A stretch of DNA of 64,000 bases from Paenibacillus brasilensis. Lineage in GTDB: Bacteria > Bacillota > Bacilli > Paenibacillales > Paenibacillaceae. Under the pieces are notes generated by a model, which worked only from the letters and a program-made list of their open reading frames with translations, searched no databases and was not told the origin of the DNA. The position numbers and the translations under genes are program-made. Shown here in pieces: positions 1 to 64,000 of this stretch (position 1 is its first letter; each line of letters opens with the position of its first letter). The DNA is taken from the NCBI RefSeq assembly GCF_009363115.1, contig NZ_CP045298.1:2200001-2264000 (forward strand), in the 5' to 3' direction.

Positions 1-419
1 ACACGCTGACGCATCCCTTTCGATAAGCGGTGGACTTTCTTTTTGCGCTCTCCGCTTAAGTTTACAAACTGCAGCACCTTATCGATCGAAGATTTAGGAA
101 GATCATATAACTTACGATACAGCTCCAGATTTTCCTCAATCGTTAATCTCTCATATAGACCGCTGTTATCCGTCAAAATGCCAAAGCGCATCTTCTGCGC
201 AGACTGATGCATCATCTCCGCCGGCTGGTTAAATACTCTTGCCTGTCCGCTTGTCGGATTTAATTGCGCCGTTAAAATCTTAATTAATGTCGTTTTTCCC
301 GAACCACTCGGACCCAGAAAACCAAAAACTTCCCCTTTCGGAATGGAAAAGGACACGTCCGACAACGCATCCTTATTTCCAAACCGCTTTCGAATATGTT
401 CTACTTGGATCACATCCAT
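1..419 (-). CDS. ABC transporter ATP-binding protein, N-terminal part (runs off window)
   Basis: The first 139 residues of an ABC ATPase are visible; the rest lies left of base 1. The Walker A motif GPSGSGKTT is near residue 40, and the signature LSKGMRQR is at the window edge. The spacing fits a drug- or bacteriocin-type exporter ATPase of the CcmA/BcrA class. The start is the ATG at 419, with GGAAG about 9 bases upstream. The LytTR/ABC-like regulator immediately upstream on the same strand suggests that the two form a transporter-regulator unit. The substrate is unknown. Confidence 0.85.
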   Translation of the reverse strand, partial: MDVIQVEHIRKRFGNKDALSDVSFSIPKGEVFGFLGPSGSGKTTLIKILTAQLNPTSGQARVFNQPAEMMHQSAQKMRFGILTDNSGLYERLTIEENLELYRKLYDLPKSSIDKVLQFVNLSGERKKKVHRLSKGMRQR

Positions 420-557
420 GAACACCACTTCCTTAGCGTTGATGCCTTAAGCATATAAAGATTGCTTGCTTCGAGCCATCAAAACCCACCGAAATGTAGC
501 TATTGTCGCCTGAATGGTACCATGGAATGCTTGATTGGTTTGATATTGCCCCGGAAA

Positions 558-1493
558 TTAAATGTTAAGAAGTGCTTTTAATTCATGCAATTTTGAACGG
601 GATAACGGAACCACGGAATCTTTACCTGTATTTAATCGCAAGCTGTAGCTATTCTTCGTCCATGTAATAATCTCTCTTACTTTTTGCAAGTTAACGATGT
701 AGGATCGATGACACCTAAAAAATCCGAAATTTATCAATCTCTGCTCGAGCTCGGTTAGCGTCAAAGCACAGACATAATTTTCTCCACCCACATGAACTAG
801 GATCGAACCATCCATACTTTCTATGTAATCGACTTCAGGCGGATCAAATAAAATCGCTTTGTCATTTCTTTTCGTATAAATCTTCTGCAAGGTGATATTG
901 GCCCGATCTTGTTCCGGCACTTCCTGCTTATCCTCTTCCGAGTCCCGAATATCCAGTGGACGAAATCCGAATTCGTTCAATCGATAAATGGCATCACAGG
1001 AAATCATGGCATCCTCTAAATTCGAAGTTAAAATTAAAATCTGCTTCTCTTTCAAAAGGTCATCTAAAATCCGTTTAAAATGACATCGATCTTCTTCTTC
1101 CAAGTAAAAATAGGGCTCCTCCAGTACAAGTGTAGGCTGATGCGCAAAAAAGACACGCAGCAATGTCACATACATCCTTTTCGATGAACTTAGATCCTTG
1201 ATTTTTACCTTTCGTTCCTCCTTTAAAGAAAAATAATCCATTAACAGAGCGACACGCTCATTCCTCTCCGTTACTTTGATTAAAAAAGTGATCAGCTCTT
1301 CCACCGTTAAACGCATATACTCGTTTTGTTGAGCTCGAAATAAATAATATTGGGAATGATCCTCTAATTGATTCATTAAAAGCTGCTTTCGCTTCAAGTC
1401 CGTTATAATACCAATCGATTGGTTCGATGTCATATTTAATTCGATCTTCGGTAGAAACAATTTCCCATTATAATAGATTGGTTGAAATTGCAT
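558..1493 (-). CDS. Degenerate ABC-ATPase domain fused to LytTR DNA-binding domain
   Basis: This 311-residue protein has two parts. Residues 20-180 look like an ABC nucleotide-binding domain: a signature-like LSSSKR is followed by a Walker B-like PTLVLEEP and then by LTSN where the switch region would be. The expected Walker A GxxGxGK[ST] is missing, replaced by LKRKQLL. Residues 205-311 are a LytTR domain (DYIESMDGS, FFRCHRSYIVNL). The domain is known from response-regulator-type DNA binders. The start ATG has AGGAGG six bases upstream. It precedes the partial ABC ATPase gene and probably regulates it; loss of Walker A suggests it binds nucleotide weakly or not at all. Confidence 0.8.
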   Translation of the reverse strand: MQFQPIYYNGKLFLPKIELNMTSNQSIGIITDLKRKQLLMNQLEDHSQYYLFRAQQNEYMRLTVEELITFLIKVTERNERVALLMDYFSLKEERKVKIKDLSSSKRMYVTLLRVFFAHQPTLVLEEPYFYLEEEDRCHFKRILDDLLKEKQILILTSNLEDAMISCDAIYRLNEFGFRPLDIRDSEEDKQEVPEQDRANITLQKIYTKRNDKAILFDPPEVDYIESMDGSILVHVGGENYVCALTLTELEQRLINFGFFRCHRSYIVNLQKVREIITWTKNSYSLRLNTGKDSVVPLSRSKLHELKALLNI

Positions 1494-1944
1494 GCCGTCC
1501 TCCTGGTCAGTGCCCCTATAGGATATATAACAATTATAATGTAGGGATACTTTTTTTGTCAGTTTCTATTGAAAAATATAACGGCATGTCTTCTCTAAGC
1601 CATATCAGTATATTTTGACCATAGAATAGATATCAACGTTGAATAAAATCGCCTGCACACATATATTCAAACCCATGCCCCGCAAGGAAAGCCGCAAAAA
1701 AATTTGCCCCTACTTATGATACGGTTCACCTTAACGGGTCTATCGGCGAAAAGTACGAAAGGAGCTGCCGCGGCATGCTCCTTTGTTGATGTTCTTATGG
1801 ATTTTTATTTTCATATCTGCACGACAGGCTGACGACTCGGTGCCGAGGCACTTCGAAAAGTCGGCTTTTTTATTGATCTACCTTGTAGAGCTGACCGGCA
1901 CGTTATCATACTCCCCAAATCTCATCAAGAACAAGATCCCGCTA
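1494..1944. other. Intergenic stretch with the first rlmH-end repeat and hairpins
   Basis: No convincing gene is seen here. The stretch holds the rlmH-end direct repeat at 1710-1730. It also holds a hairpin with arms AAAGGAGC/GCTCCTTT (1758-1784), and a second hairpin region around 1829-1873 that ends in AAGTCGGC plus a T run on the + strand. A short open frame from 1783 has no ribosome binding site and no recognisable product. Confidence 0.6.
1710..1730 (-). repeat. rlmH 3'-end-like direct repeat, copy 1 (candidate att site)
   Basis: The + strand reads TACTTATGATACGGTTCACC preceded by C. On the - strand it encodes G-E-P-Y-H-K-stop (TAG), the same as the RlmH C-terminus at 6340-6360, but no rlmH gene is attached. 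The 20 bases TACTTATGATACGGTTCACC are identical to copy 2. Staphylococcal SCC elements insert at exactly this rlmH end; that these are att sites is inference. Confidence 0.75.
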
Positions 1945-2742
1945 TCAGTACCTTTTTGGCTTTGACATGCGTTCCATGATCAAAGCTACCCTGCGTCTGC
2001 TAAAAAATCGGATCATTTGAGCCATAAGGTAATTGTTACGGCCATCGATGATATAGCTGCGTCCCTGATCAATCCCGCGAATTCCTGCCTGTACAACCTT
2101 CTCCGGGGTCGAGAGCTTTTGACCCGCCCCCATTTCCTCACTGCCGACCGCATCGAAAAACCCCGTCTCGGTTGCACCTGGGCACAGTGCGAGCACGCGA
2201 ACGCCTCGCCCGCGCGTTTCCGCCCATAGCGCCTCAGAGAAGGACAATACAAATGCTTTGGTAGCCCCGTAAACTGTAGAATAAGCACAAGGCATAAACG
2301 CGGCCATCGAAGCCACGTTAACGATGACTCCGTCCTCTCGCCTCAGCATATTAGGCAGCAACCGATGCGTAAGATCGACTAACGCAGCCGTGTTCAGCAT
2401 AATCTCTTCCTGCTCGCGCTCCGGGTCTATTTCCTCGAAACGGCCATAAGTGCCAACGCCTGCGTTGTTGATGAGAATATCGACCGACAAGCCCAGTTCG
2501 GAAATTTGTTCGGCCAGTTGACGCGGGGCATTCGCTTTGGACAAATCACAAGCCAACGCATATGCCTTCACGCCATACTGGCGGTTTATTTCCCCAGCCA
2601 TTGCATCCAGTTTGTCCTTGGAGCGCGCTGCCAGAACGACATGACAACCTCGTGCCGCCAGTTCTTTGGCATACGCTTTCCCGATTCCGGATGAAGCACC
2701 GGTGACTATAGCTAGCTTGTTTCTATATACATACTTGTTCAA
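1945..2742 (-). CDS. Short-chain dehydrogenase/reductase (DltE-like)
   Basis: A 265-residue classic SDR. The NAD(P)-binding TGASSGIG is near residue 18, NNAG near 95, and the catalytic Ser plus YGATK (Y-x3-K) near 150-165. AARSKDK after the second strand suggests NADPH. It resembles the DltE/COG0300 group; the substrate is unknown. Start: a GTG at 2751 is only two bases from AGGAGG, so the TTG at 2742 (about 11 bases away) is preferred. It is divergent from the XRE regulator at 2993. Both lie between rlmH-end repeats 1 and 2, so they may travel as one cassette. Confidence 0.85.
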   Translation of the reverse strand: MNKYVYRNKLAIVTGASSGIGKAYAKELAARGCHVVLAARSKDKLDAMAGEINRQYGVKAYALACDLSKANAPRQLAEQISELGLSVDILINNAGVGTYGRFEEIDPEREQEEIMLNTAALVDLTHRLLPNMLRREDGVIVNVASMAAFMPCAYSTVYGATKAFVLSFSEALWAETRGRGVRVLALCPGATETGFFDAVGSEEMGAGQKLSTPEKVVQAGIRGIDQGRSYIIDGRNNYLMAQMIRFFSRRRVALIMERMSKPKRY

Positions 2743-2992
2743 AAGAAACACAACCTCCTATCGATAGCACTGCTCTGATGTAAATTATCTTAATAGTACC
2801 GTGGTAGGAGGGTGTTAGCCACAGCATGACTATTACTATTAACGGGAGTAATAGCATCGGTGCTCGTTATGGTTCTCTTTTGTGGCAACCGACAATTGGC
2901 ATAGATTATAATGATCATGTACGAAGTGCTTTTGGTCCATTTGGTTAATAACGATATATATTCTTCCATATGAGTAATTAGAGGTGACCTAC

Positions 2993-3871
2993 TTGAAAAC
3001 AAATCGTTCCCCATCCACATTGGGTGAATTCATGAAATCGCGCAGGGAACGGTTGCAGCCTTCAGAGGCGGGAATCCAGCCACTGCCCGGACGAAGACGC
3101 ACTCCTGGGCTTCGAAGAGAAGAAGTCTCTTATCTTGCCCATATAAGCGTGACTTACTATACCTGGCTGGAGCAAGGTAAGGAGGTGAATCCTTCGCCGG
3201 AAGTGCTGTTAAGTATCAGCAAAGCGCTTCAGCTTGACGAAGATGAGCAGAAGCATCTGTTCGATCTGGCCAATGTAGACGCGACGAGCGTCGTCACAGT
3301 GCCGAATAGCGGAGGGCCGGATGCGGAAGTTTTACAGAAGATCGTAGATCAACTGCATTATCCTTCTTTTATCACGGACGAAGGCACGGATGTTATCGCC
3401 TGGAATCGAGCGGCAGAACTGATCGTAGCCGATTTCGGCAGTCTGCCGGATAACGAACGGAATATGATGAACATTATGTTTTTAAAGCCGGATTACCGCA
3501 ACAGACTGGTGAATTGGGAAGGCTTTGCCCGTTACTCCGTAGCGGTTCTGCGGTCAAGCTTTGACCTTTACAAGGACAACCCGTTGTATATGGAAAGGTT
3601 CGAACGCTTGAGACGGGAAAGCGAGGAATTCGTGCATTTCTGGGAGCTATATGAGATTAAGCAAAAGCGCGTAGCTACCGCTTTATTTCGTCTTCCTGAC
3701 GCACAGGAGATGGAGTTCGCACTCCATTCTGCGGCTGTCATTGATAACGATCCGGGACTGCACTGGTGTTTCTTCGTTCCGGTACCCGGTTCTGGCACGG
3801 AGGAGAGATTATTCCGTTTACTGGAGCAGGATAGGCAGCTCCATAGACGGTTACTCCCGTTAATAGAATAA
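2993..3871 (+). CDS. XRE-family regulator with MmyB-like ligand-binding domain
   Basis: A 292-residue protein. An N-terminal helix-turn-helix (residues 10-90) contains RRRTPGLRREEVSYLA and the motif TWLEQGKEV.PSPEVL. A C-terminal MmyB-type domain with FITDEGTDVIAWNRAA follows. This family usually controls an adjacent, divergent oxidoreductase gene, here the SDR at 1945-2742. A TTG at 2993 has GAGGTGA five bases upstream and is preferred over the GTG at 2984, which lies within that binding site. A hairpin terminator follows at 3898-3935, just before rlmH-end repeat 2. Confidence 0.85.
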   Translation: MKTNRSPSTLGEFMKSRRERLQPSEAGIQPLPGRRRTPGLRREEVSYLAHISVTYYTWLEQGKEVNPSPEVLLSISKALQLDEDEQKHLFDLANVDATSVVTVPNSGGPDAEVLQKIVDQLHYPSFITDEGTDVIAWNRAAELIVADFGSLPDNERNMMNIMFLKPDYRNRLVNWEGFARYSVAVLRSSFDLYKDNPLYMERFERLRRESEEFVHFWELYEIKQKRVATALFRLPDAQEMEFALHSAAVIDNDPGLHWCFFVPVPGSGTEERLFRLLEQDRQLHRRLLPLIE

Positions 3872-3897
3872 ACGTTATGTGGCTTCCACGGCAACTG

Positions 3898-3935
3898 ATA
3901 TGCTCCTCTACCTGTTTATTTAAAGGGGAGCATAT
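3898..3935 (+). terminator. Hairpin terminator after the MmyB-like regulator
   Basis: ATATGCTCC pairs with GGAGCATAT around a loop of about 20 bases. It is followed by TAAAA rather than a strong T run, and it also sits at the end of cassette 1. Confidence 0.55.
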
Positions 3936-3947
3936 TAAAACTTGCCG

Positions 3948-3968
3948 TTACTTATGATACGGTTCACC
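3948..3968 (-). repeat. rlmH 3'-end-like direct repeat, copy 2 (candidate att site)
   Basis: The + strand is TTACTTATGATACGGTTCACC. The - strand encodes G-E-P-Y-H-K-stop (TAA). The 20 bases TACTTATGATACGGTTCACC are shared exactly with copy 1, and copy 2 matches the true rlmH end at 18 of 21 positions. All three copies are preceded by a TTGC-type sequence. It separates two SDR-plus-regulator segments. Confidence 0.75.
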
Positions 3969-4070
3969 ATATCACTTGTGAGACGAAAAATAAGCCTTCT
4001 GATTCAGAACGCTTTAACAATATCTGGATTCTTTCCATTCGCTGGACCTTCCACATGCCTAACGACCAAA

Positions 4071-5048
4071 TCAATCCTTTTCGATCTTCTCTACTATGGG
4101 GCTAGTTCTCAATGCTTTGATGTCTTTAAAAGGAGGCGATCCAAAAAGCCTGCGATATTCCATGCTAAATTGTGATACATTTTCATAACCGACTTCCATA
4201 GCGGCTGCAGTTATATTAAATGCGCCACTCAGTATAAGACGTCTTGCTTCCTGAAGGCGAAGCTGCTTTTGATATTGTACAGGTCCCAAAGTTGTAACGG
4301 CTTTGAACTTATGATGTAGACCAGAAACGCTCATATTTGTTAATTTTGCCAGTTCCTTTATGGTAAAAGGCTTAGAATAATTCTCTTTGATCCATGCAAC
4401 GGCTTTGCCAATCCCATCTTCTTGCCGATCGATCATGAATTGTTGAAAAAAAATGTGACCGGCATCCCCCGAGAGCAAATGAAAGATCATCTCGCGTTTC
4501 ATAAGTGATGACAAAAAACCGACTTCATTCGGGTTCTCAACTAGCTTGAGCAAACGAAATAATGATTCCACCAAACCTTCGTCGGCTTTCCCGATATATG
4601 CTCCAGTCTTCAACTTTTTGTCCCTTGGGCCGAATTGAATACCCGCCTCCATAACCACAGAAGCGATATCTTCCATCGTAAAATCAACGCGCAGACCGAT
4701 ATAGGGCGACTGCTTTGTAGCCCCAATAATTTCAGCAGATGCCGGAATATCGATAACAGATACCAAGTAATCTCCTGCACGATAATCAATGACCTCTTGA
4801 CCAAGATGAAGTTTCTTGGCACCCTCTAGAATCAGACAAATCGATGGAGTCAAAACACCAGAGATTTCCGAGGTCTGTCGACTATACCGCATTGTCGTTA
4901 AAAACGGAATCATCGTCTGGGTACGACCCTCGTCAATGGTGATCCGTTTCGCAATTTCCAACATTTGATTCAAATATGTTTTTGATTGGGTGCTTTCCGT
5001 ATATAACTGTCCGTAATTGATTTGTTGTTCTCCCACATCATTCACCAA
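4071..5048 (-). CDS. AraC-family transcriptional regulator (AraC_N type)
   Basis: A 325-residue protein. The N-terminal half (about 30-190) resembles the AraC_N cupin-like domain (PSICLILEGAKKL, YRAGDYLVS). The C-terminal third has two helix-turn-helix motifs, including FTIKELAKLTNMSVSGLHHKFK and AAAMEVGYENVSQFS. This subfamily often sits next to and controls an SDR or aldo-keto reductase, here the divergent SDR at 5266. The start is uncertain: TTG (5048) and GTG codons lie close together without a strong ribosome binding site. It is in cassette 2, between rlmH-end repeats 2 and 3. Confidence 0.85.
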   Translation of the reverse strand: MVNDVGEQQINYGQLYTESTQSKTYLNQMLEIAKRITIDEGRTQTMIPFLTTMRYSRQTSEISGVLTPSICLILEGAKKLHLGQEVIDYRAGDYLVSVIDIPASAEIIGATKQSPYIGLRVDFTMEDIASVVMEAGIQFGPRDKKLKTGAYIGKADEGLVESLFRLLKLVENPNEVGFLSSLMKREMIFHLLSGDAGHIFFQQFMIDRQEDGIGKAVAWIKENYSKPFTIKELAKLTNMSVSGLHHKFKAVTTLGPVQYQKQLRLQEARRLILSGAFNITAAAMEVGYENVSQFSMEYRRLFGSPPFKDIKALRTSPIVEKIEKD

Positions 5049-5265
5049 CTTTTACTTTGAAGAATCCTCAGAAGCTCGTTAACAACCATTCAGGTTCGCT
5101 TCGAAACCTTTCTTGTAATAATAACTTAATCCTGGTCAAGGGCAAAGGGCGCTTTTTATCATTTGCAGTTTTGAGCAAGTTTTAAGCAGAAACAAACTAT
5201 TTCAATATATCAATTTAAGTCATAATGTCCTTGAGGTTAGAAAATCAAGAAAGAAGGGAATCACA

Positions 5266-6219
5266 ATGTCGGAATCCTCATTGATCACAACCCCATTCCA
5301 TTCCAAATCGACCGCAAGCGAGGTTGTTTCGGGGGTCAATCTTACTGGTCGCAGAGCTGTTGTAACTGGAGCTACATCCGGAATCGGCCTTGAATCGGCA
5401 CGAGCTCTGGCTGAAGCAGGTGCCGAAGTCACATTGGCTGTTCGCGACATCAACACAGGAAAGCTCGCTGCCGAAGATATTGCTGTAACCACGGGTAATC
5501 CACTCGTTAAGGTGATGCCATTAAATCTTATCGATCGATCCTCCATAACCTCATTCGTTGCTTCATGGAGAGGACCGCTCCATATATTGATCAACAACGC
5601 CGGTATCATGGCAACGCCTGAGATGCGAACCCCTGAGGGATGGGAATTTCAGTTCGCTATCAATCATTTGGGACATTTCGCTCTTACCACCGGACTTCAA
5701 GATGCTCTAGCTGCTGCAGACGGCGCCCGTGTGGTCTCAGTTAGTTCCGCGGGGCATCTCCGCTCGCCGGTGGTGTTCGATGATATTCATTTTCTGCGTC
5801 GTCCCTACGACCCGTTTCTTGCCTACGGTCAATCCAAAACAGCTAATATATTGTTCGCTGTGGAAGCTTCAAAACGCTGGGCTAACGACGGGATCACCGC
5901 AAACGCTTTGATGCCTGGCGGTGTGCGCACCCCCGGAGTTGCCCGTATCCAAGTCACTCCCGAGGAAATCGCAAAGTTAAACGAGACTAGAACAGGCTAT
6001 CCAGAAATCATCTGGAAGACCCCGGAGCAGGGAGCGGCTACTTCTGTACTATTGGCAACGTCCCCCTTGTTAAACGGTATCGGGGGGCGATATTTTGAGA
6101 ATTGCAACGAGGTTGGACCCCAAGATTCAGGGAATCAGTCGGGTGTCGCCCCTTACGCAATTGATCCCGAAGCCGCCGTTAAATTATGGGAGCTTTCAAC
6201 AGGGATGATTCATAGCTAG
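5266..6219 (+). CDS. Short-chain dehydrogenase (retinol-dehydrogenase-like SDR)
   Basis: A 317-residue SDR with an N-terminal extension of about 25 residues. TGATSGIG is near residue 35, NNAGIMATP near 110, and catalytic Ser (SVSSAGH) plus YGQSK near 160-190. The HLGHFALT segment is typical of the RDH/WWOX-like group. The start ATG has AAGGGA about 7 bases upstream. It is divergent from the AraC regulator at 4071-5048, which probably controls it. A hairpin terminator follows at 6262-6289. The substrate is unknown; an AraC-SDR pair often responds to toxic aldehydes or quinones (inference). Confidence 0.85.
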   Translation: MSESSLITTPFHSKSTASEVVSGVNLTGRRAVVTGATSGIGLESARALAEAGAEVTLAVRDINTGKLAAEDIAVTTGNPLVKVMPLNLIDRSSITSFVASWRGPLHILINNAGIMATPEMRTPEGWEFQFAINHLGHFALTTGLQDALAAADGARVVSVSSAGHLRSPVVFDDIHFLRRPYDPFLAYGQSKTANILFAVEASKRWANDGITANALMPGGVRTPGVARIQVTPEEIAKLNETRTGYPEIIWKTPEQGAATSVLLATSPLLNGIGGRYFENCNEVGPQDSGNQSGVAPYAIDPEAAVKLWELSTGMIHS

Positions 6220-6261
6220 CTCATGATTTTAAGAATAATCACGTAGCACCAACCTGAATAG

Positions 6262-6289
6262 AGATCGGAGGAATCCCGCTCCCCGATCT
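6262..6289 (+). terminator. Terminator hairpin after the cassette-2 SDR
   Basis: AGATCGG pairs with CCGATCT, followed by TCTTC. It lies between the SDR stop and the rlmH stop, so it separates the convergent genes. Confidence 0.6.
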
Positions 6290-6339
6290 TCTTCGGTTCT
6301 ACCATTTTATAGCACGATATAAGTACTCAATTTTTTGCG

Positions 6340-6360
6340 TTATTTGTGATACGGTTCCCC
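6340..6360 (-). repeat. rlmH 3' end: third copy of the repeat, probable attB-equivalent
   Basis: This is the genuine end of rlmH, encoding G-E-P-Y-H-K-stop. The + strand is TTATTTGTGATACGGTTCCCC, three substitutions away from copy 2. Together with copies 1 and 2 it gives three direct repeats spaced 2238 and 2392 bases apart. Confidence 0.75.
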
Positions 6361-6819
6361 TCGATTAATCTTCACCGCCCGATAAATCTGTTCCACCAGC
6401 ACCAATCGCATCAACTGATGCGGCAAGGTCATTCTTCCGAAGCTCAGCTTCTGCTGGGCGCGGCGAAGGACTTCATCAGAGAGACCGTGACTACCGCCAA
6501 TGACGAAGACAACATGGCTTGTACCGTAGGTTCCGAGCTTGTCCAATTCCTCTGCGAGTTCTTCCGAGCTCCACAATTTGCCGTTGATGGCGAGTACAAT
6601 CAAATGTGCTTCACTTTTCACATGAGCAAGGATGCGCTCTCCCTCTCGTTCCTTGACCTGTCGAACCTCCGCCTCGCTCAGTGTGTCAGGAGCCTTTTCG
6701 TCCGCTACCTCGATCATTTGAAACTTGATGTATGGCCCTAGCCGTTTAGCGTATTCCTGAATCCCCATGACCAAATACTTCTCTTTTAACTTTCCCACAC
6801 CTATAAGTTGAATAAACAA
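6340..6819 (-). CDS. rlmH: 23S rRNA (pseudouridine1915-N3)-methyltransferase RlmH
   Basis: A 159-residue SPOUT methyltransferase, the usual family length. Motifs visible: [28 protein letters not shown] (SAM-binding knot), [20 protein letters not shown] and the conserved end NRGEPYHK. It methylates pseudouridine 1915 in helix 69 of 23S rRNA. The start is a TTG at 6819, preceded by AGGGG about 9 bases upstream. Its last 21 bases recur at 3948 and 1710, which marks the gene as an integration target, as orfX/rlmH is for SCCmec. Confidence 0.95.
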
Positions 6820-6980
6820 ATTCCATACCCCTATCTATGTCGAATGATAATATAAAATCGTATTTAAGATCCCTAACTTAAAAATATACCTGTAACATAG
6901 TTATTTTAGCACCCGAAACGTCTCTTACCTATCTATTTCCTCTCCGTTACGAGCCTATTCCCTGTTCAGATCATAGCGAA

Positions 6981-7832
6981 TCATTCATTTACGCTCTTCA
7001 CAATGAAATGCTTATCAGTTCCGTATTCATCAAGACACTGCATTAGCATCTCTCGATATTGACTGATTTGTTCCACTGTCGCTGACTCGCGCAGTGATTC
7101 GAACAATGCTGTACATTTCTTGAAATTACAATCGTTACCCGACTGATCAGTTAGTTGCATCGCCTGCAAAGTAAGCCCCACTGCATCCTGTAATCTGCCG
7201 TACTTCCGATAGTACAAAGCCAAATGATAGCAGTAGCTATAATAGTAAGATATGTTCTCTGCGTCTTTATAACTCTCGAATTCATTAATCTGCTCTGCAA
7301 ACGTATGTAAGATATCTGCCACATCCAAATGATACATGAGCGCTGCCTGTAATATGGTATTGAGCCCCGGTAATATTTCCTCTAGATTAGCCTGTAAAAA
7401 GGCTACGTATTCCTCGATCAGCCCTATATTTCCAGACAAAATATCTACTGCATATAAATTAGTTTTGGCTAAAAACCTGAATTCCTCGACAACCTGATTG
7501 CCTTCTTCCTCTAAATCCTCCATCCACCCTAGCTCAGCATACTTATAGATGCACTCCCTTGCCTGCTCATATGCACCCTGGTTCTGGTGAGCCATTCCAC
7601 ACATTAGGTGACTGAGTCCAAAATAATATACCAACGGACGTTCTAAATTGACATGCGGGATGGGTAATTCCATTGTTTTATGATACTGCCGTTCTTCGTA
7701 GATATGCTGTACACATTGGTACAAAATATCCGCCGTCTCCATCACCTTTTTCCAATTCTCAAAAGCCACAGCCATCTCCAACATTTCAACAATGATGTCC
7801 GGTTTGAGTGATTTTAGGATAGAAGTTCTCAA
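6981..7832 (-). CDS. TPR-like helical repeat protein
   Basis: This 283-residue protein is all-helical, with TPR-like repeats: GMAHQNQGAYEQARECIYKYAELGW and ALYYRKYGRLQDAVGLTLQAM. No helix-turn-helix is visible, although such repeats usually follow one in XRE-TPR or Rap-like regulators. It is divergent from two small XRE proteins at 7997-8748, so it may be the sensory half of a split regulator (inference). A weak start context (AAGGAGGGC upstream of the ATG at 7832) is present. The exact function is unknown. Confidence 0.65.
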   Translation of the reverse strand: MRTSILKSLKPDIIVEMLEMAVAFENWKKVMETADILYQCVQHIYEERQYHKTMELPIPHVNLERPLVYYFGLSHLMCGMAHQNQGAYEQARECIYKYAELGWMEDLEEEGNQVVEEFRFLAKTNLYAVDILSGNIGLIEEYVAFLQANLEEILPGLNTILQAALMYHLDVADILHTFAEQINEFESYKDAENISYYYSYCYHLALYYRKYGRLQDAVGLTLQAMQLTDQSGNDCNFKKCTALFESLRESATVEQISQYREMLMQCLDEYGTDKHFIVKSVNE

Positions 7833-7996
7833 GAATAGCCCTCCTTATATTTCCATTTACACCCAATTGTATAGAAAATAAAAAGGGAGGTCAATATAAA
7901 AAATACTTAAAAGTACAGTTTTCAATGTATTTATTTTGCATAAGATAGTCTGTAACGATAATCTGTCCTCTTCTAACCTTAAGTGGAGGTGATTAC

Positions 7997-8341
7997 ATGA
8001 GTTTACCAGAAAGCGTTGGAAATCGGATACGAGAACTACGAAAAGCTAAAGGATGGACGCAAGAACAATTGGCAGAAGCAGCAGGACTTCATTACAGTTA
8101 TATTGGCGGAGTAGAACGTGGAGATCGAAATATTTCATTGGAGACGTTGGAAAAAATAATTTTAGCGTTACAGGTTCCCCCCTTTGAACTTTTCCAATTC
8201 GATGAAACTACTGATCGAAAAGAAATCATAAATAAACTTATGTTACTCATAAATTCAAGAGAAACAACAGAGCTTGAAATTCTTACTACTATAACAAAAA
8301 ATATTGTTGATTTAGTTGAGTTACAGCAAAAAAAGAATTGA
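7997..8341 (+). CDS. Small XRE-family DNA-binding protein (first of a tandem pair)
   Basis: A 114-residue protein. The N-terminal helix-turn-helix (residues 8-65) contains IRELRKAKGWTQEQLAEAAGLH, then GGVERGDRNISLETLEKI. The C-terminal 45 residues are a short helical tail. The start ATG has a strong GGAGGTGA site. It is closely similar in length and layout to the next gene, so a tandem duplication is likely. Confidence 0.85.
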   Translation: MSLPESVGNRIRELRKAKGWTQEQLAEAAGLHYSYIGGVERGDRNISLETLEKIILALQVPPFELFQFDETTDRKEIINKLMLLINSRETTELEILTTITKNIVDLVELQQKKN

Positions 8342-8403
8342 ACTATTCCCTTCTACCTGACTTTTACACTTCATCTTCCATAAGCTTATTATGAGGTGGT
8401 AAT

Positions 8404-8748
8404 ATGGCTGAATTACGCAAGCAAATGGGTATCAGAATTAGAGCAATTCGGAAGGCTAAGGGATTAACACAGCAACAACTTGCGGAACTTTCAGGATTAG
8501 ATGATGCATATATCGGATCGGTAGAGCGTGGCGAAAGAAACTTTTCTATTGATACCTTGGAGAAAGTGCTAACCGCCTTAAACGTGTCTATCAGTGAATT
8601 GATGTTTTCCAAAGAACATATGACTAAAGACGAAACTATTCGGCAAGAGGCGATAGATGAGTTCGTGGCTTTAACCAGCAAATTAGATGAGAAGCAAATC
8701 GGGATTCTCAGACGAGTTAGTAAAGAAATTTCACGCGCGTTTGAGTAA
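8404..8748 (+). CDS. Small XRE-family DNA-binding protein (second of a tandem pair)
   Basis: This 114-residue protein is a paralogue of the previous gene. Its helix-turn-helix (IRAIRKAKGLTQQQLAELSGLD, VERGERNFSIDTLEKV) is followed by a helical tail. The start ATG has GAGGTGG upstream. The 62-base gap and same orientation suggest cotranscription. Targets are unknown. Confidence 0.85.
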   Translation: MAELRKQMGIRIRAIRKAKGLTQQQLAELSGLDDAYIGSVERGERNFSIDTLEKVLTALNVSISELMFSKEHMTKDETIRQEAIDEFVALTSKLDEKQIGILRRVSKEISRAFE

Positions 8749-8795
8749 GTCATTCCACCCTAAAAAACTAAAAACCCTTGAATACAACAAAAAAA

Positions 8796-8814
8796 GAGCA
8801 CCCCTTAGGTGCTC
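8796..8814 (-). terminator. Terminator of the DinB/AraC operon
   Basis: GAGCACC pairs with GGTGCTC. On the - strand the stem is followed by TTTTTTT, placing it downstream of the DinB gene that ends at 8854. Confidence 0.75.
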
Positions 8815-8853
8815 CAGCTTGTACGTTTCCATTTTTCACAGCTATCCTCATAC

Positions 8854-9342
8854 TCAAGCGTACAACATAAAAAAGCTCACTTCATGCCCCAACTGCTTCA
8901 GATAATTATAGATCTGCGAGCGGTGATGGAACACATGCGTCACGGTCTCGATCTGCCATTGGACCTGTAGATGCCCATGCTCCATATAAAAGGCCTTCGT
9001 CGAGCGATTCAAATAATCGTCTTCGCTAAGCGAAAGAATGTAAGCCTTATAGGCCTCGAAATTCTCTCTGAAAGCCGCTGCCAGGCGCTCGGGATCTTCC
9101 ACCCCGGACATGCTGTTTTCAATGCTTCCTACTTCTCCCTCGGACTTTTCCTGCATGATCGCCAGATCGGAAGCAGGAATGAGCACAAAATGGTGCACTA
9201 ACTCCAGCAGCGAGCGGAAATTGTCCTGCGGCCGAAAGCTCCAATCCTCTGGACGTATTTTGCGGATCAGTGCTTCCCCCGTCCGTACTCCGGTCTCCAG
9301 CTCATTCAGCAGATGATCACGAACTTGCAGCGTTCCACTCAT
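8854..9342 (-). CDS. DinB-family metal-binding four-helix protein
   Basis: A 162-residue protein. Candidate metal ligands are His residues in ELVHHFVLIP (near 55) and in THVFHHRSQIYNYLKQLG near the C-terminus, the usual DinB pattern of one helix-2 His and an HxxxH-like pair. DinB_2-type proteins include bacillithiol S-transferases. The preferred start is the ATG at 9342, with AAGGAGA about 9 bases upstream and 28 bases after the AraC gene stop. An upstream in-frame extension overlaps the AraC gene and is not credible. Confidence 0.8.
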   Translation of the reverse strand: MSGTLQVRDHLLNELETGVRTGEALIRKIRPEDWSFRPQDNFRSLLELVHHFVLIPASDLAIMQEKSEGEVGSIENSMSGVEDPERLAAAFRENFEAYKAYILSLSEDDYLNRSTKAFYMEHGHLQVQWQIETVTHVFHHRSQIYNYLKQLGHEVSFFMLYA

Positions 9343-9370
9343 ATTCTCATCTCTCCTTTGCCATTCTTCT

Positions 9371-10306
9371 TCATGCTTTGAGTATAGCGGAAGCCTCAGG
9401 GCGTGTATTGTAAAAATCGGACAATCTCCGAAAATCCTTGGCCGCAGTAAGCGGGGAATCGCCATAAAACCTGCGAAAATCACGGATCAGATGTGCCTGA
9501 TCAAAAAAGCTGTGCTTCAACGCAAGCTCCGTCCAATCCAGAGGGTCACCGCTTTGTATACTGTGCAGAACGCTCTGGAAGCGGACGACCTCACTGAACT
9601 TTTTGGGGCTGATCCCGATCCATTGCCCAAACTTGCGGTTAAGCTGCCTTTCACTGATCGCTTCGCGCTCTGCAAGCTCCTTCACACTCATACCCCCACT
9701 GCTTACAAAAATCCGATGCAGCAGATTTTTCATCAGGTCACAATCGTTCGTCCTACGGCGCAGTAGAAGCTGGATGAGATACTCATCCATTACGCGCACC
9801 CGTTCATTAAAGTCTCGTGCCTCAAAAATACGTTCACTTATGATCTCGATATTCTCGGGCCATATATCTTCCAAGCGAAAAAGGCCACCTGTAAACAAAT
9901 GAGTCGGCATGCCGTGAAAATAATGTGCTCCGCCCGGAAAAAATCGCACCGCAAAAATGCGCGTCTCGGTACCTGCTTGTCTGGTAGACACGAACGGATG
10001 CGTAAAAGTCCCGCAGTACGAGATCTCCTGACGCTTACTCACCGGGTCGTATTCTAACAGAATATCCGTACAGCCATCAGGTAATACCCGCTCCACGGTT
10101 TCTTCCGCCAGCAGACTTAATGAAGCAGCGCCTTCACACGAAGCTGCTAGATTCCCCTCTACCACCCTGGCAGCCGGACCGGACTCCCAATAACAAGCTA
10201 CGTAAGCTCTCAGCGCAGCAGACGGCTTTTTTTCGATATAATATGAGGAAGAGTCACTTCCATTGACCTGAAGCGGACGAAACAGCGAATGCAGCAAAGG
10301 GTCCAT
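9371..10306 (-). CDS. AraC-family regulator with DUF6597-type N-terminal domain
   Basis: A 311-residue protein. The N-terminal part has the pattern LRAYVACYWES...RVLPDGCTDILLEYD typical of the DUF6597 cupin-like domain. The C-terminal AraC helix-turn-helix includes SVKELAEREAISERQLNRKFGQWIGISPKKF and DQAHLIRDFRRFYGDSP. It is followed 28 bases later by a DinB gene, and probably forms an operon with it. The effector is unknown. Confidence 0.85.
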   Translation of the reverse strand: MDPLLHSLFRPLQVNGSDSSSYYIEKKPSAALRAYVACYWESGPAARVVEGNLAASCEGAASLSLLAEETVERVLPDGCTDILLEYDPVSKRQEISYCGTFTHPFVSTRQAGTETRIFAVRFFPGGAHYFHGMPTHLFTGGLFRLEDIWPENIEIISERIFEARDFNERVRVMDEYLIQLLLRRRTNDCDLMKNLLHRIFVSSGGMSVKELAEREAISERQLNRKFGQWIGISPKKFSEVVRFQSVLHSIQSGDPLDWTELALKHSFFDQAHLIRDFRRFYGDSPLTAAKDFRRLSDFYNTRPEASAILKA

Positions 10307-10392
10307 CTAACGTTCACCCCTGTCTCAGCAAGTATTGGGAATTAGTAAAGCTCTATGTATGAGGATGATACAAAAATACTGGTATACAAAAA

Positions 10393-10415
10393 GGACGTTT
10401 CTGCCCGAAACGCCC
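10393..10415 (-). terminator. Terminator after the yyzF-like gene
   Basis: On the - strand a GGGCGTTTC/GAAACGTCC stem is followed by TTTTTG, 12 bases past the small CxxH/CxxC gene. Confidence 0.7.
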
Positions 10416-10426
10416 GTGCTCATTTT

Positions 10427-10594
10427 TTATACGACTAAAAATTCCGCTTTGTTCTCACATTCCTTGCACTTCACCGGAGGGTCCCAATCCGAAAATTTCG
10501 TTTCCTTGAGATCGACGACATCCGGTGCATCCTCGTATTCATCGACGAACATATCAATTGCCAGTTCCACATGCTCTTTACATACTACGTACAT
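10427..10594 (-). CDS. Small CxxH/CxxC protein (YyzF-like)
   Basis: A 55-residue protein. It starts MYVVCKEHVELAIDMFVDEY with CxxH at residues 5-8, and has CKECENKAEF (CxxC at 43-46) near the end. This is the pattern of the CxxH/CxxC (TIGR04129) family, to which Bacillus YyzF belongs and which sits near htrA/rlmH in Bacillus. It probably binds one zinc. The start ATG has AAAGGGATG upstream, and a terminator follows. Its function is unknown. Confidence 0.8.
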   Translation of the reverse strand: MYVVCKEHVELAIDMFVDEYEDAPDVVDLKETKFSDWDPPVKCKECENKAEFLVV

Positions 10595-10977
10595 TCCAGT
10601 TGCATCCCTTTCCGTATGAAGCTCTTCCTGTTGTAGGTGTCTGTTTTACCGCCTTCTCTTGTTCTACCACACTTGACGCGGAAAGGAAAGGGCCTGATCG
10701 CTATCCCTGACGCTTGGTTTTAAAAATGAGAAAATTACTGACATTTAAGTCCTCGCGAAAATGGGGATATTTCTCCAGCACTACTTTACCTTCCGAGAAG
10801 GCCATAGATTCTACACTCATTCCTACATTTTTTCAATAACAACGCTTACAATATTAAAACATCTAATTATGACATGATTTTTCCATTAATTATATAGGTA
10901 GTCTATAATGTAATAGTATAGTAGTATCTCAATGGAAAGCGCTTTCAAAAATAACTTTGTAAAGGGGCCTGCCTGTT
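10595..10977. other. Intergenic region upstream of the endoglucanase remnant
   Basis: No gene is seen. The right half is AT-rich. It carries a possible promoter (TATAAT at 10904-10909 with a weak TTCCAT 17 bases upstream) and a cre-like operator at 10933-10947. Confidence 0.5.
10933..10947 (+). promoter_or_regulatory. Catabolite-responsive element (cre) before the endoglucanase remnant
   Basis: TGGAAAGCGCTTTCA fits the near-palindromic cre consensus bound by CcpA. It lies about 25 bases downstream of a TATAAT box, where CcpA would block transcription. This agrees with carbon-repressed cellulase expression. Confidence 0.75.
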
Positions 10978-12241
10978 ATGTTAAAACGAAGACCCGTTTC
11001 ATTGCTGTCATTGACGCTTGCCATCACCCTATTGCTATCTACGTTCGGATCACTTGCCGCTGCTGCCGAATCTGACGAGCAAGCACCACAAGCCACCGCT
11101 GCAAGCAGTATGCAATCGTATGTGGAAGCCATGCAGCCGGGATGGAATTTAGGGAATTCTCTGGATGCTGTCGGAGCAGATGAGACAGCTTGGGGCAATC
11201 CACGCATTACCCAGGCGTTGATCCAGCAAATTGCTGCCCAAGGGTACAAAAGTATCCGTATTCCCGTTACCTGGGATAAACACATAGGAGCCGCACCGAA
11301 TTATACCGTTGAGTCAGCTTACATGAATCGTGTGGAAGAGGTTGTGCGCTGGGCACTGGATGCCAATCTGTACGTCATGATCAATGTTCATCATGATTCA
11401 TGGATGTGGGTAAGCAGTATGGAGCCCAAGCACGATGAAGTGCTGGCTCGCTATAATGCAATATGGACACAAATTGCCCAGCGCTTTAAAGATAAGCCGG
11501 ACAAGCTGATGTTCGAAAGCATTAACGAACCCCGTTTCACCGAGGGAGGAACAACCAATGAAGCGAAAGCGAACCAGATGCTTCAGGAACTGAATGTATC
11601 CTTCCACAAAATTGTCCGCGCCTCTGGCGGTAAAAATGCCACTCGCCCACTCGTTCTGCCGGGCTTGGATACTTCACCTGCCCAAAACAAAATCAATGAG
11701 CTGTACAACACGATGACCAAGCTTAAAGATCCCAACCTGATTGCCACCGTTCACTATTATGGTTATTGGCCTTTCAGTGTAAATATTGCGGGCCATACTA
11801 CTTTTGATACAGATACCAAAAACGATATTATCCAAACCTTTGATAACGTCTATAACACCTTTGTAGCCAAAGGTATTCCGGTCATTGTCGGCGAATTCGG
11901 TCTGCTCGGCTTTGATAAAAATACAGGCGTTATTGAACAAGGCGAAAAGGGACTACGCAAGCCTTTACCATTCCAACCGACTTCCGGGGCAGCCAGCTTG
12001 CTACGATGGAGGCTGTTTATCTAATAGTGGCAATGCCGGCCCACAGGACTGGACGCCCTATAAGGAGTTTGGCAACACCTTTGCTCCTGCCTATGATTCC
12101 AATGGCATTAAGCTTCTGCCTGAATTTTTTAACAGTGTGAAGGATGCTGAAGTCACGCTGAGGTTCCATTTCTGGAGCGGCGATGTGGTGACCTACAAGA
12201 TCACCAAAAGCGGAACGCGTGTGACGGGAACGGCATCTTAA
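10978..12241 (+). pseudogene. Broken secreted GH5 endoglucanase
   Basis: The first 320 residues are normal. They comprise a signal peptide (LLSLTLAITLLLSTFGSLAAAA), the GH5 catalytic barrel with the acid/base Glu in SINEPRF, and the nucleophile in VIVGEFG. After VIEQGEK the expected strand-8 part with LWDNGQ is missing. The sequence jumps to a linker-like QAFTIP.DFRGSQLATMEA in another frame, then shifts again before NAGPQDWTPYKEF and the C-terminal module ending VTGTAS. The total length of 1264 is not a multiple of three. So there is an internal deletion plus a frameshift, and the cellulase is probably inactive. The start ATG has AAGGGG upstream. Confidence 0.85.
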
Positions 12242-12269
12242 GCTAAAATGCAACCGACCGACAAACTGA

Positions 12270-12312
12270 AAAGGCGTCCCCGGAAAAATGAGTCGGGGAA
12301 CGCCTTTTTTAT
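12270..12312. terminator. Bidirectional terminator between endoglucanase remnant and htrA
   Basis: A GGCGT-CCCCG stem pairs with CGGGG-ACGCC, flanked by A and T runs on both sides, so it serves both convergent genes. Confidence 0.8.
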
Positions 12313-12334
12313 AGTTATGCCTATAAGTTAAACC

Positions 12335-13570
12335 CTAGCCTTCCGGCTTATCCGTTAATTTTAACGTTACCGTTTCTTCCTTGCCTGCCCGGTAAAAGGT
12401 AACTTTCAGCTCGTCGCCAATCTTCTTGGTATCATATAAATAGCGGCGCAGATCAAGTGTAGAGTTGATCGGCTCACCATCAAAGGCGGTGATGACATCG
12501 TTCAGCTTCAAGCCTGCCTCTTTGGCAGGACCGTGGGCTTCCAGAACCACTGCCCCGTCCTTCACGCTATCGGGCAGCTTGAGTTCCTTGCGCTGTGTTT
12601 CGTCCAGCGGTGCATACTCATTATTGAGGTCGACCGTGTAGACCCCCAGATAAGGGCGGGTAATTTTGCCGTCCTCAACCAGCTCATTCACCGTTTTCAT
12701 CACCTCATTGGCGGGAATGGCGAACCCCAGTCCTTCAACGCCGGTATCGGCGATTTTCATCGTATTGATGCCAATCACACGTCCATCCAGATCGACCAGC
12801 GCACCGCCGCTATTCCCCTCATTAATCGCCGCATCGGTCTGGATGACATGCTGCTCCCAGTCGTATACCCCATCCTGATTAATGGAAATGGGAATGATCC
12901 GATTTGTATAGCTCACAATGCCAGAGGTAAGCGTATCCCCCAAGCCGAGCGGATTGCCAATAGCAATTACAGTCTCGCCTAGACGAAGTTTGCTGGAGTC
13001 GCCGATATCGGCTACCGTGTTAATACCTTTATCATCAACCGCCAGCACGGCAATATCGCTAATGCGATCCTTTCCAATCAGCTTTGCCTCTTTTCTAACA
13101 CCATCCACTGTTACAATATCCAGATCGTCTGAGCCTTCGATGACATGGTTGTTCGTCATAATGAAGGCTTTGCCGGAGCTCACCCGGAAAATAACACCCG
13201 ATCCAAGCGCCGATTGCTCCGTGCTGCTGCCATCTCCCCCTTTCAGGTTCACGATGCTGACAACAGCCGGGCGCACCTTGGCTGCCGCCTGCACAATCCG
13301 GTCATACGGATCACCCGCTGCTTGCCGCAAGGAATAATGGCTTGCTCCGGTTACCGCTGTAGCGGAGGGCAAGCCTGTAATAAAGCTGAACAGCAGCACA
13401 GCAACCACTGCACTGACTGCCCCGCTAATGACAGCAGCCTGCATCGGACTTACTCCGCGTTTCCGATGCGTCCAACGCCCCCTTCCTCCACGGCGTGCCT
13501 TGAATGCCGTTTTTTTCGCCGCACGTGTAGATACCTTTGTTGAATAAAAATCGTCTTCGAACAAGCCCAT
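12335..13570 (-). CDS. htrA: Membrane-anchored HtrA-type serine protease (S1C, PDZ)
   Basis: A 411-residue protein. An N-terminal membrane segment lies near residues 42-65 (AAVISGAVSAVVAVLLF). The trypsin-like domain has the triad His in TNNHVIE, Asp in ISDIAVLAV and Ser in NEGNSGGAL, and a C-terminal PDZ domain carries AKEAGLKLNDVITAFDG. It degrades or refolds damaged envelope proteins. It follows walJ in order, the position of YyxA/HtrC in Bacillus. The start ATG at 13570 has GGAGAGGA about 6 bases upstream; an upstream in-frame start lacks one. Confidence 0.92.
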   Translation of the reverse strand: MGLFEDDFYSTKVSTRAAKKTAFKARRGGRGRWTHRKRGVSPMQAAVISGAVSAVVAVLLFSFITGLPSATAVTGASHYSLRQAAGDPYDRIVQAAAKVRPAVVSIVNLKGGDGSSTEQSALGSGVIFRVSSGKAFIMTNNHVIEGSDDLDIVTVDGVRKEAKLIGKDRISDIAVLAVDDKGINTVADIGDSSKLRLGETVIAIGNPLGLGDTLTSGIVSYTNRIIPISINQDGVYDWEQHVIQTDAAINEGNSGGALVDLDGRVIGINTMKIADTGVEGLGFAIPANEVMKTVNELVEDGKITRPYLGVYTVDLNNEYAPLDETQRKELKLPDSVKDGAVVLEAHGPAKEAGLKLNDVITAFDGEPINSTLDLRRYLYDTKKIGDELKVTFYRAGKEETVTLKLTDKPEG

Positions 13571-13829
13571 ACTAATCCTCTCCCCTTCGTTGTCATGCAC
13601 CGACACTCACTAAAAAATTAGGGCTATTCGGGCTTGCGCCAACCTATGCTACAGAGAACCTGCTCCGTTGAACATCTCAAGTGGATTGAATATCCCCCAT
13701 CATCGGAATCCAGCAACCTATCGTTCCGGCCTACTTATCTATCACCACAAACGGCGTCTACCTAAGCAACCGGATCACATAAATTAGCATACACGCCGAA
13801 TCTGACTCCGAATAGAGGAAAAAGGAGGA

Positions 13830-14006
13830 ATGATTTCCAAACCAATGGACTACAATAGTAACAAGTCTTCTATTCTATTACAAAATGATCGTCTCATAGA
13901 GACGTTCTGGCCTGTTCCCGTCCGCTTAAAGCAGCCTATACTTTTGGATGAGAGCCTTCCTTCAGAAAGCTATCTGTTGTTAGCTTTATTGTATCACAGC
14001 ACCTAG
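13830..14006 (+). CDS. Possible 58-residue protein, unknown
   Basis: An open frame starting ATG at 13830 lies next to AAAGGAGGA, but the spacing is only about two bases. A second ATG at 13845 is about 14 bases away. The product would be MISKPMDYNSNK... ending YLLLALLYHST, with no recognised domain. It lies 64 bases upstream of the gene at 14071. It may be a leader peptide or chance. Confidence 0.3.
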   Translation: MISKPMDYNSNKSSILLQNDRLIETFWPVPVRLKQPILLDESLPSESYLLLALLYHST

Positions 14007-14070
14007 TAAAACCACAGGCAGAACCAAGCTTATGACACGCCATTTTCAAAATATTTTTCAGGAGGAATAT

Positions 14071-14280
14071 ATGATGAATTCACATCGTTCAGCTATGGAT
14101 GAAGTTCGTATGGCTGCCAAGCTTGCGGATTTAAAAGACGAGCATTACCGCAACACACTGGCGCTAAGTACATTGATTGAACTACTGGTGGATAAAGGCG
14201 TTGTGACCCGTGAAGAGGTAGAACGCAAAGCTGCCGAGCTGGACAGCTTTATGACTCACTTACCTTATCCCAAGGTGTAG
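14071..14280 (+). CDS. Small conserved protein of unknown function
   Basis: This 69-residue protein is mostly helical and charged (RMAAKLADLKDEHYRNTLALS, LVDKGVVTREEVERKAAEL). The LVDKGVVTREEV motif resembles short hypothetical proteins of Paenibacillus. The start ATG at 14071 has AGGAGGA upstream. It is convergent with walJ and overlaps its 3' end by 32 bases. The function is not recognised. Confidence 0.7.
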   Translation: MMNSHRSAMDEVRMAAKLADLKDEHYRNTLALSTLIELLVDKGVVTREEVERKAAELDSFMTHLPYPKV

Positions 14281-15055
14281 GACGATCATAATACGTATCA
14301 CACAATCGGAACTCACTGTCCTTGTAAAAGCAGCCGCGGTCTTCCATCGCTCCGCGTACGGTCAGCTTCGCAAGCTCCATCATATTGTGATCGCGGCTCA
14401 AATGCGCCAAATACGTTCGCTTTGTCCGCCCTGTCAGCAGCTCGCTAAGAATCGCACCCGCCATCTCATTGGACAAGTGACCGATATCGCTGAGAATACG
14501 GCGCTTGATGTTCCACGGATAACGCCCCATACGGAGCATCTCCACATCATGATTAGCCTCCAGCACTAATACGTCAGCGTCTGATATCGCCTGCTTCACC
14601 TTATCGCTGACATAGCCGAGATCGGTCGCTACACTGAGCTTCTCTGCCCCATCGTAAAAGCTGTACCCTACGGGCTCAGCTGCATCATGAGATATGCCAA
14701 AAGACTCCACGCGCAATGATTCAAATTCACGCGTCGCGCCTGTCTCTAATATTCTGCGATTATCGTCCGGAATTTGCCCGACAGCATTGCTGATGGCAAA
14801 CCACGTCTTCTCATTGGCATACACAGGTAAATTATATTTACGCGCCATGGCGCCTAGTCCTTTAACATGATCGGAATGCTCATGCGTGACCAAAATACCA
14901 TCCAACTCTTCTCCGCTCAGATCGCGCTCTTTCAGCAATTCATCAATACGCTTCGCGCTGAGACCTGCGTCGATGAGTAATGTCGTGTCTTCGTTCCGAA
15001 CAACGGTAGCGTTGCCGGTCGAACCGCTCGACAGCACGGTAAATGAAATCCCCAT
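14249..15055 (-). CDS. walJ: MBL-fold metallohydrolase WalJ (YycJ)
   Basis: A 268-residue metallo-beta-lactamase fold protein. The metal motif THEHSDH is near residue 57, with a second His in ISHDAAEP, an Asp in ATDLGYVS and a His in EANHDVEM. WalJ is known as a 5'-exonuclease-like partner of the wal operon, linked to coordination of wall metabolism with replication and to mismatch repair. It lies directly downstream of yycI, with a 6-base gap. Confidence 0.92.
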   Translation of the reverse strand: MGISFTVLSSGSTGNATVVRNEDTTLLIDAGLSAKRIDELLKERDLSGEELDGILVTHEHSDHVKGLGAMARKYNLPVYANEKTWFAISNAVGQIPDDNRRILETGATREFESLRVESFGISHDAAEPVGYSFYDGAEKLSVATDLGYVSDKVKQAISDADVLVLEANHDVEMLRMGRYPWNIKRRILSDIGHLSNEMAGAILSELLTGRTKRTYLAHLSRDHNMMELAKLTVRGAMEDRGCFYKDSEFRLCDTYYDRPTPWDKVSES

Positions 15056-15061
15056 ATCTGT

Positions 15062-15826
15062 TCAAGACCCTTCTGTATGTTCTGTCTTTGGACTAATGAC
15101 ATCTCCGTTCATCTGCACATAATAGACGCCTTTCCCATTATCCAGCATAAACCGCCACACGGGGGCGGCCACCTGGCTATCTGAGTTAAAGGTCTGTCCG
15201 TAGTAACCGAGCCGAATATCCTTCACAATCGTGTCACGCGGCAAATAGCTGTCGATCAAGCGTGCCAGCGCCTTGGATGCAGGCAGCATCTTCTTCGCCT
15301 CGTCCGAGGGCTGGAGAATCACCTGGATTTTACGATATCCTGTAATCTTCTGGTTGCTGTAAAACAGAGCCAGCTTCACATTAAACAGCGGCCATTTGTC
15401 CTGTACCAATGGATGCAGCACAAAAGCGTCCGCTTGTCCAGATACCGGCTCCTCCTGAACATCCAGTGGATCATACTGGTAATTGTCGATATCCTTGATT
15501 TGCGGCTCCAATGCCTCAACCAGCGCATCATGGGTGAATACAAGCTTGCTGTCCACCGGCTTTACCAGCTGCACGCGATCACCCTTTTCCCCACTATAAA
15601 CATACGTGTAGGAAAGCTTGGGCAGCTGCGGGGTATCTCCTGGAATCGGAGCCAGCACCTGAATGCTCTTTTCTTCCATTAAACGCTGCGTATTTTCATC
15701 CAATGAAGTAAAATCCAAATTCGGCCCTGCCGTTTCCTGTGCATCATTCCACAACTGGCGCCCCAGAACCACATTGAGCAGCAAAAATGTACAGATCAGT
15801 ACGTTTTTGGCGCGACTCCAATCCAT
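15062..15826 (-). CDS. yycI: WalK-regulatory protein YycI
   Basis: A 254-residue protein. One N-terminal membrane anchor (NVLICTFLLLNVVLG) is followed by an extracellular domain ending in a YycI fold (PVWRFMLDNGKGVYYVQMNGDV). YycI and YycH form a complex that modulates the WalK kinase at the membrane. The gene lies between yycH and walJ, transcribed in the same direction. Confidence 0.9.
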   Translation of the reverse strand: MDWSRAKNVLICTFLLLNVVLGRQLWNDAQETAGPNLDFTSLDENTQRLMEEKSIQVLAPIPGDTPQLPKLSYTYVYSGEKGDRVQLVKPVDSKLVFTHDALVEALEPQIKDIDNYQYDPLDVQEEPVSGQADAFVLHPLVQDKWPLFNVKLALFYSNQKITGYRKIQVILQPSDEAKKMLPASKALARLIDSYLPRDTIVKDIRLGYYGQTFNSDSQVAAPVWRFMLDNGKGVYYVQMNGDVISPKTEHTEGS

Positions 15827-15844
15827 TCCCGTTCCCCCTTCCTG

Positions 15845-17185
15845 TCACTGCTTTGTCTCCTGAGATGGCTGCGCTTGTAGTGGAATCGATGCTGTCGTTA
15901 CCGGAACAGCAAGAATCTCTGCGATAGAGCCATCGCCCAGCGTAACGCGCCACTCGGGGACAAGCTTCAACCCATCATTGGTTAGCTCCGGCTGATATAC
16001 AGGAGTTAGATCTCTAATGGTTTTTCCTTTGCCTACTGTCTTCAATTGCTTCTTCAAGACCTCGCCGCCTGGAAGCATGACCTTCTTCGAGGACTGCTCC
16101 CCACCCTTGAGATACAACAGCGAGCGATCATAGACAGAGGCCGTTTCCTGCTGGATTTGCAGCGAAATCGTACCAAAGCGGAATGATGGTGTATCCAGCA
16201 CGGGATAAGCCCCGTAATACTGCTGAAACAGCACACTTGTACGATTTTCATCGCTGCCTCTCATTTTCAGTTGATAGGAAGCATCCCAGCCGCCATGTTG
16301 ATTTACAAAATCAACGGCGGCCAACACATCCCTAATCGGGCTGCTTCCGCTCGCCCCTGGAGCGCTGGGATCGGTATAGCTCATCCATCGCTGATCCTGC
16401 TTGATTTGCAGACTCCGCTTGCTATCGGTATAAATTTGGGAGCCGTCCTTCTCCTGAATATTGCGTGTAATCCCCGGATCAAAAAACAAATTTCGCTGCA
16501 TCTGCTCTGTCGTAAACAACCCGGCATACACTACGGGCTGTACCGTCTCCAGATCCTCTACGGGGATGTAGTACTGATTATCCACCAGCTCGTACAACGG
16601 GGCATTTTTGCCAAAATTCACATGCTGCCTTACATCCTCCACCGTCATATCGAACTGGTTCGCTTCATACACTACATCGCCTCTCGCACTGAAAAAGAGA
16701 GCGTGCGGCTTGGCATTCTTTTCGTCGATATAGATCCAGATGCGGTTAATCGTCTCTCCCTGAAACACCGAATCCGGCGTCAGACGCATGACCCTCTCCA
16801 GTAATGACACGGGGACGCCGCCTGAAAAAGACAATTCGATGCCCTCATTCTCACTGCGGATTCGCGCCCAGTCTGCCGAATGGATACTCCGACGCTGGAA
16901 ATTGTTAAAGCTCCGGCTTTCCAGCCGCGTATAAATCAAGTCGTAAAAAGCAACACCCGGATAAAAAACAGTATGTTTTTTGTTCCCTTGGTGAATTAGC
17001 ATTTTATCGGGAAACACGAGGTTTTCAATCTTTTTCTCCTGCCCCATGCTTTCGGTCTTCACATAGTTTGTTTCTGAAGTGAGTACAGAATCACTGCCCG
17101 GAAGGCGGTAGATCAAAAAGTAAGTCTGTATCAGGCTGGAAGCTACCAGAAAAGCAAGCACCCCTGACTTCAAACGTTCCTTCAC
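15845..17185 (-). CDS. yycH: WalK-regulatory protein YycH
   Basis: This 446-residue protein has an N-terminal transmembrane helix (LKSGVLAFLVASSLIQTYFLIY) and a large extracellular region, the usual YycH layout. Together with YycI it restrains WalK in Bacillus. Its start overlaps the walK stop by four bases (ATGA-type), showing translational coupling. Confidence 0.9.
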   Translation of the reverse strand: MKERLKSGVLAFLVASSLIQTYFLIYRLPGSDSVLTSETNYVKTESMGQEKKIENLVFPDKMLIHQGNKKHTVFYPGVAFYDLIYTRLESRSFNNFQRRSIHSADWARIRSENEGIELSFSGGVPVSLLERVMRLTPDSVFQGETINRIWIYIDEKNAKPHALFFSARGDVVYEANQFDMTVEDVRQHVNFGKNAPLYELVDNQYYIPVEDLETVQPVVYAGLFTTEQMQRNLFFDPGITRNIQEKDGSQIYTDSKRSLQIKQDQRWMSYTDPSAPGASGSSPIRDVLAAVDFVNQHGGWDASYQLKMRGSDENRTSVLFQQYYGAYPVLDTPSFRFGTISLQIQQETASVYDRSLLYLKGGEQSSKKVMLPGGEVLKKQLKTVGKGKTIRDLTPVYQPELTNDGLKLVPEWRVTLGDGSIAEILAVPVTTASIPLQAQPSQETKQ

Positions 17186-19011
17186 TGTGCTTCCCTCCCT
17201 TCACCCGACATCGGGAGCGTAAAGGTCGTGCAGGTCCCTTGACCATATTCCGACTCGAGGAAAATCTGGCCTCCATGGGCCTTTACAATTTCCCGGGCAA
17301 TCGACAGCCCTAATCCCGTACCGCCCATATTGCGCGATCTCGCCTTGTCTACACGATAGAACCGTTCAAAGATACGGTCCAGATCCTTTTTCGGAATCCC
17401 AATTCCGGTATCCTGTACCGAAATCGACAGCATCCCCTCACTGTTGCGGCGTGCTTCAATCCGAATACTTCCGCCCTCCGGCGTATATTTCAACGCATTA
17501 GACATCAGATTGTCCAATACCTGCTCAATTTGATCCCGGTCGATCACGACCTTGCCAATCCCCTGTTCTACGAACATTCCTGAGCGAATGTGCTTTTGCT
17601 TCATTTGAAAAGAAAAACGATCCGCCACTTCGTCCAGCATCTCCATCACATCCGCGGGCTGCATCCGCAAAGGCGCCTCATTGGAATCAAGCCGCGACAG
17701 ATGCAGCAAATCCGTAACCAGCCGGATCATACGCTCCGTCTCGTTGCGAATTACGCCCACGAAGCGCTCCGCAAGCTGCGGCTCACTCATTGCACCGTCA
17801 TCCAGTGCTTCCGCATAGCTGCGGATCGTCGTCAGCGGGGTACGCAGCTCATGGGATACATTCGCTACGAATTCCCGCCGTGTCGTCTCCATTTCCTCCT
17901 GCTCCGTCACGTCCTGTAGCACGGCAATCGTTCCCGTAATGCCAAATTCCCGTCGATGAATCGGCGTGAATGTCACGCGGATCACGATCGGATCATCCTG
18001 ACCTGCTGGCTCCAGTTGCAGCAGCGTGGAGGCCGTAGAGCCGCTATACAAGGCCTCGGTTTCCTCCGGGTCGATCCCCAGCAGCACCGCGATATGCCTG
18101 CCGGTCATTTCGTTCTCGTTCACGCCCAGCATAGCGCTGGCCCGACGGTTCACCAGAATGACCCGGCCATGGTCATCTGTAGCGACGACACCGTCGCTCA
18201 TATTGGTCAAGATGGAGGAGAGCTTCTCCTTCTCCTCCTCATTTTGGGACAGCGCCTCGCGCAAGCGGCCTGTCATATAGTTAAAGGCCACGCTGAGTCT
18301 GCCGATCTCATCCTCACCAAACACTGGCATCTGCTGGTCAAACTTGCCCTCTGCGACCTCTGTCGCATGGCGAGTCATCACCTTGATCGGGTGTGTAATG
18401 GTATGCGCCAGCACCACGCCCAGCACAGCCGTCAACGCCAGCGCAATCAGCATACCGGATAGAAACACATTGTTAATGCGCTTCATCGTATCGTACAGCT
18501 CGGTCATCGAAGCGGCGATGTACACCGCGCCAACGATTTTACCCTGGCTGATGACAGGTTTGGCGACGACCTTTTTACGGACGTTATCCTCGTCCACCAT
18601 GTATTCTTCGTTATCGCGAATCCCTTGGAGTGCGCGACTGACAACGGTCTGCGTATTTTTACGTCCGACATAATCGGCGTGTGAGCCTTGAGAGGTAATC
18701 AATACCTTGCCACTGGCATCCAGCACCTGAATTTCCGCACCGCTGAAATCGAACAGATTGTTCACCCGTGCGCGCAGACTCTCTACACTGTCTTCTTCCA
18801 TTTTACCGTCACTGCCGTTCAGATCCTGCTCTGCCAGCACGGACAGCATTTCCGCCCGTGCCTGCAAATCCTGTGTAAAATTACTCGTCAGTGAGTTCTT
18901 CATGGAGCTGACAAAATAGACCCCGATCAGCTGCATCGCCACTAAAATAAGCAGCACATAAATAATAATCAGCTTGGCATGGATGGTGCGAAAGAAAGAC
19001 AGCCATCTCAT
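17182..19011 (-). CDS. walK: Essential sensor histidine kinase WalK
   Basis: A 609-residue kinase. Two membrane helices (near 13-32 and 180-203) flank an extracellular Cache-like domain. Then come HAMP, PAS ([18 protein letters not shown]), HisKA with the phospho-acceptor in [10 protein letters not shown], and HATPase with [19 protein letters not shown] and [10 protein letters not shown]. It senses cell-wall state at the septum and phosphorylates WalR. The gene overlaps walR by four bases. Confidence 0.95.
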
Positions 19012-19739
19012 GCCCGCAGGCCACCTTTGCTCCCGCTAACAATATATCCGAGTCCACGGCGTGTCAGGATAGTCTCTGGTTTACTCGGATTCTCCTCGAT
19101 TTTCTCACGCAGTCTGCGAATCGTCACATCGACCGTTCGTACATCGCCGTAGTATTCGAAACCCCACACCGCCTGCAGCAAATGCTCGCGGGTCATGACT
19201 TTTCCGGCATTTTTCGCCATGTAGTGCAAAAGCTCATACTCTCGGTGCGTCAGATCAAGCGCCGTCCCATTTTTGTAAGCTGTATACATATCTGTATCAA
19301 AGAAGAGGTCTCCCACGCGCAACCCCTGCTTATCCTCCTGTGAACGACCTTCCGGCGTGCTTGTCGCACCGCGCTGTTGTCTGCGCATCTGTGCCTTGAC
19401 GCGTGCCAGTAATTCCCGTGTACTGAACGGCTTCGTCACATAATCGTCGGCGCCCAGCTCCAGCCCAAGCACCTTGTCGATTTCGCCATCTTTGGCGGTC
19501 AGCATAATAATCGGTGTCTGGAGCTGATGGCCGCGCACCTCGCGGCATACGTCCATACCGTCCATGCCCGGCAGCATCAGGTCCAGCAGAATCAGATCAG
19601 GCTGCTGCTTGACCGCAATATCCACCGCGCTGATTCCATCGAACGCGCAAATCACCTGGTAGCCCTCTTTTTCCAAATTAAATTTCAAAATATCAGCGAT
19701 AGGCTGTTCATCATCCACGACCAGAATCGTCCCCTGCAT
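19008..19739 (-). CDS. walR: Essential response regulator WalR
   Basis: A 243-residue OmpR-type regulator. The receiver domain (VVDDEQPI, phospho-Asp in [16 protein letters not shown]) is followed by a winged-helix effector domain ([32 protein letters not shown]). It controls autolysin and wall-synthesis genes. The start is the ATG at 19739 with AGAGGTGAA upstream; a longer in-frame extension to 19958 lacks a site and would exceed the family length. It is the first gene of the wal operon. Confidence 0.95.
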
Positions 19740-19879
19740 ACAGCGTTCACCTCTTCTCACCGATCGTAATTTATATATTGAACTTCGTTTGTTAGTTCCA
19801 TAAGATGCTGATTCTATTCTATCATACCCGCACGCCATTCCATTACTTCTTCGCATCCTTTTCTTTATGCAGAAAAAAA

Positions 19880-19919
19880 CCATGCCTGCACCTGACCTTA
19901 GTCCTGCAGAAAAACATGG
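19880..19919 (-). terminator. Terminator of the M23 peptidase gene
   Basis: On the - strand CCATG...CTGCA pairs with TGCAG..CATGG, followed by TTTTTTT. It separates the peptidase gene from walR. Confidence 0.65.
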
Positions 19920-19971
19920 CCTTTCTCCTTGATCCCCATCCATCATGTACATTCCCATATAAGCTATAAAT

Positions 19972-21495
19972 CTATCTTAAATACGTCATTGGATCTTGTG
20001 GTGAATTATTTTTACGGATCTCGAAGTGAACATGCGTGCCTGTTGAGTGTCCTGTACTTCCCATAATACCAATGGCTTCACCCTGCTGAACAACCTGTCC
20101 CACATGAACCCCGATACTGCTCAAATGTCCGTAGACCGTTTGATAGCCGTTGCGATGATCAATCATAATGACATTACCGTAGCCATTCTGCTGACCCGCA
20201 AATGTAACGACACCTTCATCGGAGGCCTGAATGGTATGATCGCCAACCAAATCAACACCTTCATGCATACGTCCCCAGCGTCCACCGAAGCTGCTCGTCA
20301 TTACAGCACCCGCAGTCGGCCAGGCAAACTGGCCTGAGCCTTCTCCCTCGACCTTCGTTCCTCTCAGAACCACCTCGGTAAGAGACGGCTGCAGCACCTT
20401 TTGACCGAGCCATTCCTCTTGCACGACCTCACCGTTCTCCTTGGTCAAACGGTAGTCCATTTCTTTAAGACCTGCTTGTCCCGGTCTGACGACTTTGGTA
20501 ACCCCGGCCTTCAATTCATCACTCTGACGAATCTCAACCTCAGGCTCGATGGCAATCTGCTCGACGACCTTCTCTACCGTCCGTACCGTGACTGGGGCCT
20601 TGGGTGCAGTGAGCTTGAGCTCGTCCCCGATTTGCAGATACAGCTCGCGCAGACCCGGATTGTTCTGCTTAATTTCCCAAGCAGTCATATTGAATTTCGC
20701 AGCAATGGACGACAACGAATCGCCCTCCTGCACCGTATACGTTACAGGCTCCTCGCGTCCCTCGGTCAGCACCTTCACCGCTTCTGCCTCCGTCAGAACC
20801 TTGTTAGGGTCTGCCTTCACATGCTCATATGCAATTTTCTCACGGATACTCGCAGACTCCAGCCACGCTTTATGCGTCTTGGTACTGGCACTAGCGTGAC
20901 TGCTGCCCACCGACGTCTTGCGAACCAATCCCTTAATACCTGTAGCCTTACCCTCACCCGCAGGTGTGTATTTCTTCTGTACTTGCTTTAACGCCGCCTG
21001 TGCAGTCGCTTTATCCTTCACAATGCCAATCGTCTTTCCGTTGACCTTCACTTCAACCCCTTTGGCATACGCTGTCAACATACCGTCCAACTTCTTCAGC
21101 GTGGCTGAGCTATCAATATTCGCTTTATACGCCTTTTCAGTGGTTGTTGTTACCGCACTCGTATTAAGCACCATATCCACGCCCGGATACTTGGCCTTAT
21201 ACTGCTTGCTCTTTGCAGCATACAGCTGCTTGAGCTGTTGCTCATTTAGGATATTCCCAACTTCGACGCCCTTTACATACACTTTATAATAAGGCACCGT
21301 GTTGGCCCCGACATATTGATTGCCAGCAAAAATAAGACTGCCTGCAATCACTACACCGCCTGCCGTCCAGCTCAACCACTTTTTCCGTCCGTTCCACCAT
21401 GTAGCTATTGTTCCCGCTTTGCCAGTAGAATTACCTTCAACGCTTGAATTCTCATTCTTGTCGTCTGGTGAATACTTCCCCTTAGAAACCTGCAT
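19972..21495 (-). CDS. M23 peptidoglycan endopeptidase with LysM and G5 domains
   Basis: A 507-residue protein. There is one membrane helix at about 38-58. A LysM domain ([18 protein letters not shown]) is near 255-300 and a G5-like domain ([13 protein letters not shown]...LVL) near 310-385. The C-terminal M23 metallopeptidase has ligands in HEGVDLVG and HVHFEIR. It cleaves peptide cross-bridges in the wall. Its place upstream of walR on the same strand suggests it belongs to the wall-homeostasis cluster. The terminator between them indicates separate transcription. Confidence 0.9.
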
Positions 21496-21811
21496 GGTCC
21501 TCTCCTTTTCAGCATATCCTATCTCTATTAAATGCGTTCGTGAATGTTTTTTGTACTGTAAAAGTTCTTTTTGTACTATAAAAGCAGCTATTTTGCGTGA
21601 TCATATATGCTATTAGTCGCTATCTATCATTACATAGTTACGTAAAAGGTTTCAAAAATTTAACCTTTTCACAACACATTTTACTTTAACATAGCTTTTA
21701 CAAAGAATTCAACTTCACTCCAATTACTTCCTGACACGCAAAAAAATCCGCGCCCGGCGCGGATTCCATAGTCTTATTTTGTACATAAGCTTTGCCCATA
21801 AACACACCTTA
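21496..21811. other. Intergenic region upstream of the M23 peptidase gene
   Basis: AT-rich; no gene is seen. It holds the terminator of the gene at 21812 (21745-21765) and, closer to the peptidase gene, a probable promoter region that could not be pinned to clear boxes. Confidence 0.5.
21745..21765 (-). terminator. Strong terminator after the gene at 21812
   Basis: AATCCGCGCC pairs exactly with GGCGCGGATT, with TTTTTT following on the - strand. Confidence 0.85.
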
Positions 21812-22420
21812 TCATTTAAGCATATTCATCAGCTTGTTATACTCTTCTTTCGTCAAATACTTCGCAAGCACCTGCTGAATATCCTGAAGCTCCTGCTCTG
21901 TCAGGCCGCCTTCCATCGCGGCTGATATTTTCTGCATCTCCTCCGGCGGCAGCTTATTCATCAGAATCGCAAAAATCTCCTGCTTCTGCGCCGCAGGCAA
22001 ATTGTTCTTCTTTTCTGTTAAGTGATCGGGTGTAATCACCAGGTCATGACCTTCAATACTGGTCGACTGGCCTGGTTCAGGTGTCGCGTTCGCAGCACCC
22101 GTGCTTCCTCCACCCTCGTTCAAGCCCTGTCCCATGACGGGCAGAGCACCATCCGGTGGGGTTTCATTTTCTGTACTTCCGCCTGTTGCCTTGCTTTTCC
22201 CTATGTCTGAGCTTTTACCCGTATCTGTGCTTTTACCTGCGCCTGTGCTCCCATTCAGCCAGCCCAATCCCCATATCGGCTGATGATCGAGCTGAATGTT
22301 GAATTGCCGCAGCAGCGATTGAACATAGGCATTCACAACCACACCTGTCACAGCCAGCGTCAGAGCGCTGACCAGCACCACCGTCATTCCTTTCTTGAGC
22401 AGCCATCCAAGCCATCTCAT
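21812..22420 (-). CDS. Membrane-anchored protein with Gly/Ser/Lys-rich linker, unknown
   Basis: A 202-residue protein. An N-terminal membrane helix (TVVLVSALTLAVTGVVVNAYV) is followed by a low-complexity spacer with repeats like DTGKSSDIGKSKATG (residues 60-85). The C-terminal helical domain has ILMNKLPPEEMQKISAAMEGGLT and YLTKEEYNKLMNML. It is a candidate surface protein with an extracellular helical domain. It has its own terminator. The function is not recognised. Confidence 0.7.
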   Translation of the reverse strand: MRWLGWLLKKGMTVVLVSALTLAVTGVVVNAYVQSLLRQFNIQLDHQPIWGLGWLNGSTGAGKSTDTGKSSDIGKSKATGGSTENETPPDGALPVMGQGLNEGGGSTGAANATPEPGQSTSIEGHDLVITPDHLTEKKNNLPAAQKQEIFAILMNKLPPEEMQKISAAMEGGLTEQELQDIQQVLAKYLTKEEYNKLMNMLK

Positions 22421-22567
22421 ATCCCGTTACCTCCTTCATACGCAGCTTGCCATGTGTACATCATCATGAAGTGCATATCAATCAGTATTGACGAGATATG
22501 ACGATTTTTAACCCTTGGAATATGTAAAACTAGCACAATTGAATAGTAGATGTGATCTGGCAGTGGA

Positions 22568-23284
22568 TCAGCGAGTACGGCGTACCCAGAAGCGGAAAAT
22601 ATCATTGCGGACATAATCCAGTGAATACAGCACCTGCCGGTTCAGCTCATCGTAATGAAGCTGCTTGAGCAGCAATACCGTAGCCTGTGGCTGCTGGAGC
22701 AGACGTACCGCGTGGGCATCATGAGCGCTCGGAACGGTAAGCTCTGAATACGCCCCTACAATTCGTACCCCGGCCTGAAGCTCCAAGCTTTGAAATAAGG
22801 ACCCTGAAAAAGACCCGTCCTCCAAAATAGGGCTTGCTAACCTCTCCGGCATCCAGTTTATAGAGTGTGCAACCGCCTCCCCATCCGCGGTTCGTGTACG
22901 CTCCAGAACAATCATCGGCTCATGCTCGGAAAGCCCCATTCGGTCCGCAATATCCGGAGGACACGCCGAAATCCTCTGAATGGATTTCAGCTGCTCATCC
23001 TCCCGCAGCCCTGCTGAACGGATCATATCTCCGATGCTGTACAAGCGATCCAATGAACTGGGAATGCTGGGAAGCGGACGAGTGGCGAACGTGCCGCTCC
23101 CGTGCTTCACCAACAGCTTTCCTTCCGATTCCAGCTGGCGGATCGCTCCACGTAGCGTCGTACGCGACACTCGGAACGATTGAGAAAGCGCAGCTTCCGA
23201 AGGCAGCCTGTCGCCCGGTCCAATCTGGTTAACCTCTATATATTCCTCTATGAGCAGCTTAATGCTCTCTTGTTTGGTCGACAC
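22568..23284 (-). CDS. GntR/HutC-family regulator (UTRA domain)
   Basis: A 238-residue protein. The N-terminal GntR winged helix (GDRLPSEAALSQSFRVSRTTLRGAIRQLESEGKL) is followed by a UTRA ligand-binding domain (PMIVLERTRTADGEAVAHSINWMP). It is the last gene of the ABC/PHP operon, 22 bases after the PHP gene. It is the likely controller of the operon through a palindrome with GTCTAGAC at 30324-30337. The ligand is probably the transported compound or its product. Confidence 0.88.
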   Translation of the reverse strand: MSTKQESIKLLIEEYIEVNQIGPGDRLPSEAALSQSFRVSRTTLRGAIRQLESEGKLLVKHGSGTFATRPLPSIPSSLDRLYSIGDMIRSAGLREDEQLKSIQRISACPPDIADRMGLSEHEPMIVLERTRTADGEAVAHSINWMPERLASPILEDGSFSGSLFQSLELQAGVRIVGAYSELTVPSAHDAHAVRLLQQPQATVLLLKQLHYDELNRQVLYSLDYVRNDIFRFWVRRTR

Positions 23285-23306
23285 CGTCCAAAGCCCAGCC
23301 TTTCTC

Positions 23307-24329
23307 TCATAATGATGTGATTCCAGCGATATAAATCGGATTCGTAAAAGCGATCATGGTCACGCAGTCTTCCATACAGCCATACAGCTCGGCTCGTACC
23401 CAGCCCTTCTCTGCCGGGTCTTGCAGCGTTATCGTATATTCTCCTGATTGAGCAGGAATATGAATTTCAGAGCATGTCCCCTGACGACTGGTCAACAGCA
23501 ACCGAAGGCTCTGCGGCTCCAGCCGATAATGGGCTGCCCTGATCTGTGCATCCAACTGTATCGTCACCAACAGCGAATCTCCCGCCATCGGCTCTATATA
23601 TTCCCCGATACGATAGCTTTTATCATTCCCCTCGACCTGTGCCTGCATCGTCAGTAACGGCCCCATCGTAACCGATACAGAGCCTTCGCGGATCGCCTCA
23701 ACGGCCCGGTTCGCCAAGGTCTCCTGTTCTCCTGCTTCCTCCTGCACACCCAGATAAGTGACCGCCGGAAGGGCATCATCCGGTTTGGAAATGTGCCAGT
23801 CCCGACCACTTACCGCCGTGATGCGATATCCCTGATTCAGCAAATCCGTCCACATCGCGAATGCCCGTTGGCTATCGCGCTTAATCGACGGCATGAGTGT
23901 TGACCATACCTCGATATAGTCGACCTCATGCCAGTCCTGAATGGTGTATTCCCAGAAGCATCCCGTACAGATCGGACTTCCAATTCGGAACGGATGGGCG
24001 ATCCCTGCAATTCCTCCCTGCTCATGCACCTTCCGAATCCCCTCGTGAATATCATCAGGTCCCAGAATACGCCAGTCAATAAAACGGTCTACCCCAAGCG
24101 TCAGCATATGTCCGTAAAAGGTGGTCCACTCCATCCCTGAAATGATCGGGACACCGAACTGCTGTTGAACCCGCTCCTGATCTACAAGTACCGACTGGGT
24201 ATTATGATCTGTCACGGCGATGCACTCAAGCCCAAGATTGGCTGCACTTTGGGCTAGTTCCTCCAGTGTTTGCTTGCCGTCACTATGAAGCGTATGGGTA
24301 TGAAGCTCTGCCGGAATCCATTTAACCAT
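23307..24329 (-). CDS. PHP-domain metallohydrolase (CehA/McbA-like)
   Basis: A 340-residue protein. PHP metal motifs visible: ELHTHTLHSDG at the N-terminus, AVTDHN, GMEWTT, GIAHPFR and GRDWHIS. The CehA/McbA group hydrolyses phosphoesters and related substrates. The preferred start is the ATG at 24329; two upstream ATGs sit on or too near GGGGGAGG. It overlaps the preceding gene by eight bases. It probably acts on the compound brought in by the ABC importer. Confidence 0.85.
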   Translation of the reverse strand: MVKWIPAELHTHTLHSDGKQTLEELAQSAANLGLECIAVTDHNTQSVLVDQERVQQQFGVPIISGMEWTTFYGHMLTLGVDRFIDWRILGPDDIHEGIRKVHEQGGIAGIAHPFRIGSPICTGCFWEYTIQDWHEVDYIEVWSTLMPSIKRDSQRAFAMWTDLLNQGYRITAVSGRDWHISKPDDALPAVTYLGVQEEAGEQETLANRAVEAIREGSVSVTMGPLLTMQAQVEGNDKSYRIGEYIEPMAGDSLLVTIQLDAQIRAAHYRLEPQSLRLLLTSRQGTCSEIHIPAQSGEYTITLQDPAEKGWVRAELYGCMEDCVTMIAFTNPIYIAGITSL

Positions 24330-24789
24330 GCGCGGCATCCTCCCCCCATACCTCAATGCTGTATGCCAGAGCCTCTGTTACAACGGCATGCAGACTGACG
24401 GTGATCCTCCACATGCCTGTGGGGTTGCCGGCTGCGACAAATCCCGGCGAAGCCGCGGAAGAACCCAGCCGATGCTCCTGCTGCATCTCGGGGCGGTGCG
24501 CATTGCCCCGATGGCGAACAGGATCATCGACAGACAGCGTTAATAAATTTTGCAGTGGCGTATACTTCTTCCACGCCTCCTCAGCATGACCCGGTTCGTC
24601 GTATCCGTAGCGCCTCATGCTCTCTTCAATCATGCTTCGAGCCTGCTCCTGATCCTCCAACAGCTTCGGGGTGTACGAAAATTGAATGCGAATGATTTCT
24701 GTCGGCTGTGAAATATGAAAAGAGTACGTAATATGGCTCTGGGTACAGGAACGATCGACCGTTCCTTCCACATACAGCAGCTTGCTCAT
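24322..24789 (-). CDS. Beta-rich protein linked to the PHP hydrolase, unknown
   Basis: A 155-residue protein. No known motif was recognised. The pattern LLYVEGTVDRSCTQSHITYSFHISQPTEIIRIQFSYTP and the end WRITVSLHAVVTEALAYSIEVWGED suggest a beta-sandwich. Its ends overlap both neighbours (four and eight bases), so the three genes are translationally coupled and act together. It is probably an accessory to the PHP enzyme. Confidence 0.7.
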   Translation of the reverse strand: MSKLLYVEGTVDRSCTQSHITYSFHISQPTEIIRIQFSYTPKLLEDQEQARSMIEESMRRYGYDEPGHAEEAWKKYTPLQNLLTLSVDDPVRHRGNAHRPEMQQEHRLGSSAASPGFVAAGNPTGMWRITVSLHAVVTEALAYSIEVWGEDAAHG

Positions 24790-26273
24790 ACCTGCTCATC
24801 CTTGCTTGTCGAGTAATCCGCAGCATAAGTTACTGACCCCGCCTCGTCTGCCGCTGCCCATAGAATACCTGTTGGGGTATCACGCGTTAGCTCAAGCGCC
24901 CGATCTGTACGAATCCCTGGTTGCTGCGGCAAATAATTTTCGTTCAACATAAAAGCATACAGTCCCGCCACCTTCATACGATCGGCACCGCCTTCCAGCA
25001 GCACTGCCCTGATTTCCGCTATATCATCCAGCGCAGGCTCTCCCGATAGCTTGATCGTTGTGGAGAAGTGCGACTCTGCCCCCTCATAAGCGGCTCTAAA
25101 ATCCCCGAGTCTCAAATCATGATGGCATGATGAATACCACTGCTCGGAGCCATGAAGGCGAAGCTGGATATCGACACACGCGTCCTCTTCACGTCGATTA
25201 AAGCCTGGTCTAGATGCTGAGGGGCGTTCACCGTCGGAACCAGGCAAAGGAAATTTTGACGTCTGGATAAATACATAGCTGCGCTGATGAGCAAGAGCTA
25301 TGGATGACGCAAGCGCTGGCATTTCCAGCTCCTGCTGGCGCTCCATTTCCCATTGCGTAACCTGATAGGCAAAGGGAAAACGGCTCATGACCGCCTCACG
25401 CGGCTCTTCCTCTGGCTTCCACTGAAAGGCAGGTGTCAGCATAAAACGGTAATCTGACGTAATATGATCCGTAAAGTTTCCATTGGTTGTAGCCGACTGG
25501 AGCACAGGATGCCCGCCCAGACCATAGCTTCCCTGAAAAGCAGTAGTGATGTGATGCGGGCCTTGGAAAACAGCATTCAGCACATGGCCTTCCACGTCCA
25601 GCTCAACGCGATACATCCATTCAATATCTGTTGTTCTTCCCCACTTGCTCATTAACAGCGGCGCTGGCGTTCCTTCGTCCTCATGGCTGAACATCATCTG
25701 ATATTCGATGATCGTCCGTTCTTCCTCCTCTGCCACCGAATAAAACAGAACCAGCGGCGTATCCGTGAAACGATTTTCATAGGGATGGGACAGATTGCGA
25801 CCATACAAAAGAGGGGTGTGGCGATAGACAAGCGATCTAACCGAAGAATCAGCCACACAGCGCAGCTCGACCCCGTCGATCCAGGCTCTGGACACCAGCG
25901 GAGCAGACTCCAATTCGCGGAATTCCGCATACACCTCATAATCGCCTTCCTTCAAATACCCCAACAAACGAGTGTACACACCCAGGCTGCTGCCATAATA
26001 CAAAATAACGTCCTGATTATAGACATCGTTCAGGTAGAGGCGCACGAAGGCTGATTCCCGATCTGCCGCAGCCCAGTCGCTCTCCGAGCGGGCCAGCAAA
26101 TCCAGCTCTGCGAATCCGTCTTCCGGCATGGAAAACGTGAATCGGAACCCGTTCCCCGTGCTGAGCTCGACCTCGGCTTTGTGCAAGGCAATCCGATACC
26201 CGCAATCCAGCAGGTCTTTTTCCTGCAATTCCCCGCGAAACCCGGTCATCTGCACTTCTGCTTGGCTGTTCAT
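24786..26273 (-). CDS. Large beta-rich protein in ABC/PHP operon, unknown
   Basis: A 495-residue protein with no family recognised. It looks beta-rich (LSTGNGFRFTFSMPEDGFAEL, YLNDVYNQDVILYYGS) with a central FQGPHHITTAFQGSYGLGGHP segment. No signal peptide is visible, so it is cytoplasmic. The start ATG at 26273 has AAGGAGG; upstream in-frame codons lack one. Coupling to the next gene suggests a role in handling the imported substrate. Confidence 0.7.
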   Translation of the reverse strand: MNSQAEVQMTGFRGELQEKDLLDCGYRIALHKAEVELSTGNGFRFTFSMPEDGFAELDLLARSESDWAAADRESAFVRLYLNDVYNQDVILYYGSSLGVYTRLLGYLKEGDYEVYAEFRELESAPLVSRAWIDGVELRCVADSSVRSLVYRHTPLLYGRNLSHPYENRFTDTPLVLFYSVAEEEERTIIEYQMMFSHEDEGTPAPLLMSKWGRTTDIEWMYRVELDVEGHVLNAVFQGPHHITTAFQGSYGLGGHPVLQSATTNGNFTDHITSDYRFMLTPAFQWKPEEEPREAVMSRFPFAYQVTQWEMERQQELEMPALASSIALAHQRSYVFIQTSKFPLPGSDGERPSASRPGFNRREEDACVDIQLRLHGSEQWYSSCHHDLRLGDFRAAYEGAESHFSTTIKLSGEPALDDIAEIRAVLLEGGADRMKVAGLYAFMLNENYLPQQPGIRTDRALELTRDTPTGILWAAADEAGSVTYAADYSTSKDEQV

Positions 26274-26304
26274 CCCTGTAACCTCCTTAGTGTATAGCGG
26301 CCAT

Positions 26305-27147
26305 CTAGCCCGCATCCGCATCCTTCACCATGGTTCGAATATAAAAGTAGCCCATGAAAGAACACAGTAAAAACATAAACACTGCCATAGCGCTTGCCGT
26401 ATGCGTTTCCTGATAGCTGGAAAATACCTGCTGCATGGCGACACCCAATACCTGCGGTGAGTTGGCACCGATCAGGAACGGAGCTGTGAAGCTACCCATG
26501 ATTCCCATAAAGATGAAAGTCACCGCCACCCACATCGTTTTGTAGGAAAGAGGTAAAATAAAGCGACCAAACAGCTGTAGCGTGCTGGCGCCCGCATCTC
26601 TGGCACTTTCGACAACAGCGTTCGGAATACTGGCAAGCGCCGAGCTGAGCAGCATGGTTGCGAACGGAATGTTGAACCACAAATTAGCCAGCACCAGCCC
26701 TTTGTAGTCATAAATAATCCTCGGTATGGTTTCAATGCCGAGCGGCAGCAAAAGACGTGCAGCCCAGCCGTGATTGCCATACATCGTAATGATCGCATAG
26801 GTTGCAATTACACCAGGAACAAACATCGGAATAAAATACAATCGGCCTATCCATTTCACGACGGCCCCTTTTCCAAATCTCAGATAAATAGCCAAAGCAT
26901 AGCTGATGACCAGCGTAAGGGCCGTCGAGACTAGCGTGACATTGATCGTATATATGATATTTCTGCGCATGGCCGGCTCCGTGAACAGCCAAATATAGTT
27001 CGCCAGACCGTAGCCGGTTCCATGCTGGTCAATCAGGCTTTCTTTTACCGCATAGAGAATGGGAACAATAACGACGACCAGCAAAATGAGAAAAGATGGG
27101 ATGACTAGGGCAAGCCCTAACATCCCTCTTTTAGAAGATGAACTCAT
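26305..27147 (-). CDS. ABC importer permease
   Basis: A 280-residue protein of about six membrane helices. The EAA-type loop is AVVESARDAGASTLQLFGRFILPLS. It is of the binding-protein-dependent inner-membrane type (polyamine/Fe/2-aminoethylphosphonate-like class). It pairs with the permease at 29483-30307. A two-base gap to the binding-protein gene indicates one operon. Confidence 0.88.
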   Translation of the reverse strand: MSSSSKRGMLGLALVIPSFLILLVVVIVPILYAVKESLIDQHGTGYGLANYIWLFTEPAMRRNIIYTINVTLVSTALTLVISYALAIYLRFGKGAVVKWIGRLYFIPMFVPGVIATYAIITMYGNHGWAARLLLPLGIETIPRIIYDYKGLVLANLWFNIPFATMLLSSALASIPNAVVESARDAGASTLQLFGRFILPLSYKTMWVAVTFIFMGIMGSFTAPFLIGANSPQVLGVAMQQVFSSYQETHTASAMAVFMFLLCSFMGYFYIRTMVKDADAG

Positions 27148-27149
27148 GA

Positions 27150-28319
27150 TCAGCCGCCTGCGACTTCACTTTGCCAGCGTTTGTAGATTTCCTGCTGAAG
27201 CTCGCCGCTGTTGAAGCTGCGGTAGCCTGAAGAAACACTGTTGAATTTCTCTTGCAGTTCTTTTGGCATCAGACTCCACTTGATCCCCGGATAGCCATAC
27301 ATTTTATTGATAACAACCTTCTGCGCGTCCGGTGTCAGCACATAGTTCAGGAATTCTTGCGTCGCTTCCTTCTTGGAGGAAAGGGAAGGAACCATCAGAT
27401 AAGACGGCCCGCCTGTAAAAGCAGGGGCGATCTGCGTCAGCTTGATCGTGTCAGGCAGCAGCCCTTTTGCCAATTGCTCCAGCGCCATATCGGACCAGGC
27501 CGGAATCATATCCACCTCTCCGCTCGCGAGAATATCAAGCGTGCCTTGATTCTTTTTCGGATAGACACCCTTTTGATACATGGAAGGCCCCAATTCCTTG
27601 AGCAGCGAGAAGCCTTGATCCCATTTTTTCATATTAGCCGGATCATTGCTGTTCATGGCCTCTGGCGGGAGGAAGTTATAGATGACGGTATTTACAAACG
27701 AGCTGCCTGACCCACCCGTGGACGGGTCGTTATAAGCAAATTTGCCGGGATGCTGACGAATCCACGTATACAGCTCGTCTGCTGTTTTGGGAGGCGTACC
27801 CACCTTCGCGCTATTATAGGCAAGAACTACCGAGGATGCCCGGTATGGAATAGCCTGATTATTTACTTGCTTCAGATAAGTTTCGTCCACATTGGCCAGG
27901 TTCGGAACCTTTTTGGCGTCCATCGTGTCCCACAGTTGTTCACCTACACCTCTAGTGATGTCATCCAGACTGCCCTCATACAGATCTATATCCACATCAG
28001 TTTGTCCGCTCTTTTTGGCTGCGATCAGACGATCCAGCGTCGATGCACCTCCCGTTCCGGCTGGCAAATACACCAGCTTAACCTTGATGTGGTCATTTTT
28101 AGCTTCAAAATCCTTAATTAAGGTTTCCCATAACTCTTTGACGTTCAAAGATCCGCCAGTGTACAAGGAAATCTCCGTCGTGCCTGCAGCTGCCCCTGCT
28201 TTCGTGTCCTTGGCCTCTCCTGTCGTGGTTGTGGCCTTGCCGCTGTTCCCGCATCCGGCCAATAACGATAGGCTGAGCACCCCAGCCAAAATCAGACTCA
28301 TCTTCTTTTTCCCAAACAC
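27150..28319 (-). CDS. ABC importer substrate-binding lipoprotein
   Basis: A 389-residue protein with lipobox LSLSLLAGC near residue 20, then a type-2 periplasmic-binding fold (EISLYTGGSL, IDLYEGSLDDITRG, PSYLMVPSLS). A GTG start at 28319 has AAAGGAGGA eight bases upstream. The family handles sugars, polyamines, iron or phosphonates. Linkage to a PHP hydrolase favours a phosphorylated compound, but this is inference. Confidence 0.87.
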   Translation of the reverse strand: MFGKKKMSLILAGVLSLSLLAGCGNSGKATTTTGEAKDTKAGAAAGTTEISLYTGGSLNVKELWETLIKDFEAKNDHIKVKLVYLPAGTGGASTLDRLIAAKKSGQTDVDIDLYEGSLDDITRGVGEQLWDTMDAKKVPNLANVDETYLKQVNNQAIPYRASSVVLAYNSAKVGTPPKTADELYTWIRQHPGKFAYNDPSTGGSGSSFVNTVIYNFLPPEAMNSNDPANMKKWDQGFSLLKELGPSMYQKGVYPKKNQGTLDILASGEVDMIPAWSDMALEQLAKGLLPDTIKLTQIAPAFTGGPSYLMVPSLSSKKEATQEFLNYVLTPDAQKVVINKMYGYPGIKWSLMPKELQEKFNSVSSGYRSFNSGELQQEIYKRWQSEVAGG

Positions 28320-28422
28320 GTTGTTTCCTCCTTTAGATGGTTGCACAAGTTCGCAATACCGCTAGATGATGCGTTCATGATGGATTGATATTGAAGCGAT
28401 GCAGAAGGTTGATGGCAGACAT

Positions 28423-29454
28423 TCACTGTGCTGCTGGAAAAGTAACAATTTTATTGAAGCTGAATCTGATCTGCTCCCCACTGCGCAGCTCGGCAGCCCG
28501 TTCACGCGGCACAAACATCTTCAGATGATCCGTCCCGCTGTCCAGCGACACCTCGGCATAATGCCCGAGAATCATCACCTGTCGGATCGTTCCGGACAGA
28601 GAAGGCTTGTCTTCATTCGTCAGAACAATATCCTCCGGTCTTACACCTACCATGGATTCACCTGTGTATTCATGCTCTTGCGTAAAAGATATTCCGCTCA
28701 CGGAGACACTGCGGCCTTTGCTCACCCCCCTTAATAAATTGATGCGCCCAATAAATCCCGCCACAAACAGCGATTGCGGATTGTCATAAATCTCCTGCGG
28801 CGTCGAAAGCTGCTCGATCCGGCCAGCATTCATGACCACAATCCGGTCGGAAATGGACAGCGCCTCTTCCTGATCGTGGGTGACGAATACCATCGTCATC
28901 CCCGTTCGCATCTGGATATCGCGCAGTTCCTCCCGCATTTCCATCCGCAGCTTGGCATCGAGTGCGGAGAAAGGCTCGTCCAGCAGCAATACATCCGGCT
29001 TCAGCAGCAGAGCACGGGCGAGCGCTACCCGCTGCTGTTGGCCGCCTGAGAGCTGGCCGGGCGTCTTGCGTTCCGTCGTCTCCAGCCGCACCAGCGCCAG
29101 CGCTTCCTTGACCTGGCGGTCGATCTCTGCCTTTCTCACCTTGCGAATCTTCAGTCCGAAGGCCAGATTGTCATATACCGTCATATGCGGCCACAGATTA
29201 TAGCTTTGGAACACCATGGCTGTCGGGCGCTTTTCGGGAGGCAGCTTCAGTACGCTTTTGCCCTGAATCCGGATGTCACCGCCGTCCGGGTCAAGAAAGC
29301 CGCCAATTGAGCGAAGCACGGTTGTTTTGCCACAGCCGGACGGACCAAGCAGCGTTACCAGTTCTCCCTTCATCACGTCAAGTGAGATGCCTTTGACTCC
29401 GTCTCCTGTCTTGAAGCGTTTGGTTAACTCTTGAATGGATAGTTGAATGGACAT
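28423..29454 (-). CDS. ABC importer ATP-binding protein (FbpC/PotA-like)
   Basis: A 343-residue protein. Walker A GPSGCGKTT, signature LSGGQQQRVALARAL, Walker B VLLLDEPFSALD, and a C-terminal TOBE-like domain (VGVRPEDIVLTNEDKPSL). It energises import by the two permeases flanking it in the operon. Confidence 0.93.
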   Translation of the reverse strand: MSIQLSIQELTKRFKTGDGVKGISLDVMKGELVTLLGPSGCGKTTVLRSIGGFLDPDGGDIRIQGKSVLKLPPEKRPTAMVFQSYNLWPHMTVYDNLAFGLKIRKVRKAEIDRQVKEALALVRLETTERKTPGQLSGGQQQRVALARALLLKPDVLLLDEPFSALDAKLRMEMREELRDIQMRTGMTMVFVTHDQEEALSISDRIVVMNAGRIEQLSTPQEIYDNPQSLFVAGFIGRINLLRGVSKGRSVSVSGISFTQEHEYTGESMVGVRPEDIVLTNEDKPSLSGTIRQVMILGHYAEVSLDSGTDHLKMFVPRERAAELRSGEQIRFSFNKIVTFPAAQ

Positions 29455-29482
29455 TAGCTTAGGCTCCTTTTGACCAATTACG

Positions 29483-30307
29483 TTATTTCACCTGAAATCC
29501 GCCTGACAGTACATCCGCACTTACAAACCGCTTGGCAGCCAATAGCAGAATAATCGTTGGCAGAGTAAGAATGACCGAGAAAACAGCACCCGTTGTGCTC
29601 GGATAATCGGCAATAATGGAATACATAATGACTGGCATCGTTTTATAATCTGGTGTTCCGACCAACAGTGTCCCCTGAGCCTCATCCAGTGAAGCAAGAA
29701 AGGTAAAGATGGAGGCGACCACAATGCCGGGCAGTGCCATAGGAAAGGTGATTTTCCAAAACACTCGAAATGGTCCGGCTCCGGCATCCCTGGCTGACTC
29801 CTCTTGTGCGCGATGTACGCTGCGGAACGCAGAGGAAGGGATCCAGGTCATATACATGAGCGTATTCACCATGTGGATTAATACAATGCCTGCAAAGGTG
29901 TTCATCAACCCGAATTGGTAGAACAGCACAGCGATGGACACATACAAGCCCATTTTCGGAAAAGCGTGCGTGAGCAGGAATGAGAATAGGAACCACTTAC
30001 TGAGCGGAAAGGAAATCCGTGCAAAGGCATAAGCAGCAGGAACACATACAATAATCGAGCAGACCGTAACGGTAATAGCAATCAGGAAGGATAGGGAAAT
30101 CGAGCTGAGAACGTCATCCTGGGTAAGCACAAACTTCCACCATTCCAGTGACAGGCTCTGCGGGAGCGGTGCAGGATACTGCCATTTTCCCGAGACCGCC
30201 AACAGGAGTAAATTGGTCAGAGGCCCTAGGAAAAAAATGACGAAAATGACAAGCACGATGAATTCCACAATTTTGCGTGTGCCGAGTGAGCGAAGATACC
30301 AGTTCAT
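29483..30307 (-). CDS. ABC importer permease (operon promoter-proximal)
   Basis: A 274-residue membrane protein with several helices and an EAA loop (ESARDAGAGPFRVFWKITFPMALPG). It is the first gene of the operon that ends with the GntR regulator at 22568. The start ATG has AGAGGGATG upstream. The operator palindrome lies 17 bases further upstream. Confidence 0.88.
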   Translation of the reverse strand: MNWYLRSLGTRKIVEFIVLVIFVIFFLGPLTNLLLLAVSGKWQYPAPLPQSLSLEWWKFVLTQDDVLSSISLSFLIAITVTVCSIIVCVPAAYAFARISFPLSKWFLFSFLLTHAFPKMGLYVSIAVLFYQFGLMNTFAGIVLIHMVNTLMYMTWIPSSAFRSVHRAQEESARDAGAGPFRVFWKITFPMALPGIVVASIFTFLASLDEAQGTLLVGTPDYKTMPVIMYSIIADYPSTTGAVFSVILTLPTIILLLAAKRFVSADVLSGGFQVK

Positions 30308-30323
30308 AATTCATCCCTCTCAA

Positions 30324-30337
30324 GACGTCTAGACGTC
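30324..30337. promoter_or_regulatory. Palindromic operator, probably for the GntR regulator
   Basis: GACGTCTAGACGTC is a perfect 14-base palindrome containing GTCTAGAC, the core often bound by UTRA GntR proteins. It lies between a TATAAT-type -10 box (30356-30361, - strand) and the first gene, a repressing position. Confidence 0.65.
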
Positions 30338-30448
30338 CGAATCTCTTTTCAATTTGGATTATAGAGAGGGTTTATTATCACAAATCGACAAGGAGGATAA
30401 GTTTATGTAAAGAGAAGGAATCCGTTTAACACTTCAACAATAAAAAAA

Positions 30449-30474
30449 GAGAGAGCTGTTAACAGCCCTCTCTC
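30449..30474 (-). terminator. Terminator of purA
   Basis: AGAGAGAGCTGTT pairs with AACAGCCCTCTCT (one mismatch) and is followed by TTTTTTT on the - strand, just past the purA stop. Confidence 0.85.
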
Positions 30475-30508
30475 CTTGAACGTATATGAATAGCTCTATC
30501 AATAAGTC

Positions 30509-31798
<1,290 letters not shown>

Positions 31799-31984
31799 TC
31801 ATTCCTCCGTGGAGTGCCCACAGACACTCTGATTTTGAGCTGACGCACTACGCATTTCTGGCTCTAATTGCCTCAACAGCCAGATACGGAGCGTTCTCGG
31901 ACAGCAGGAAAAAACGTCCGTCGCAGACATTCCATAGGTCGGAATGCCCCGGGCGTATTGATCTCCCCACTGCGTTGAAGCAGC

Positions 31985-32013
31985 ACTATAAGTGTACCAG
32001 TACCATTTTTCAA
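31985..32013 (-). promoter_or_regulatory. Sigma-A promoter of purA
   Basis: On the - strand TTGAAA and TATAGT are separated by exactly 17 bases, about 190 bases upstream of the purA start. Confidence 0.65.
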
Positions 32014-32026
32014 AGTCAAATAAAAA

Positions 32027-32062
32027 ACGAACAATATATCACATGAAAATAGTATTGTTCGT
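32027..32062. promoter_or_regulatory. PurBox pair (PurR operator) upstream of purA
   Basis: ACGAACAAT (32027-32035) and its inverted partner ATTGTTCGT (32054-32062) are separated by 18 bases. This matches the paired PurBox layout of Firmicute PurR, and lies just upstream of the -35 box. Confidence 0.75.
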
Positions 32063-32112
32063 AATTGGGAGTTTCAATCCTTATATGAAAACATGTAAAT
32101 AGACTATGAAAA

Positions 32113-32156
32113 GGCTCTTTCGACATCGTGAGACACGCGTCGAGAGAGCCTTTTTC
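32113..32156 (-). terminator. Terminator hairpin between dnaB and purA
   Basis: GGCTCTTTCGAC pairs with GTCGAGAGAGCC, with T-rich flanks on both sides. It ends the rplI-dnaB transcript. Confidence 0.75.
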
Positions 32157-32172
32157 TAATGATATGAATACG

Positions 32173-33531
32173 TTAGCCAGCGAATGCATCCGAATGGGCA
32201 CGCTCGTAATTGGCGAATTTATTATAGTTTTTGAGAAACACCAGCTCTACCGTTCCGACCGGGCCGTTACGCTGCTTGGCTATGATAATCTCAATAATAT
32301 TTTTCTTTTCCGTTTCCTGATTATAGTAATCATCCCGGTACAGAAACGCGACAATGTCAGCATCCTGCTCGATGGAACCTGATTCCCGCAAGTCACTCAT
32401 CATCGGTCGCTTGTCTTGACGCTGCTCCACACCCCGGCTCAGCTGGGAAAGGGCAATAACAGGCACTTCAAGCTCACGGGCAATTTGCTTCAATGTCCGT
32501 GAAATTTCGGATACCTCCTGCTGCCGATTCTCGCCTGCTTTGCCGCGTCCGTGAATAAGCTGCAAGTAGTCGATCACGATCATGCCCAGTCCCTTTTCCG
32601 TCTTGAGACGGCGGCACTTGGCACGGATATCAGCGACAGTGACACCAGGCGTATCGTCGATATAGATCTCTGCCTCAGACAAGGCTGCAATCCCCATCGT
32701 CAGCTTGGCCCAATCTTCGTCGCCTTTAAATTCACCTGTCCGCATGACGTTCGCGTCCAAATTAGCCTCGGCACAGATCATCCGCTGCACGAGCTGGGCT
32801 GCCGACATCTCCAGACTAAAGATGGCTACCGTCTCTTTCGCCCGCACTGCAACGTTTTGCGCAATATTCAGGGCGAACGCCGTTTTACCTACGGATGGAC
32901 GGGCCGCCACAATGATCAAGTCATTGCGCTGGAAACCCGCCGTCATCTTGTCCAGGTCAACAAATCCGGATGGAATTCCGGTTGTATTGCCCTTGTTCTG
33001 ATGTAGCATTTCGACACGGTCGAACACTTCCATCACGACATCGCGGATGGCGATAAAACCACTGCCTGAGCGCCCGTTGGATATTTCCATGATCTTGCGC
33101 TCGGCATCGCTCAGCATACCGGCGACATCCTCGCCGTTGCTGTAGCCTTCACTCACAATTTGCGTAGCTGTGCGAATCAGACGACGAAGCATCGCCTTTT
33201 CTTCAATAATCTGGGCATAGTAATCCACGTTAGCCGCTGTTGGCACTCCGTGAGCCAGCTTGGCCAGATAACTGACTCCGCCGATATCCTCCAGCTGACC
33301 TTTGTCCTGAATCTTCGAGGTCAGCGTAACCAAGTCAATCGGCTGCCCGGATTCACCCAGCTCAATCATTGCTTCGTAAATCATCTGATGAGCCTTATCG
33401 TAAAAATCCTCGGTCTGCACCCGCTCCATCGCGGTAATCAGTGCTTCGGACTGGAGCAAAATGGACCCGATAACCGCCTGTTCAGCCTCCAGATTTTGCG
33501 GAGGAATCCGATCAAAAAATTCGCCGCCCAT
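32173..33531 (-). CDS. dnaB: Replicative DNA helicase DnaB
   Basis: A 452-residue protein. The N-terminal domain (PPQNLEAEQAVIGSILL) and RecA-like helicase domain have Walker A ARPSVGKTA, Walker B MIVIDYLQLI, and the arginine-finger region RGVEQRQDKRPMMSDLRESG. It unwinds DNA at the fork as a hexamer. It is called DnaC in B. subtilis. It follows rplI by two bases. Confidence 0.97.
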   Translation of the reverse strand: MGGEFFDRIPPQNLEAEQAVIGSILLQSEALITAMERVQTEDFYDKAHQMIYEAMIELGESGQPIDLVTLTSKIQDKGQLEDIGGVSYLAKLAHGVPTAANVDYYAQIIEEKAMLRRLIRTATQIVSEGYSNGEDVAGMLSDAERKIMEISNGRSGSGFIAIRDVVMEVFDRVEMLHQNKGNTTGIPSGFVDLDKMTAGFQRNDLIIVAARPSVGKTAFALNIAQNVAVRAKETVAIFSLEMSAAQLVQRMICAEANLDANVMRTGEFKGDEDWAKLTMGIAALSEAEIYIDDTPGVTVADIRAKCRRLKTEKGLGMIVIDYLQLIHGRGKAGENRQQEVSEISRTLKQIARELEVPVIALSQLSRGVEQRQDKRPMMSDLRESGSIEQDADIVAFLYRDDYYNQETEKKNIIEIIIAKQRNGPVGTVELVFLKNYNKFANYERAHSDAFAG

Positions 33532-33533
33532 AA

Positions 33534-33977
33534 TTATTCTTCAGTCACCTGAACCTTCAGCGTAGCTTTGACCTCAGGATGAAGCTTGACGGTCATTTGA
33601 GTCACGCCGAGCGTACGAATCGGTTCTTCCAGCTCGATTTTGCGTTTATCCAGCTTGATCCCAGTTTTGGAAACAGCCTCTGCGATTTGCTTGCTTGTAA
33701 TCGCGCCGAACAGCCGTCCACCTTCTCCAGCCTTCGCTTTGAGCTGAATCGTTGTCTCTTCCAGCTTTTTGCCGAGTACTTGCGCCTCTTCCTTTTCCTC
33801 TTGCTTGCGTTTTTCCTCAGCAGCGTTCTGATTCTCCAGCGTCTTCATATTTCCTTCCGTTGCTGGACGGGCAATACCCCGCGGCAGCAGAAAATTCGCT
33901 GCATAACCGTCGGACACTTCCTTAACCTGCCCTTTCTTGCCTTGGCCCTTCATATCTTTAATGAATATCACTTTCAT
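33534..33977 (-). CDS. rplI: 50S ribosomal protein bL9
   Basis: A 147-residue protein. The N-terminal signature [33 protein letters not shown], a long central helix and the C-terminal 23S-binding domain ([16 protein letters not shown]) are all present. Its start overlaps the gdpP stop by four bases, and dnaB follows, the conserved Firmicute order. Confidence 0.97.
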
Positions 33978-35962
33978 TCAAATAACCCCTCTTCCCCATC
34001 AATTTCGGCCAGCACGTCGACCACTCTGCGTTCGGCTTCCTCCAGCGAGCAATCCAACTGGACCGCCGCATTCGTCAGATGTCCTCCGCCGCCTAGCCGT
34101 TCCATGACGACCTGTACGTTCATGCGCCCGAGCGAACGGGCGCTGATCCCCACCAGGCCGTCAGGACGTTCACTGACCACAAAGGAGGCCAGTACATCCG
34201 TCATATTGAGTAATGAATCCGCCACCTGAGCAATCAGAAGCTGCGGAATTTTTTGTCCGGGCTCTGTCACCGCAAGCGCGATGTGCCCATATATCATTTT
34301 AGCATGCTTAATAATTTCCGCCTTAGCAATATATTCATCCAGGTCCTCTTTTAGCATGCGCTGGATCATGACTGTATCTGCCCCGCTACGCCGCAAAAAA
34401 CCGGCCGCCTCAAACGTACGTGAGCCTGTATGCAGGGAAAAATGCTTGGTATCCACCGTAATCCCGGCCAGCAGCGATGTCGCCTCCAGCGGTGTCAGTT
34501 GGACCTTCTCATGGATATATTGCAGCAGCTCAGTCACCAGCTCACAGGCCGACGACGCATACGGCTCCAAATAGATCAGAACCGAATCGTTAATAAATTC
34601 CTCGCCCCGACGATGGTGGTCTACCACGACTACTCTGCTTGCCGTCTGCACAAGACGTGGCTCAATCGTCATCGAGGCCTTGTGCGTATCTACCACGACC
34701 AGCAGGCTATGCTCGGTCATGGACTGAAGCGACTGCTCTGGCGTCATCAGTGCCTGCGACAGCTTCTCATCCTTGTTCACCTGCTCCATCATCCGGTCGA
34801 TGGACGGATTGGATTTATCCAGCACGATATGCGCTTCTACATTGTACAACGCTGCGGCCTTCCACACACCGATGGCCGCTCCGACTGCATCCATGTCCGG
34901 TATTTTGTGTCCCATGATCAGCACGCGGTCACTCTCCTGCATCAGATCACGCAGCGCATGGGCAATGACTCGGGCACGCACCCTTGTACGCTTCTCGACA
35001 GCGTTAGACTTGCCTCCGTAAAAGGACAGGCGCTGCCCGGCTTTCACTGCTGCCTGATCGCCACCGCGTCCGAGCGCCATATCCAGGCTGGACTGAGCCA
35101 GCTCGCCCAGCTCCTTGATGCTCTCGGCACCAAAGGACAAACCGATGCTCAGTGTCATGGGCACTTTCAAGTCCGCTGTCATTTCCCTCACCGTATCCAG
35201 AATGACGAATCGACTCTGCTCCAGCTCCTGAAGCGCTTTGTGATTCAACATAATGAGATAGCGCTCGGATGACAAACGGCGCAAATAAATGTTGTAATGA
35301 TTCGCCCAGGACGTAATCTCGCTCGTCACCTTCGCAATAAGCGCAGTGCGCTGCTGATCGTCCATTCCCTGAGCGGCCTCGTCCATATTATCGAGCATGA
35401 CGATACCGAGCGCCAATCGCTCGTTTTCATACTGCTTGCGCAGCACCGCCAGCTCCGTTACTTCATACAGGTATATCAGTCGCTCATCCGGTACGATCAG
35501 AAACTGGTAGTGGCGCTCATCATGCTGTAGCTCCACCTTAAGCTCGCGAGTGAACTCCCTTGTTTCCTTTTTGGCACTTAAAGCTCCCGCTAGTTGAGGA
35601 AATAGGCCTTGCAGAGGCTCGCCTATCAACGACTGCTCCTCGAACATCTCCCCGGCAAACCGATTGTGCCATTCTACCGTTCGATTTTCACTGTATAAAA
35701 TGATCCCAAACGGCAGTGTGCTGATTGCTTCCCCCTCTACCCGCTTGATCCGGAAGGAAAGACCGCTGATATATTGATTTAATTCCCGACGAAAATCCAA
35801 CTCCGTCTTCAGCATCAGCCCGCCAAGCAAGAATGACAGCAGCAGTCCCATCACACCCAGTTCCCAATTGTACATGGAAATACATATGACAAGCACCAGC
35901 AGCAACAAAAACGCCCAGACAGTTTGATAACCGTGCCAGCGTTTTTGTAGAAATTTAGGCAT
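33974..35962 (-). CDS. gdpP: Cyclic-di-AMP phosphodiesterase GdpP (YybT)
   Basis: A 662-residue membrane enzyme. Two N-terminal helices, a PAS-like segment, a degenerate GGDEF ([37 protein letters not shown]), then DHH ([26 protein letters not shown]) and DHHA1 ([18 protein letters not shown]). It degrades c-di-AMP and so affects wall stress and potassium balance. It lies in the yybS-gdpP-rplI-dnaB operon. Confidence 0.95.
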
Positions 35963-35973
35963 GACTGTTCACC

Positions 35974-36900
35974 CTATTTCTTTGATCTTGTAATAGCTTC
36001 ACGCAGCGGAAAGGCCAAATCAATAATACCTATAATGCGGAGCGGCTGGAACACCAGTACGACGAGCGACAGCAGCAGCGCAATCACCGGGCTCATTTTA
36101 CGGCTATGCGTCCAAAAATAAATAAATCCAATGGTCTGGATAATAAAGCAAGCGTGGATCAGCGGCAGCATACTGATGGAAACCATTTGAATCCAGCTGC
36201 TATCCGAGGAATCCGCTATCCATCCGATCACAATTGCCAGCAGATAATACCAGATAAGCGCGCGCGGCAGCCTCCACTCTCGGGCTGGCTTCATTTTGCG
36301 TACCGGCACATCAAGACTACTCAATGCCGGACGTACCAAAGCATGTGTGATTACAGCCAGTAAGAAGGAGGTTACGATCAGCACATATGGAACCTTACCG
36401 ATAAGCATCGTACCGAGTCGCTGCGTATCATCTGCAGTCCAATTTGTGCCTGAAAGCATCGGATTGGCACTTAAAATCTCCTGCATAATATTTCCCGTTA
36501 TCGCAGCCTGATCACGAAGATACTGCGAAAGATCGAACCCGAATGAATACGTAGCGATGAGCAGTACAACCAACAACTCGGCTAAAATAACGCCCATTCC
36601 TGTCATCAAAGCCTGAAAAGAAGATCCTCCCTTTTTATACACCCGTCCCATCAGCATCGAAGGGATCAGAAAATAAAGCGCAGGGAGCAGCGAATACACA
36701 TCTAATAGCGCCAAAATCAGTAGCGCCGGTATGACATGAATCAGAAATCCTTTGAAATGCAGCGATGAAAACAATACAGCGCCAGGCACAATTAGCAAAA
36801 ATACGGTAATGATTTTCAGTGGTGTCAATAAAGTCAGCAGCAGAAGCAAATAAATGACGCTCCATGCTACAGTTGCCAAGCGGAATTTCAACGTTTTCAC
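35974..36900 (-). CDS. yybS: YybS-family multi-pass membrane protein (DUF2232)
   Basis: A 308-residue protein with about eight hydrophobic segments, typical of DUF2232/YybS (ALLDVYSLLPALYFLIPSMLMGRVYKKGGSSFQALMTG). It precedes gdpP in most Firmicutes. Its function is unknown, possibly S-component-like. Confidence 0.85.
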   Translation of the reverse strand: MKTLKFRLATVAWSVIYLLLLLTLLTPLKIITVFLLIVPGAVLFSSLHFKGFLIHVIPALLILALLDVYSLLPALYFLIPSMLMGRVYKKGGSSFQALMTGMGVILAELLVVLLIATYSFGFDLSQYLRDQAAITGNIMQEILSANPMLSGTNWTADDTQRLGTMLIGKVPYVLIVTSFLLAVITHALVRPALSSLDVPVRKMKPAREWRLPRALIWYYLLAIVIGWIADSSDSSWIQMVSISMLPLIHACFIIQTIGFIYFWTHSRKMSPVIALLLSLVVLVFQPLRIIGIIDLAFPLREAITRSKK

Positions 36901-37199
36901 CTCTTACGCATATGTTCTTCCAGTGCAGAAATGTCCTGATACCAATCCTCCAACTGGTGTCCTTCTTTTCTGTGTCTTCTTAGCTTGTCGATGAGTAGAT
37001 CATCCAATTCACGGTAAGACACTCCAAGACGCCTTCCCAAAATATAACTACTCATCATTAAGCTCGCCAGACAATCGCCAATACGGGCTGTACTGCCTTC
37101 CCACATCGCTTTAAACAGACGGGAAACTTGGTCAAGAACTTCTGTTTTGAGCCATTCAATGACCTTGGCCCTTTTCACAACATCCATTTCTTTAGGCAT
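36897..37199 (-). CDS. MazG-like family protein
   Basis: A 100-residue protein of the MazG-like group (MDVVKRAKVIEWLKTEVLDQVSRLFKAMWEG). Such proteins are four-helix NTP-pyrophosphatase relatives, common before yybS in Bacilli; here the metal-binding EExxE pattern is not clear. The ATG at 37199 is chosen, since the GTG at 37214 sits too close to GAGGAG. It overlaps yybS by four bases. Confidence 0.75.
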   Translation of the reverse strand: MPKEMDVVKRAKVIEWLKTEVLDQVSRLFKAMWEGSTARIGDCLASLMMSSYILGRRLGVSYRELDDLLIDKLRRHRKEGHQLEDWYQDISALEEHMRKR

Positions 37200-37260
37200 A
37201 TGATGAAGAGTCACACTCCTCTGAAAAAGCTTTATTCTCCATTATAGCATATCCTATTCT

Positions 37261-37299
37261 GAAAATAACTGTTACCCCATGGGGTAAATCGTTATTTTC
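37261..37299. terminator. Long inverted repeat, bidirectional terminator
   Basis: GAAAATAAC..TACCCCATGGGGTA..GTTATTTTC forms a stem of nine outer and seven inner pairs. It separates the CBS gene from the MazG-yybS operon. Confidence 0.75.
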
Positions 37300-37319
37300 A
37301 AAGCAGCTATGAGCTTATT

Positions 37320-37748
37320 TTAGGAAGAAGTATTAAACGATTCTCTGGACACAAACTTTTCACAATACTCTATAATCTGGCTGCGGCGCACGATACCGAT
37401 AAACCGGTCCATATCATCCACAACGGGTACAAAGTTCTGTACTTTAGCCAAATTAATTAAATCCTCCATATTTGCATCAATGGACACCGGCTTCATCGAA
37501 ACCCGCAGCGGAACGTCCTTGAGCATAAACTTAGAAGCGTTTTCAAAGGTGATTTTCCCCTCAGACTCTTTCATATGCCATAACAGGTCACCTTCTGTAA
37601 CTGTACCCGTATATCTACCTTCCTTATCCAAAATGGGAACCGCTGTGAAACGGTGATACTCCATCCGCTCCAACGTTTGCCGCAACGTAGCATCCGCCGT
37701 TACACAAGCGACTTCCTGTTTGGGAAGCAAGAAAAAAGCGATATTCAT
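37320..37748 (-). CDS. Tandem CBS-domain protein
   Basis: A 142-residue protein made of two CBS motifs (ATLRQTLERMEYHRFTAVPILD and MEDLINLAKVQNFVPVVDDMDRFIGIVRR). CBS pairs bind adenine nucleotides, or c-di-AMP in the DarB/CbpB type. The nearby gdpP makes a c-di-AMP-binding role worth testing (inference). Confidence 0.85.
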   Translation of the reverse strand: MNIAFFLLPKQEVACVTADATLRQTLERMEYHRFTAVPILDKEGRYTGTVTEGDLLWHMKESEGKITFENASKFMLKDVPLRVSMKPVSIDANMEDLINLAKVQNFVPVVDDMDRFIGIVRRSQIIEYCEKFVSRESFNTSS

Positions 37749-37792
37749 GAGAACGAATCCCCCTCAAAATCAAATGTAAATCAATTGATTAC

Positions 37793-38851
37793 TCACTGAA
37801 TGTCCTGCTTGTCGGGAAGCTTCAGCGTCTGCGGGGTTGTACCGGAATCCAGCCAATTCGCAATCATAAGTCTGGCATATTCCAGTTCTTGTTCATTGGC
37901 CCGATCGTAATACACGCCCCTCTTCTTGAACCCTTCCCCTGTAATCGTAAAACTTGAGATTTGTGGTTCACCCTGCGTAATAGCCTGCTTGCCAAGCCCT
38001 GTAATAAAAGCAGGCTCCATATCGGTCTTGAAATTGGCTCCCATAATATCGAGCAGCTCTGGAATTTTGGAAATTCCGTTGATATTCAGCAGCTTATCCG
38101 CCATAGCATTCAGGAAAATTTGCTGCCGTTTTGTACGGTTGAAGTCGCTATCTTCCCGATATCTAACATAATACATGGCTTCTTCACCATTATAAAGCGG
38201 CTTGCCCGCCTCAATGCGAAACTTGATATGCAGCGGATCTTTGTTTTCAATCGGCTTGTCGATTGGAAGCACAACCCCGCCCACGGCATCCACTGCATCC
38301 TGAATACCCTGAAAATTAATCGTAGCGTAATAATCGGCCTTATGTTCCATCAGCTTCTCTACCGTAGCCATGGACATACCTTCGCCTCCAAACGCATAAG
38401 CATGCCCCAATTTATCAAAATCATCCTCACCATCACGATTCGGATCGTGTCCAGCAATCTGTACATACATATCCCTTGGGATGGAAATCAAAAGCACACG
38501 CGATTCCGCAGGCCGCACCGCCGCATAAATAACCGTATCCGAGCGACCGCGCGCCTTTTCGTTTGGCCTTTGATCGGTGCCGAGCAGCAACACTGAAAAC
38601 GGCTCTTTCTGGTAGGCTACTGCGTCCTGTCGCTTCTGTTCTCCAGACTGGCGCGGCTGATAGGACTTCTCCAATTTTCTTTCCAGCGTCGGAGACACAA
38701 ACCAGTCAAAAGCCACCAGTGTTAGCTGTTTGCGAAACAGATACCCTCCCGCTGCGATCAGAAATAAAACAATACATGAAAGATATAGGGCGGTAAACCT
38801 TTTTTTCTTTTGCGACTTGCCGCTGGTCCTTCTCTTATGTCTTCTCTCCAT
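37793..38851 (-). CDS. LytR-CpsA-Psr family wall polymer transferase
   Basis: A 352-residue membrane protein. A basic N-terminus, one membrane helix (ALYLSCIVLFLIAAGGYL), and the LCP domain with GTDQRP, RSDTVIYAAV, SIPRDMYV, VDAVGGV and YVRYREDSDFNRTKRQQ. LCP enzymes attach wall teichoic acid or other anionic polymers to peptidoglycan. The ATG at 38851 has AAGGAAGGAA upstream; longer in-frame starts lack one. Confidence 0.92.
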   Translation of the reverse strand: MERRHKRRTSGKSQKKKRFTALYLSCIVLFLIAAGGYLFRKQLTLVAFDWFVSPTLERKLEKSYQPRQSGEQKRQDAVAYQKEPFSVLLLGTDQRPNEKARGRSDTVIYAAVRPAESRVLLISIPRDMYVQIAGHDPNRDGEDDFDKLGHAYAFGGEGMSMATVEKLMEHKADYYATINFQGIQDAVDAVGGVVLPIDKPIENKDPLHIKFRIEAGKPLYNGEEAMYYVRYREDSDFNRTKRQQIFLNAMADKLLNINGISKIPELLDIMGANFKTDMEPAFITGLGKQAITQGEPQISSFTITGEGFKKRGVYYDRANEQELEYARLMIANWLDSGTTPQTLKLPDKQDIQ

Positions 38852-39006
38852 AACAGGTTCCTTCCTTCTTTCCTTCACAAATCCCATCTCTTCATTAAAC
38901 CGAATAGATCCCTTATGAAGCGGAGGCTTCCCCTCAAAGCATAAAAGGTCTGCTGCCTTGTTGTCAAAAGTGCCACAGCGCAAACCCTTCAAACTCATAG
39001 CAAAAA

Positions 39007-39030
39007 GGCTTTGCCCTCACGGTCAAAGCC
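39007..39030 (-). terminator. Terminator of the D-Ala-D-Ala carboxypeptidase gene
   Basis: GGCTTTG pairs with CAAAGCC, with TTTTTG after it on the - strand. Confidence 0.7.
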
Positions 39031-39102
39031 CCAAATTCATATTTATAGTCTGTCTCCTATGTAGCTTTCAGATTGATTTCTTGCCTTAGTGCAGCGACAG
39101 TT

Positions 39103-39993
39103 TCACAGTGAAAAACCATAATCGAACAGCTTCCGTGTCTGCTTAAATCGCTCTTCCTTGCTTGGCGCACCAAGTACCACAGCAATTAACCGTCTGCCAT
39201 GCTGTTCAGCGGTACCCGTGAAGCAATATCCGGCATCACTCGTATACCCGGCTTTCAGGCCATCCGTTCCGGCGTAAGAGTACGGTCCAGCCAGAGAAGG
39301 CAGCATCCAGTTTGTATTACTAATGTAGAGTCCCTTATCCTTTAACTCCATTTGCGTACGACTGGACGTTCTTAGAATCTCCGGATGTGACGCAATCAGG
39401 TAAGAGGCCAGCTTTGCTGTGTCGCTTGCTGTCATTTTCGTTTCTCCGCGAATATCCTCGGGATGATTCGGTCCCAATTCACTCTGCCCTGCTCCAGACG
39501 CATTGCTAAAGCGGCTGTCGGACGATAATCCAATTTGGGCAGCTTTCTCGTTCATACGCTTCACAAAAGCCGCTTCATTGCCTGCCGAGCGCTCTGCAAG
39601 TGCTACAGCGGCATCATTGGCTGAATACACAACCATACTCTGGAACAGTTCGGATACCGTCATTCTTTCACCATACCGCAGAGATAGATTTATCCCCCCC
39701 ACCGTACTCGCGTAACGGCTAATCCGCACCTCATCATTCCAGCCTAACCGTCCAGTCCGAATATCCTCCAACACCAATAGCTCGGTCATGAGCTTGGACA
39801 TATTTGCGGAGGGCATAGGTGTATTGCCGTTCACATTCATCAGCAATTCCCCAGTATGCATGTCCATCAGTACCGCAGCCTCTGCATCCACATCCGGCTT
39901 CCCAACCAACAGGCGGGGTCCAAGTGTAATAAAAATCAATATTATAAGGACCGGGATAATAATAGCCCAACGTAACCAGTGTTTTTTCATCAT
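39103..39993 (-). CDS. D-alanyl-D-alanine carboxypeptidase (PBP5/DacF type)
   Basis: A 296-residue serine peptidase (S11). One N-terminal membrane helix or signal (WAIIIPVLIILIFITLG), the SxxK motif in PSANMSKL, SxN in YSANDAAVAL and KxG in GLKAGYT. It trims the terminal D-Ala of stem peptides. The C-terminal beta domain of PBP5 is absent, so it is a short form. The start ATG has GGGGGT upstream. Confidence 0.9.
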   Translation of the reverse strand: MMKKHWLRWAIIIPVLIILIFITLGPRLLVGKPDVDAEAAVLMDMHTGELLMNVNGNTPMPSANMSKLMTELLVLEDIRTGRLGWNDEVRISRYASTVGGINLSLRYGERMTVSELFQSMVVYSANDAAVALAERSAGNEAAFVKRMNEKAAQIGLSSDSRFSNASGAGQSELGPNHPEDIRGETKMTASDTAKLASYLIASHPEILRTSSRTQMELKDKGLYISNTNWMLPSLAGPYSYAGTDGLKAGYTSDAGYCFTGTAEQHGRRLIAVVLGAPSKEERFKQTRKLFDYGFSL

Positions 39994-40092
39994 CGTAATA
40001 ACCCCCATACTTATTAGACGATGAAAAATTCATTTTGTCTGCAATTTTTCGAAAAAAAGATACAATTTTTTTACCTTTTTTATTTTATGCCA

Positions 40093-40130
40093 AATATCCG
40101 CTCACCCCTGTTTGCAGGATAGCGGATATT
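40093..40130 (-). terminator. Terminator at the end of the peptide importer operon
   Basis: AATATCCGCT pairs exactly with AGCGGATATT around an 18-base loop. It lies past the stop of the last operon gene. Confidence 0.6.
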
Positions 40131-40151
40131 GAGGCTTTTTATAATAACATG

Positions 40152-41117
40152 CTAGGCAAAATGACAGGCTACAAAATGCTGGCTACCCGCATCCCGATAT
40201 ACCGGAGCTTCTCTTTCACAGCGTGCTTCCGCCATAGGACAGCGCGTATGGAACTTGCAGCCAGACGGTGGATTAGCCGGAGAAGGAATGTCCCCTTTCA
40301 GTACAATTCGCTGTCTCTTGATCGTCGGATCGGGAATTGGGACCGCCGATAGCAGCGCCTTCGTATACGGATGAAGCGGATTGCGGAACAGCTCCTCCTT
40401 GGAAGCCAGCTCCACCATCGAGCCCAAATACATTACACCAATGCGGCTGCACAGATGCTCAACTACACTCAGATCATGCGAGATGAACAGATACGTCAAT
40501 TGACGTTCCTGCTGCAAATCACTTAACAAGTTAATAATCTGGGCCTGAATGGACACATCCAGCGCAGATACAGGTTCGTCTGCTACAATAAAATCAGGAT
40601 TTAGGATCAAAGCCCGTGCAATCCCGATCCGCTGGCGCTGACCGCCGGAGAACTCATGCGGATACCGATCATAGTGATACGAGGACAGTCCACAAATGTC
40701 CAGCGTTTCGTTAACCTTATTCCGCAACTTACCACGGTCAATCAGCCCGTGATCCAGCAATGCCTCTCCGATGGCTTCACCAACCTTAATTCGCGGGTTC
40801 AACGAGCTAAAAGGGTCCTGAAAGACGATTTGCAGCTTGGGTCGAAGCGCCCGGATGCGCTCCTTGCTTAACGTATGCAGGTCCTCTCCTTTGTATCGCA
40901 CCGACCCATCTGTCTTATCCATCAGCCTGAGGATGGTCCGCCCAATCGTACTTTTTCCACAGCCTGATTCCCCTACCAGACCGAAGGACTCTCCCTTGTG
41001 AATGCTAAATGATACATCATCGACCGCTTTCACATGTCCGACAGTACGCTGAAAAATCCCCCCCGTGATCGGGAAATATTTTTTCAGCCCTTCCACCTGA
41101 ATTAAAGGCTCGCTCAT
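40152..41117 (-). CDS. Oligopeptide ABC importer ATPase OppF-like
   Basis: A 321-residue ABC ATPase. Walker [13 protein letters not shown], signature [15 protein letters not shown], Walker [13 protein letters not shown], and a C-terminal oligopeptide-transport extension ([15 protein letters not shown]) with cysteines that may bind a metal cluster. It overlaps oppD by four bases. Confidence 0.93.
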
Positions 41118-42098
41118 ATTCGTTGCCCTCCTTCTTTCTCATATAACCAGCAGGCAACCTTATGACCATTCTCCTTTTCGTTCAAGGGAGGGGCCTGATC
41201 CTTGCAAATTTGCATACAATGCGCACACCGATCATGGAAATGGCAATTCTCTTCCAGCTCAATCGGATTGGGGACCTGACCGGGGATGGAGTATAGTCGA
41301 TCCATTTTCTGATTAATGACAGGCTTCGCCTTTAATAGTCCTTGAGTATACGGATGCTGCGGGTTTTTGAACAGCTCAATGACAGGAGCCTCTTCAATGA
41401 CGTTGCCGGCATACATGACGACCACATAATCAGCCATCTCTGCCACAACACCCAAATCGTGCGTAATCAGCATAATGGATGTCTTCAGCTTATCCTTCAA
41501 ATCCCGCATCAAATCGAGAATTTGTGCCTGAATCGTCACATCCAGAGCCGTTGTCGGCTCGTCTGCAATCAGCAGCTTCGGATTACAACTTAACGCGATA
41601 GCAATCATGATCCGCTGGCGCATACCGCCACTCAATTCATGGGGATAGGAATGGAATATTTCCTCCGAGCGAGAAATGCCTACCAAGCTAATCAGCTCAA
41701 TCGCTCGCGCACGTGCTTCCTTTTTACTCATTAATGTATGCATAAGCAGCGGTTCCGTAATCTGTTCTCCGATTGTTAGCACCGGATTCAGAGAAGACAT
41801 CGGCTCCTGAAAAATGATCGAAATGTCATTACCGCGAATCTGCTGCATTTGGCCTTTATTAAGTGTTAAGAGGTTTTTGCCATCAAACCAGATTTCACCA
41901 TCTGAAGTGTGGGGAGAATCAATCAGCTGCATCATCGTCATCGCTGTTACACTTTTACCACAGCCAGATTCCCCTACCACACAAAGCGTTTCACCCTCAC
42001 GAATTTTAAAACTGACGTCATTGACCGCTTTGACAGTTCCGTTAGAGGTATGAAAAGTGGGTTTTCAGGTTACGAAATTCAATCAAAGCATTTTCCAT
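41114..42098 (-). pseudogene. Oligopeptide ABC importer ATPase OppD-like, frameshifted
   Basis: The frame from the Walker A ([12 protein letters not shown]) onward is intact, with signature [15 protein letters not shown], Walker [13 protein letters not shown] and the Cys-rich C-terminus. The natural ATG at 42098 (AGGAGA eight bases upstream) starts MENALIEFRNLKTHFS and then stops. Removing one base near 42049-42052 restores TSNGTVKAVNDVSFKIREGETL and joins the two parts. The length of 985 is 3n+1, which agrees. A sequencing error is possible; if real, the importer lacks one ATPase. Confidence 0.8.
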
Positions 42099-42111
42099 AA
42101 ACGTTCGTCTC

Positions 42112-43035
42112 CTACTTCTTCATTTTAGGGTCCAGTGCATCACGCAAACCGTCGCCAATCAGGTTAATAGCTACAACTGTAATGAGAATACACATTCCCG
42201 GTGGGACCCATATCCAAGGCCGTTTGCGGAAGTCGATCAGGTTATTCGCAGCCGAGATCATATTTCCCCACGAAGGTGTGGGCGGGACCACGCCAATTCC
42301 TAGGTAACTGAGCGCAGACTCTGTAATAATCGCACCCGCCACCCCCAGCGTAGCCGTAACAATAATGGTAGGAATGGTATTCGGCAGCAAATGACGGAAT
42401 ATTTTACGGCGATCCCTCAAGCCGAGAGCTTCTGTAGCCTGCATAAACTCCTGTTCACGCAGTGTAAGAATTTGGCCCCTGACCAGACGGGACAAACTCG
42501 TCCAGCTTAAAGCCCCGATAATGAGCATCAGAAAATAAATCCGTTTCGACGGATCGACCTTCAAATCGGATAAAACCGCACCTAAAATAATGAGCAGCGG
42601 CAACGTAGGCAATGCCATAAAAATATCAGCAACCCGCATAATTATCGTATCCACGCTTCTACGGTAAAATCCTGCCAACGCCCCTAACGTCGCACCGATT
42701 GCGACCGAAATAAACGTAGCAACCAGTCCCACCGTCAAGGAAATACGCCCCGCCAGCATTGTACGCAATAAAATATCCCGACCAAACTTATCCGTACCAA
42801 GCCAGTACTGAGCATTAGGCGATAAATTTTTGTCAGATAGCTTGTAATCATCCAAATGATAAGGTGAAACCATCGGCCCAAATATACAGATGACCACCAT
42901 CAGAATCAAAATAACGAGTCCTGCCAAAGCCAGACGGTTTTGGTTAAAACGGCGCACGGCGATTCTCCATGGAGACGCTTCAGGACGGATCGCCGCCTTT
43001 TGATTGGTTTCAATCGTAACTGTTTTCGCGGACAA
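42112..43035 (-). CDS. Oligopeptide ABC importer permease OppC-like
   Basis: A 307-residue protein of about six membrane helices with an OppC N-terminal segment (FNQNRLALAGLVILILMVVICIFGP). LGTDKFGRDILLRT and the EAA loop EALGLRDRRKIFRHLLPNTI are clear. It pairs with the OppB-like permease. Confidence 0.93.
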   Translation of the reverse strand: MSAKTVTIETNQKAAIRPEASPWRIAVRRFNQNRLALAGLVILILMVVICIFGPMVSPYHLDDYKLSDKNLSPNAQYWLGTDKFGRDILLRTMLAGRISLTVGLVATFISVAIGATLGALAGFYRRSVDTIIMRVADIFMALPTLPLLIILGAVLSDLKVDPSKRIYFLMLIIGALSWTSLSRLVRGQILTLREQEFMQATEALGLRDRRKIFRHLLPNTIPTIIVTATLGVAGAIITESALSYLGIGVVPPTPSWGNMISAANNLIDFRKRPWIWVPPGMCILITVVAINLIGDGLRDALDPKMKK

Positions 43036-43046
43036 TAGTATCCCTC

Positions 43047-44009
43047 CTATTTCAAGCGAATTCTTGGATCTGCCATGCCATACAATACGTCAGAAAGTAG
43101 ATTGCCAATGAGCGTAAGGACTGCCAGAAAAATGGTAAATCCCAGCATAAACGGATAGTCCCGCATGCTGATTGACTCCAGGTACACCTGCCCCACCCCC
43201 GGCCACACAAACACCTTCTCCAGAATCATTGCCCCGCCAAATAAGGCCGGGAGCTCGAAGCCGAGCAGTGTGATTGCTGGAATGAGTGCGTTGCGCAAAG
43301 CGTGCTTGAAAATAACCGTCCGTTCCTTCAAGCCTTTGGCCCGTGCAGTACGGATGTAGTCCTGACGGATAACCTCCAGCATGCCTGTACGAAAATACCG
43401 GGTTAGGCTGCCTGTACTCAACATCGTAAGTACGAGTGTCGGGAGGAACATATGCTTGAGAATATCCACCATATAAGCCCATGAACCTGGCTCCATTCCT
43501 GCTGTGGTCATGCCACCAACCGGAAGAATCCCCCATTCGAGTGCAAATATTTTAATCACCAAAAGACCTATAAAGAATGAAGGCAGTGACATACATAAGA
43601 AAATGAACAACGTGACAAACTTATCGAACAACGAATATTGAAACTTGGCTGAAAATACCCCGGCAATAACCGCAATCAGCCAGCTAAAAATAAGACTGAA
43701 AAAAGCGATAATAAACGAGTTCCATACATAATTGCCGATAACCTTCGTTACCGGCTGCTTATGCTGTAATGAATCTCCCATATTTCCCTTCAGCATATTG
43801 CCAGCCCATATAAAATAGCGTTGGTACTCCGGCTTATCCAGCCCGTAGATATGTCGTAGCTGCTGCGCCTTCTCGGCGGTCATATTCGGGTTCTGCTTGG
43901 CTGTAATATAATCTCCCGGCACCATGGCTGAAATCGCAAATACGATGATGGATATGCCAATAAGTGTGGGGATGAGCTGCAGCAGTCTGCGAATAATGTA
44001 CTGCTTCAT
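43047..44009 (-). CDS. Oligopeptide ABC importer permease OppB-like
   Basis: A 320-residue protein starting MKQYIIRRLLQLIPTLIGISIIVF, the usual OppB/DppB start, with the EAA loop RTARAKGLKERTVIFKHALRNAL. The ATG at 44009 has GGAGGA about 7 bases upstream. It is transcribed with the oppA gene above it. Confidence 0.93.
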   Translation of the reverse strand: MKQYIIRRLLQLIPTLIGISIIVFAISAMVPGDYITAKQNPNMTAEKAQQLRHIYGLDKPEYQRYFIWAGNMLKGNMGDSLQHKQPVTKVIGNYVWNSFIIAFFSLIFSWLIAVIAGVFSAKFQYSLFDKFVTLFIFLCMSLPSFFIGLLVIKIFALEWGILPVGGMTTAGMEPGSWAYMVDILKHMFLPTLVLTMLSTGSLTRYFRTGMLEVIRQDYIRTARAKGLKERTVIFKHALRNALIPAITLLGFELPALFGGAMILEKVFVWPGVGQVYLESISMRDYPFMLGFTIFLAVLTLIGNLLSDVLYGMADPRIRLK

Positions 44010-44077
44010 AATCATTCCTCCAGACGAATAAAATGATATGCTCAGCCCGTGAGAGCTAAGCATACGATTGGCAACCC

Positions 44078-45820
44078 TTATTGAGCGATTTGAGCGTTAT
44101 GCAAAGTGAATTCAAAATCCTTGTATGGTGAGATATCAAAGCCGGATAAACGTCCATTAATCGGCCACATATCTCTGCGTTGGTACATAAAGATAACTGG
44201 CAAATCCTTGTTCAGTTCTTGATAAAGCTGTTTGTAGATCTCCTTGCGCTTCTCTTGATTCAATTCATGCTTACCAGCTAGTGTCAACTCATCAACCTTT
44301 TTATTCGAGTAGCCGATATCATTTTGTGCACCATTCGTAATAAAAGTCGTTGAATCCGGATCAGGTGTCAATCCCCAAGCTGCAAAGAACATATCATACT
44401 TGCCTGTATCCTTTTTATCCATAATTGCGTTAAAATCCAGCGTTTCGGACGACAGCTTAATACCCAGTTCCTTATAATTGTTCGTCATAATCGGCAGCAA
44501 CGCTTCTACAACGGGGTTATCAGCGGTCGCAGAGAAGTTAATAGCCAGCTTCTCTCCGTCCTTCTCACGGATACCGTCCGCGCCAACCTTCCAGCCTGCC
44601 TCATCCAGCAAAGCCTTCGCCTTAGCCATATCGAATTCATACTTATTAATGCCTTCATCCGTGTAAGACCAGGATTCTGTAGACTGTGGAATGTTAATCA
44701 CATTCGCATATGGACCGTACACCCCTTGTACAATCTCCTTACGGTTCAAACTGATGGTCAGAGCTTGGCGTACTTTAGGGTCCTGAAATTTCTTTTCTTT
44801 GTGGTTAAACGCAATATATCCATAGCCATTCGTCGGCATAATATGCACATCCAGGAAGCCCAGGGACTTCAATTCCTCTACGTTATCTTCGGTAACCGTA
44901 ACGTTATCCATATCTGTTTCACCCGTTTGCAGCATAGACAGATTCGTTTCTTCCGTCGTTGTTTTGAAAATAACCGATTTCACCTTCGGTGCGCCTTTGA
45001 AGTAGTTTGGATTCGCTTCGAATACGACCTGTTGCCCCGGAGAAAAGCTCTTCAACACATACTGCCCGGAGCCGAGTGGCTTATTATTAAGCGCCTTGAT
45101 GCTATCCAGATTACCCTTTTTGTAGCCTTTTCCGTAATAAGCTTCTGGCATGAAATAAATCTCGGCGCCCAAAAAATCCTTTGTATAGGCTGTTGCTTCT
45201 GTAACCGTTACTTCTACCGTGTTATCATCAATGATTTTGATACCGGAGATATCATTTGCTTTACCATCGTGATATTCTTTACCGCCTTTAATTTTGAACG
45301 ACAGAATGTCAGTTTCACCGTCGTAATTCGGATCATGCAGCACCTTGAGAACAAAGGCGTAATCCTTCACCGTTACCGGCGTGCCGTCGCTATACTTCAC
45401 ACCCGGTTTCAGATGGAATGTATATTTTAGACCATCCTGTGATACATCAACTTTGTCAGCCAAGCTATTTTCATATGTACCATCTGCTTTCACCTGCAAA
45501 AAGGAATCAAACACTGTTCTGACTACATAAAAATCGTAAGTCGTTTGCCAGAAAAGCGGGTTAAATACCCCTTTAGGTGATGTCATGCCTACCACAATAT
45601 TATCTTTCCGATTGGTTGCTCCCGGTGGGTTTTGTGTCAGATCAGTCGCTTTAATGACACCCTCCGTCACTTGTGTACCTGCTTCATTACCCTCTGTTTT
45701 TTTGTCTGCATTCCCCTGCTGTGGCTGTGCCTCATTAGCACCTCCGCTGCATCCTGCAAACAGAACACCAACAATCGTAAGCACCATAAGCAAAGAAACC
45801 CATTTCTTCGTCTTTACCAT
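44078..45820 (-). CDS. Oligopeptide-binding lipoprotein OppA-like
   Basis: A 580-residue SBP_bac_5 protein. Lipobox VGVLFAGC (near residue 23), a long Gln/Lys linker, then the typical cluster-C fold (FHLKPGVKYSDGTPVTVKDY, YIAFNHKEKKFQDPKVRQALTISLNRKEI). It captures peptides for the OppBCDF importer. It is the first gene of the operon. Confidence 0.92.
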   Translation of the reverse strand: MVKTKKWVSLLMVLTIVGVLFAGCSGGANEAQPQQGNADKKTEGNEAGTQVTEGVIKATDLTQNPPGATNRKDNIVVGMTSPKGVFNPLFWQTTYDFYVVRTVFDSFLQVKADGTYENSLADKVDVSQDGLKYTFHLKPGVKYSDGTPVTVKDYAFVLKVLHDPNYDGETDILSFKIKGGKEYHDGKANDISGIKIIDDNTVEVTVTEATAYTKDFLGAEIYFMPEAYYGKGYKKGNLDSIKALNNKPLGSGQYVLKSFSPGQQVVFEANPNYFKGAPKVKSVIFKTTTEETNLSMLQTGETDMDNVTVTEDNVEELKSLGFLDVHIMPTNGYGYIAFNHKEKKFQDPKVRQALTISLNRKEIVQGVYGPYANVINIPQSTESWSYTDEGINKYEFDMAKAKALLDEAGWKVGADGIREKDGEKLAINFSATADNPVVEALLPIMTNNYKELGIKLSSETLDFNAIMDKKDTGKYDMFFAAWGLTPDPDSTTFITNGAQNDIGYSNKKVDELTLAGKHELNQEKRKEIYKQLYQELNKDLPVIFMYQRRDMWPINGRLSGFDISPYKDFEFTLHNAQIAQ

Positions 45821-46309
45821 CCTGTTAATCCCCCTTAGTCGGTTCTTTATTTAACAGCTTGCCTCATTCCTGCGGTGATTCATTAAAGCTTAAGGTTTGA
45901 AAATGAAGTCGTCACACCCTCCTTACTGTCACCTACGATAGCGTAAAAACGCGTTATAGACCTTTGGTCAATTTTTTGCTCACTGGCAAACATTACATTT
46001 TTATTAAGGTTTATCTTACGTGTAAAATAATATCACGTCAATATCTTTTTTTATGTAATATAAAAAGTTTAAATATCTATTTATGTAAAGTTTATGAATT
46101 TAACTTATAGGAAATGAAAAAATACATAATTCAATGTAACCTAAAATAACATTACGGAGTGCCGGAATGTTTGCTCTGGCGAGTTGGGGGAGTTGTAATT
46201 TTACAAGTGAATAAAAGATAATCTTACGTTCTATGGTTAAACATGGATTGTATTATTAGTAAGTTACAATAGATGGCACTTGTTGTCAATATAAAAAGTC
46301 ATAAAAAAA
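45821..46309. other. AT-rich intergenic region upstream of the peptide importer operon
   Basis: No gene is seen in about 490 bases. The 46000-46140 part is very AT-rich and should hold the oppA promoter, but several box combinations are possible and none is clearly best. Confidence 0.5.
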
Positions 46310-46345
46310 GAGACATTCCCGGAATCGGGAACATCTCTTTTTTTT
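46310..46345 (-). terminator. Terminator of the rpsF-ssb-rpsR operon
   Basis: GAGA..TTCCCG pairs with CGGGAA..TCTC, with A/T runs on both sides, just past the rpsR stop. Confidence 0.85.
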
Positions 46346-46356
46346 TCCATTCACTA

Positions 46357-46629
46357 CTATTCAGTAGTGTAAGGAAGCAATGCGATTTGACGGGAACGTT
46401 TGATCGCGATTGTCAACATACGTTGATATTTCGCACTTGTTCCAGTCACACGACGAGGAAGAATTTTTCCACGTTCGCTGATGAATTTTTTAAGCAGGTC
46501 TGTATCTTTATAGTCAATGTGAGTAATTTTGTTCACAGTGAAGAAACATACTTTACGACGTTTGTTGCGACCACCACGACGAGCTGGTCTTTTGTTATCG
46601 TCTCCGCCTTCTCTTTGTCTGAAGCCCAT
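46357..46629 (-). CDS. rpsR: 30S ribosomal protein bS18
   Basis: A 90-residue protein, slightly longer than usual at the N-terminus. The S18 core is clear: [51 protein letters not shown]. It binds with bS6 on the 30S platform. It is the last gene of the operon. Confidence 0.97.
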
Positions 46630-46650
46630 TCTTTGTCAGTCCTTTCCCAA

Positions 46651-47142
46651 TTAAAATGGTAAATCATCATCCGAAATATCGATCGGTTTTCCGTCATCGG
46701 AAAAAGGATCCTGATTGTTTCGCGAGTTATTATTCCCGCGTCCACTATTGCTGTTACCGCCCCCGAAAGGAGACTCCTCACGCATACCTCCACCGCTATT
46801 GCCGCCACCGTTGCCGCTATCGCGGTTAGATTCCAAGAAACGTACATTATCAGCTACAATTTCAGTCACGTATACACGTTTTCCTTCATTGTTCTCATAA
46901 TTACGTACTTGAACACGGCCTTCAACAGCCGTCAGACGACCTTTACGAAGATAGTTAGCGCACGTTTCAGCAAGCTGACGCCAGGTTACGATCGGCAAGA
47001 AATCCGCTTCCCGTTCGCCGCCTTGACTTGTAAACGGACGGTCTACAGCCAGGGTGAACTGGGTTACTGCTACACCGGACGGTGTATAGCGCAGCTCCGG
47101 ATCTTTGGTCAACCGACCGATCAGAATGACACGGTTCAACAA
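46651..47142 (-). CDS. ssb: Single-stranded DNA-binding protein
   Basis: A 163-residue protein. The N-terminal OB fold ([35 protein letters not shown]) is followed by a Gly/Asn-rich linker and the acidic partner-binding tail DISDDDLPF. It coats ssDNA and recruits repair proteins. It lies between rpsF and rpsR as in Bacillus. Confidence 0.97.
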
Positions 47143-47191
47143 TCCAATCCCCTCCTTTGAGCGTTGTTCATTACATAATCACGCACAATAA

Positions 47192-47476
47192 TTAAGCTAC
47201 GTCGTTCGTAATGAGATAACGAATTACTTCGTCAGAAATTTTCATGATACGCTCAAGCTCAGTAACAACAGCAGGTTCTGCTGTGAAGTTTACCAGAACG
47301 AAAGAACCATCACGGAATTTCTTGATCTCATACGCAAGACGGCGTTTAGTTACATCGTGATTCGTAATTTCGCCACCGCCGTTGGAGATGATACCTTGGA
47401 ATTTGTCGACTGTCGCTTGAACAGCTTCTTGTTCAATGTCAGGACGAATAATGTACATCACTTCATATTTGCGCAT
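47192..47476 (-). CDS. rpsF: 30S ribosomal protein bS6
   Basis: A 94-residue protein, start MRKYEVMYIIRPDIEQEAVQ, with RRLAYEIKKFRDGSFVLVNF. It is the first gene of the rpsF-ssb-rpsR operon, with AAGGAGG upstream. Confidence 0.97.
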   Translation of the reverse strand: MRKYEVMYIIRPDIEQEAVQATVDKFQGIISNGGGEITNHDVTKRRLAYEIKKFRDGSFVLVNFTAEPAVVTELERIMKISDEVIRYLITNDVA

Positions 47477-47712
47477 TCTTTACACCTCCTTATGGACATA
47501 AGGCCCTCAATCTTAGTTGAGAGCAAGGAACGAGCCTAAACTCGCACTAAAACAGTTTACCAAATCGAGCGACTGAATGCAACCTGCAATTCAGTGCAAG
47601 CAACACAAGTCGGCTGATGCACTTCTATATCATTTCCGCATGTTTCTTTTCAGAACAGCGCACAATAACCGTTGCAGTCCAAATTTATTTATCTAAAGGA
47701 GGTACAAATTTC

Positions 47713-47907
47713 ATGGGTGAAAAGACTGAGTTCGTACCAGGCGACAAGGTCCCCAATGACGGCGTATATATGGAGGTCGGAGAAAAAAGCTTTCATACCG
47801 AAATTCAAAACCCGCAGCAAATAACCCTGGAAAGAGGCGACTCTTTTCCGAAAACCACCAACCATAACCGCAAGTGGAAGAAAAAAACGAAAGCCCGCGT
47901 TCATTAA
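47713..47907 (+). CDS. YjzC-like small protein
   Basis: A 64-residue protein. The pattern EFVPGDKVPNDGVYMEVGEKSFHTEIQNPQQITLERGDSFPKTTNHNRKW matches the YjzC group of short Bacillus proteins of unknown function. The ATG at 47713 has AAAGGAGG about 10 bases upstream. Confidence 0.8.
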   Translation: MGEKTEFVPGDKVPNDGVYMEVGEKSFHTEIQNPQQITLERGDSFPKTTNHNRKWKKKTKARVH

Positions 47908-48273
47908 TGTATATTTCCTCGGAATCTGGGCCATATTATGATTAGGCGGTACAACAGAGAGGTGTGGTTCCGTTGGACGACGTAGCCGGACAAACTGTTA
48001 GGAGATCCATTCAGGGCATTAGAAGCGTTAGGTTTGTGTAAAAGGACACTGTCTTTTCAACACTGGTATTGCTTGTCAGTACACCGAGTTTCATGATGTG
48101 ATTGAACAGATCGTATCCTGTTAAAAATGTATCGCCTACGATGGAGGACCTTTGAGGTCCTCCCTTGTTGCATTATCGGACTTTTTGCATATACTGGTAA
48201 AATGCAGATTAATTCAGCTCCTTCTGCTAGAATATATCCAAGTACAAAGACCTACTATTACGGAGGTTTTAAG
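47908..48273. other. Intergenic stretch with hairpin
   Basis: No gene is recognised in about 370 bases. A strong hairpin GGAGGACC/GGTCCTCC at 48143-48163 sits 110 bases before the next gene. It may be a terminator or a leader attenuator. Confidence 0.45.
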
Positions 48274-48591
48274 ATGAGCTATTCTCGAATACTAAAATGG
48301 ATATCAGGTATATTCGAATTGGTGCTTGCCGTACCGATTGTGGGAGGAGCCATTGTCATCGGGACCGGCTACTCTGCTCTGGGGTTCATGCTTGTCCTGC
48401 ATGCAGTCACACTCATCCTGTCTTTACGCAATCAGGAAGCGATCTACGGCTCTGCATGGGGAATACTCACCTCTTTGCTGGCTTGGATTCCCGTCGTGGG
48501 CTGGGTTCTACATTTGATCGCAGCGATCCTTCTGATGGTCTCCGGCTCGAAAAGAACAAAACGCTATCATTATCCGCCAAACCAACTATAA
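48274..48591 (+). CDS. Small three-helix membrane protein, unknown
   Basis: A 105-residue protein with three hydrophobic segments (LAVPIVGGAIVIGTGYSALGFMLVLHAVTLIL; ILTSLLAWIPVVGWVLHLIAAILLMVSG). The ATG at 48274 has CGGAGGT upstream; the longer frame lacks a site. A terminator follows. The function is not recognised. Confidence 0.75.
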   Translation: MSYSRILKWISGIFELVLAVPIVGGAIVIGTGYSALGFMLVLHAVTLILSLRNQEAIYGSAWGILTSLLAWIPVVGWVLHLIAAILLMVSGSKRTKRYHYPPNQL

Positions 48592-48600
48592 CCACAAGAA

Positions 48601-48648
48601 ATACTCCTGACGGTACTGATCTCATCTTCTGTCAGGAGTATTTTTCTG
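48601..48648 (+). terminator. Terminator after the membrane protein gene
   Basis: ATACTCCTGAC pairs exactly with GTCAGGAGTAT and is followed by TTTTTC. Confidence 0.85.
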
Positions 48649-48814
48649 AGTATAATGATCCCCCTGAGAAGAAACAACCTAACCCTTGTCTTTTACAAGA
48701 ATTGAGCTGTATGTCTCCCCTTTCTTAATAAAAATAAAGCTCTTCTTCCCCTGTAAAATGGAGCAAAAGTATGTAAAACGAAAACCAATTAAACTTAATG
48801 ATTACTACTCTATT

Positions 48815-48852
48815 AGTAGAAAATCACAAAAAAGTACTACTCGGTGAGTAGT
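48815..48852. promoter_or_regulatory. Two inverted repeats, candidate operators for the gene at 48973
   Basis: CTACT...AGTAG (48815-48829) and ACTACTC-GGT-GAGTAGT (48836-48852) share the half-site ACTAC. They lie about 120 bases before a small helix-turn-helix gene and may be its autoregulatory sites. Confidence 0.5.
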
Positions 48853-48972
48853 GTGTCAATAAGATATACGAAAAAAGTTTTACGATCCAGGTAGTGTAGT
48901 GTAGGATATAATAACAAATAACTAAATTATTAATTTTGTATCCACAATATTTTCTTAAGGAGGCTCATTAAC

Positions 48973-49233
48973 GTGAGTCAAATTCATTTTAAACTGAGTG
49001 AAACACTAGAAATGATTGGAGCTACACGTAACAAGATCGCGGTGGAGTCGAAAACAAGACCTGCTACTATTCTTGATTTAGCAAGTGGCGATACAAAAAC
49101 CATTAAGCTGGAAACCTTGGTTAATATCTTAAATGCAATAAACGAAATCGCTCATAGCCACGGTTTGGAAAAAACATTTGGTATTGAAGATATCATTCAG
49201 TACGTCCCTCAAAGCACAGAAAATACGCGCTAA
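48973..49233 (+). CDS. Small Cro/XRE-type DNA-binding protein
   Basis: An 86-residue protein. The helix-turn-helix is LSETLEMIGATRNKIAVESKTRPATILDLASGDTKTIKLETL, a Cro/C1 variant. The start is a GTG with AAGGAGG eight bases upstream. A perfect terminator overlaps its stop. It sits just outside the element boundary at 49423. Confidence 0.8.
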   Translation: MSQIHFKLSETLEMIGATRNKIAVESKTRPATILDLASGDTKTIKLETLVNILNAINEIAHSHGLEKTFGIEDIIQYVPQSTENTR

Positions 49234-49260
49234 TCCACTTGAGGATAGCGCGTATTTTCT
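49220..49260 (+). terminator. Terminator of the small Cro/XRE-type gene
   Basis: AAATACGCGCTA pairs exactly with TAGCGCGTATTT, followed by TCTT. The stop codon is in the left arm. Confidence 0.85.
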
Positions 49261-49369
49261 TAATAATATGATTCTATTTTCCAAAAGGGAATACAACCCT
49301 TCTAAGTTCTTTACTTCGTAAAACACAATAGCAGAGATATGCCTTCAAAACATTTTCCATAAAATAAAA

Positions 49370-49398
49370 AATCTCCTACGCCCACAAGCGTAAGAGAT
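49370..49398 (-). terminator. Terminator downstream of the tRNA-Ser 3' end
   Basis: On the - strand ATCTCTTACGC pairs with GCGTAGGAGAT, then TTTTTTATTTT. It is the host terminator that originally ended the tRNA-Ser transcript. Confidence 0.75.
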
Positions 49399-49422
49399 TG
49401 GTTTAATATTCAACGAAGTTAA

Positions 49423-49482
49423 TGGCGGAAAGAGTGGGATTCGAACCCACGCACGCCTCGCGACGCCTAACTGATTTCGAGT
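49423..49482 (-). repeat. Displaced 3' half of tRNA-Ser(CGA): element attachment site
   Basis: On the - strand the anticodon loop CTCGAAA, a variable arm with a five-pair stem and GCGA loop, the T arm (GTGGG-TTCGAAT-CCCAC), acceptor strand TCTTTCC, discriminator G and CCA are visible. The D arm and 5' acceptor strand are missing. Upstream sequence agrees with only part of the anticodon stem (TGA/TCA). This is the fragment left when an integrase inserts in a tRNA 3' half. The intact copy is expected beyond base 64000, near the integrase. Confidence 0.8.
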
Positions 49483-49577
49483 CACATAGTTGACGCTAGA
49501 GTTCCGTTAATCCCTCGCTGTGTCACCGTTTAGCTTGCGGTCACATAGCGGACTGATTCCGTTAACCCTACGCTGTT
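49482..49577. repeat. Two imperfect direct repeats beside the att site
   Basis: TCACATAG at 49482 and 49541 is followed, after 12 and 9 bases, by TTCCGTTAATCCCTCGCTGT and TTCCGTTAACCCTACGCTGT respectively. The units are 56-59 bases apart and adjoin the att fragment. They could be arm-type binding sites of the integrase. Confidence 0.65.
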
Positions 49578-49650
49578 TGAATTAGTTTCTTCTATTATAA
49601 TAGCACGCGCATATAGAGCTATCAAGAGAACACGTCTATGAACGAAGAAA

Positions 49651-49680
49651 AAGCGCCCACCTCCGAAGAGATGAGCGCTT
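49651..49680 (-). terminator. Terminator at the left end of the element's main operon
   Basis: On the - strand AAGCGC pairs with GCGCTT, followed by TTTCTTC. It lies just after the stop at 49690. Confidence 0.55.
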
Positions 49681-49689
49681 AGTTTATCG

Positions 49690-49896
49690 TTATATTAAGC
49701 TACCCCGAGATAAAAAATAATGTCCGGATTGTTTTCGCACCAGATTCCGGGCCGTCGCGCAGGGGCCTTGGGGGTACGGCCCTCGCAGTCTCCACGCAAA
49801 AAGACGCTCATTCATCCGCTTTTGATAGCGTAAATAAGCGTTGTTTTCGATCGGACACGCGCAGCCATACGCAGCACCCGGCCACTTTTTATGCAT
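49690..49896 (-). CDS. Possible 68-residue element protein, unknown
   Basis: An ATG at 49896 starts a basic protein (HKKWPGAAYGCACPIENNAYLRYQKRMNERLFAW...ATARNLVRKQSGHYF) with two adjacent cysteines. No clear ribosome binding site is seen. The downstream terminator and the protein-like composition support it. Confidence 0.4.
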   Translation of the reverse strand: MHKKWPGAAYGCACPIENNAYLRYQKRMNERLFAWRLRGPYPQGPCATARNLVRKQSGHYFLSRGSLI

Positions 49897-50382
49897 CGTT
49901 TATTCACGTACATATTCACAAAACACATATTATGCGAATATGTCTGCGCTCGGAACCCGCGCCATTATGCGGTTGATACCGCGCTGCATAAACGTACCAT
50001 ATGCAATGTATATACATAATCCGTATAAACCTCGTAGCTACGCGGTTTCCCGCCCTATCTGGCTATCTACCCGCTGGTAACGTATGCAGTGAAATACGCT
50101 GGTTCTCACGTTCGTTATGCACTGCGTATGCAGCCGGAACGTATAGCGTAAATCCGCCACACCCGAAAGTTTCCGAAGCTATAAAACCGTGGAACTCCGC
50201 GCCCCCACTGGACCTCCAGCTATTAGCACGCTTTCGTATCCGAAAAATTCCGAAGGGGTCACGCGTCCGGAGGCTCGTGTAGAAAAATTCACGCTACTTG
50301 AACTTTTGTAACACGTTAACTGACGCAGCAACTCCGCACCACTACACCGCCGATCGTGCATTACGCCCGCTTCTCGTTTACT
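49897..50382. other. Element stretch without recognised gene
   Basis: About 490 bases just downstream of the two terminase-like helix-turn-helix genes. GC-rich and full of short TACG/GCGT motifs. Short open frames occur, but none has a site or familiar composition. A DNA-packaging site or regulatory RNA are possible. Confidence 0.4.
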
Positions 50383-50667
50383 TTACGATAGACCCGTTTC
50401 GCGGAAAAACCACTCGATATCCCGCGTTGCCCGGACGCGTGCCCTTCCGCGATTCTCACGCATTAATTCGCCTGCACGTCGTTTGATCTCCCGTTTCAGT
50501 TCACGCTTAAAGTCTGGCCGTTTACGGTAACGGTAAAGCGTCATACGCGTAATACCGAGCCGACGCGCTATTTCTTCGTGGCTCGGTCGCTTAACATCGG
50601 ACAGTAACGCAATAGCCTCGTAGTGAACATCACTGAGAGGTAGGCGTCGGCTCGATCGCTTATTCAT
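50383..50667 (-). CDS. phBC6A51-type helix-turn-helix protein (second small-terminase-like)
   Basis: A 94-residue protein. The helix-turn-helix HEEIARRLGITRMTLYRYRKRPDFKRELKREIKRR is of the phBC6A51 (PF13022-like) kind, found in phage small terminases and insertion-element helix-turn-helix proteins. The start ATG at 50667 overlaps the end of the preceding gene, implying coupling. The C-terminus is basic. A DNA-recognition function is likely. Confidence 0.65.
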   Translation of the reverse strand: MNKRSSRRLPLSDVHYEAIALLSDVKRPSHEEIARRLGITRMTLYRYRKRPDFKRELKREIKRRAGELMRENRGRARVRATRDIEWFFRETGLS

Positions 50668-51049
50668 CACTGGCTTGACGTACTTTCAACGCCTCGATAC
50701 GAGCTTTAAGCGCCTCAATATCCGTGCCGCTCTCGCTATTAACGTTAGCTGTGACTTCGACCTTATCGGACAGCATGCCGTGGATTTGAAGTACGAGCTT
50801 CGCCATAGCTGCGTTTTTCTCCGCAATAGCGATTTCCGGAAGTATAGCGATCAACGCGGGCAGGTCGTCAACATTGTTACGGACAATCTGACGCTTCAGT
50901 TCCGCCTCGAACGCAGGATCGCGCTTCCACTGGTAGATAGCGGATGGCGTAACGTTACACTCCTCTGCTATCTCCGTAATTGGCGGGCGCTCCCCCGGCG
51001 GTAATGACAAGTATTGTATCGCGGTATAATGCTTCGCTTCTAGTTTCAT
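50660..51049 (-). CDS. phBC6A51-type helix-turn-helix protein, small-terminase-like
   Basis: A 129-residue protein. The N-terminal helix-turn-helix (PPITEIAEECNVTPSAIYQWKRDPAFEAELKRQI) is followed by helices and a coiled-coil tail (DIEALKARIEALKVRQ). This layout fits phage small terminase subunits that mark DNA for packaging. Satellites such as PICIs carry their own. The ATG at 51049 has AAGGGG about 10 bases upstream; a longer in-frame extension would overlap the DUF2577 gene and is rejected. Confidence 0.65.
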   Translation of the reverse strand: MKLEAKHYTAIQYLSLPPGERPPITEIAEECNVTPSAIYQWKRDPAFEAELKRQIVRNNVDDLPALIAILPEIAIAEKNAAMAKLVLQIHGMLSDKVEVTANVNSESGTDIEALKARIEALKVRQASDE

Positions 51050-51101
51050 ATTAACGTATCCCCTTTCGTAAGTAAAAGAGCGAGCCGCAGCCCGCCCGTT
51101 A

Positions 51102-51545
51102 TTAAATCCGCCCCAACACGATATAACGCTGCCCTTCGTTAAACGACGCAATCGCCACACGGTCGCCCGCCTTCAGCGTGTCATGAAACGTAATCTCGAA
51201 CTCGCCGGACGTGAAGCACCCGAAATTAAACACGTCGCTGAACGCCTTCGAATTAACAGGCGCAGACGATTCCGTCTCCTTCGTTACGCGTGTATAGCGG
51301 CTGAGTTCGAGTGTCGTCGGCTCCACCGCTTTAACGGACACCTTTCGCGTATGTTCACGCAAATGCTCCGGTATAATTACGTCGTCCCCGTCGAGCTCGA
51401 TCTTCATGTTATCGATTTGAACGCGTAGAGCTGGCGGAGGTGCGAGGATCGTCGCGTATTCGATCGCGACCTCTACGTTGTATCCGAGTTGTTTAATAAC
51501 GTCAATCAACTGCGATACGCCGCCTCCGTCTATTCGTTCGATCAT
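51102..51545 (-). CDS. DUF2577-type phage tail/baseplate protein
   Basis: A 147-residue protein. The pattern ALRVQIDNMKIELDGDDVIIPEHLREHTRKVS plus the ending LKAGDRVAIASFNEGQRYIVLGRI fits DUF2577, a family found in PBSX-like contractile tails near the tape measure. The start ATG has AAAGGAGG upstream. It follows the tape measure gene. Confidence 0.7.
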   Translation of the reverse strand: MIERIDGGGVSQLIDVIKQLGYNVEVAIEYATILAPPPALRVQIDNMKIELDGDDVIIPEHLREHTRKVSVKAVEPTTLELSRYTRVTKETESSAPVNSKAFSDVFNFGCFTSGEFEITFHDTLKAGDRVAIASFNEGQRYIVLGRI

Positions 51546-51563
51546 AAATGAATCCTCCTTTCG

Positions 51564-53642
51564 TTACATCGCTAATCTGCGAGCCAGCACACCGGCGAGC
51601 TTTTCAATATCCGATTCCTCACGGATCGTTGCGTTGATCGTGATGTTTACGTCACCACGACCCTCGTTTCTCCGGTATTCATCTGCCTGTCCGCGAGTCA
51701 ATACGCGCTCTCCTTTATGAAGTTCAGCCTTATATCCATCGAACGGGACATTATTCAAACCGCCTGAGTGCTTCCCATCCTCTTTCCAGGCATTAAAGCG
51801 TTGTATACCTGTTGGCCCATTGTATCCCGGAGTAGCCACACCTTGGTAACTTATCTTCCCGCCTGATTTAGCCTTTTCCGCATAGGCCGCCGATCTTTCT
51901 TGTGCCGCGCTTGCTGCTTGTGCAAACTCTGACGCTCCTATACCTACGACAGCTCCGCCAGCGCCTCCGATTACAGCTCCCCAAGGTCCGAACCGAGACC
52001 CGAGGTTTGCACCGGCCCCACCGAGAAGAAGCGAACTAGCTACCGGATTATTCCCGATTTCCTTAAGAACTCCGGTTACTACAGCCGCACCTATATCAAC
52101 TCCGACCTTTGTTGCAGCTTGGAGTAAAGGACCGGAAGCTTTGAGTGCTTTACCGATCGTATTACCAATTTTACGACCTGTTTCCTCAAACGCCGCACTA
52201 CCTCCGTTATCCCACCATTTGTTGAATGTAGCCATCACATCGTCAAAGATAAAAGCAATCTTACTTTGGATGTCGGGAAGCCGGTTGAATGCGGGGTTGT
52301 TGATAAAGTGCGACTTGAGGTAATTTTTGGCGGTATTGACCGTACGCTCTACCGCCGCGGTAATCTGCGGAGTATACTTAACGACGAAATCCGAAGCAGC
52401 TTGTGCGAGCTTCTTAAGGATCGGCATCGTCGGAAGCAATGCGGATATCTGCAACGTTTCGATTGCGCCCTGGAATTGTTCGACCGCACCCGCTGCGTTG
52501 TCCATCTTCTTCGTTGCGACTTGCAGCGCGGTTACGTTCGCCATCTCTTGTTGGAACTTCTTAACGCCGGCCGCGCCCTCTTTAAAGAGGATGTTACCTG
52601 CGCGTATCGCATCAGACCCGAATATTTGATGCAAGTAGTAATGACGCTGTTCGTTCGTGAGCTTCCCGAATCGGTTCTTTAACAAGTCCGCTACTTGCGC
52701 TAGGTCTTTAATCTGGCCTTTATTATCGTAGAAAGCGGAATGAATCAGGTTGCTCGCTGTCAGGAATTTCTTCGTCTCCTTTGCCGCCTTAGACGTACCC
52801 ACCTTGAGTCCCGTCTGCGCTGCGACATACTTCTCAATGTCCTTCGTAACCGCTTGTACGGAGGTTCCAGTTGACTTAATGCCCTTCTTGCTCATAAAAG
52901 CGAGTGCGTCCGTAGTATTTACGGTCAAGAGGTTGAAGTCTTCGAACATACCGTACGCCTTGTCCGTTGCTGGAACCAAGTTGGACAGGAACGTCTTCAG
53001 CGACGTACCTGCGTCCGCACCTTTCAGCATATTGTTCGCGAATAGGCCTAACGCTGTATTCGTATCCTTAAACGACATCCCTACGCCGTCAGCCACCGAG
53101 CCAACCGCAGCCAGTGAGTAGCGTAAATCATGAACGTCCGTAGCTGACGCGTTCGCAGTCCCGGCGAGGATATCCGCAGCTTGTGCCGCCTGTAGTCCGT
53201 CCTTTTTGAAGCCGTTAAGTGAGTTCGACATGATTTCCGCAGATTCCGCTAGACCGAGACCGCCAGCCGTCGCGAGGTTCAGCGCTGCGTTAAGACCGCC
53301 CGCTTGGACCTGTGCAGTGGACATACCCGCCTTTAAAAGCTCCTCGATCCCTTGTGCGGCTTCAAGCGCAGAGTATTTCGTTAGAGCTCCTTGTTGAAGC
53401 GCGAGCTGCTGCATAGCTTTCGTCTGCTCATCGGTCGCGCCCGTTAACGCTTGAATCGTAGACATTTGGCTTTCAAAATCCATTGCTTTTTTCAAAGAAT
53501 CCCCGGCAATTGCGACCCCAGATACAGCCGTACCTAATCCCGCAGCCACGGCTCCAAACTTCATCATGCCGCCCATTGCCCTACTAAGCTTGCTAGATAG
53601 ATCGTCCTTGAGGCGTAAATGCCCGATTAAATCGAAGCTCAA
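51564..53642 (-). CDS. Phage tail tape measure protein (TP901 family)
   Basis: A 692-residue protein. The TP901 core is clear in the first 250 residues: ALTGATDEQTKAMQQLALQ, YSALEAAQGIEELLKAGMSTAQ, LSAVG-like LAAVGSVADGVGMSF and TSLKTFLSNL. A glycine-rich hydrophobic stretch lies near 540-600 and a Gly/Arg-rich tail (GERVLTRGQADEYRRNEGRG) near 670. Tape measures set tail length and eject DNA; 692 residues would imply a short tail. The TTG start overlaps the previous stop by four bases. No tail tube, sheath or major tail gene is adjacent. Confidence 0.88.
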   Translation of the reverse strand: MSFDLIGHLRLKDDLSSKLSRAMGGMMKFGAVAAGLGTAVSGVAIAGDSLKKAMDFESQMSTIQALTGATDEQTKAMQQLALQQGALTKYSALEAAQGIEELLKAGMSTAQVQAGGLNAALNLATAGGLGLAESAEIMSNSLNGFKKDGLQAAQAADILAGTANASATDVHDLRYSLAAVGSVADGVGMSFKDTNTALGLFANNMLKGADAGTSLKTFLSNLVPATDKAYGMFEDFNLLTVNTTDALAFMSKKGIKSTGTSVQAVTKDIEKYVAAQTGLKVGTSKAAKETKKFLTASNLIHSAFYDNKGQIKDLAQVADLLKNRFGKLTNEQRHYYLHQIFGSDAIRAGNILFKEGAAGVKKFQQEMANVTALQVATKKMDNAAGAVEQFQGAIETLQISALLPTMPILKKLAQAASDFVVKYTPQITAAVERTVNTAKNYLKSHFINNPAFNRLPDIQSKIAFIFDDVMATFNKWWDNGGSAAFEETGRKIGNTIGKALKASGPLLQAATKVGVDIGAAVVTGVLKEIGNNPVASSLLLGGAGANLGSRFGPWGAVIGGAGGAVVGIGASEFAQAASAAQERSAAYAEKAKSGGKISYQGVATPGYNGPTGIQRFNAWKEDGKHSGGLNNVPFDGYKAELHKGERVLTRGQADEYRRNEGRGDVNITINATIREESDIEKLAGVLARRLAM

Positions 53643-53983
53643 TTACGGATCACCCACTCCCGATAACGGTCGATCGCACGCAGCAACTTACGCAGCGCAT
53701 CGTGTACAGTTAACGTTTGACGCATTGCATTTCGACCGCGATCCACAGCGTTATCCGCTTTCTCAAGCGCATCCGAAAGCCTACGCATTCGGTATCCAAC
53801 GGTCTTAATCGAGTGAACCCCGGAAGCCTCAAATTGCGCGGCTGTCTCCGTCCACGTTGCGTGCTGCTCCGCGTGGTTTGTTCGGAATCCGTAGTTACCC
53901 GGCCGAGTATACGTGATGATCTCCGCGAGTAAGTTCGCAATTGGAACTACACGCTCAAAAGCTGCCGTGATATTATCCGACAT
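53639..53983 (-). CDS. Helical element protein, unknown
   Basis: A 114-residue protein, mostly helical (TWTETAAQFEASGVHSIKTVGYRMRRLSDALEKADNAVD). It has a GGGGGAG site before the ATG at 53983 and is coupled by TTGA overlap to the tape measure gene. Its position suggests a tail-assembly chaperone-like role (inference only). Confidence 0.6.
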   Translation of the reverse strand: MSDNITAAFERVVPIANLLAEIITYTRPGNYGFRTNHAEQHATWTETAAQFEASGVHSIKTVGYRMRRLSDALEKADNAVDRGRNAMRQTLTVHDALRKLLRAIDRYREWVIRN

Positions 53984-54031
53984 GTTACTCCCCCTATCGT
54001 TGTTGCGCCGCCTTCGCTTCCTTCGGCCAAC

Positions 54032-54292
54032 TTATAAGTACCAACTGCCAATAGCTTTCGGCTTCACTGGCTCTACTGGTGCAAATAAATAACCACTCCT
54101 AGTCCTAAGTGTTTCAATCGCGTCATCTACTCCCCACACCTTGCCGTTATCGTCAATGGATACGCCGGACAAGTCCACCAGTGTGTACGCGGCGTCGAGT
54201 GCATCCGGAAGCACGCCAGCATTTCTTGACGCGACCAGAAACTCCGCCCGGACAAGGCGTTTATTTGCGGTCTCTAAAACACCATCGCTCAT
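54032..54292 (-). CDS. Short scaffold-like protein (GP20/DUF4355 C-terminal pattern)
   Basis: An 86-residue protein. The core RAEFLVASRNAGVLPDALDAAYTLVDLSGVSIDDNGKVWGVDDAIETLRTRSGYLF resembles the C-terminal end of phage scaffolding proteins, with the usual coiled-coil N-terminus missing. The ATG overlaps the preceding stop as TAATG. It may be a remnant or a capsid-size modifier. Confidence 0.55.
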   Translation of the reverse strand: MSDGVLETANKRLVRAEFLVASRNAGVLPDALDAAYTLVDLSGVSIDDNGKVWGVDDAIETLRTRSGYLFAPVEPVKPKAIGSWYL

Positions 54293-55173
54293 TACTCCGC
54301 CGCCTTTCCTGCCCCAACGCTTAACGTCGAATTCTCGTCGTCTTTATAAATCCAAGCCAAGTCTTCCTCAGTTTGGCGAATACGGTCCCCCTCTTCGTCC
54401 ACAAACGGCTTTGGCGTGTATTCTGGATGTTTAACAAAAAACGAATCCGTATCGTTGATATAGCGCGCATAATCCGCCCCGAATGTTTCTTCTGCCGCGC
54501 TGTTTACGATAACGCTACGGTGAATGCGTGAATCCTCAACGAGCATTTGCGCAATCTCAAGGACTTCGCTGGCCCCGCGAAAATCCTCGCTTTGAAACGG
54601 CCTCATCAAACCGTCGTACATCTCGCCGAGTTCTCTACGGACGGAAGTCGTTACCGCGGCAGCGCCAGTGCCTTTTTGGGAGTTACCGTCCCCTGGAGTA
54701 GCGAGGACCTTCGTTGTGAGCTCCGCAAAGTCGTCCCGGACAAGCTTCGCAAGGTACGGGTCATCCAACTTTTCGATGAAGCCGCGCAGCTTATCAAACG
54801 CCGACTTCTGCGACGTGGCGAACATTAATTCCGTTTTCAGTGACCGGAAAGCGTCCTCAAATCGGCCGAGTTTCGTCGCATCCGGCTTTCTCGGCGGCGT
54901 GTAAATCACCTTTTCGGCTTCCTGGATTGTCTTTTTGATGTTCGCGACGTACTTTTGTCTCATCGTGTGTGTTTTTTGCAAGAATTCAATCGCATGCTTT
55001 TGTTTAGCTTCGGCTTTGACCTCCTGCTTGCCCTCTTCGGTGAGGCGGCGGTCCGATTCTATCTGTGAAAGTTCAGCGGAGAGCTTCCTTTTATATTCCA
55101 GCATCATACCAGTTGAGGATTGTTCAATTTCGCGTGCTCTCTGTAAACTTGCCTTTGCTTTTGCGTAACTCAT
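54292..55173 (-). CDS. Coiled-coil element protein, unknown
   Basis: A 293-residue protein. Residues 1-90 are a charged coiled coil (AREIEQSSTGMMLEYKRKLSAELSQIESDRR). A middle helical part contains FDKLRGFIEKLDDPYLAKLVRDDFAEL, and the C-terminus is acidic (FVDEEGDRIRQTEEDLAWIYKDD). ATG 55173 has AAGGGG about 7 bases upstream. Coupling to the scaffold-like gene suggests a joint structural role. Confidence 0.65.
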   Translation of the reverse strand: MSYAKAKASLQRAREIEQSSTGMMLEYKRKLSAELSQIESDRRLTEEGKQEVKAEAKQKHAIEFLQKTHTMRQKYVANIKKTIQEAEKVIYTPPRKPDATKLGRFEDAFRSLKTELMFATSQKSAFDKLRGFIEKLDDPYLAKLVRDDFAELTTKVLATPGDGNSQKGTGAAAVTTSVRRELGEMYDGLMRPFQSEDFRGASEVLEIAQMLVEDSRIHRSVIVNSAAEETFGADYARYINDTDSFFVKHPEYTPKPFVDEEGDRIRQTEEDLAWIYKDDENSTLSVGAGKAAE

Positions 55174-55192
55174 TTTCATTTCCCCTTTTAGT

Positions 55193-55513
55193 TTAGTTTG
55201 CTTGTACGTCCTTCGCCGCAGGCTTGCCGCCTCTGCCCTCCGTCAAAACGTAACTCACGCGCAAGCCGACCGGCACCTCCGCCGTGTCAAATGATTCGCA
55301 GTCGGATAGATGGAAGAATACGCGGCTATCACCGGACGAAATGAACCCGTAGCCCCGATCGCTAAAGTACGAGACTACGCCGGATTTACGCTTTACCCTC
55401 GCCGGTTCAACCGACTCCCTCCGACTGATACCGAGTGACGGGCCGATGCTGGTGATCTCATCGCCGGTACCGATGCCGCCTGTCCACGTTTTTGAATTGA
55501 TGAATTTACTCAC
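55193..55513 (-). CDS. Cold-shock-domain-like protein
   Basis: A 106-residue protein. Residues 40-106 read KRKSGVVSYFSDRGYGFISSGDSRVFFHLSDCE...GLRVSYVLTEGRGGKPAAKDVQ. This has RNP1-like (GYGFIS) and RNP2-like (VFFHLSD) motifs of an OB-fold cold-shock domain. The GTG start overlaps the preceding stop (GTGA), with GAGGAGG upstream. It may bind element mRNA or ssDNA. Confidence 0.75.
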   Translation of the reverse strand: MSKFINSKTWTGGIGTGDEITSIGPSLGISRRESVEPARVKRKSGVVSYFSDRGYGFISSGDSRVFFHLSDCESFDTAEVPVGLRVSYVLTEGRGGKPAAKDVQAN

Positions 55514-55863
55514 GCTGATTCCTCCTCTTGTTCTTCCTCCGTCGCGTTTGACCATGATATCTTTGTACTCTGCTTTCCCGTCAGCCGATTTTGTACAAGC
55601 TTGCGACCATATCCGCTCCCTCGTTTGGTAAGGTGATAATGGCCGAGTACATTGCAGTGATAGTCAACAATGTCTGCTCCAAGGCACCGATGAACTATGC
55701 GTGTCACATGCTCAAAGTTAGACCAAGCAACGTCAATAAGCGGATAAGCTTCGTAAGTTACGTTATGGCGGTCTATGACGCTACCGTCCTCCGCGACCAA
55801 TATGACGAGTGTTTTCGTGACGTCTCCAGAAACGTAAACCTGTTGATACACCGAAATCTTCAT
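55510..55863 (-). CDS. Element protein of unknown function
   Basis: A 117-residue protein with beta-rich N-terminus (KISVYQQVYVSGDVTKTLVILVAEDGSVID). A possible His/Asp cluster (VDYHCNVLGHYHL) could bind metal. ATG 55863 has AAAGGAG nine bases upstream. It overlaps the cold-shock-like gene by four bases. Confidence 0.6.
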   Translation of the reverse strand: MKISVYQQVYVSGDVTKTLVILVAEDGSVIDRHNVTYEAYPLIDVAWSNFEHVTRIVHRCLGADIVDYHCNVLGHYHLTKRGSGYGRKLVQNRLTGKQSTKISWSNATEEEQEEESA

Positions 55864-55940
55864 CCGACCAACTCCTTTTGTATTTTTAGGCACGGCAAAT
55901 AGCCGGCCGACGGAAATCGCCCGGTAGATTACCGTAAAAT

Positions 55941-56246
55941 CTATTCGGATTTCATTATTTCTTGGAGTCGGTAGAGAATAGCGTATCTTACCTCTGCTTT
56001 CTTGACTCCGTAGTTTTTCGTTGGAGACTCAGCCTTGCACACTTCAATTGCGAACTTCTCAACCAACCGATACACGCTCTCATCACTCAAGCTCTCAAGT
56101 TGCTTTTTGGTTACGCGTTTACTGACGTACTCATCCATACCATCAAACAAGAACTGTTTTTCCAGTGTGTCAATATTAGGCGGCCGGAATGTTAACGGCC
56201 TTTTTGCTCCATACTCGACCGAAAACGCCTCTAACTCTGTTTGCAC
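55941..56246 (-). CDS. Helical element protein, unknown
   Basis: A 101-residue protein, mostly helical (KRVTKKQLESLSDESVYRLVEKFAIEVCKAE). GTG start at 56246 with GAGGAGG about 8 bases upstream. It lies after the helix-turn-helix gene by 12 bases. The function is not recognised. Confidence 0.6.
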   Translation of the reverse strand: MQTELEAFSVEYGAKRPLTFRPPNIDTLEKQFLFDGMDEYVSKRVTKKQLESLSDESVYRLVEKFAIEVCKAESPTKNYGVKKAEVRYAILYRLQEIMKSE

Positions 56247-56258
56247 GTTATCGCCTCC

Positions 56259-56483
56259 TCACTGGTTAAGCCGACGAACGGTACTCACTAATTCAACGAT
56301 TTGCTCGTCTGTATAGGGAATGGCTGCACGGATTCTTTGCGCAACATGAGGTAGCAAAGGACGTTCGTCCCGCTCAATAGCGCCGAGTAAGGGTACTGAT
56401 ACACTCGCCTCTTTCGCGAGTTTTCCCTGCGACATCCCCAAGTTGATACGGCAAGTACGTATGATTTCTGGCGTTAGCTGCAC
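56259..56483 (-). CDS. XRE-type helix-turn-helix protein of the element operon
   Basis: A 74-residue protein. The helix-turn-helix is TPEIIRTCRINLGMSQGKLAKEASVSVPLLGAIERDERP. The start is a GTG at 56483 with AAAAGGAGG about 8 bases upstream; an ATG at 56519 has no site. It could act as a Cro- or activator-like protein for the late genes. Confidence 0.65.
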   Translation of the reverse strand: MQLTPEIIRTCRINLGMSQGKLAKEASVSVPLLGAIERDERPLLPHVAQRIRAAIPYTDEQIVELVSTVRRLNQ

Positions 56484-56534
56484 TTCATATTCCTCCTTTT
56501 GTGGTGGTGTCTTGTTCATACATAGTTATAAATA

Positions 56535-56577
56535 AAGACCGATCATGCCGCCAAGCACCCGGCACAATTACGGTCTT
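56535..56577 (-). terminator. Terminator after the gene at 56637
   Basis: AAGACCG pairs with CGGTCTT, with an inner GCCG/CGGC stem. It is followed on the - strand by TTTATTTATAAC. Confidence 0.6.
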
Positions 56578-56636
56578 ATCTCCTCATATATACATGGGAA
56601 ACCAGCGCTCAAAATATCAGGTATATTATGTAACAT

Positions 56637-57029
56637 TCACAAATTTGTCACATCTTCTCTTGGAAGGTATATCTGCCCCGTTAAATCAACCTGACCGCCG
56701 CCCTCGATGAACGCTTCTAGTGATATCTCGCGTTTCTTCCGCTGCTGCTCGCGGTAAAACTCCGCGTCAGCATTCTTTACCGGATGAGATGCGGTGCGCT
56801 CGGTAACCATATCCGCTTTTATAATGAAGTCCGCTAAGATTTCGAGGATTGAAAACCGCGACAAGTAGTTTTTACGCCTTGTCATCGGATGCCTGTACGT
56901 CTGTGCTGCGAGCTTCTTACGTGACCATCCGGCCGCTAGGAGCGTGGATGTGACGACGTCGGCGATCATAACGCGTAACTCATCATCCTCTATCCGGTAG
57001 TGTGCGTCCCAAAATGTGGTGATGTTCAA
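56637..57029 (-). CDS. Element protein of unknown function
   Basis: A 130-residue protein, with helical part (RVMIADVVTSTLLAAGWSRKKLAAQTYRHPMTRRKNYLSRFSILEILADFII) and acidic end. A TTG start at 57029 has AGGAGGGGG about 8 bases upstream; an ATG at 57074 lies upstream of that site. The WSRKKLAAQT segment might be a helix-turn-helix. Confidence 0.55.
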   Translation of the reverse strand: MNITTFWDAHYRIEDDELRVMIADVVTSTLLAAGWSRKKLAAQTYRHPMTRRKNYLSRFSILEILADFIIKADMVTERTASHPVKNADAEFYREQQRKKREISLEAFIEGGGQVDLTGQIYLPREDVTNL

Positions 57030-57235
57030 ACGCGAACCCCCTCCTATATGGAAACTTAATATTTTGATGTCCACGTATCTGTTGTTCTTCCTTGGTAGAA
57101 GTTTTCACGCAAAAATCTATATGTGACTACCCTAATGCGCGTATGATACATCGTTAGGAATGAGCGTAAGCGAATGACGACGCGTGAGGGATAGTGGTCT
57201 TCTATCCCGAAACAGGTTTGGCTCGGTATTATTTG

Positions 57236-57278
57236 TTTCTCTTTTACGTATTTCTCTTTTACACCTTTCTCTTTTTAC
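57236..57278. repeat. Three tandem TTTCTCTTTTAC repeats, 15-base period
   Basis: TTTCTCTTTTAC at 57236 and 57251, then TTTCTCTTTTTAC at 57266. The equal spacing and location between two operon genes suggest a protein-binding array or transcript signal. Confidence 0.6.
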
Positions 57279-57280
57279 CG

Positions 57281-57352
57281 TGTGACCTGATCGTACTAGG
57301 CGTGATACGATCTGACCGTACTTACCGTAGTGTGATCTGATCGTACTAAGCG
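57281..57352. repeat. Three repeats of TGATCTGATCGTACTA type
   Basis: TGTGACCTGATCGTACTAGG, GATCTGACCGTACTTACC and TGTGATCTGATCGTACTAAG, the last overlapping the 3' end of the gene at 57346. Direct orientation, periods about 26 and 24 bases; candidate iterons or operators. Confidence 0.6.
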
Positions 57353-57873
57353 GAGTGGCGGGCGTTTCGACGTGTTACCGAACTATACACATTCAAGTCC
57401 GGCTCAATTACCGTTCCTTCCTCGTCAACGATGTATCCGTCATCAGTGATACGCGGACAATACGACGGAAAATACCACTTAAAACGCCGTGTACCCTCGT
57501 ATCGGGTGGCTGTACGAATGATTCCATTGGTCTCCAGAATATCCGCAAGCAATTTGATGCGTGATCGGTCAATCCTAAGCGTAGACATCAAGGTCTCATA
57601 CGATATAAAGCACGCCCCGAATCTGTCGTTAAGCGTTCCGTCGCTACAGAGATGGTTTCCATCAATATACGATTGCAATGTAAAGTAGAAGGCCACGATA
57701 TCCCTAATTTCCGGTTTACGTTTCCTACCTGCGTAAACGGTATCGAGCATTTCATTAATAATCCGCGGAAATACCTTGCGTACGAGGTCCCGATTGTAAA
57801 CCTCAAACCCACGAGGGTCATCTAAAAGTGATACCTTATCGTTGGGCAGCGGCTCACGATTTCTTTCGGTCAT
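57346..57873 (-). CDS. Winged-helix, replication-initiator-like protein
   Basis: A 175-residue protein. The segment VAFYFTLQSYIDGN...GACFISYETLMSTLRIDRSRIKLLADILETNGIIRTATRYEGTRRFKWYFPSY is a winged helix like those of phage/plasmid replication proteins. Its start overlaps the next upstream gene by four bases (ATGA). The neighbouring direct repeats strengthen a replication role. Confidence 0.6.
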   Translation of the reverse strand: MTERNREPLPNDKVSLLDDPRGFEVYNRDLVRKVFPRIINEMLDTVYAGRKRKPEIRDIVAFYFTLQSYIDGNHLCSDGTLNDRFGACFISYETLMSTLRIDRSRIKLLADILETNGIIRTATRYEGTRRFKWYFPSYCPRITDDGYIVDEEGTVIEPDLNVYSSVTRRNARHSA

Positions 57874-58256
57874 TTCGTCATCTCCTCTATGCCGTATTTT
57901 TCGCGGAACTTCGCATACGTCAGCGGCTCGAGCGGTTCATAAAACAGCTTGTTCGGAATGCGATCGGACTTTGTGACGTTGAGCAAACCGTAACGGCAGA
58001 GTATAGCCGTGTGCTGGCGTATTTTGTACGGGGATAGCCCCGCTTGCGCCTCTATTTCGCGTTGATTGAGCCACGTTTTACCGTACAATCGGTGGCTCGG
58101 CTTGTTTTGGCACCAGGAACGCAAATAGCCGTAAAAGCCCGCCGATTCCACGGTAAAACCTTCGAGTTTCGGATACAGCCGGAACAGTATGACCGGAATC
58201 TTGACGAACCAATTGTCGTGTTCGTAAGGCCGTAATTTCCCCGTGTAGATCGTCAT
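57870..58256 (-). CDS. Winged-helix, DnaD/Rep-like protein
   Basis: A 128-residue protein. The segment WFVKIPVILFRLYPKLEGFTVESAGFYGYLRSWCQ is followed by LNQREIEAQAGLSPYKIRQHTAILCRYGLLNVTK, a winged helix of the kind seen before replication proteins. ATG 58256 has GGGAGG about 7 bases upstream. Coupled to the gene at 57346, so the two probably act as a pair. Confidence 0.6.
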   Translation of the reverse strand: MTIYTGKLRPYEHDNWFVKIPVILFRLYPKLEGFTVESAGFYGYLRSWCQNKPSHRLYGKTWLNQREIEAQAGLSPYKIRQHTAILCRYGLLNVTKSDRIPNKLFYEPLEPLTYAKFREKYGIEEMTK

Positions 58257-58324
58257 AAAGCGTCCTCCCTCGTAAGATAATTGAGCGGCAGCCCACAACG
58301 GAGCCGCCGCGTTGTAACAATACT

Positions 58325-58795
58325 TTAGCCGACTGCGTTTACACGCTTACGTACGCAGTCCTTGCAATCAGGTCGTCTTCCTGCCCGCCCTGTTTTATGT
58401 GCGTAAAACTCGTCAATAGGTTTGACTTGGCCGCATTTTGTGCACCCCTTTGCAAGCGGGGCGGAATAGTCATCAGTCCATATGACTCCATAATCGTCGA
58501 TAGTTGAATTATCACGCGCAAGCCAGGATGCGTACGTAGCACGTTGAGCGTCCCAACGAGCCCGTTTTCGTTCATCAACCCCTTTTTGATGGGCAATAAG
58601 TAGCGCGTCAATAAGTTGTGCGGCTCCTTTTTCGTCATAAACGTCAACCGCGATCTTTCCATTCAGTAGAGGGCGGATTCTCGCGGATGCGTCTGGAAAC
58701 TTAGAAGTAATCTGATTAACTAAGAAACGCCCTTCCTCGTTGTTCCTAATGTAGATTGTACTTTTTCCGTATTTTCGTTGGCTGATTGTGAACAT
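58325..58795 (-). CDS. Duplicated-family protein with zinc-ribbon C-terminus
   Basis: A 156-residue protein. The N-terminal 75 residues resemble the protein at 58853 (QRKYGKSTIYI, IRPLLNGKIAVDVYDEKGAAQLIDALL). The C-terminus adds a CTKCGQVKPIDEFYAHKTGRAGRRPDCKDCVRK four-cysteine module, as in HNH/endonuclease VII-like proteins. No HNH motif is visible. Confidence 0.6.
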   Translation of the reverse strand: MFTISQRKYGKSTIYIRNNEEGRFLVNQITSKFPDASARIRPLLNGKIAVDVYDEKGAAQLIDALLIAHQKGVDERKRARWDAQRATYASWLARDNSTIDDYGVIWTDDYSAPLAKGCTKCGQVKPIDEFYAHKTGRAGRRPDCKDCVRKRVNAVG

Positions 58796-58852
58796 AATAA
58801 AATCGCTCCTTTTAGTTTGGTTTATATAAGAGATAGGTTAACTTGCCGTCAT

Positions 58853-59143
58853 CTAACTTGAGACGACGTACAGGTCCCTCCGTTGTTGGTCTTCCGCCTC
58901 ATACGCTGTGTATACCGCTTCCTCATAGTCACCGTACTTCCGGAGGAGTTCGGTAACCAAACGTATTCCTTCCGGCGTGTTCCGAATATCAATAGCAATT
59001 TTGCCGGAACGTAGTGGACGTATCGACACGCCTGCGTTTCTGCTTTGAGATAAGATATCAGACAGGACGGTATCGCTTGCGTAACCTGTATAGATATACA
59101 CCGTTGTTTTTCCGTTTTTGCGTTGTTTGATGTTCATAAACAT
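58853..59143 (-). CDS. Small protein paralogous to the N-terminus of the 58325 gene
   Basis: A 96-residue protein sharing QRKxGKxTxYI and IRPLxxGKIAxD with the previous gene. The untranslated leaders also match (AAAAGG-GAGCGATTTTAT before both ATGs). Duplication is clear, function unknown. The iteron-like array follows upstream of it. Confidence 0.6.
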   Translation of the reverse strand: MFMNIKQRKNGKTTVYIYTGYASDTVLSDILSQSRNAGVSIRPLRSGKIAIDIRNTPEGIRLVTELLRKYGDYEEAVYTAYEAEDQQRRDLYVVSS

Positions 59144-59258
59144 ATAAAATCGCTCCCTTTTCGTTTGGTATTATGAGATGCGGTTTCCCGCGGTCTACCT
59201 AGTTAACCGAATGCGCGGCGTCGTTATGCACACAAGAATATAGAAAGTCCGCACGCGC

Positions 59259-59670
59259 TTCGCACATCGTCTTACACTAACTTGATGCCGGCCACGCGCG
59301 TTTCGCACATCGTCGCATTATTTTCTCCGCCTTATACTTATACCGACGACGCTTTTCACGTTTTCGCACACTTCTACGTGATATTTTTCTGTCTCTCATT
59401 TACTTCAACGGATGAGAAATGCGTCTCGCACACTTTTACGAAAATTCTCCGCCGTACACCTACTTCAACACCGCTCATCCGCTCGTGACGCACTTTTACG
59501 GAATTTTATTTAGTCCGTCATAGATAACACACCTGTCGATGGCCGTTTCGCACATCGGATACAGTTTTTATCTACAGCGAATTTTGATTCCGCACAGATT
59601 CACGTGAAATTTTTTCCTCGTAATATATATAAGGACACGAAATCACCAGAGCTGGACCGGTCGCACACGT
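59259..59670. repeat. Iteron-like array of eight CGCAC repeats
   Basis: CGCAC cores are at 59261, 59304, 59365, 59427, 59489, 59549, 59591 and 59662, with flanks TTCGCACATCGTC, TCTCGCACACTTTTACG and similar. Spacing is 43, 61, 62, 62, 60, 42 and 71 bases; most are near six or four helical turns. TTCTCCGCC..TACACC-type units between them repeat at about 120 bases. This is typical of a protein-binding origin or centromere-like array. Confidence 0.7.
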
Positions 59671-59699
59671 AAGTTGTGTCCAATTCGTGAACAAACAAC

Positions 59700-60123
59700 T
59701 TTTTCCGCAATAAAATGGAACCTACGTTCTCGTCCTACGTATTAATCTGATATAACAAGCAGACGACCGGTGCCTGAACCGGATTGACCGGCCGGTCGTC
59801 TAATCTATGTGAACTACGCCTGCCTGACGGATATTGCCGTATCCGGACGTAGGAATTATTGAAGTCGGCCAGCCTACCGAGACGTTGGCGCGTCTTACGT
59901 AGACCGACCGGAGAACCACCGAGTAGTTGGCACCACTCAGCATTAAAGCATCGACCTGTTAGCGCAGGCCGAATGTCCGCATAGCGATCCGCTTACGTGC
60001 GGTACGGACGAGACCGTCAATGTTGGCGCAAAGGCGGTTTGATACTACGTCGCGTCTCCTCCCCATATTGGGTTCGGAACGTTTGGCGCCATTCTGGACA
60101 CCGTTAGTTCATCGGAAGGCGCG
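59700..60123. ncRNA. Candidate structured non-coding region
   Basis: About 420 bases with no acceptable open frame, bounded by the array above and the gene at 60124. It is rich in complementary pairs: AGACGACCGG/CCGGTCGTCT (59761-59801), CGGAT/ATCCG (59828-59844), GACG/CGTC, CCGC/GCGG (59988-60002), CCC/GGG. Strand and extent are unknown. Large phage RNAs such as ROOL and GOLLD exist in comparable elements, but no family match was established. Confidence 0.4.
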
Positions 60124-60489
60124 TCATCCCTTTTTCTTAACGAGATTCAATTCGATATCGCCGCGGTCTTCGAGCCAAAGGAGTTCGTCGACCAAAAACG
60201 TTAACCCGTTCATGGCGCGGATATGATTGAGGACTTCCGTAACTACTTCCAACAAATCGCGATGAACGTTCTTCCCGAGTTGAAGCCCGCCGGAGTCTCC
60301 GTCGATAAATAAGTGCGTGTGTTCCGGGTGCTCGACCTTGCGGACGTGACGAAGCCATAGGGCTCCATCCTCAAGGTGGAAAAAGTAGTGATCGGCGTAC
60401 AAAACGCCCTCTACGACTTCATACATATGCGGCATGTCGTAGGGTCCGTAGACCAGCGCCGCCCGTTCTAATTCGGTTGACTCACCCAT
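60124..60489 (-). CDS. Element protein of unknown function
   Basis: A 121-residue protein rich in acidic and aromatic residues (YGPYDMPHMYEVVEGVLYADHYFFHLEDGALWLRHV). ATG 60489 has GGAGG nine bases upstream; an upstream TTG is too close to the site. Follows the gene at 60492 by two bases. Confidence 0.6.
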   Translation of the reverse strand: MGESTELERAALVYGPYDMPHMYEVVEGVLYADHYFFHLEDGALWLRHVRKVEHPEHTHLFIDGDSGGLQLGKNVHRDLLEVVTEVLNHIRAMNGLTFLVDELLWLEDRGDIELNLVKKKG

Positions 60490-60491
60490 AC

Positions 60492-60692
60492 TCAAACGCC
60501 TCCATTCGGAAATACGTTGTTAAATGCTGAATTTAGCTCTTTTAACCTCTGGATACGCTCTGCATCGGTGAAGTGTGAACTCTCCAATACGTCACCTACC
60601 GCAAGTGTGTAAAAGCGGGACGCGATCATCAACGCCTCGCCGTAGGTCTCCGATCCGAGTCGGTAATCCGTAAATATTTCCAAGTACGTCAT
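60492..60692 (-). CDS. Small helical element protein, unknown
   Basis: A 66-residue helical protein (LGSETYGEALMIASRFYTLAVGDVLESSHFTDAERIQRLKELNSAF). The ATG has GAGAGGTG upstream. It is the second gene of the early operon. Confidence 0.6.
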   Translation of the reverse strand: MTYLEIFTDYRLGSETYGEALMIASRFYTLAVGDVLESSHFTDAERIQRLKELNSAFNNVFPNGGV

Positions 60693-60782
60693 GTAAGCAC
60701 CTCTCGCGTGATCAATACGACCGCGTAGATGAATTTAAGTACAGCGACGATACGTTTACGAGCCTTTCGTGAAAATACGATG

Positions 60783-61274
60783 TTACGCGTAGTTAATGAA
60801 TAGCTTCTTACTGGGTTCAACCCTGACGCCTCCCTTCCCGACGATGAATCCGAGTTCTTTCATGACGTCCATTGACAGCGTTAAACTACCGAGCGGCGAC
60901 CGCCGATTGACTCCGGTTATCTTCCAGAATGCGCGCGGCTGTATAACGAGTTCCTGACGCGTACCGACGTATCGAAGTATGTAGTTGCCCGTGATCGGAT
61001 CGAGTACGTAGCGAACTTGAGCCGGAGTAACTAGCGGGCGTACAACACGGAAGACTTCGCGCTTCATTTCTGCGTCTAATTCAAAGCCGAGTTCAACGAG
61101 TTGTGCCGGAGTTGTTTCGACTGTATCACCGTAGAGAAACGGATTAGCTTGCGGTATAATAGTGAAGAACAATTCCGATGTAACGCGGAGTTCTTGACGT
61201 TTGCGGCCGCTTCCGACCGTGATGATGACGTTACTTTCGCGACGATTACGGATGAAACCTAACGTGATTGACAT
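60783..61274 (-). CDS. First gene of the element's leftward operon, unknown
   Basis: A 163-residue protein with beta-rich segments (ITLGFIRNRRESNVIITVGSGRKRQELRV, VRYVLDPITGNYILRYVGTRQELVI). ATG 61274 has GGAGG about 8 bases upstream; a TTG at 61289 lies inside that site. It is transcribed from a strong promoter under the repressor at 61484. Confidence 0.65.
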   Translation of the reverse strand: MSITLGFIRNRRESNVIITVGSGRKRQELRVTSELFFTIIPQANPFLYGDTVETTPAQLVELGFELDAEMKREVFRVVRPLVTPAQVRYVLDPITGNYILRYVGTRQELVIQPRAFWKITGVNRRSPLGSLTLSMDVMKELGFIVGKGGVRVEPSKKLFINYA

Positions 61275-61372
61275 ATGATTCGCCTCCAAGCGGGATTATA
61301 GGATGAATTGCGTTGATGCTTCGGAACAGTACGTTGTTGCTCGGATAAAGATGAAACTTTCTTATACTATTA

Positions 61373-61456
61373 TTCGTATATTCGCTTTTCTGTTTTCGAG
61401 TATATACGGCTTTTAGTATAGAGTCAACACTTAATTTACGAATATTCGTATATCCG
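61373..61456. promoter_or_regulatory. Divergent operator region of the element's genetic switch
   Basis: TTCGTATATTCG (61373-61384), CGAGTATATACGG (61397-61409) and CGAATATTCGTATATCCG (61439-61456) share the half-site CGTATAT or TATACG. The middle one covers the -10 box of the - strand promoter. They are candidate binding sites for the repressor encoded at 61484. Confidence 0.65.
61399..61427 (-). promoter_or_regulatory. Sigma-A promoter for the leftward operon
   Basis: TTGACT and TATACT on the - strand, separated by exactly 17 bases. It is a near-consensus promoter overlapped by a repeat half-site, so it is probably repressed in the integrated state. Confidence 0.75.
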
Positions 61457-61483
61457 ATAATGAAATTTGAGGAAGAGGTAAAT

Positions 61484-61741
61484 ATGAGAACTATCCGCTT
61501 GAGATTAAATGAGGTCATGGCCCAACGGGGGTTAACACAAACACAGCTCGCAGAATTATCCGGCGTCCGCCAAGCTGCTATTTCCGAAATGTCACGTAAC
61601 ATTCGCGAACAAATAAATATTAAAACACTTGTGAAAATTGCGGATGCCCTTGAAATCAACGATATTTCTGAATTACTATCTCTTGAATACATACCTCAAG
61701 GTGCCAAAGAAAGTACCGAGCCGAAAAAAGAAGACCGTTAA
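61484..61741 (+). CDS. Cro/C1-type repressor of the element
   Basis: An 85-residue protein with XRE helix-turn-helix (LRLNEVMAQRGLTQTQLAELSGVRQAAISEMSRN) and LVKIADALEINDISELL. The ATG at 61484 has GAGG upstream; ATG 61460 lacks a site. It is divergent from the long operon and likely holds it silent. It is short, without an autocleavage domain, so induction must differ from the classical RecA route. Confidence 0.8.
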   Translation: MRTIRLRLNEVMAQRGLTQTQLAELSGVRQAAISEMSRNIREQINIKTLVKIADALEINDISELLSLEYIPQGAKESTEPKKEDR

Positions 61742-61756
61742 TCTAGCGGTCTTTTT
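61731..61756 (+). terminator. Terminator of the repressor gene
   Basis: AAGACCG pairs with CGGTCTT around a nine-base loop, followed by TTT. The stop codon lies in the loop. Confidence 0.75.
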
Positions 61757-62005
61757 GCGTTAAATTAGCGTCTTCCCCTCGTCCCCATCCCTACACCTTA
61801 ACGTAGGCTTAGACGGGCTATTTTACGGTGATTTTACGGTGAAACGACGCGACATACTCTGCGTTTAACGCAGGGAAATACCCAAGGTGGGTCGTCCGAA
61901 CATGTACGTCTTGCATATTAATAGGTTTATTTATTCACTTTAGTGAAATGAAGTAGGGATGAGGTGAATACTATTCACGTCACTGGCTCGAAAGGAGGAA
62001 TCAAC

Positions 62006-62527
62006 GTGAGTGAAGTCGCGACTCTATCATCCGACTTACCTACACTAACTGCGGAAATCAACGCATACAAGCGCGTCGCAGGCGAAGCTATCTTCGAAAT
62101 TGGACGGAGATTAAAGCACGTAAAGGAGAATGATTTAGTACACGGTCAGTGGTCACGTTGGTGCGCTGAAGAGATTAGGATGACACGTCAACAGGCTGAC
62201 AAATTCATCGTAGTATTCGACGAGCTGGGGACAGATGACAATCCGAATTGTCAAATAGGAGTGACCAGGTTATACGAGATAGCGCTGTTGTCACCGGAAG
62301 AGAGGACACGTGGGCATACGCTGAAATCCGGCGCGGTAAAGACCGTCGACGAAATGACCGTGCGAGAACTACGCGAAGTAAAGGCCGCCCTGAAGGTCGA
62401 GCGTGAGGCGCGAGAGGAAGCAGAGGCGCGTGCGGAGAAGGCGGAGGGTGATTACGACCTTATGTGCGATACGCTCGAAGCTGTGCGTGCGCAACCTCCG
62501 AGGGTAAAATTCCCAGTTTTTTCGTAG
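62006..62527 (+). CDS. DUF3102-domain protein
   Basis: A 173-residue protein. EINAYKRVAGEAIFEIGRRLKHVKEN...HGQWSRWCAEEIRMTRQQADKFIVVFDEL is the DUF3102 pattern, seen in mobile elements. A coiled coil (KVEREAREEAEARAEKAEG) follows. The start is a GTG at 62006 with AAAGGAGGA upstream; a GTG at 61964 is weaker. The function is unknown. Confidence 0.75.
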   Translation: MSEVATLSSDLPTLTAEINAYKRVAGEAIFEIGRRLKHVKENDLVHGQWSRWCAEEIRMTRQQADKFIVVFDELGTDDNPNCQIGVTRLYEIALLSPEERTRGHTLKSGAVKTVDEMTVRELREVKAALKVEREAREEAEARAEKAEGDYDLMCDTLEAVRAQPPRVKFPVFS

Positions 62528-62593
62528 CATAATTCCCCTCTATCTGATAAAATTGTGCTCAAATTAAATAAACGTAAAAAGGGGTTACATCTG

Positions 62594-62797
62594 ATGCGAT
62601 ACCTTCTTGCTATTCTGATTCCACCGCTGGCGGTTCTACTTTGTGGTAAACCCGGCCAGGCTATTTTGAATTTTATACTGTGTATATTTTTCTTCGTGCC
62701 TGGTGTCATTCACGCACTGGTCGTTGTAAACAGCCACAAAGCTGACTTGCGAAACGAAGAACTTATCCGCGCAATACAGCGCGGGCAGAACCGATAA
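62594..62797 (+). CDS. Pmp3/YqaE-like (UPF0057) membrane peptide
   Basis: A 67-residue protein. Two membrane segments, with RYLLAILIPPLAVLLCGKPGQAILNFILCIFFFVPGVIHAL, the UPF0057 signature, then a charged tail. The family affects membrane potential and stress tolerance. ATG 62594 has AAGGGG upstream. A terminator follows. Confidence 0.85.
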   Translation: MRYLLAILIPPLAVLLCGKPGQAILNFILCIFFFVPGVIHALVVVNSHKADLRNEELIRAIQRGQNR

Positions 62798-62804
62798 ACA
62801 ACGA

Positions 62805-62843
62805 AAAAGCCCGCAATCCTCTACGTTGAGGACACGGGCTTTT
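62805..62843 (+). terminator. Terminator after the Pmp3-like gene
   Basis: AAAAGCCCG pairs exactly with CGGGCTTTT around an inner CCTC/GAGG stem. Confidence 0.8.
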
Positions 62844-62945
62844 AACGTAAAATTAGGCGTTTATGGCGCTACCCTTAAGTGGGTATTCAGAGCGGAGTTA
62901 GGGCGCTGATTTGCGGTGAAAATACGGTATATGTACTGTCTTTTA

Positions 62946-63197
62946 TCAATGCATAGGTGCAATAATTCCGATCAACGTACCAATCAATCCGCACGCGACC
63001 GCTAAAGACATGATCGCGACACCTTGGACGTCCTTGCCGGACTTTTTCGTCAGATATCCGAACACAACGCCGGCGGCTCCGACAAGCAACGGGAAGAATA
63101 CCAGTGATACGACAACGCAAAGCCACCCGAGTACTGGATATACGTTAGGCTGCGTTTTCTTTCGTTCAAATCGCTCCTCGAACTTATCGGTCTCCAA
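62946..63197 (-). CDS. Two-helix membrane protein (DUF4190-like)
   Basis: An 83-residue protein. Two membrane helices (VLGWLCVVVSLVFFPLLVGAAGVVFGYL and GVAIMSLAVACGLIGTLIGIIA) joined by TKKSGKD. A TTG start at 63197 has GGAGGGGG upstream. DUF4190-like proteins are common at element ends; the function is unknown. Confidence 0.7.
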   Translation of the reverse strand: METDKFEERFERKKTQPNVYPVLGWLCVVVSLVFFPLLVGAAGVVFGYLTKKSGKDVQGVAIMSLAVACGLIGTLIGIIAPMH

Positions 63198-63280
63198 TCG
63201 TACTCCCCCTCCGTTAATTCACTTTTACCTAAATAATACCATTTCATCCCGCTACTGTCACCACTGTTTAAACGAAAAAT

Positions 63281-63308
63281 AGCGGACCCACCCGCAGGCA
63301 AGTCCGCT
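63281..63308 (-). terminator. Terminator after the truncated gene at 63320
   Basis: AGCGGAC pairs with GTCCGCT, followed by ATTTTTC on the - strand. Confidence 0.7.
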
Positions 63309-63319
63309 TATATCCGTTA

Positions 63320-63437
63320 TTACTCCGTCATATTTTCCGCCTTCTTCTCCGTTTTCGGCCCAGCCCCACTGAACGTACTGTACACGCCAGTCCCGATTAA
63401 CGCGTACGAAACGATGTCGACTCCGCACTTTCTAACT
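63320..63437 (-). pseudogene. 3' fragment of a phage-type gene
   Basis: The frame reads ...CGVDIVSYALIGTGVYSTFSGAGPKTEKKAENMTE-stop. It is closed upstream by a stop codon and has no start or ribosome binding site, but it keeps its terminator. It looks like the C-terminal 30-35 residues of a small membrane or holin-like protein cut off by a rearrangement. Confidence 0.5.
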
Positions 63438-63504
63438 ATCTAATCAATTAGTTAATGACAATTGGGATGAGATTGTGTAAACTAAAAATGTAACGTGTTA
63501 CAAA

Positions 63505-63600
63505 AAGAAAGAAGCCGTAATTGCAAGACGCACGGCTCCCAATAATATATTTTTCTGTAGAAATAGCCTATCTCTTGCCGGGGACTAGGCTATTTTCTTT
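63505..63600 (+). ncRNA. Candidate antisense RNA of the toxin locus
   Basis: On the + strand AAATAGCCTA (63561-63570) pairs with TAGGCTATTT (63586-63595), followed by TCTTTTTT, a strong terminator that ends inside the toxin gene's 3' end. The arrangement matches the convergent antitoxin RNAs (RatA, SR4) that overlap toxin mRNA 3' ends. The promoter was not located; the start near 63505 is a guess. Confidence 0.5.
63511..63537 (-). terminator. Terminator of the toxin mRNA, with pairing loop
   Basis: On the - strand AGCCGT pairs with ACGGCT, then TTCTTTCTTTTT. The stem and loop contain GCCGTGCGTCTTGC, exactly complementary to the mRNA 5' end. Confidence 0.65.
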
Positions 63601-63750
63601 TTTGCACCTTGTTTTCTTCTCGTTTCTGCTTAAACGTAAGTATAGAGATAACGACGGCCAGTAATGTCAAAACAAACATTCCAAAATTAATCATTAACGA
63701 CATAGACTCGAAAACACTCATTCATAGTTCCTCCATGCCGTGCGTCTTGC
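63523..63750. repeat. 14-base inverted repeat flanking the toxin gene
   Basis: GCAAGACGCACGGC (63523-63536) and GCCGTGCGTCTTGC (63737-63750) are exact complements. In the toxin mRNA the 5' copy adjoins the ribosome binding site and the 3' copy is in the terminator loop. Pairing would hide the site. Confidence 0.75.
63590..63721 (-). CDS. Hol-Tox family type I toxin peptide
   Basis: A 43-residue peptide. It reads MSVFESMSLMINFGMFVLTLL, continues with AVVISILTFKQKREEN and ends KVQKRK: one membrane helix, a basic tail and the LMINFGMFVLTLL motif of putative holin-like toxins (Hol-Tox, TxpA-related). ATG 63721 has GGAGGAA eight bases upstream. The -10 region TATAAT lies about 40 bases upstream, so the mRNA starts close to the complementary 5' segment. 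Confidence 0.8.
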   Translation of the reverse strand: MSVFESMSLMINFGMFVLTLLAVVISILTFKQKREENKVQKRK

Positions 63751-63811
63751 TTATATAATTATACAACATACTTCCGCTAAACCACAGTATTCTCTCAACT
63801 ATAAATTCCGC

Positions 63812-64000
63812 TCATTTCCGAAGCCTTGACAACGGAGAATGTTTCCGGTGCTCATCCACTAAACTCCCCTCACTAATCTGTACATACTTCCGCGTTGTTG
63901 CAATATCCGCGTGCCCCATTAACTTCTGTAGATGAAATATCGACATCCCGTTCTCAGCCGCCATAGTAGCGAAATTATGCCTTAACACGTGCGGCGACAT
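63812..64000 (-). CDS. Tyrosine site-specific integrase, C-terminal part (runs off window)
   Basis: The last 62 residues of a tyrosine recombinase. SPHVLRHNFAT carries the HxxR catalytic pair, LMGHADIATT the His and KYVQI the nucleophilic Tyr. The gene starts beyond base 64000. It is the integrase of the element that begins at the tRNA-Ser fragment at 49423, and probably integrates into the tRNA-Ser 3' half. Confidence 0.88.
   Translation of the reverse strand: MSPHVLRHNFATMAAENGMSIFHLQKLMGHADIATTRKYVQISEGSLVDEHRKHSPLSRLRK

Follow-up and report, generated by a model that had tools for sequence, protein, structure and literature searches.

A tandem array of probable SCC-like passive cassettes at the 3' end of rlmH in Paenibacillus brasilensis

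The rlmH locus and its cassette array

The stretch of the Paenibacillus brasilensis chromosome analyzed here (64,000 nucleotides, the window) carries rlmH on the minus strand at 6340..6819. The gene encodes 159 amino acids ending in GEPYHK-stop, shares 98% identity with its counterparts in P. polymyxa-group species, and provides the target site at its 3' end. GEPYHK-stop sites lie at 6340-6360, 3948-3968 and 1710-1730, all on the minus strand and spaced 2392 and 2238 bases apart. When the 64-kb window was searched with a degenerate GEPYHK-stop pattern at up to two mismatches, just these three sites were matched; 100 shuffles of the window gave a mean of 0.02 matches and a maximum of 1. An earlier note had described three copies of the rlmH end at these positions and was right about coordinates, spacing and orientation. 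The copies are synonymous with the rlmH end rather than identical: this end is GGGGAACCGTATCACAAATAA (21 bases), from which the middle copy differs at 3/21 and the left copy at 4/21 positions, with one difference between the two copies. Both have the core TATCATAA, one base off rlmH's own core, TATCACAA; the genus-wide form of the core is TAYCAYAA.

Cassette 1 (2392 bp, 3948..6340) holds an AraC-type regulator (AraC_N + HTH_18; 4071..5048, minus strand) and, divergent to it, a short-chain dehydrogenase (5266..6219, plus strand). Within cassette 2 (2238 bp, 1710..3948), a short-chain dehydrogenase (1945..2751, minus strand) is divergent to an MmyB-like helix-turn-helix regulator (2984..3871, plus strand). 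The cargo of each is a pair of regulator and oxidoreductase. The rlmH-proximal part of cassette 3 (1..1710) contains a LytTR protein (558-1493) and the start of an ABC transporter ATPase. This cassette is 5313 bp as a whole and runs on left of the window, where an ABC permease and a SecA-like protein are found.

The note's guess of a larger array reaching left was borne out by six further copies on the same strand, with 18-mers beginning at 2196397, 2192474, 2186910, 2185602, 2183418 and 2179552 of the genome; in two of these the 18-mer departs from GARCCNTAYCAYAARTRR by a single mismatch. Its count of three copies was too low: besides rlmH itself, the same strand bears two downstream copies inside the window and six outside it. 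The array spans 26.8 kb, with nine sites bounding eight cassettes. Median cassette length is 3.8 kb in multi-site genomes (n=78). Rows can be long, with 18 weight-matrix sites in G147, where the array's cargo consists of metabolic, transport and regulatory genes. A search for defense genes in the 85 ORFs of that array returned, among the best 25 of 135 PADLOC families, mostly generic ATPase or reverse-transcriptase models with 1-5 ORFs each.

Site architecture and the predicted crossover point

Every junction forms an imperfect dyad of ~54 bp centered on GAACC-TATCATAA, similar to the att sites of SCC and ECC elements. Junction 1 (6322..6360, minus strand) consists of the rlmH end (GAACCGTATCACAAATAA) and the 5' right arm of cassette 1. 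Junction 2 (3930..3995, 18-mer at 3948-3965) and junction 3 (1692..1757, 18-mer at 1710-1727), also on the minus strand, are 66-bp att-like sites with weight-matrix scores of 54.6 and 66.8; the sites behind this matrix (Python) had been picked by their core, which biases the core columns. The repeat is longer than the 21 bases given by the note, with imperfect inverted arms adding ~25 bases on each side. The right half-site, ACC-NTA-YCA-YAA-RTRR, corresponds to the codons P-Y-H-K-stop.

Because the 18-mer is short and degenerate, the copies could be thought to resemble the rlmH end by chance or to be unrelated short repeats. This explanation has a negligible probability and is refuted by the shuffle and genus controls. 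None of the 100 shuffles reached the three matches of the window, and the 18-mer gave 211 matches versus 1 control match in 75 genus genomes and 612 versus 10 in 149 genomes of the order. The sites also cluster on a single strand behind rlmH (73 on the rlmH strand versus 1 opposite in 80 named loci).

Array regions were taken from part of the 75 genomes, mostly multi-site ones. The weight-matrix, linkage and codon/recombinase analyses omit eight named loci that duplicate G genomes, as well as L092, which is 99.5% like G029 across 9.7 kb; the weight-matrix, linkage and codon-retention counts also omit G010, a near-identical match to G009. The two ends of one cassette agree above shuffled pairs (14.0 versus 11.9, sd 0.43, 0/5000; 66 cassettes), and this and the following shuffle counts overstate significance because the genomes are related and the array regions were mostly chosen for several sites. 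The window cassettes score 12.0 each against the shuffled mean of 11.9, and their inverted-repeat ends match poorly. Half-sites at opposite ends of one cassette are linked (0/300 shuffles as high); those within one junction are unlinked (156/300, with rlmH junctions removed from this set). Single-position linkage switches between -2 and +11 around GA, where the dyad centre also lies. This reassortment of half-sites points to the GA dinucleotide as the probable place of strand exchange.

Movement by homologous recombination or replication slippage between the short repeats, without any site-specific enzyme, would fit their direct orientation and the longer rlmH pieces in some cassettes (68 residues in G053, 29 in G041). 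It is very unlikely: sites share identity mostly in short cores and arms, the dyad centre marks a sharp break in linkage, with the halves of a site unlinked, the dyad is non-palindromic at its centre, and Ccr-like recombinases occur at the same locus.

Each of the E-P-Y-H-K-stop codons is retained in 152-159 of the 164 downstream copies, and the preceding Gly codon in 107. All mismatches were weighted alike in this recount, and the arm filter (score >=10) came from the arm columns of the same matrix. Judged by codon retention, coding constraint is still kept in the buried copies of the rlmH end.

Relatives and their recombinases

The comparison set comprised 74 other genomes of the genus, all from other species rather than same-species strains. 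Cassette 1 has no close match among them, the best being 69% over 770 bases. Cassette 2 has matches of 87-88% in the rlmH arrays of G009, G010 and G071, and one of 92% at another location in a fourth genome. The note would have abandoned its reading had all related genomes shared the segments with no variation; the 74 genomes do not share both. For the cassette 2 homologue G047:C87, no site could be recognized within the 16 kb examined, so cassette genes also travel by other routes. A search for plasmid or viral carriers found none: of eight plasmid records matching the two cassettes, the best covers 14% of the query, and no viral contigs were found with one exact form of the site.

No direct empty-site partner for cassettes 1 and 2 was found in the 74 genomes. 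Across the arrays, with the eight duplicate loci left out, the flanks of 8 out of 132 cassettes lie next to each other in another genome, with gaps of 18-79 bases. One is a 1797-bp cassette of G045 that is absent at this host's site +26788, where the flanks are 95% and 97% alike (400 bases each) and separated by 18 bases. The left flank is rlmH itself in seven of the eight, so the right flank has to carry the empty-site case. When the right sides of six pairs were compared over 60 bases without gaps, 27, 30, 39, 60, 27 and 56 of 60 bases agreed versus 15-29 for inner-end controls, the low values being due to small indels or divergence. G010 and G009 were rejected as a clean insertion pair because ~100 bases before the site differ too.

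Cassettes have also spread horizontally, being 95-97% alike between species whose upstream DNA is ~69% alike. Downstream segments beat the upstream identity of their pair by more than 8 points in 53/102 cases, versus 39/3348 in the control. This comparison used 75 of the 80 named loci, excluding L092 and loci with <=8 kb up to the rlmH end; ~10 kb downstream was available for 75/80 named loci and less for the remainder. A block shared beyond many arrays was considered as neutral background and rejected, as it is itself ~94% identical where upstream DNA is ~70% (e.g., L085, L139). Cassette mobility is supported by flanks joined through a single site, the higher likeness of cassettes than of upstream DNA, reassortment at GA, and the kept EPYHK-stop codons.

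No intact serine or tyrosine recombinase domain (PF07508, PF00239, PF00589; E 0.001) was found in this host's array, and none of the 26 PF00589 matches in the genome falls between 2179 and 2206 kb, where the array lies. The note had seen no recombinase in either window cassette, and neither an intact domain nor a fragment was detected there. Its proposed search for a ccr-like serine recombinase left of the window yielded only decayed Ccr-like gene fragments inside the array. In a census limited to DNA retrieved around rlmH, 8 of 95 regions have a Ccr-like recombinase downstream of rlmH, and 13 have a partial one. Four enzymes from relatives score 287-431 bits, with CcrB or CcrC as the best NCBIfam model, versus 184 bits for a control recombinase elsewhere in this host. 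With the equivalog cut-off for CcrB and CcrC at 900 bits, they are Ccr-like and not members of the CcrA/CcrB/CcrC equivalogs. The two recombinases of P. pinistramenti were found in L132 (tblastn). Some array-bearing genomes (e.g., G009, G010, G028, G073) have no PF07508 match, so a helper is not present there now.

These fragments, the partial recombinases in 13/95 regions and the poorly matching ends of the window cassettes could mean that the cassettes are dead remnants, that is, full elements that lost their recombinase by deletion, with nothing moving now. We consider this improbable, given that a 1.8-kb recombinase-free cassette forms a clean difference at an internal site between two close relatives, cassette identity stands at 95-97% between species whose upstream DNA is ~69% alike, half-sites keep reassorting, and buried copies keep coding constraint. 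The note had left a choice between mobilization in trans and remnants of a larger array; the data favor both at once, namely a larger array with decayed Ccr-like gene pieces whose cassettes behave as recombinase-free units.

Proposed mode of movement and known systems

From these comparisons, the segments are most probably SCC-like (pseudo-SCC-like) passive cassettes moved in trans by transient Ccr-bearing elements. A circular cassette would have a single full site, made up of left half, GA and right half. Between this site and either the rlmH end or an existing att copy in the array, strands would be swapped at GA by a Ccr-like large serine recombinase. The right half-site of the inserted cassette would supply the last rlmH codons, leaving RlmH intact, and each new insertion at rlmH would push the previous occupant inward. 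Because most cassettes carry cargo alone, the enzyme would have to be supplied in trans by a Ccr-bearing element that resides for a time in that array. The present cassettes of this host may still be mobile.

The note's SCC-like reading agrees with the same gene end, the near-same core, the dyad att sites and the tandem array. Staphylococcal pseudo-SCC elements are described at the rlmH (orfX) end, in tandem, with direct repeats bearing the TATCATAA core and without ccr (PMC6243372). Like these and SCC composite islands, the cassettes here insert at the rlmH end, in tandem, with TATCATAA direct repeats, and like pseudo-SCC they have no ccr; unlike the staphylococcal elements, they occur in another bacterial order, are mostly a few kb long and form long rows, with metabolic, transport and regulatory cargo in the G147 array. 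Since pseudo-SCC is a term defined for staphylococci, the likeness is one of working, not of membership. Of the features of a complete SCC, 3'-end insertion in rlmH and TATCATAA direct repeats are present and own ccr genes are absent; inverted-repeat ends are seen on average over the 66 cassettes (14.0 versus 11.9) but not in the window cassettes, at 12.0 each.

ECC of Enterococcus also targets rlmH, with ~50-bp repeats that contain TATCATAA and have dyad symmetry, and uses large serine recombinases, ccrAB (PMC6222049). It carries its own ccrAB and is 32 kb in one described example (PMC6222049), whereas the cassettes here carry none. In E. faecium, a resident ECC remnant was inferred to have been excised and lost on entry of a ccr-bearing ECC (PMC6222049). 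A precedent in the same genus and at the same target is Paenibacillus pinistramenti, whose tandem rlmH islands have large serine recombinases and in which the rlmH-end repeat occurs more than once (PMC10061031). Those islands bear recombinases and concern one species, and the available text of that paper does not describe small recombinase-free arrays or interspecies exchange (PMC10061031). Tandem rlmH islands have been published for one Paenibacillus; long recombinase-free arrays of small cassettes look like a new form of them.

If this reading is true, the SCC mechanism of methicillin-resistant staphylococci would be a special case of a wider storage and trade of single genes, and Paenibacillales would keep a gene bank at a fixed address, rlmH. 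Much of the variation beside rlmH would be explained, natural recombination sites whose crossover point is predicted could be catalogued, and the movement of ccr-less SCC elements would become testable in harmless soil bacteria.

In chromosomal integrons, small cassettes stand in rows, each has a single recombination site, and species exchange them; the array here works like an integron. Its sites differ in being of the large-serine-recombinase type, as double-strand dyads where a housekeeping gene ends, and the array has no tyrosine recombinase (PF00589). For Paenibacillales, we lean somewhat towards an integron-like cassette economy run on cassette-chromosome chemistry. Small recombinase-free cassettes with a codon-neutral rlmH end would be inserted at GA by visiting Ccr-like recombinases, build arrays of up to ~17 cassettes or more and be traded between species, with the recombinase elements acting as helpers and the cassettes as satellites.

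Layout of the rlmH array and spread of its site

The window (bases 2200001-2264000) comes from a contig of 5.61 Mb; the whole genome is 5.64 Mb. The RlmH protein of the host is 98% identical to those of Paenibacillus sp. BJ-4, P. maysiensis, P. ottowii, and P. terrae, and this identity probably places the host in the P. polymyxa group. An earlier note described three direct repeats of the rlmH end bounding SCC-like cassettes. The positions were correct, but the copies are synonymous rather than identical GEPYHK-stop ends; shuffled sequence gave 0.02 repeat matches on average. The suggestion that the array extends left past the window held, as eight same-strand sites lie downstream of rlmH, at +2392, +4630, +9943, +13866, +19430, +20738, +22922, and +26788 from its end. 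At +19430 and +20738, the 18-base pattern is matched at all but one position. The eight cassettes measure, in order, 2392, 2238, 5313, 3923, 5564, 1308, 2184, and 3866 bp, and the next 34 kb past the array contain no more sites with a weight-matrix score of at least 7.

Cassettes 1 and 2 each carry one short-chain dehydrogenase and one regulator, arranged divergently. Cassette 3 carries a LytTR protein, an ABC transporter, and a SecA-like protein. The latter (792 residues; host locus L007:13537-15915, minus strand) lies directly behind the ABC transporter and is possibly an accessory secretion gene within a mobile cassette. Cassette 4 carries an FAD/berberine-bridge-type oxidoreductase and a major-facilitator transporter, with a TetR-like gene (by eye) between them.

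The 18-mer GARCCNTAYCAYAARTRR gave 211 matches in 75 genomes of the genus, compared to 1 for the reversed pattern; at least two matches were found in 53 of the 75 and at least three in 29. In each genome, rlmH itself normally accounts for one match. Across the order (149 genomes, 27 of Paenibacillus), there were 612 matches compared to 10 for the control, the latter counted by eye, with at least two in 111 of the 149 genomes, at least eight in 22, and none in 8. In the downstream DNA covered, 51 of 80 named rlmH loci have at least one extra site; of these sites, 73 share the strand of rlmH and 1 is on the opposite strand. The longest array examined, in genome G147, spans 106 kb, with 17 exact sites including rlmH; the matrix gives 18 sites, which makes 17 cassettes. 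In G053 (contig C1), a 68-residue 3' rlmH piece, 94% identical, lies at +1740 to +1943 from the rlmH end and exceeds the usual site length.

Some matches lie away from rlmH, as site clusters on other contigs in several genomes. In the host itself, a 2.2-kb cassette is bounded by a second pair of att-like sites (4991140 and 4993334, plus strand, L175). By eye, this cassette contains MarR- and DoxX-like genes; its surroundings (4.94-5.10 Mb) are integrase-rich, and just past the pair is a weak 30-residue match to a large serine recombinase (E 0.003). Two other host sites, L008:6576 (-) and L008:7134 (+), are in opposite orientation 0.56 kb apart (genome ~5101.6-5102.1 kb), in contrast to the one-way rlmH arrays.

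The predicted crossover point

A 66-base weight matrix built from 125 sites gave the consensus TTTGcCgtTA...GTTACGGT-GA-ACCGTATCATAAGTAAcGGcAAA. Among 198 sites, the best dyad centre is between the G and A of GAACC, with a mean complementarity of 0.43 over 28 pairs compared to 0.32 for the second-best centre. Three observations would put strand exchange at this GA: co-variation, half-site linkage, and coding constraint. Co-variation is confined to the left arm for the bases tested between -10 and -2 and to the right arm for those between +11 and +17; +8 shows weak right-arm co-variation (z 1.2), and -1, +2, and +5 follow neither arm. The halves within one junction are unlinked: over 197 junctions they score 1.64, compared to 1.66 after shuffling, and 156 of 300 shuffles reach this value. 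By contrast, the half-sites at the two ends of the same cassette are linked (2.74 vs. 1.62, SD 0.16, 0 of 300 shuffles; 192 cassettes).

Each of the codons E, P, Y, H, K, and stop is retained in 152-159 of 164 downstream sites, selected with every core mismatch weighted alike. Codons before E are less retained (Gly in 107 and Arg in 53 of the 164), and the constraint falls off at GA. Tightening the cut to 3 mismatches gave 147 sites, with none on the reverse strand; in this set, 264 mismatches are at the 7 silently changeable positions, compared to 25 at the other 11. Since the downstream copies are no longer part of rlmH and yet their codons are constrained, the pattern suggests that each right half-site has been the end of rlmH. 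Another possible explanation for the codon constraint is that the recombinase tolerates the same bases. If exchange does occur at GA, this non-palindromic dinucleotide would also account for the single orientation of the arrays, as with large serine recombinases.

Evidence for cassette movement between genomes

The evidence for a cassette system is comparative throughout. Both flanks adjoin in another genome for 8 of the 132 cassettes tested (16 cassette-genome pairs), with gaps of 18-79 bases, 18 being expected for a single site; the left flank is rlmH in 7 of the 8. The two window cassettes have no empty-site partner among the genomes compared. The clearest apparent empty site for this host is internal to the array: a 1797-bp cassette in G045 (+6345 to +8142) is absent at host +26788, with flanks 95% and 97% identical over 400 bases. 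It holds a single ORF of 541 codons whose start resembles an RNA polymerase sigma factor (by eye), and no Ccr-like match was found in the G045 region. An ungapped 60-base check of six pairs gave 51-59 of 60 on the left and 27-60 of 60 on the right, with inner-end controls at 15-29. Because the right-side agreement is variable, the claim of movement rests on BLAST adjacency and not on this count.

Of 695 matches of at least 500 bp between downstream regions of different genomes, which are not independent, 685 run the same way. Among pairs whose upstream baseline reached 2 kb, identity in 53 of 102 downstream segments exceeded the upstream value by over 8 points (96.6% vs. 69.3% in one example), compared to 39 of 3348 in the upstream-segment control. 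The array regions were mostly picked for having several sites and the genomes are related, so the shuffles overstate significance; the within-pair upstream control and the half-site linkage contrast are the tests least affected by selection or kinship.

Cassette 1 has no close relative in the 74 other genus genomes (best 69% over 770 bases). Cassette 2 has relatives at 87-88% in the G009, G010, and G071 arrays, the last adjoining a recombinase gene piece that shares 91% identity with the G055 enzyme across 64 residues. A further relative of cassette 2, at 92%, is on another contig in G047, with no site scoring at least 18 in the 16 kb examined. A plasmid of Paenibacillus cellulosilyticus (NZ_CP054613.1:858064-858391, a 2.7-Mb replicon) matches part of the cassette 2 regulator (window ~3080-3408) over 329 bp at 92.7%. 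The ends of the window cassettes score 12.0 each compared to a shuffled mean of 11.9. With poorly matching ends and no empty-site partner, their present mobility is the least certain part of this analysis.

Recombinases and known systems

Whole-genome family searches found no PF07508 (Recombinase), PF00239 (Resolvase), or PF00589 (Phage_integrase) domain at 2179-2206 kb (E 0.001), which agrees with the earlier note that the window cassettes lack a recombinase. The integrase nearest to the array, at 2263872, is on the opposite side of rlmH at a distance of 57 kb. Left of the window, ccr-like sequence was found as fragments, with no intact domain in that interval. At site +22922, 17 residues match the C-terminus of the G055 enzyme (88%, E 0.006), and 0.5 kb beyond, 41 residues match a G015 enzyme (63%, with one stop, E 3e-7). 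One or two recombinase-bearing elements have left these fragments behind.

Of 95 regions examined, 8 contain full-length Ccr-like large serine recombinases (at least 400 residues aligned) downstream of rlmH, and 13 contain partial ones. The four enzymes tested (two from G015, and those of G055 and G007) are nearest to NCBIfam CcrB or CcrC at 287-431 bits, below the 900-bit equivalog cut-off; another host recombinase away from rlmH, used as a control, scored 184 bits. More full-length enzymes lie downstream of rlmH in G006, G065, and G140. In G140, a recombinase pair lies in an rlmH-proximal 22.7-kb element, past the end of which are seven further matrix sites (one weak). Searching the G147 array with four Ccr-like enzymes gave only 55- and 59-residue fragments, and G009, G010, G028, and G073 are among the genomes with repeated sites but no genome-wide PF07508 match.

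In G006 (contig C7, L160+L161), a distant full-length rlmH-like match (stretch positions 20645-21043, minus strand; 28%, E 2e-15) lies 14 kb past rlmH, close to the far end of a recombinase-bearing element; an rlmH relative may thus belong to the element itself. The host genome has two large serine recombinase genes, near-identical and 33 kb apart, at 3187968-3188807 and 3220883-3221724, the second split over two reading frames.

Among the papers listed by our literature search, with most subscription journals and all bioRxiv preprints outside its coverage, none was on arrays of small recombinase-free Paenibacillus cassettes. This absence of earlier reports is weak evidence that such arrays are new; rlmH-end islands as such are known. 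Ccr and attB are treated in PMC4693430, and tandem rlmH islands have been published for P. pinistramenti. Staphylococcal SCC composite islands and pseudo-SCC elements, as well as enterococcal ECC, have target, core, and layout in common with the Paenibacillus cassettes. With these islands known and the small recombinase-free arrays not found in the literature, we regard the arrays as a variant of a known system.
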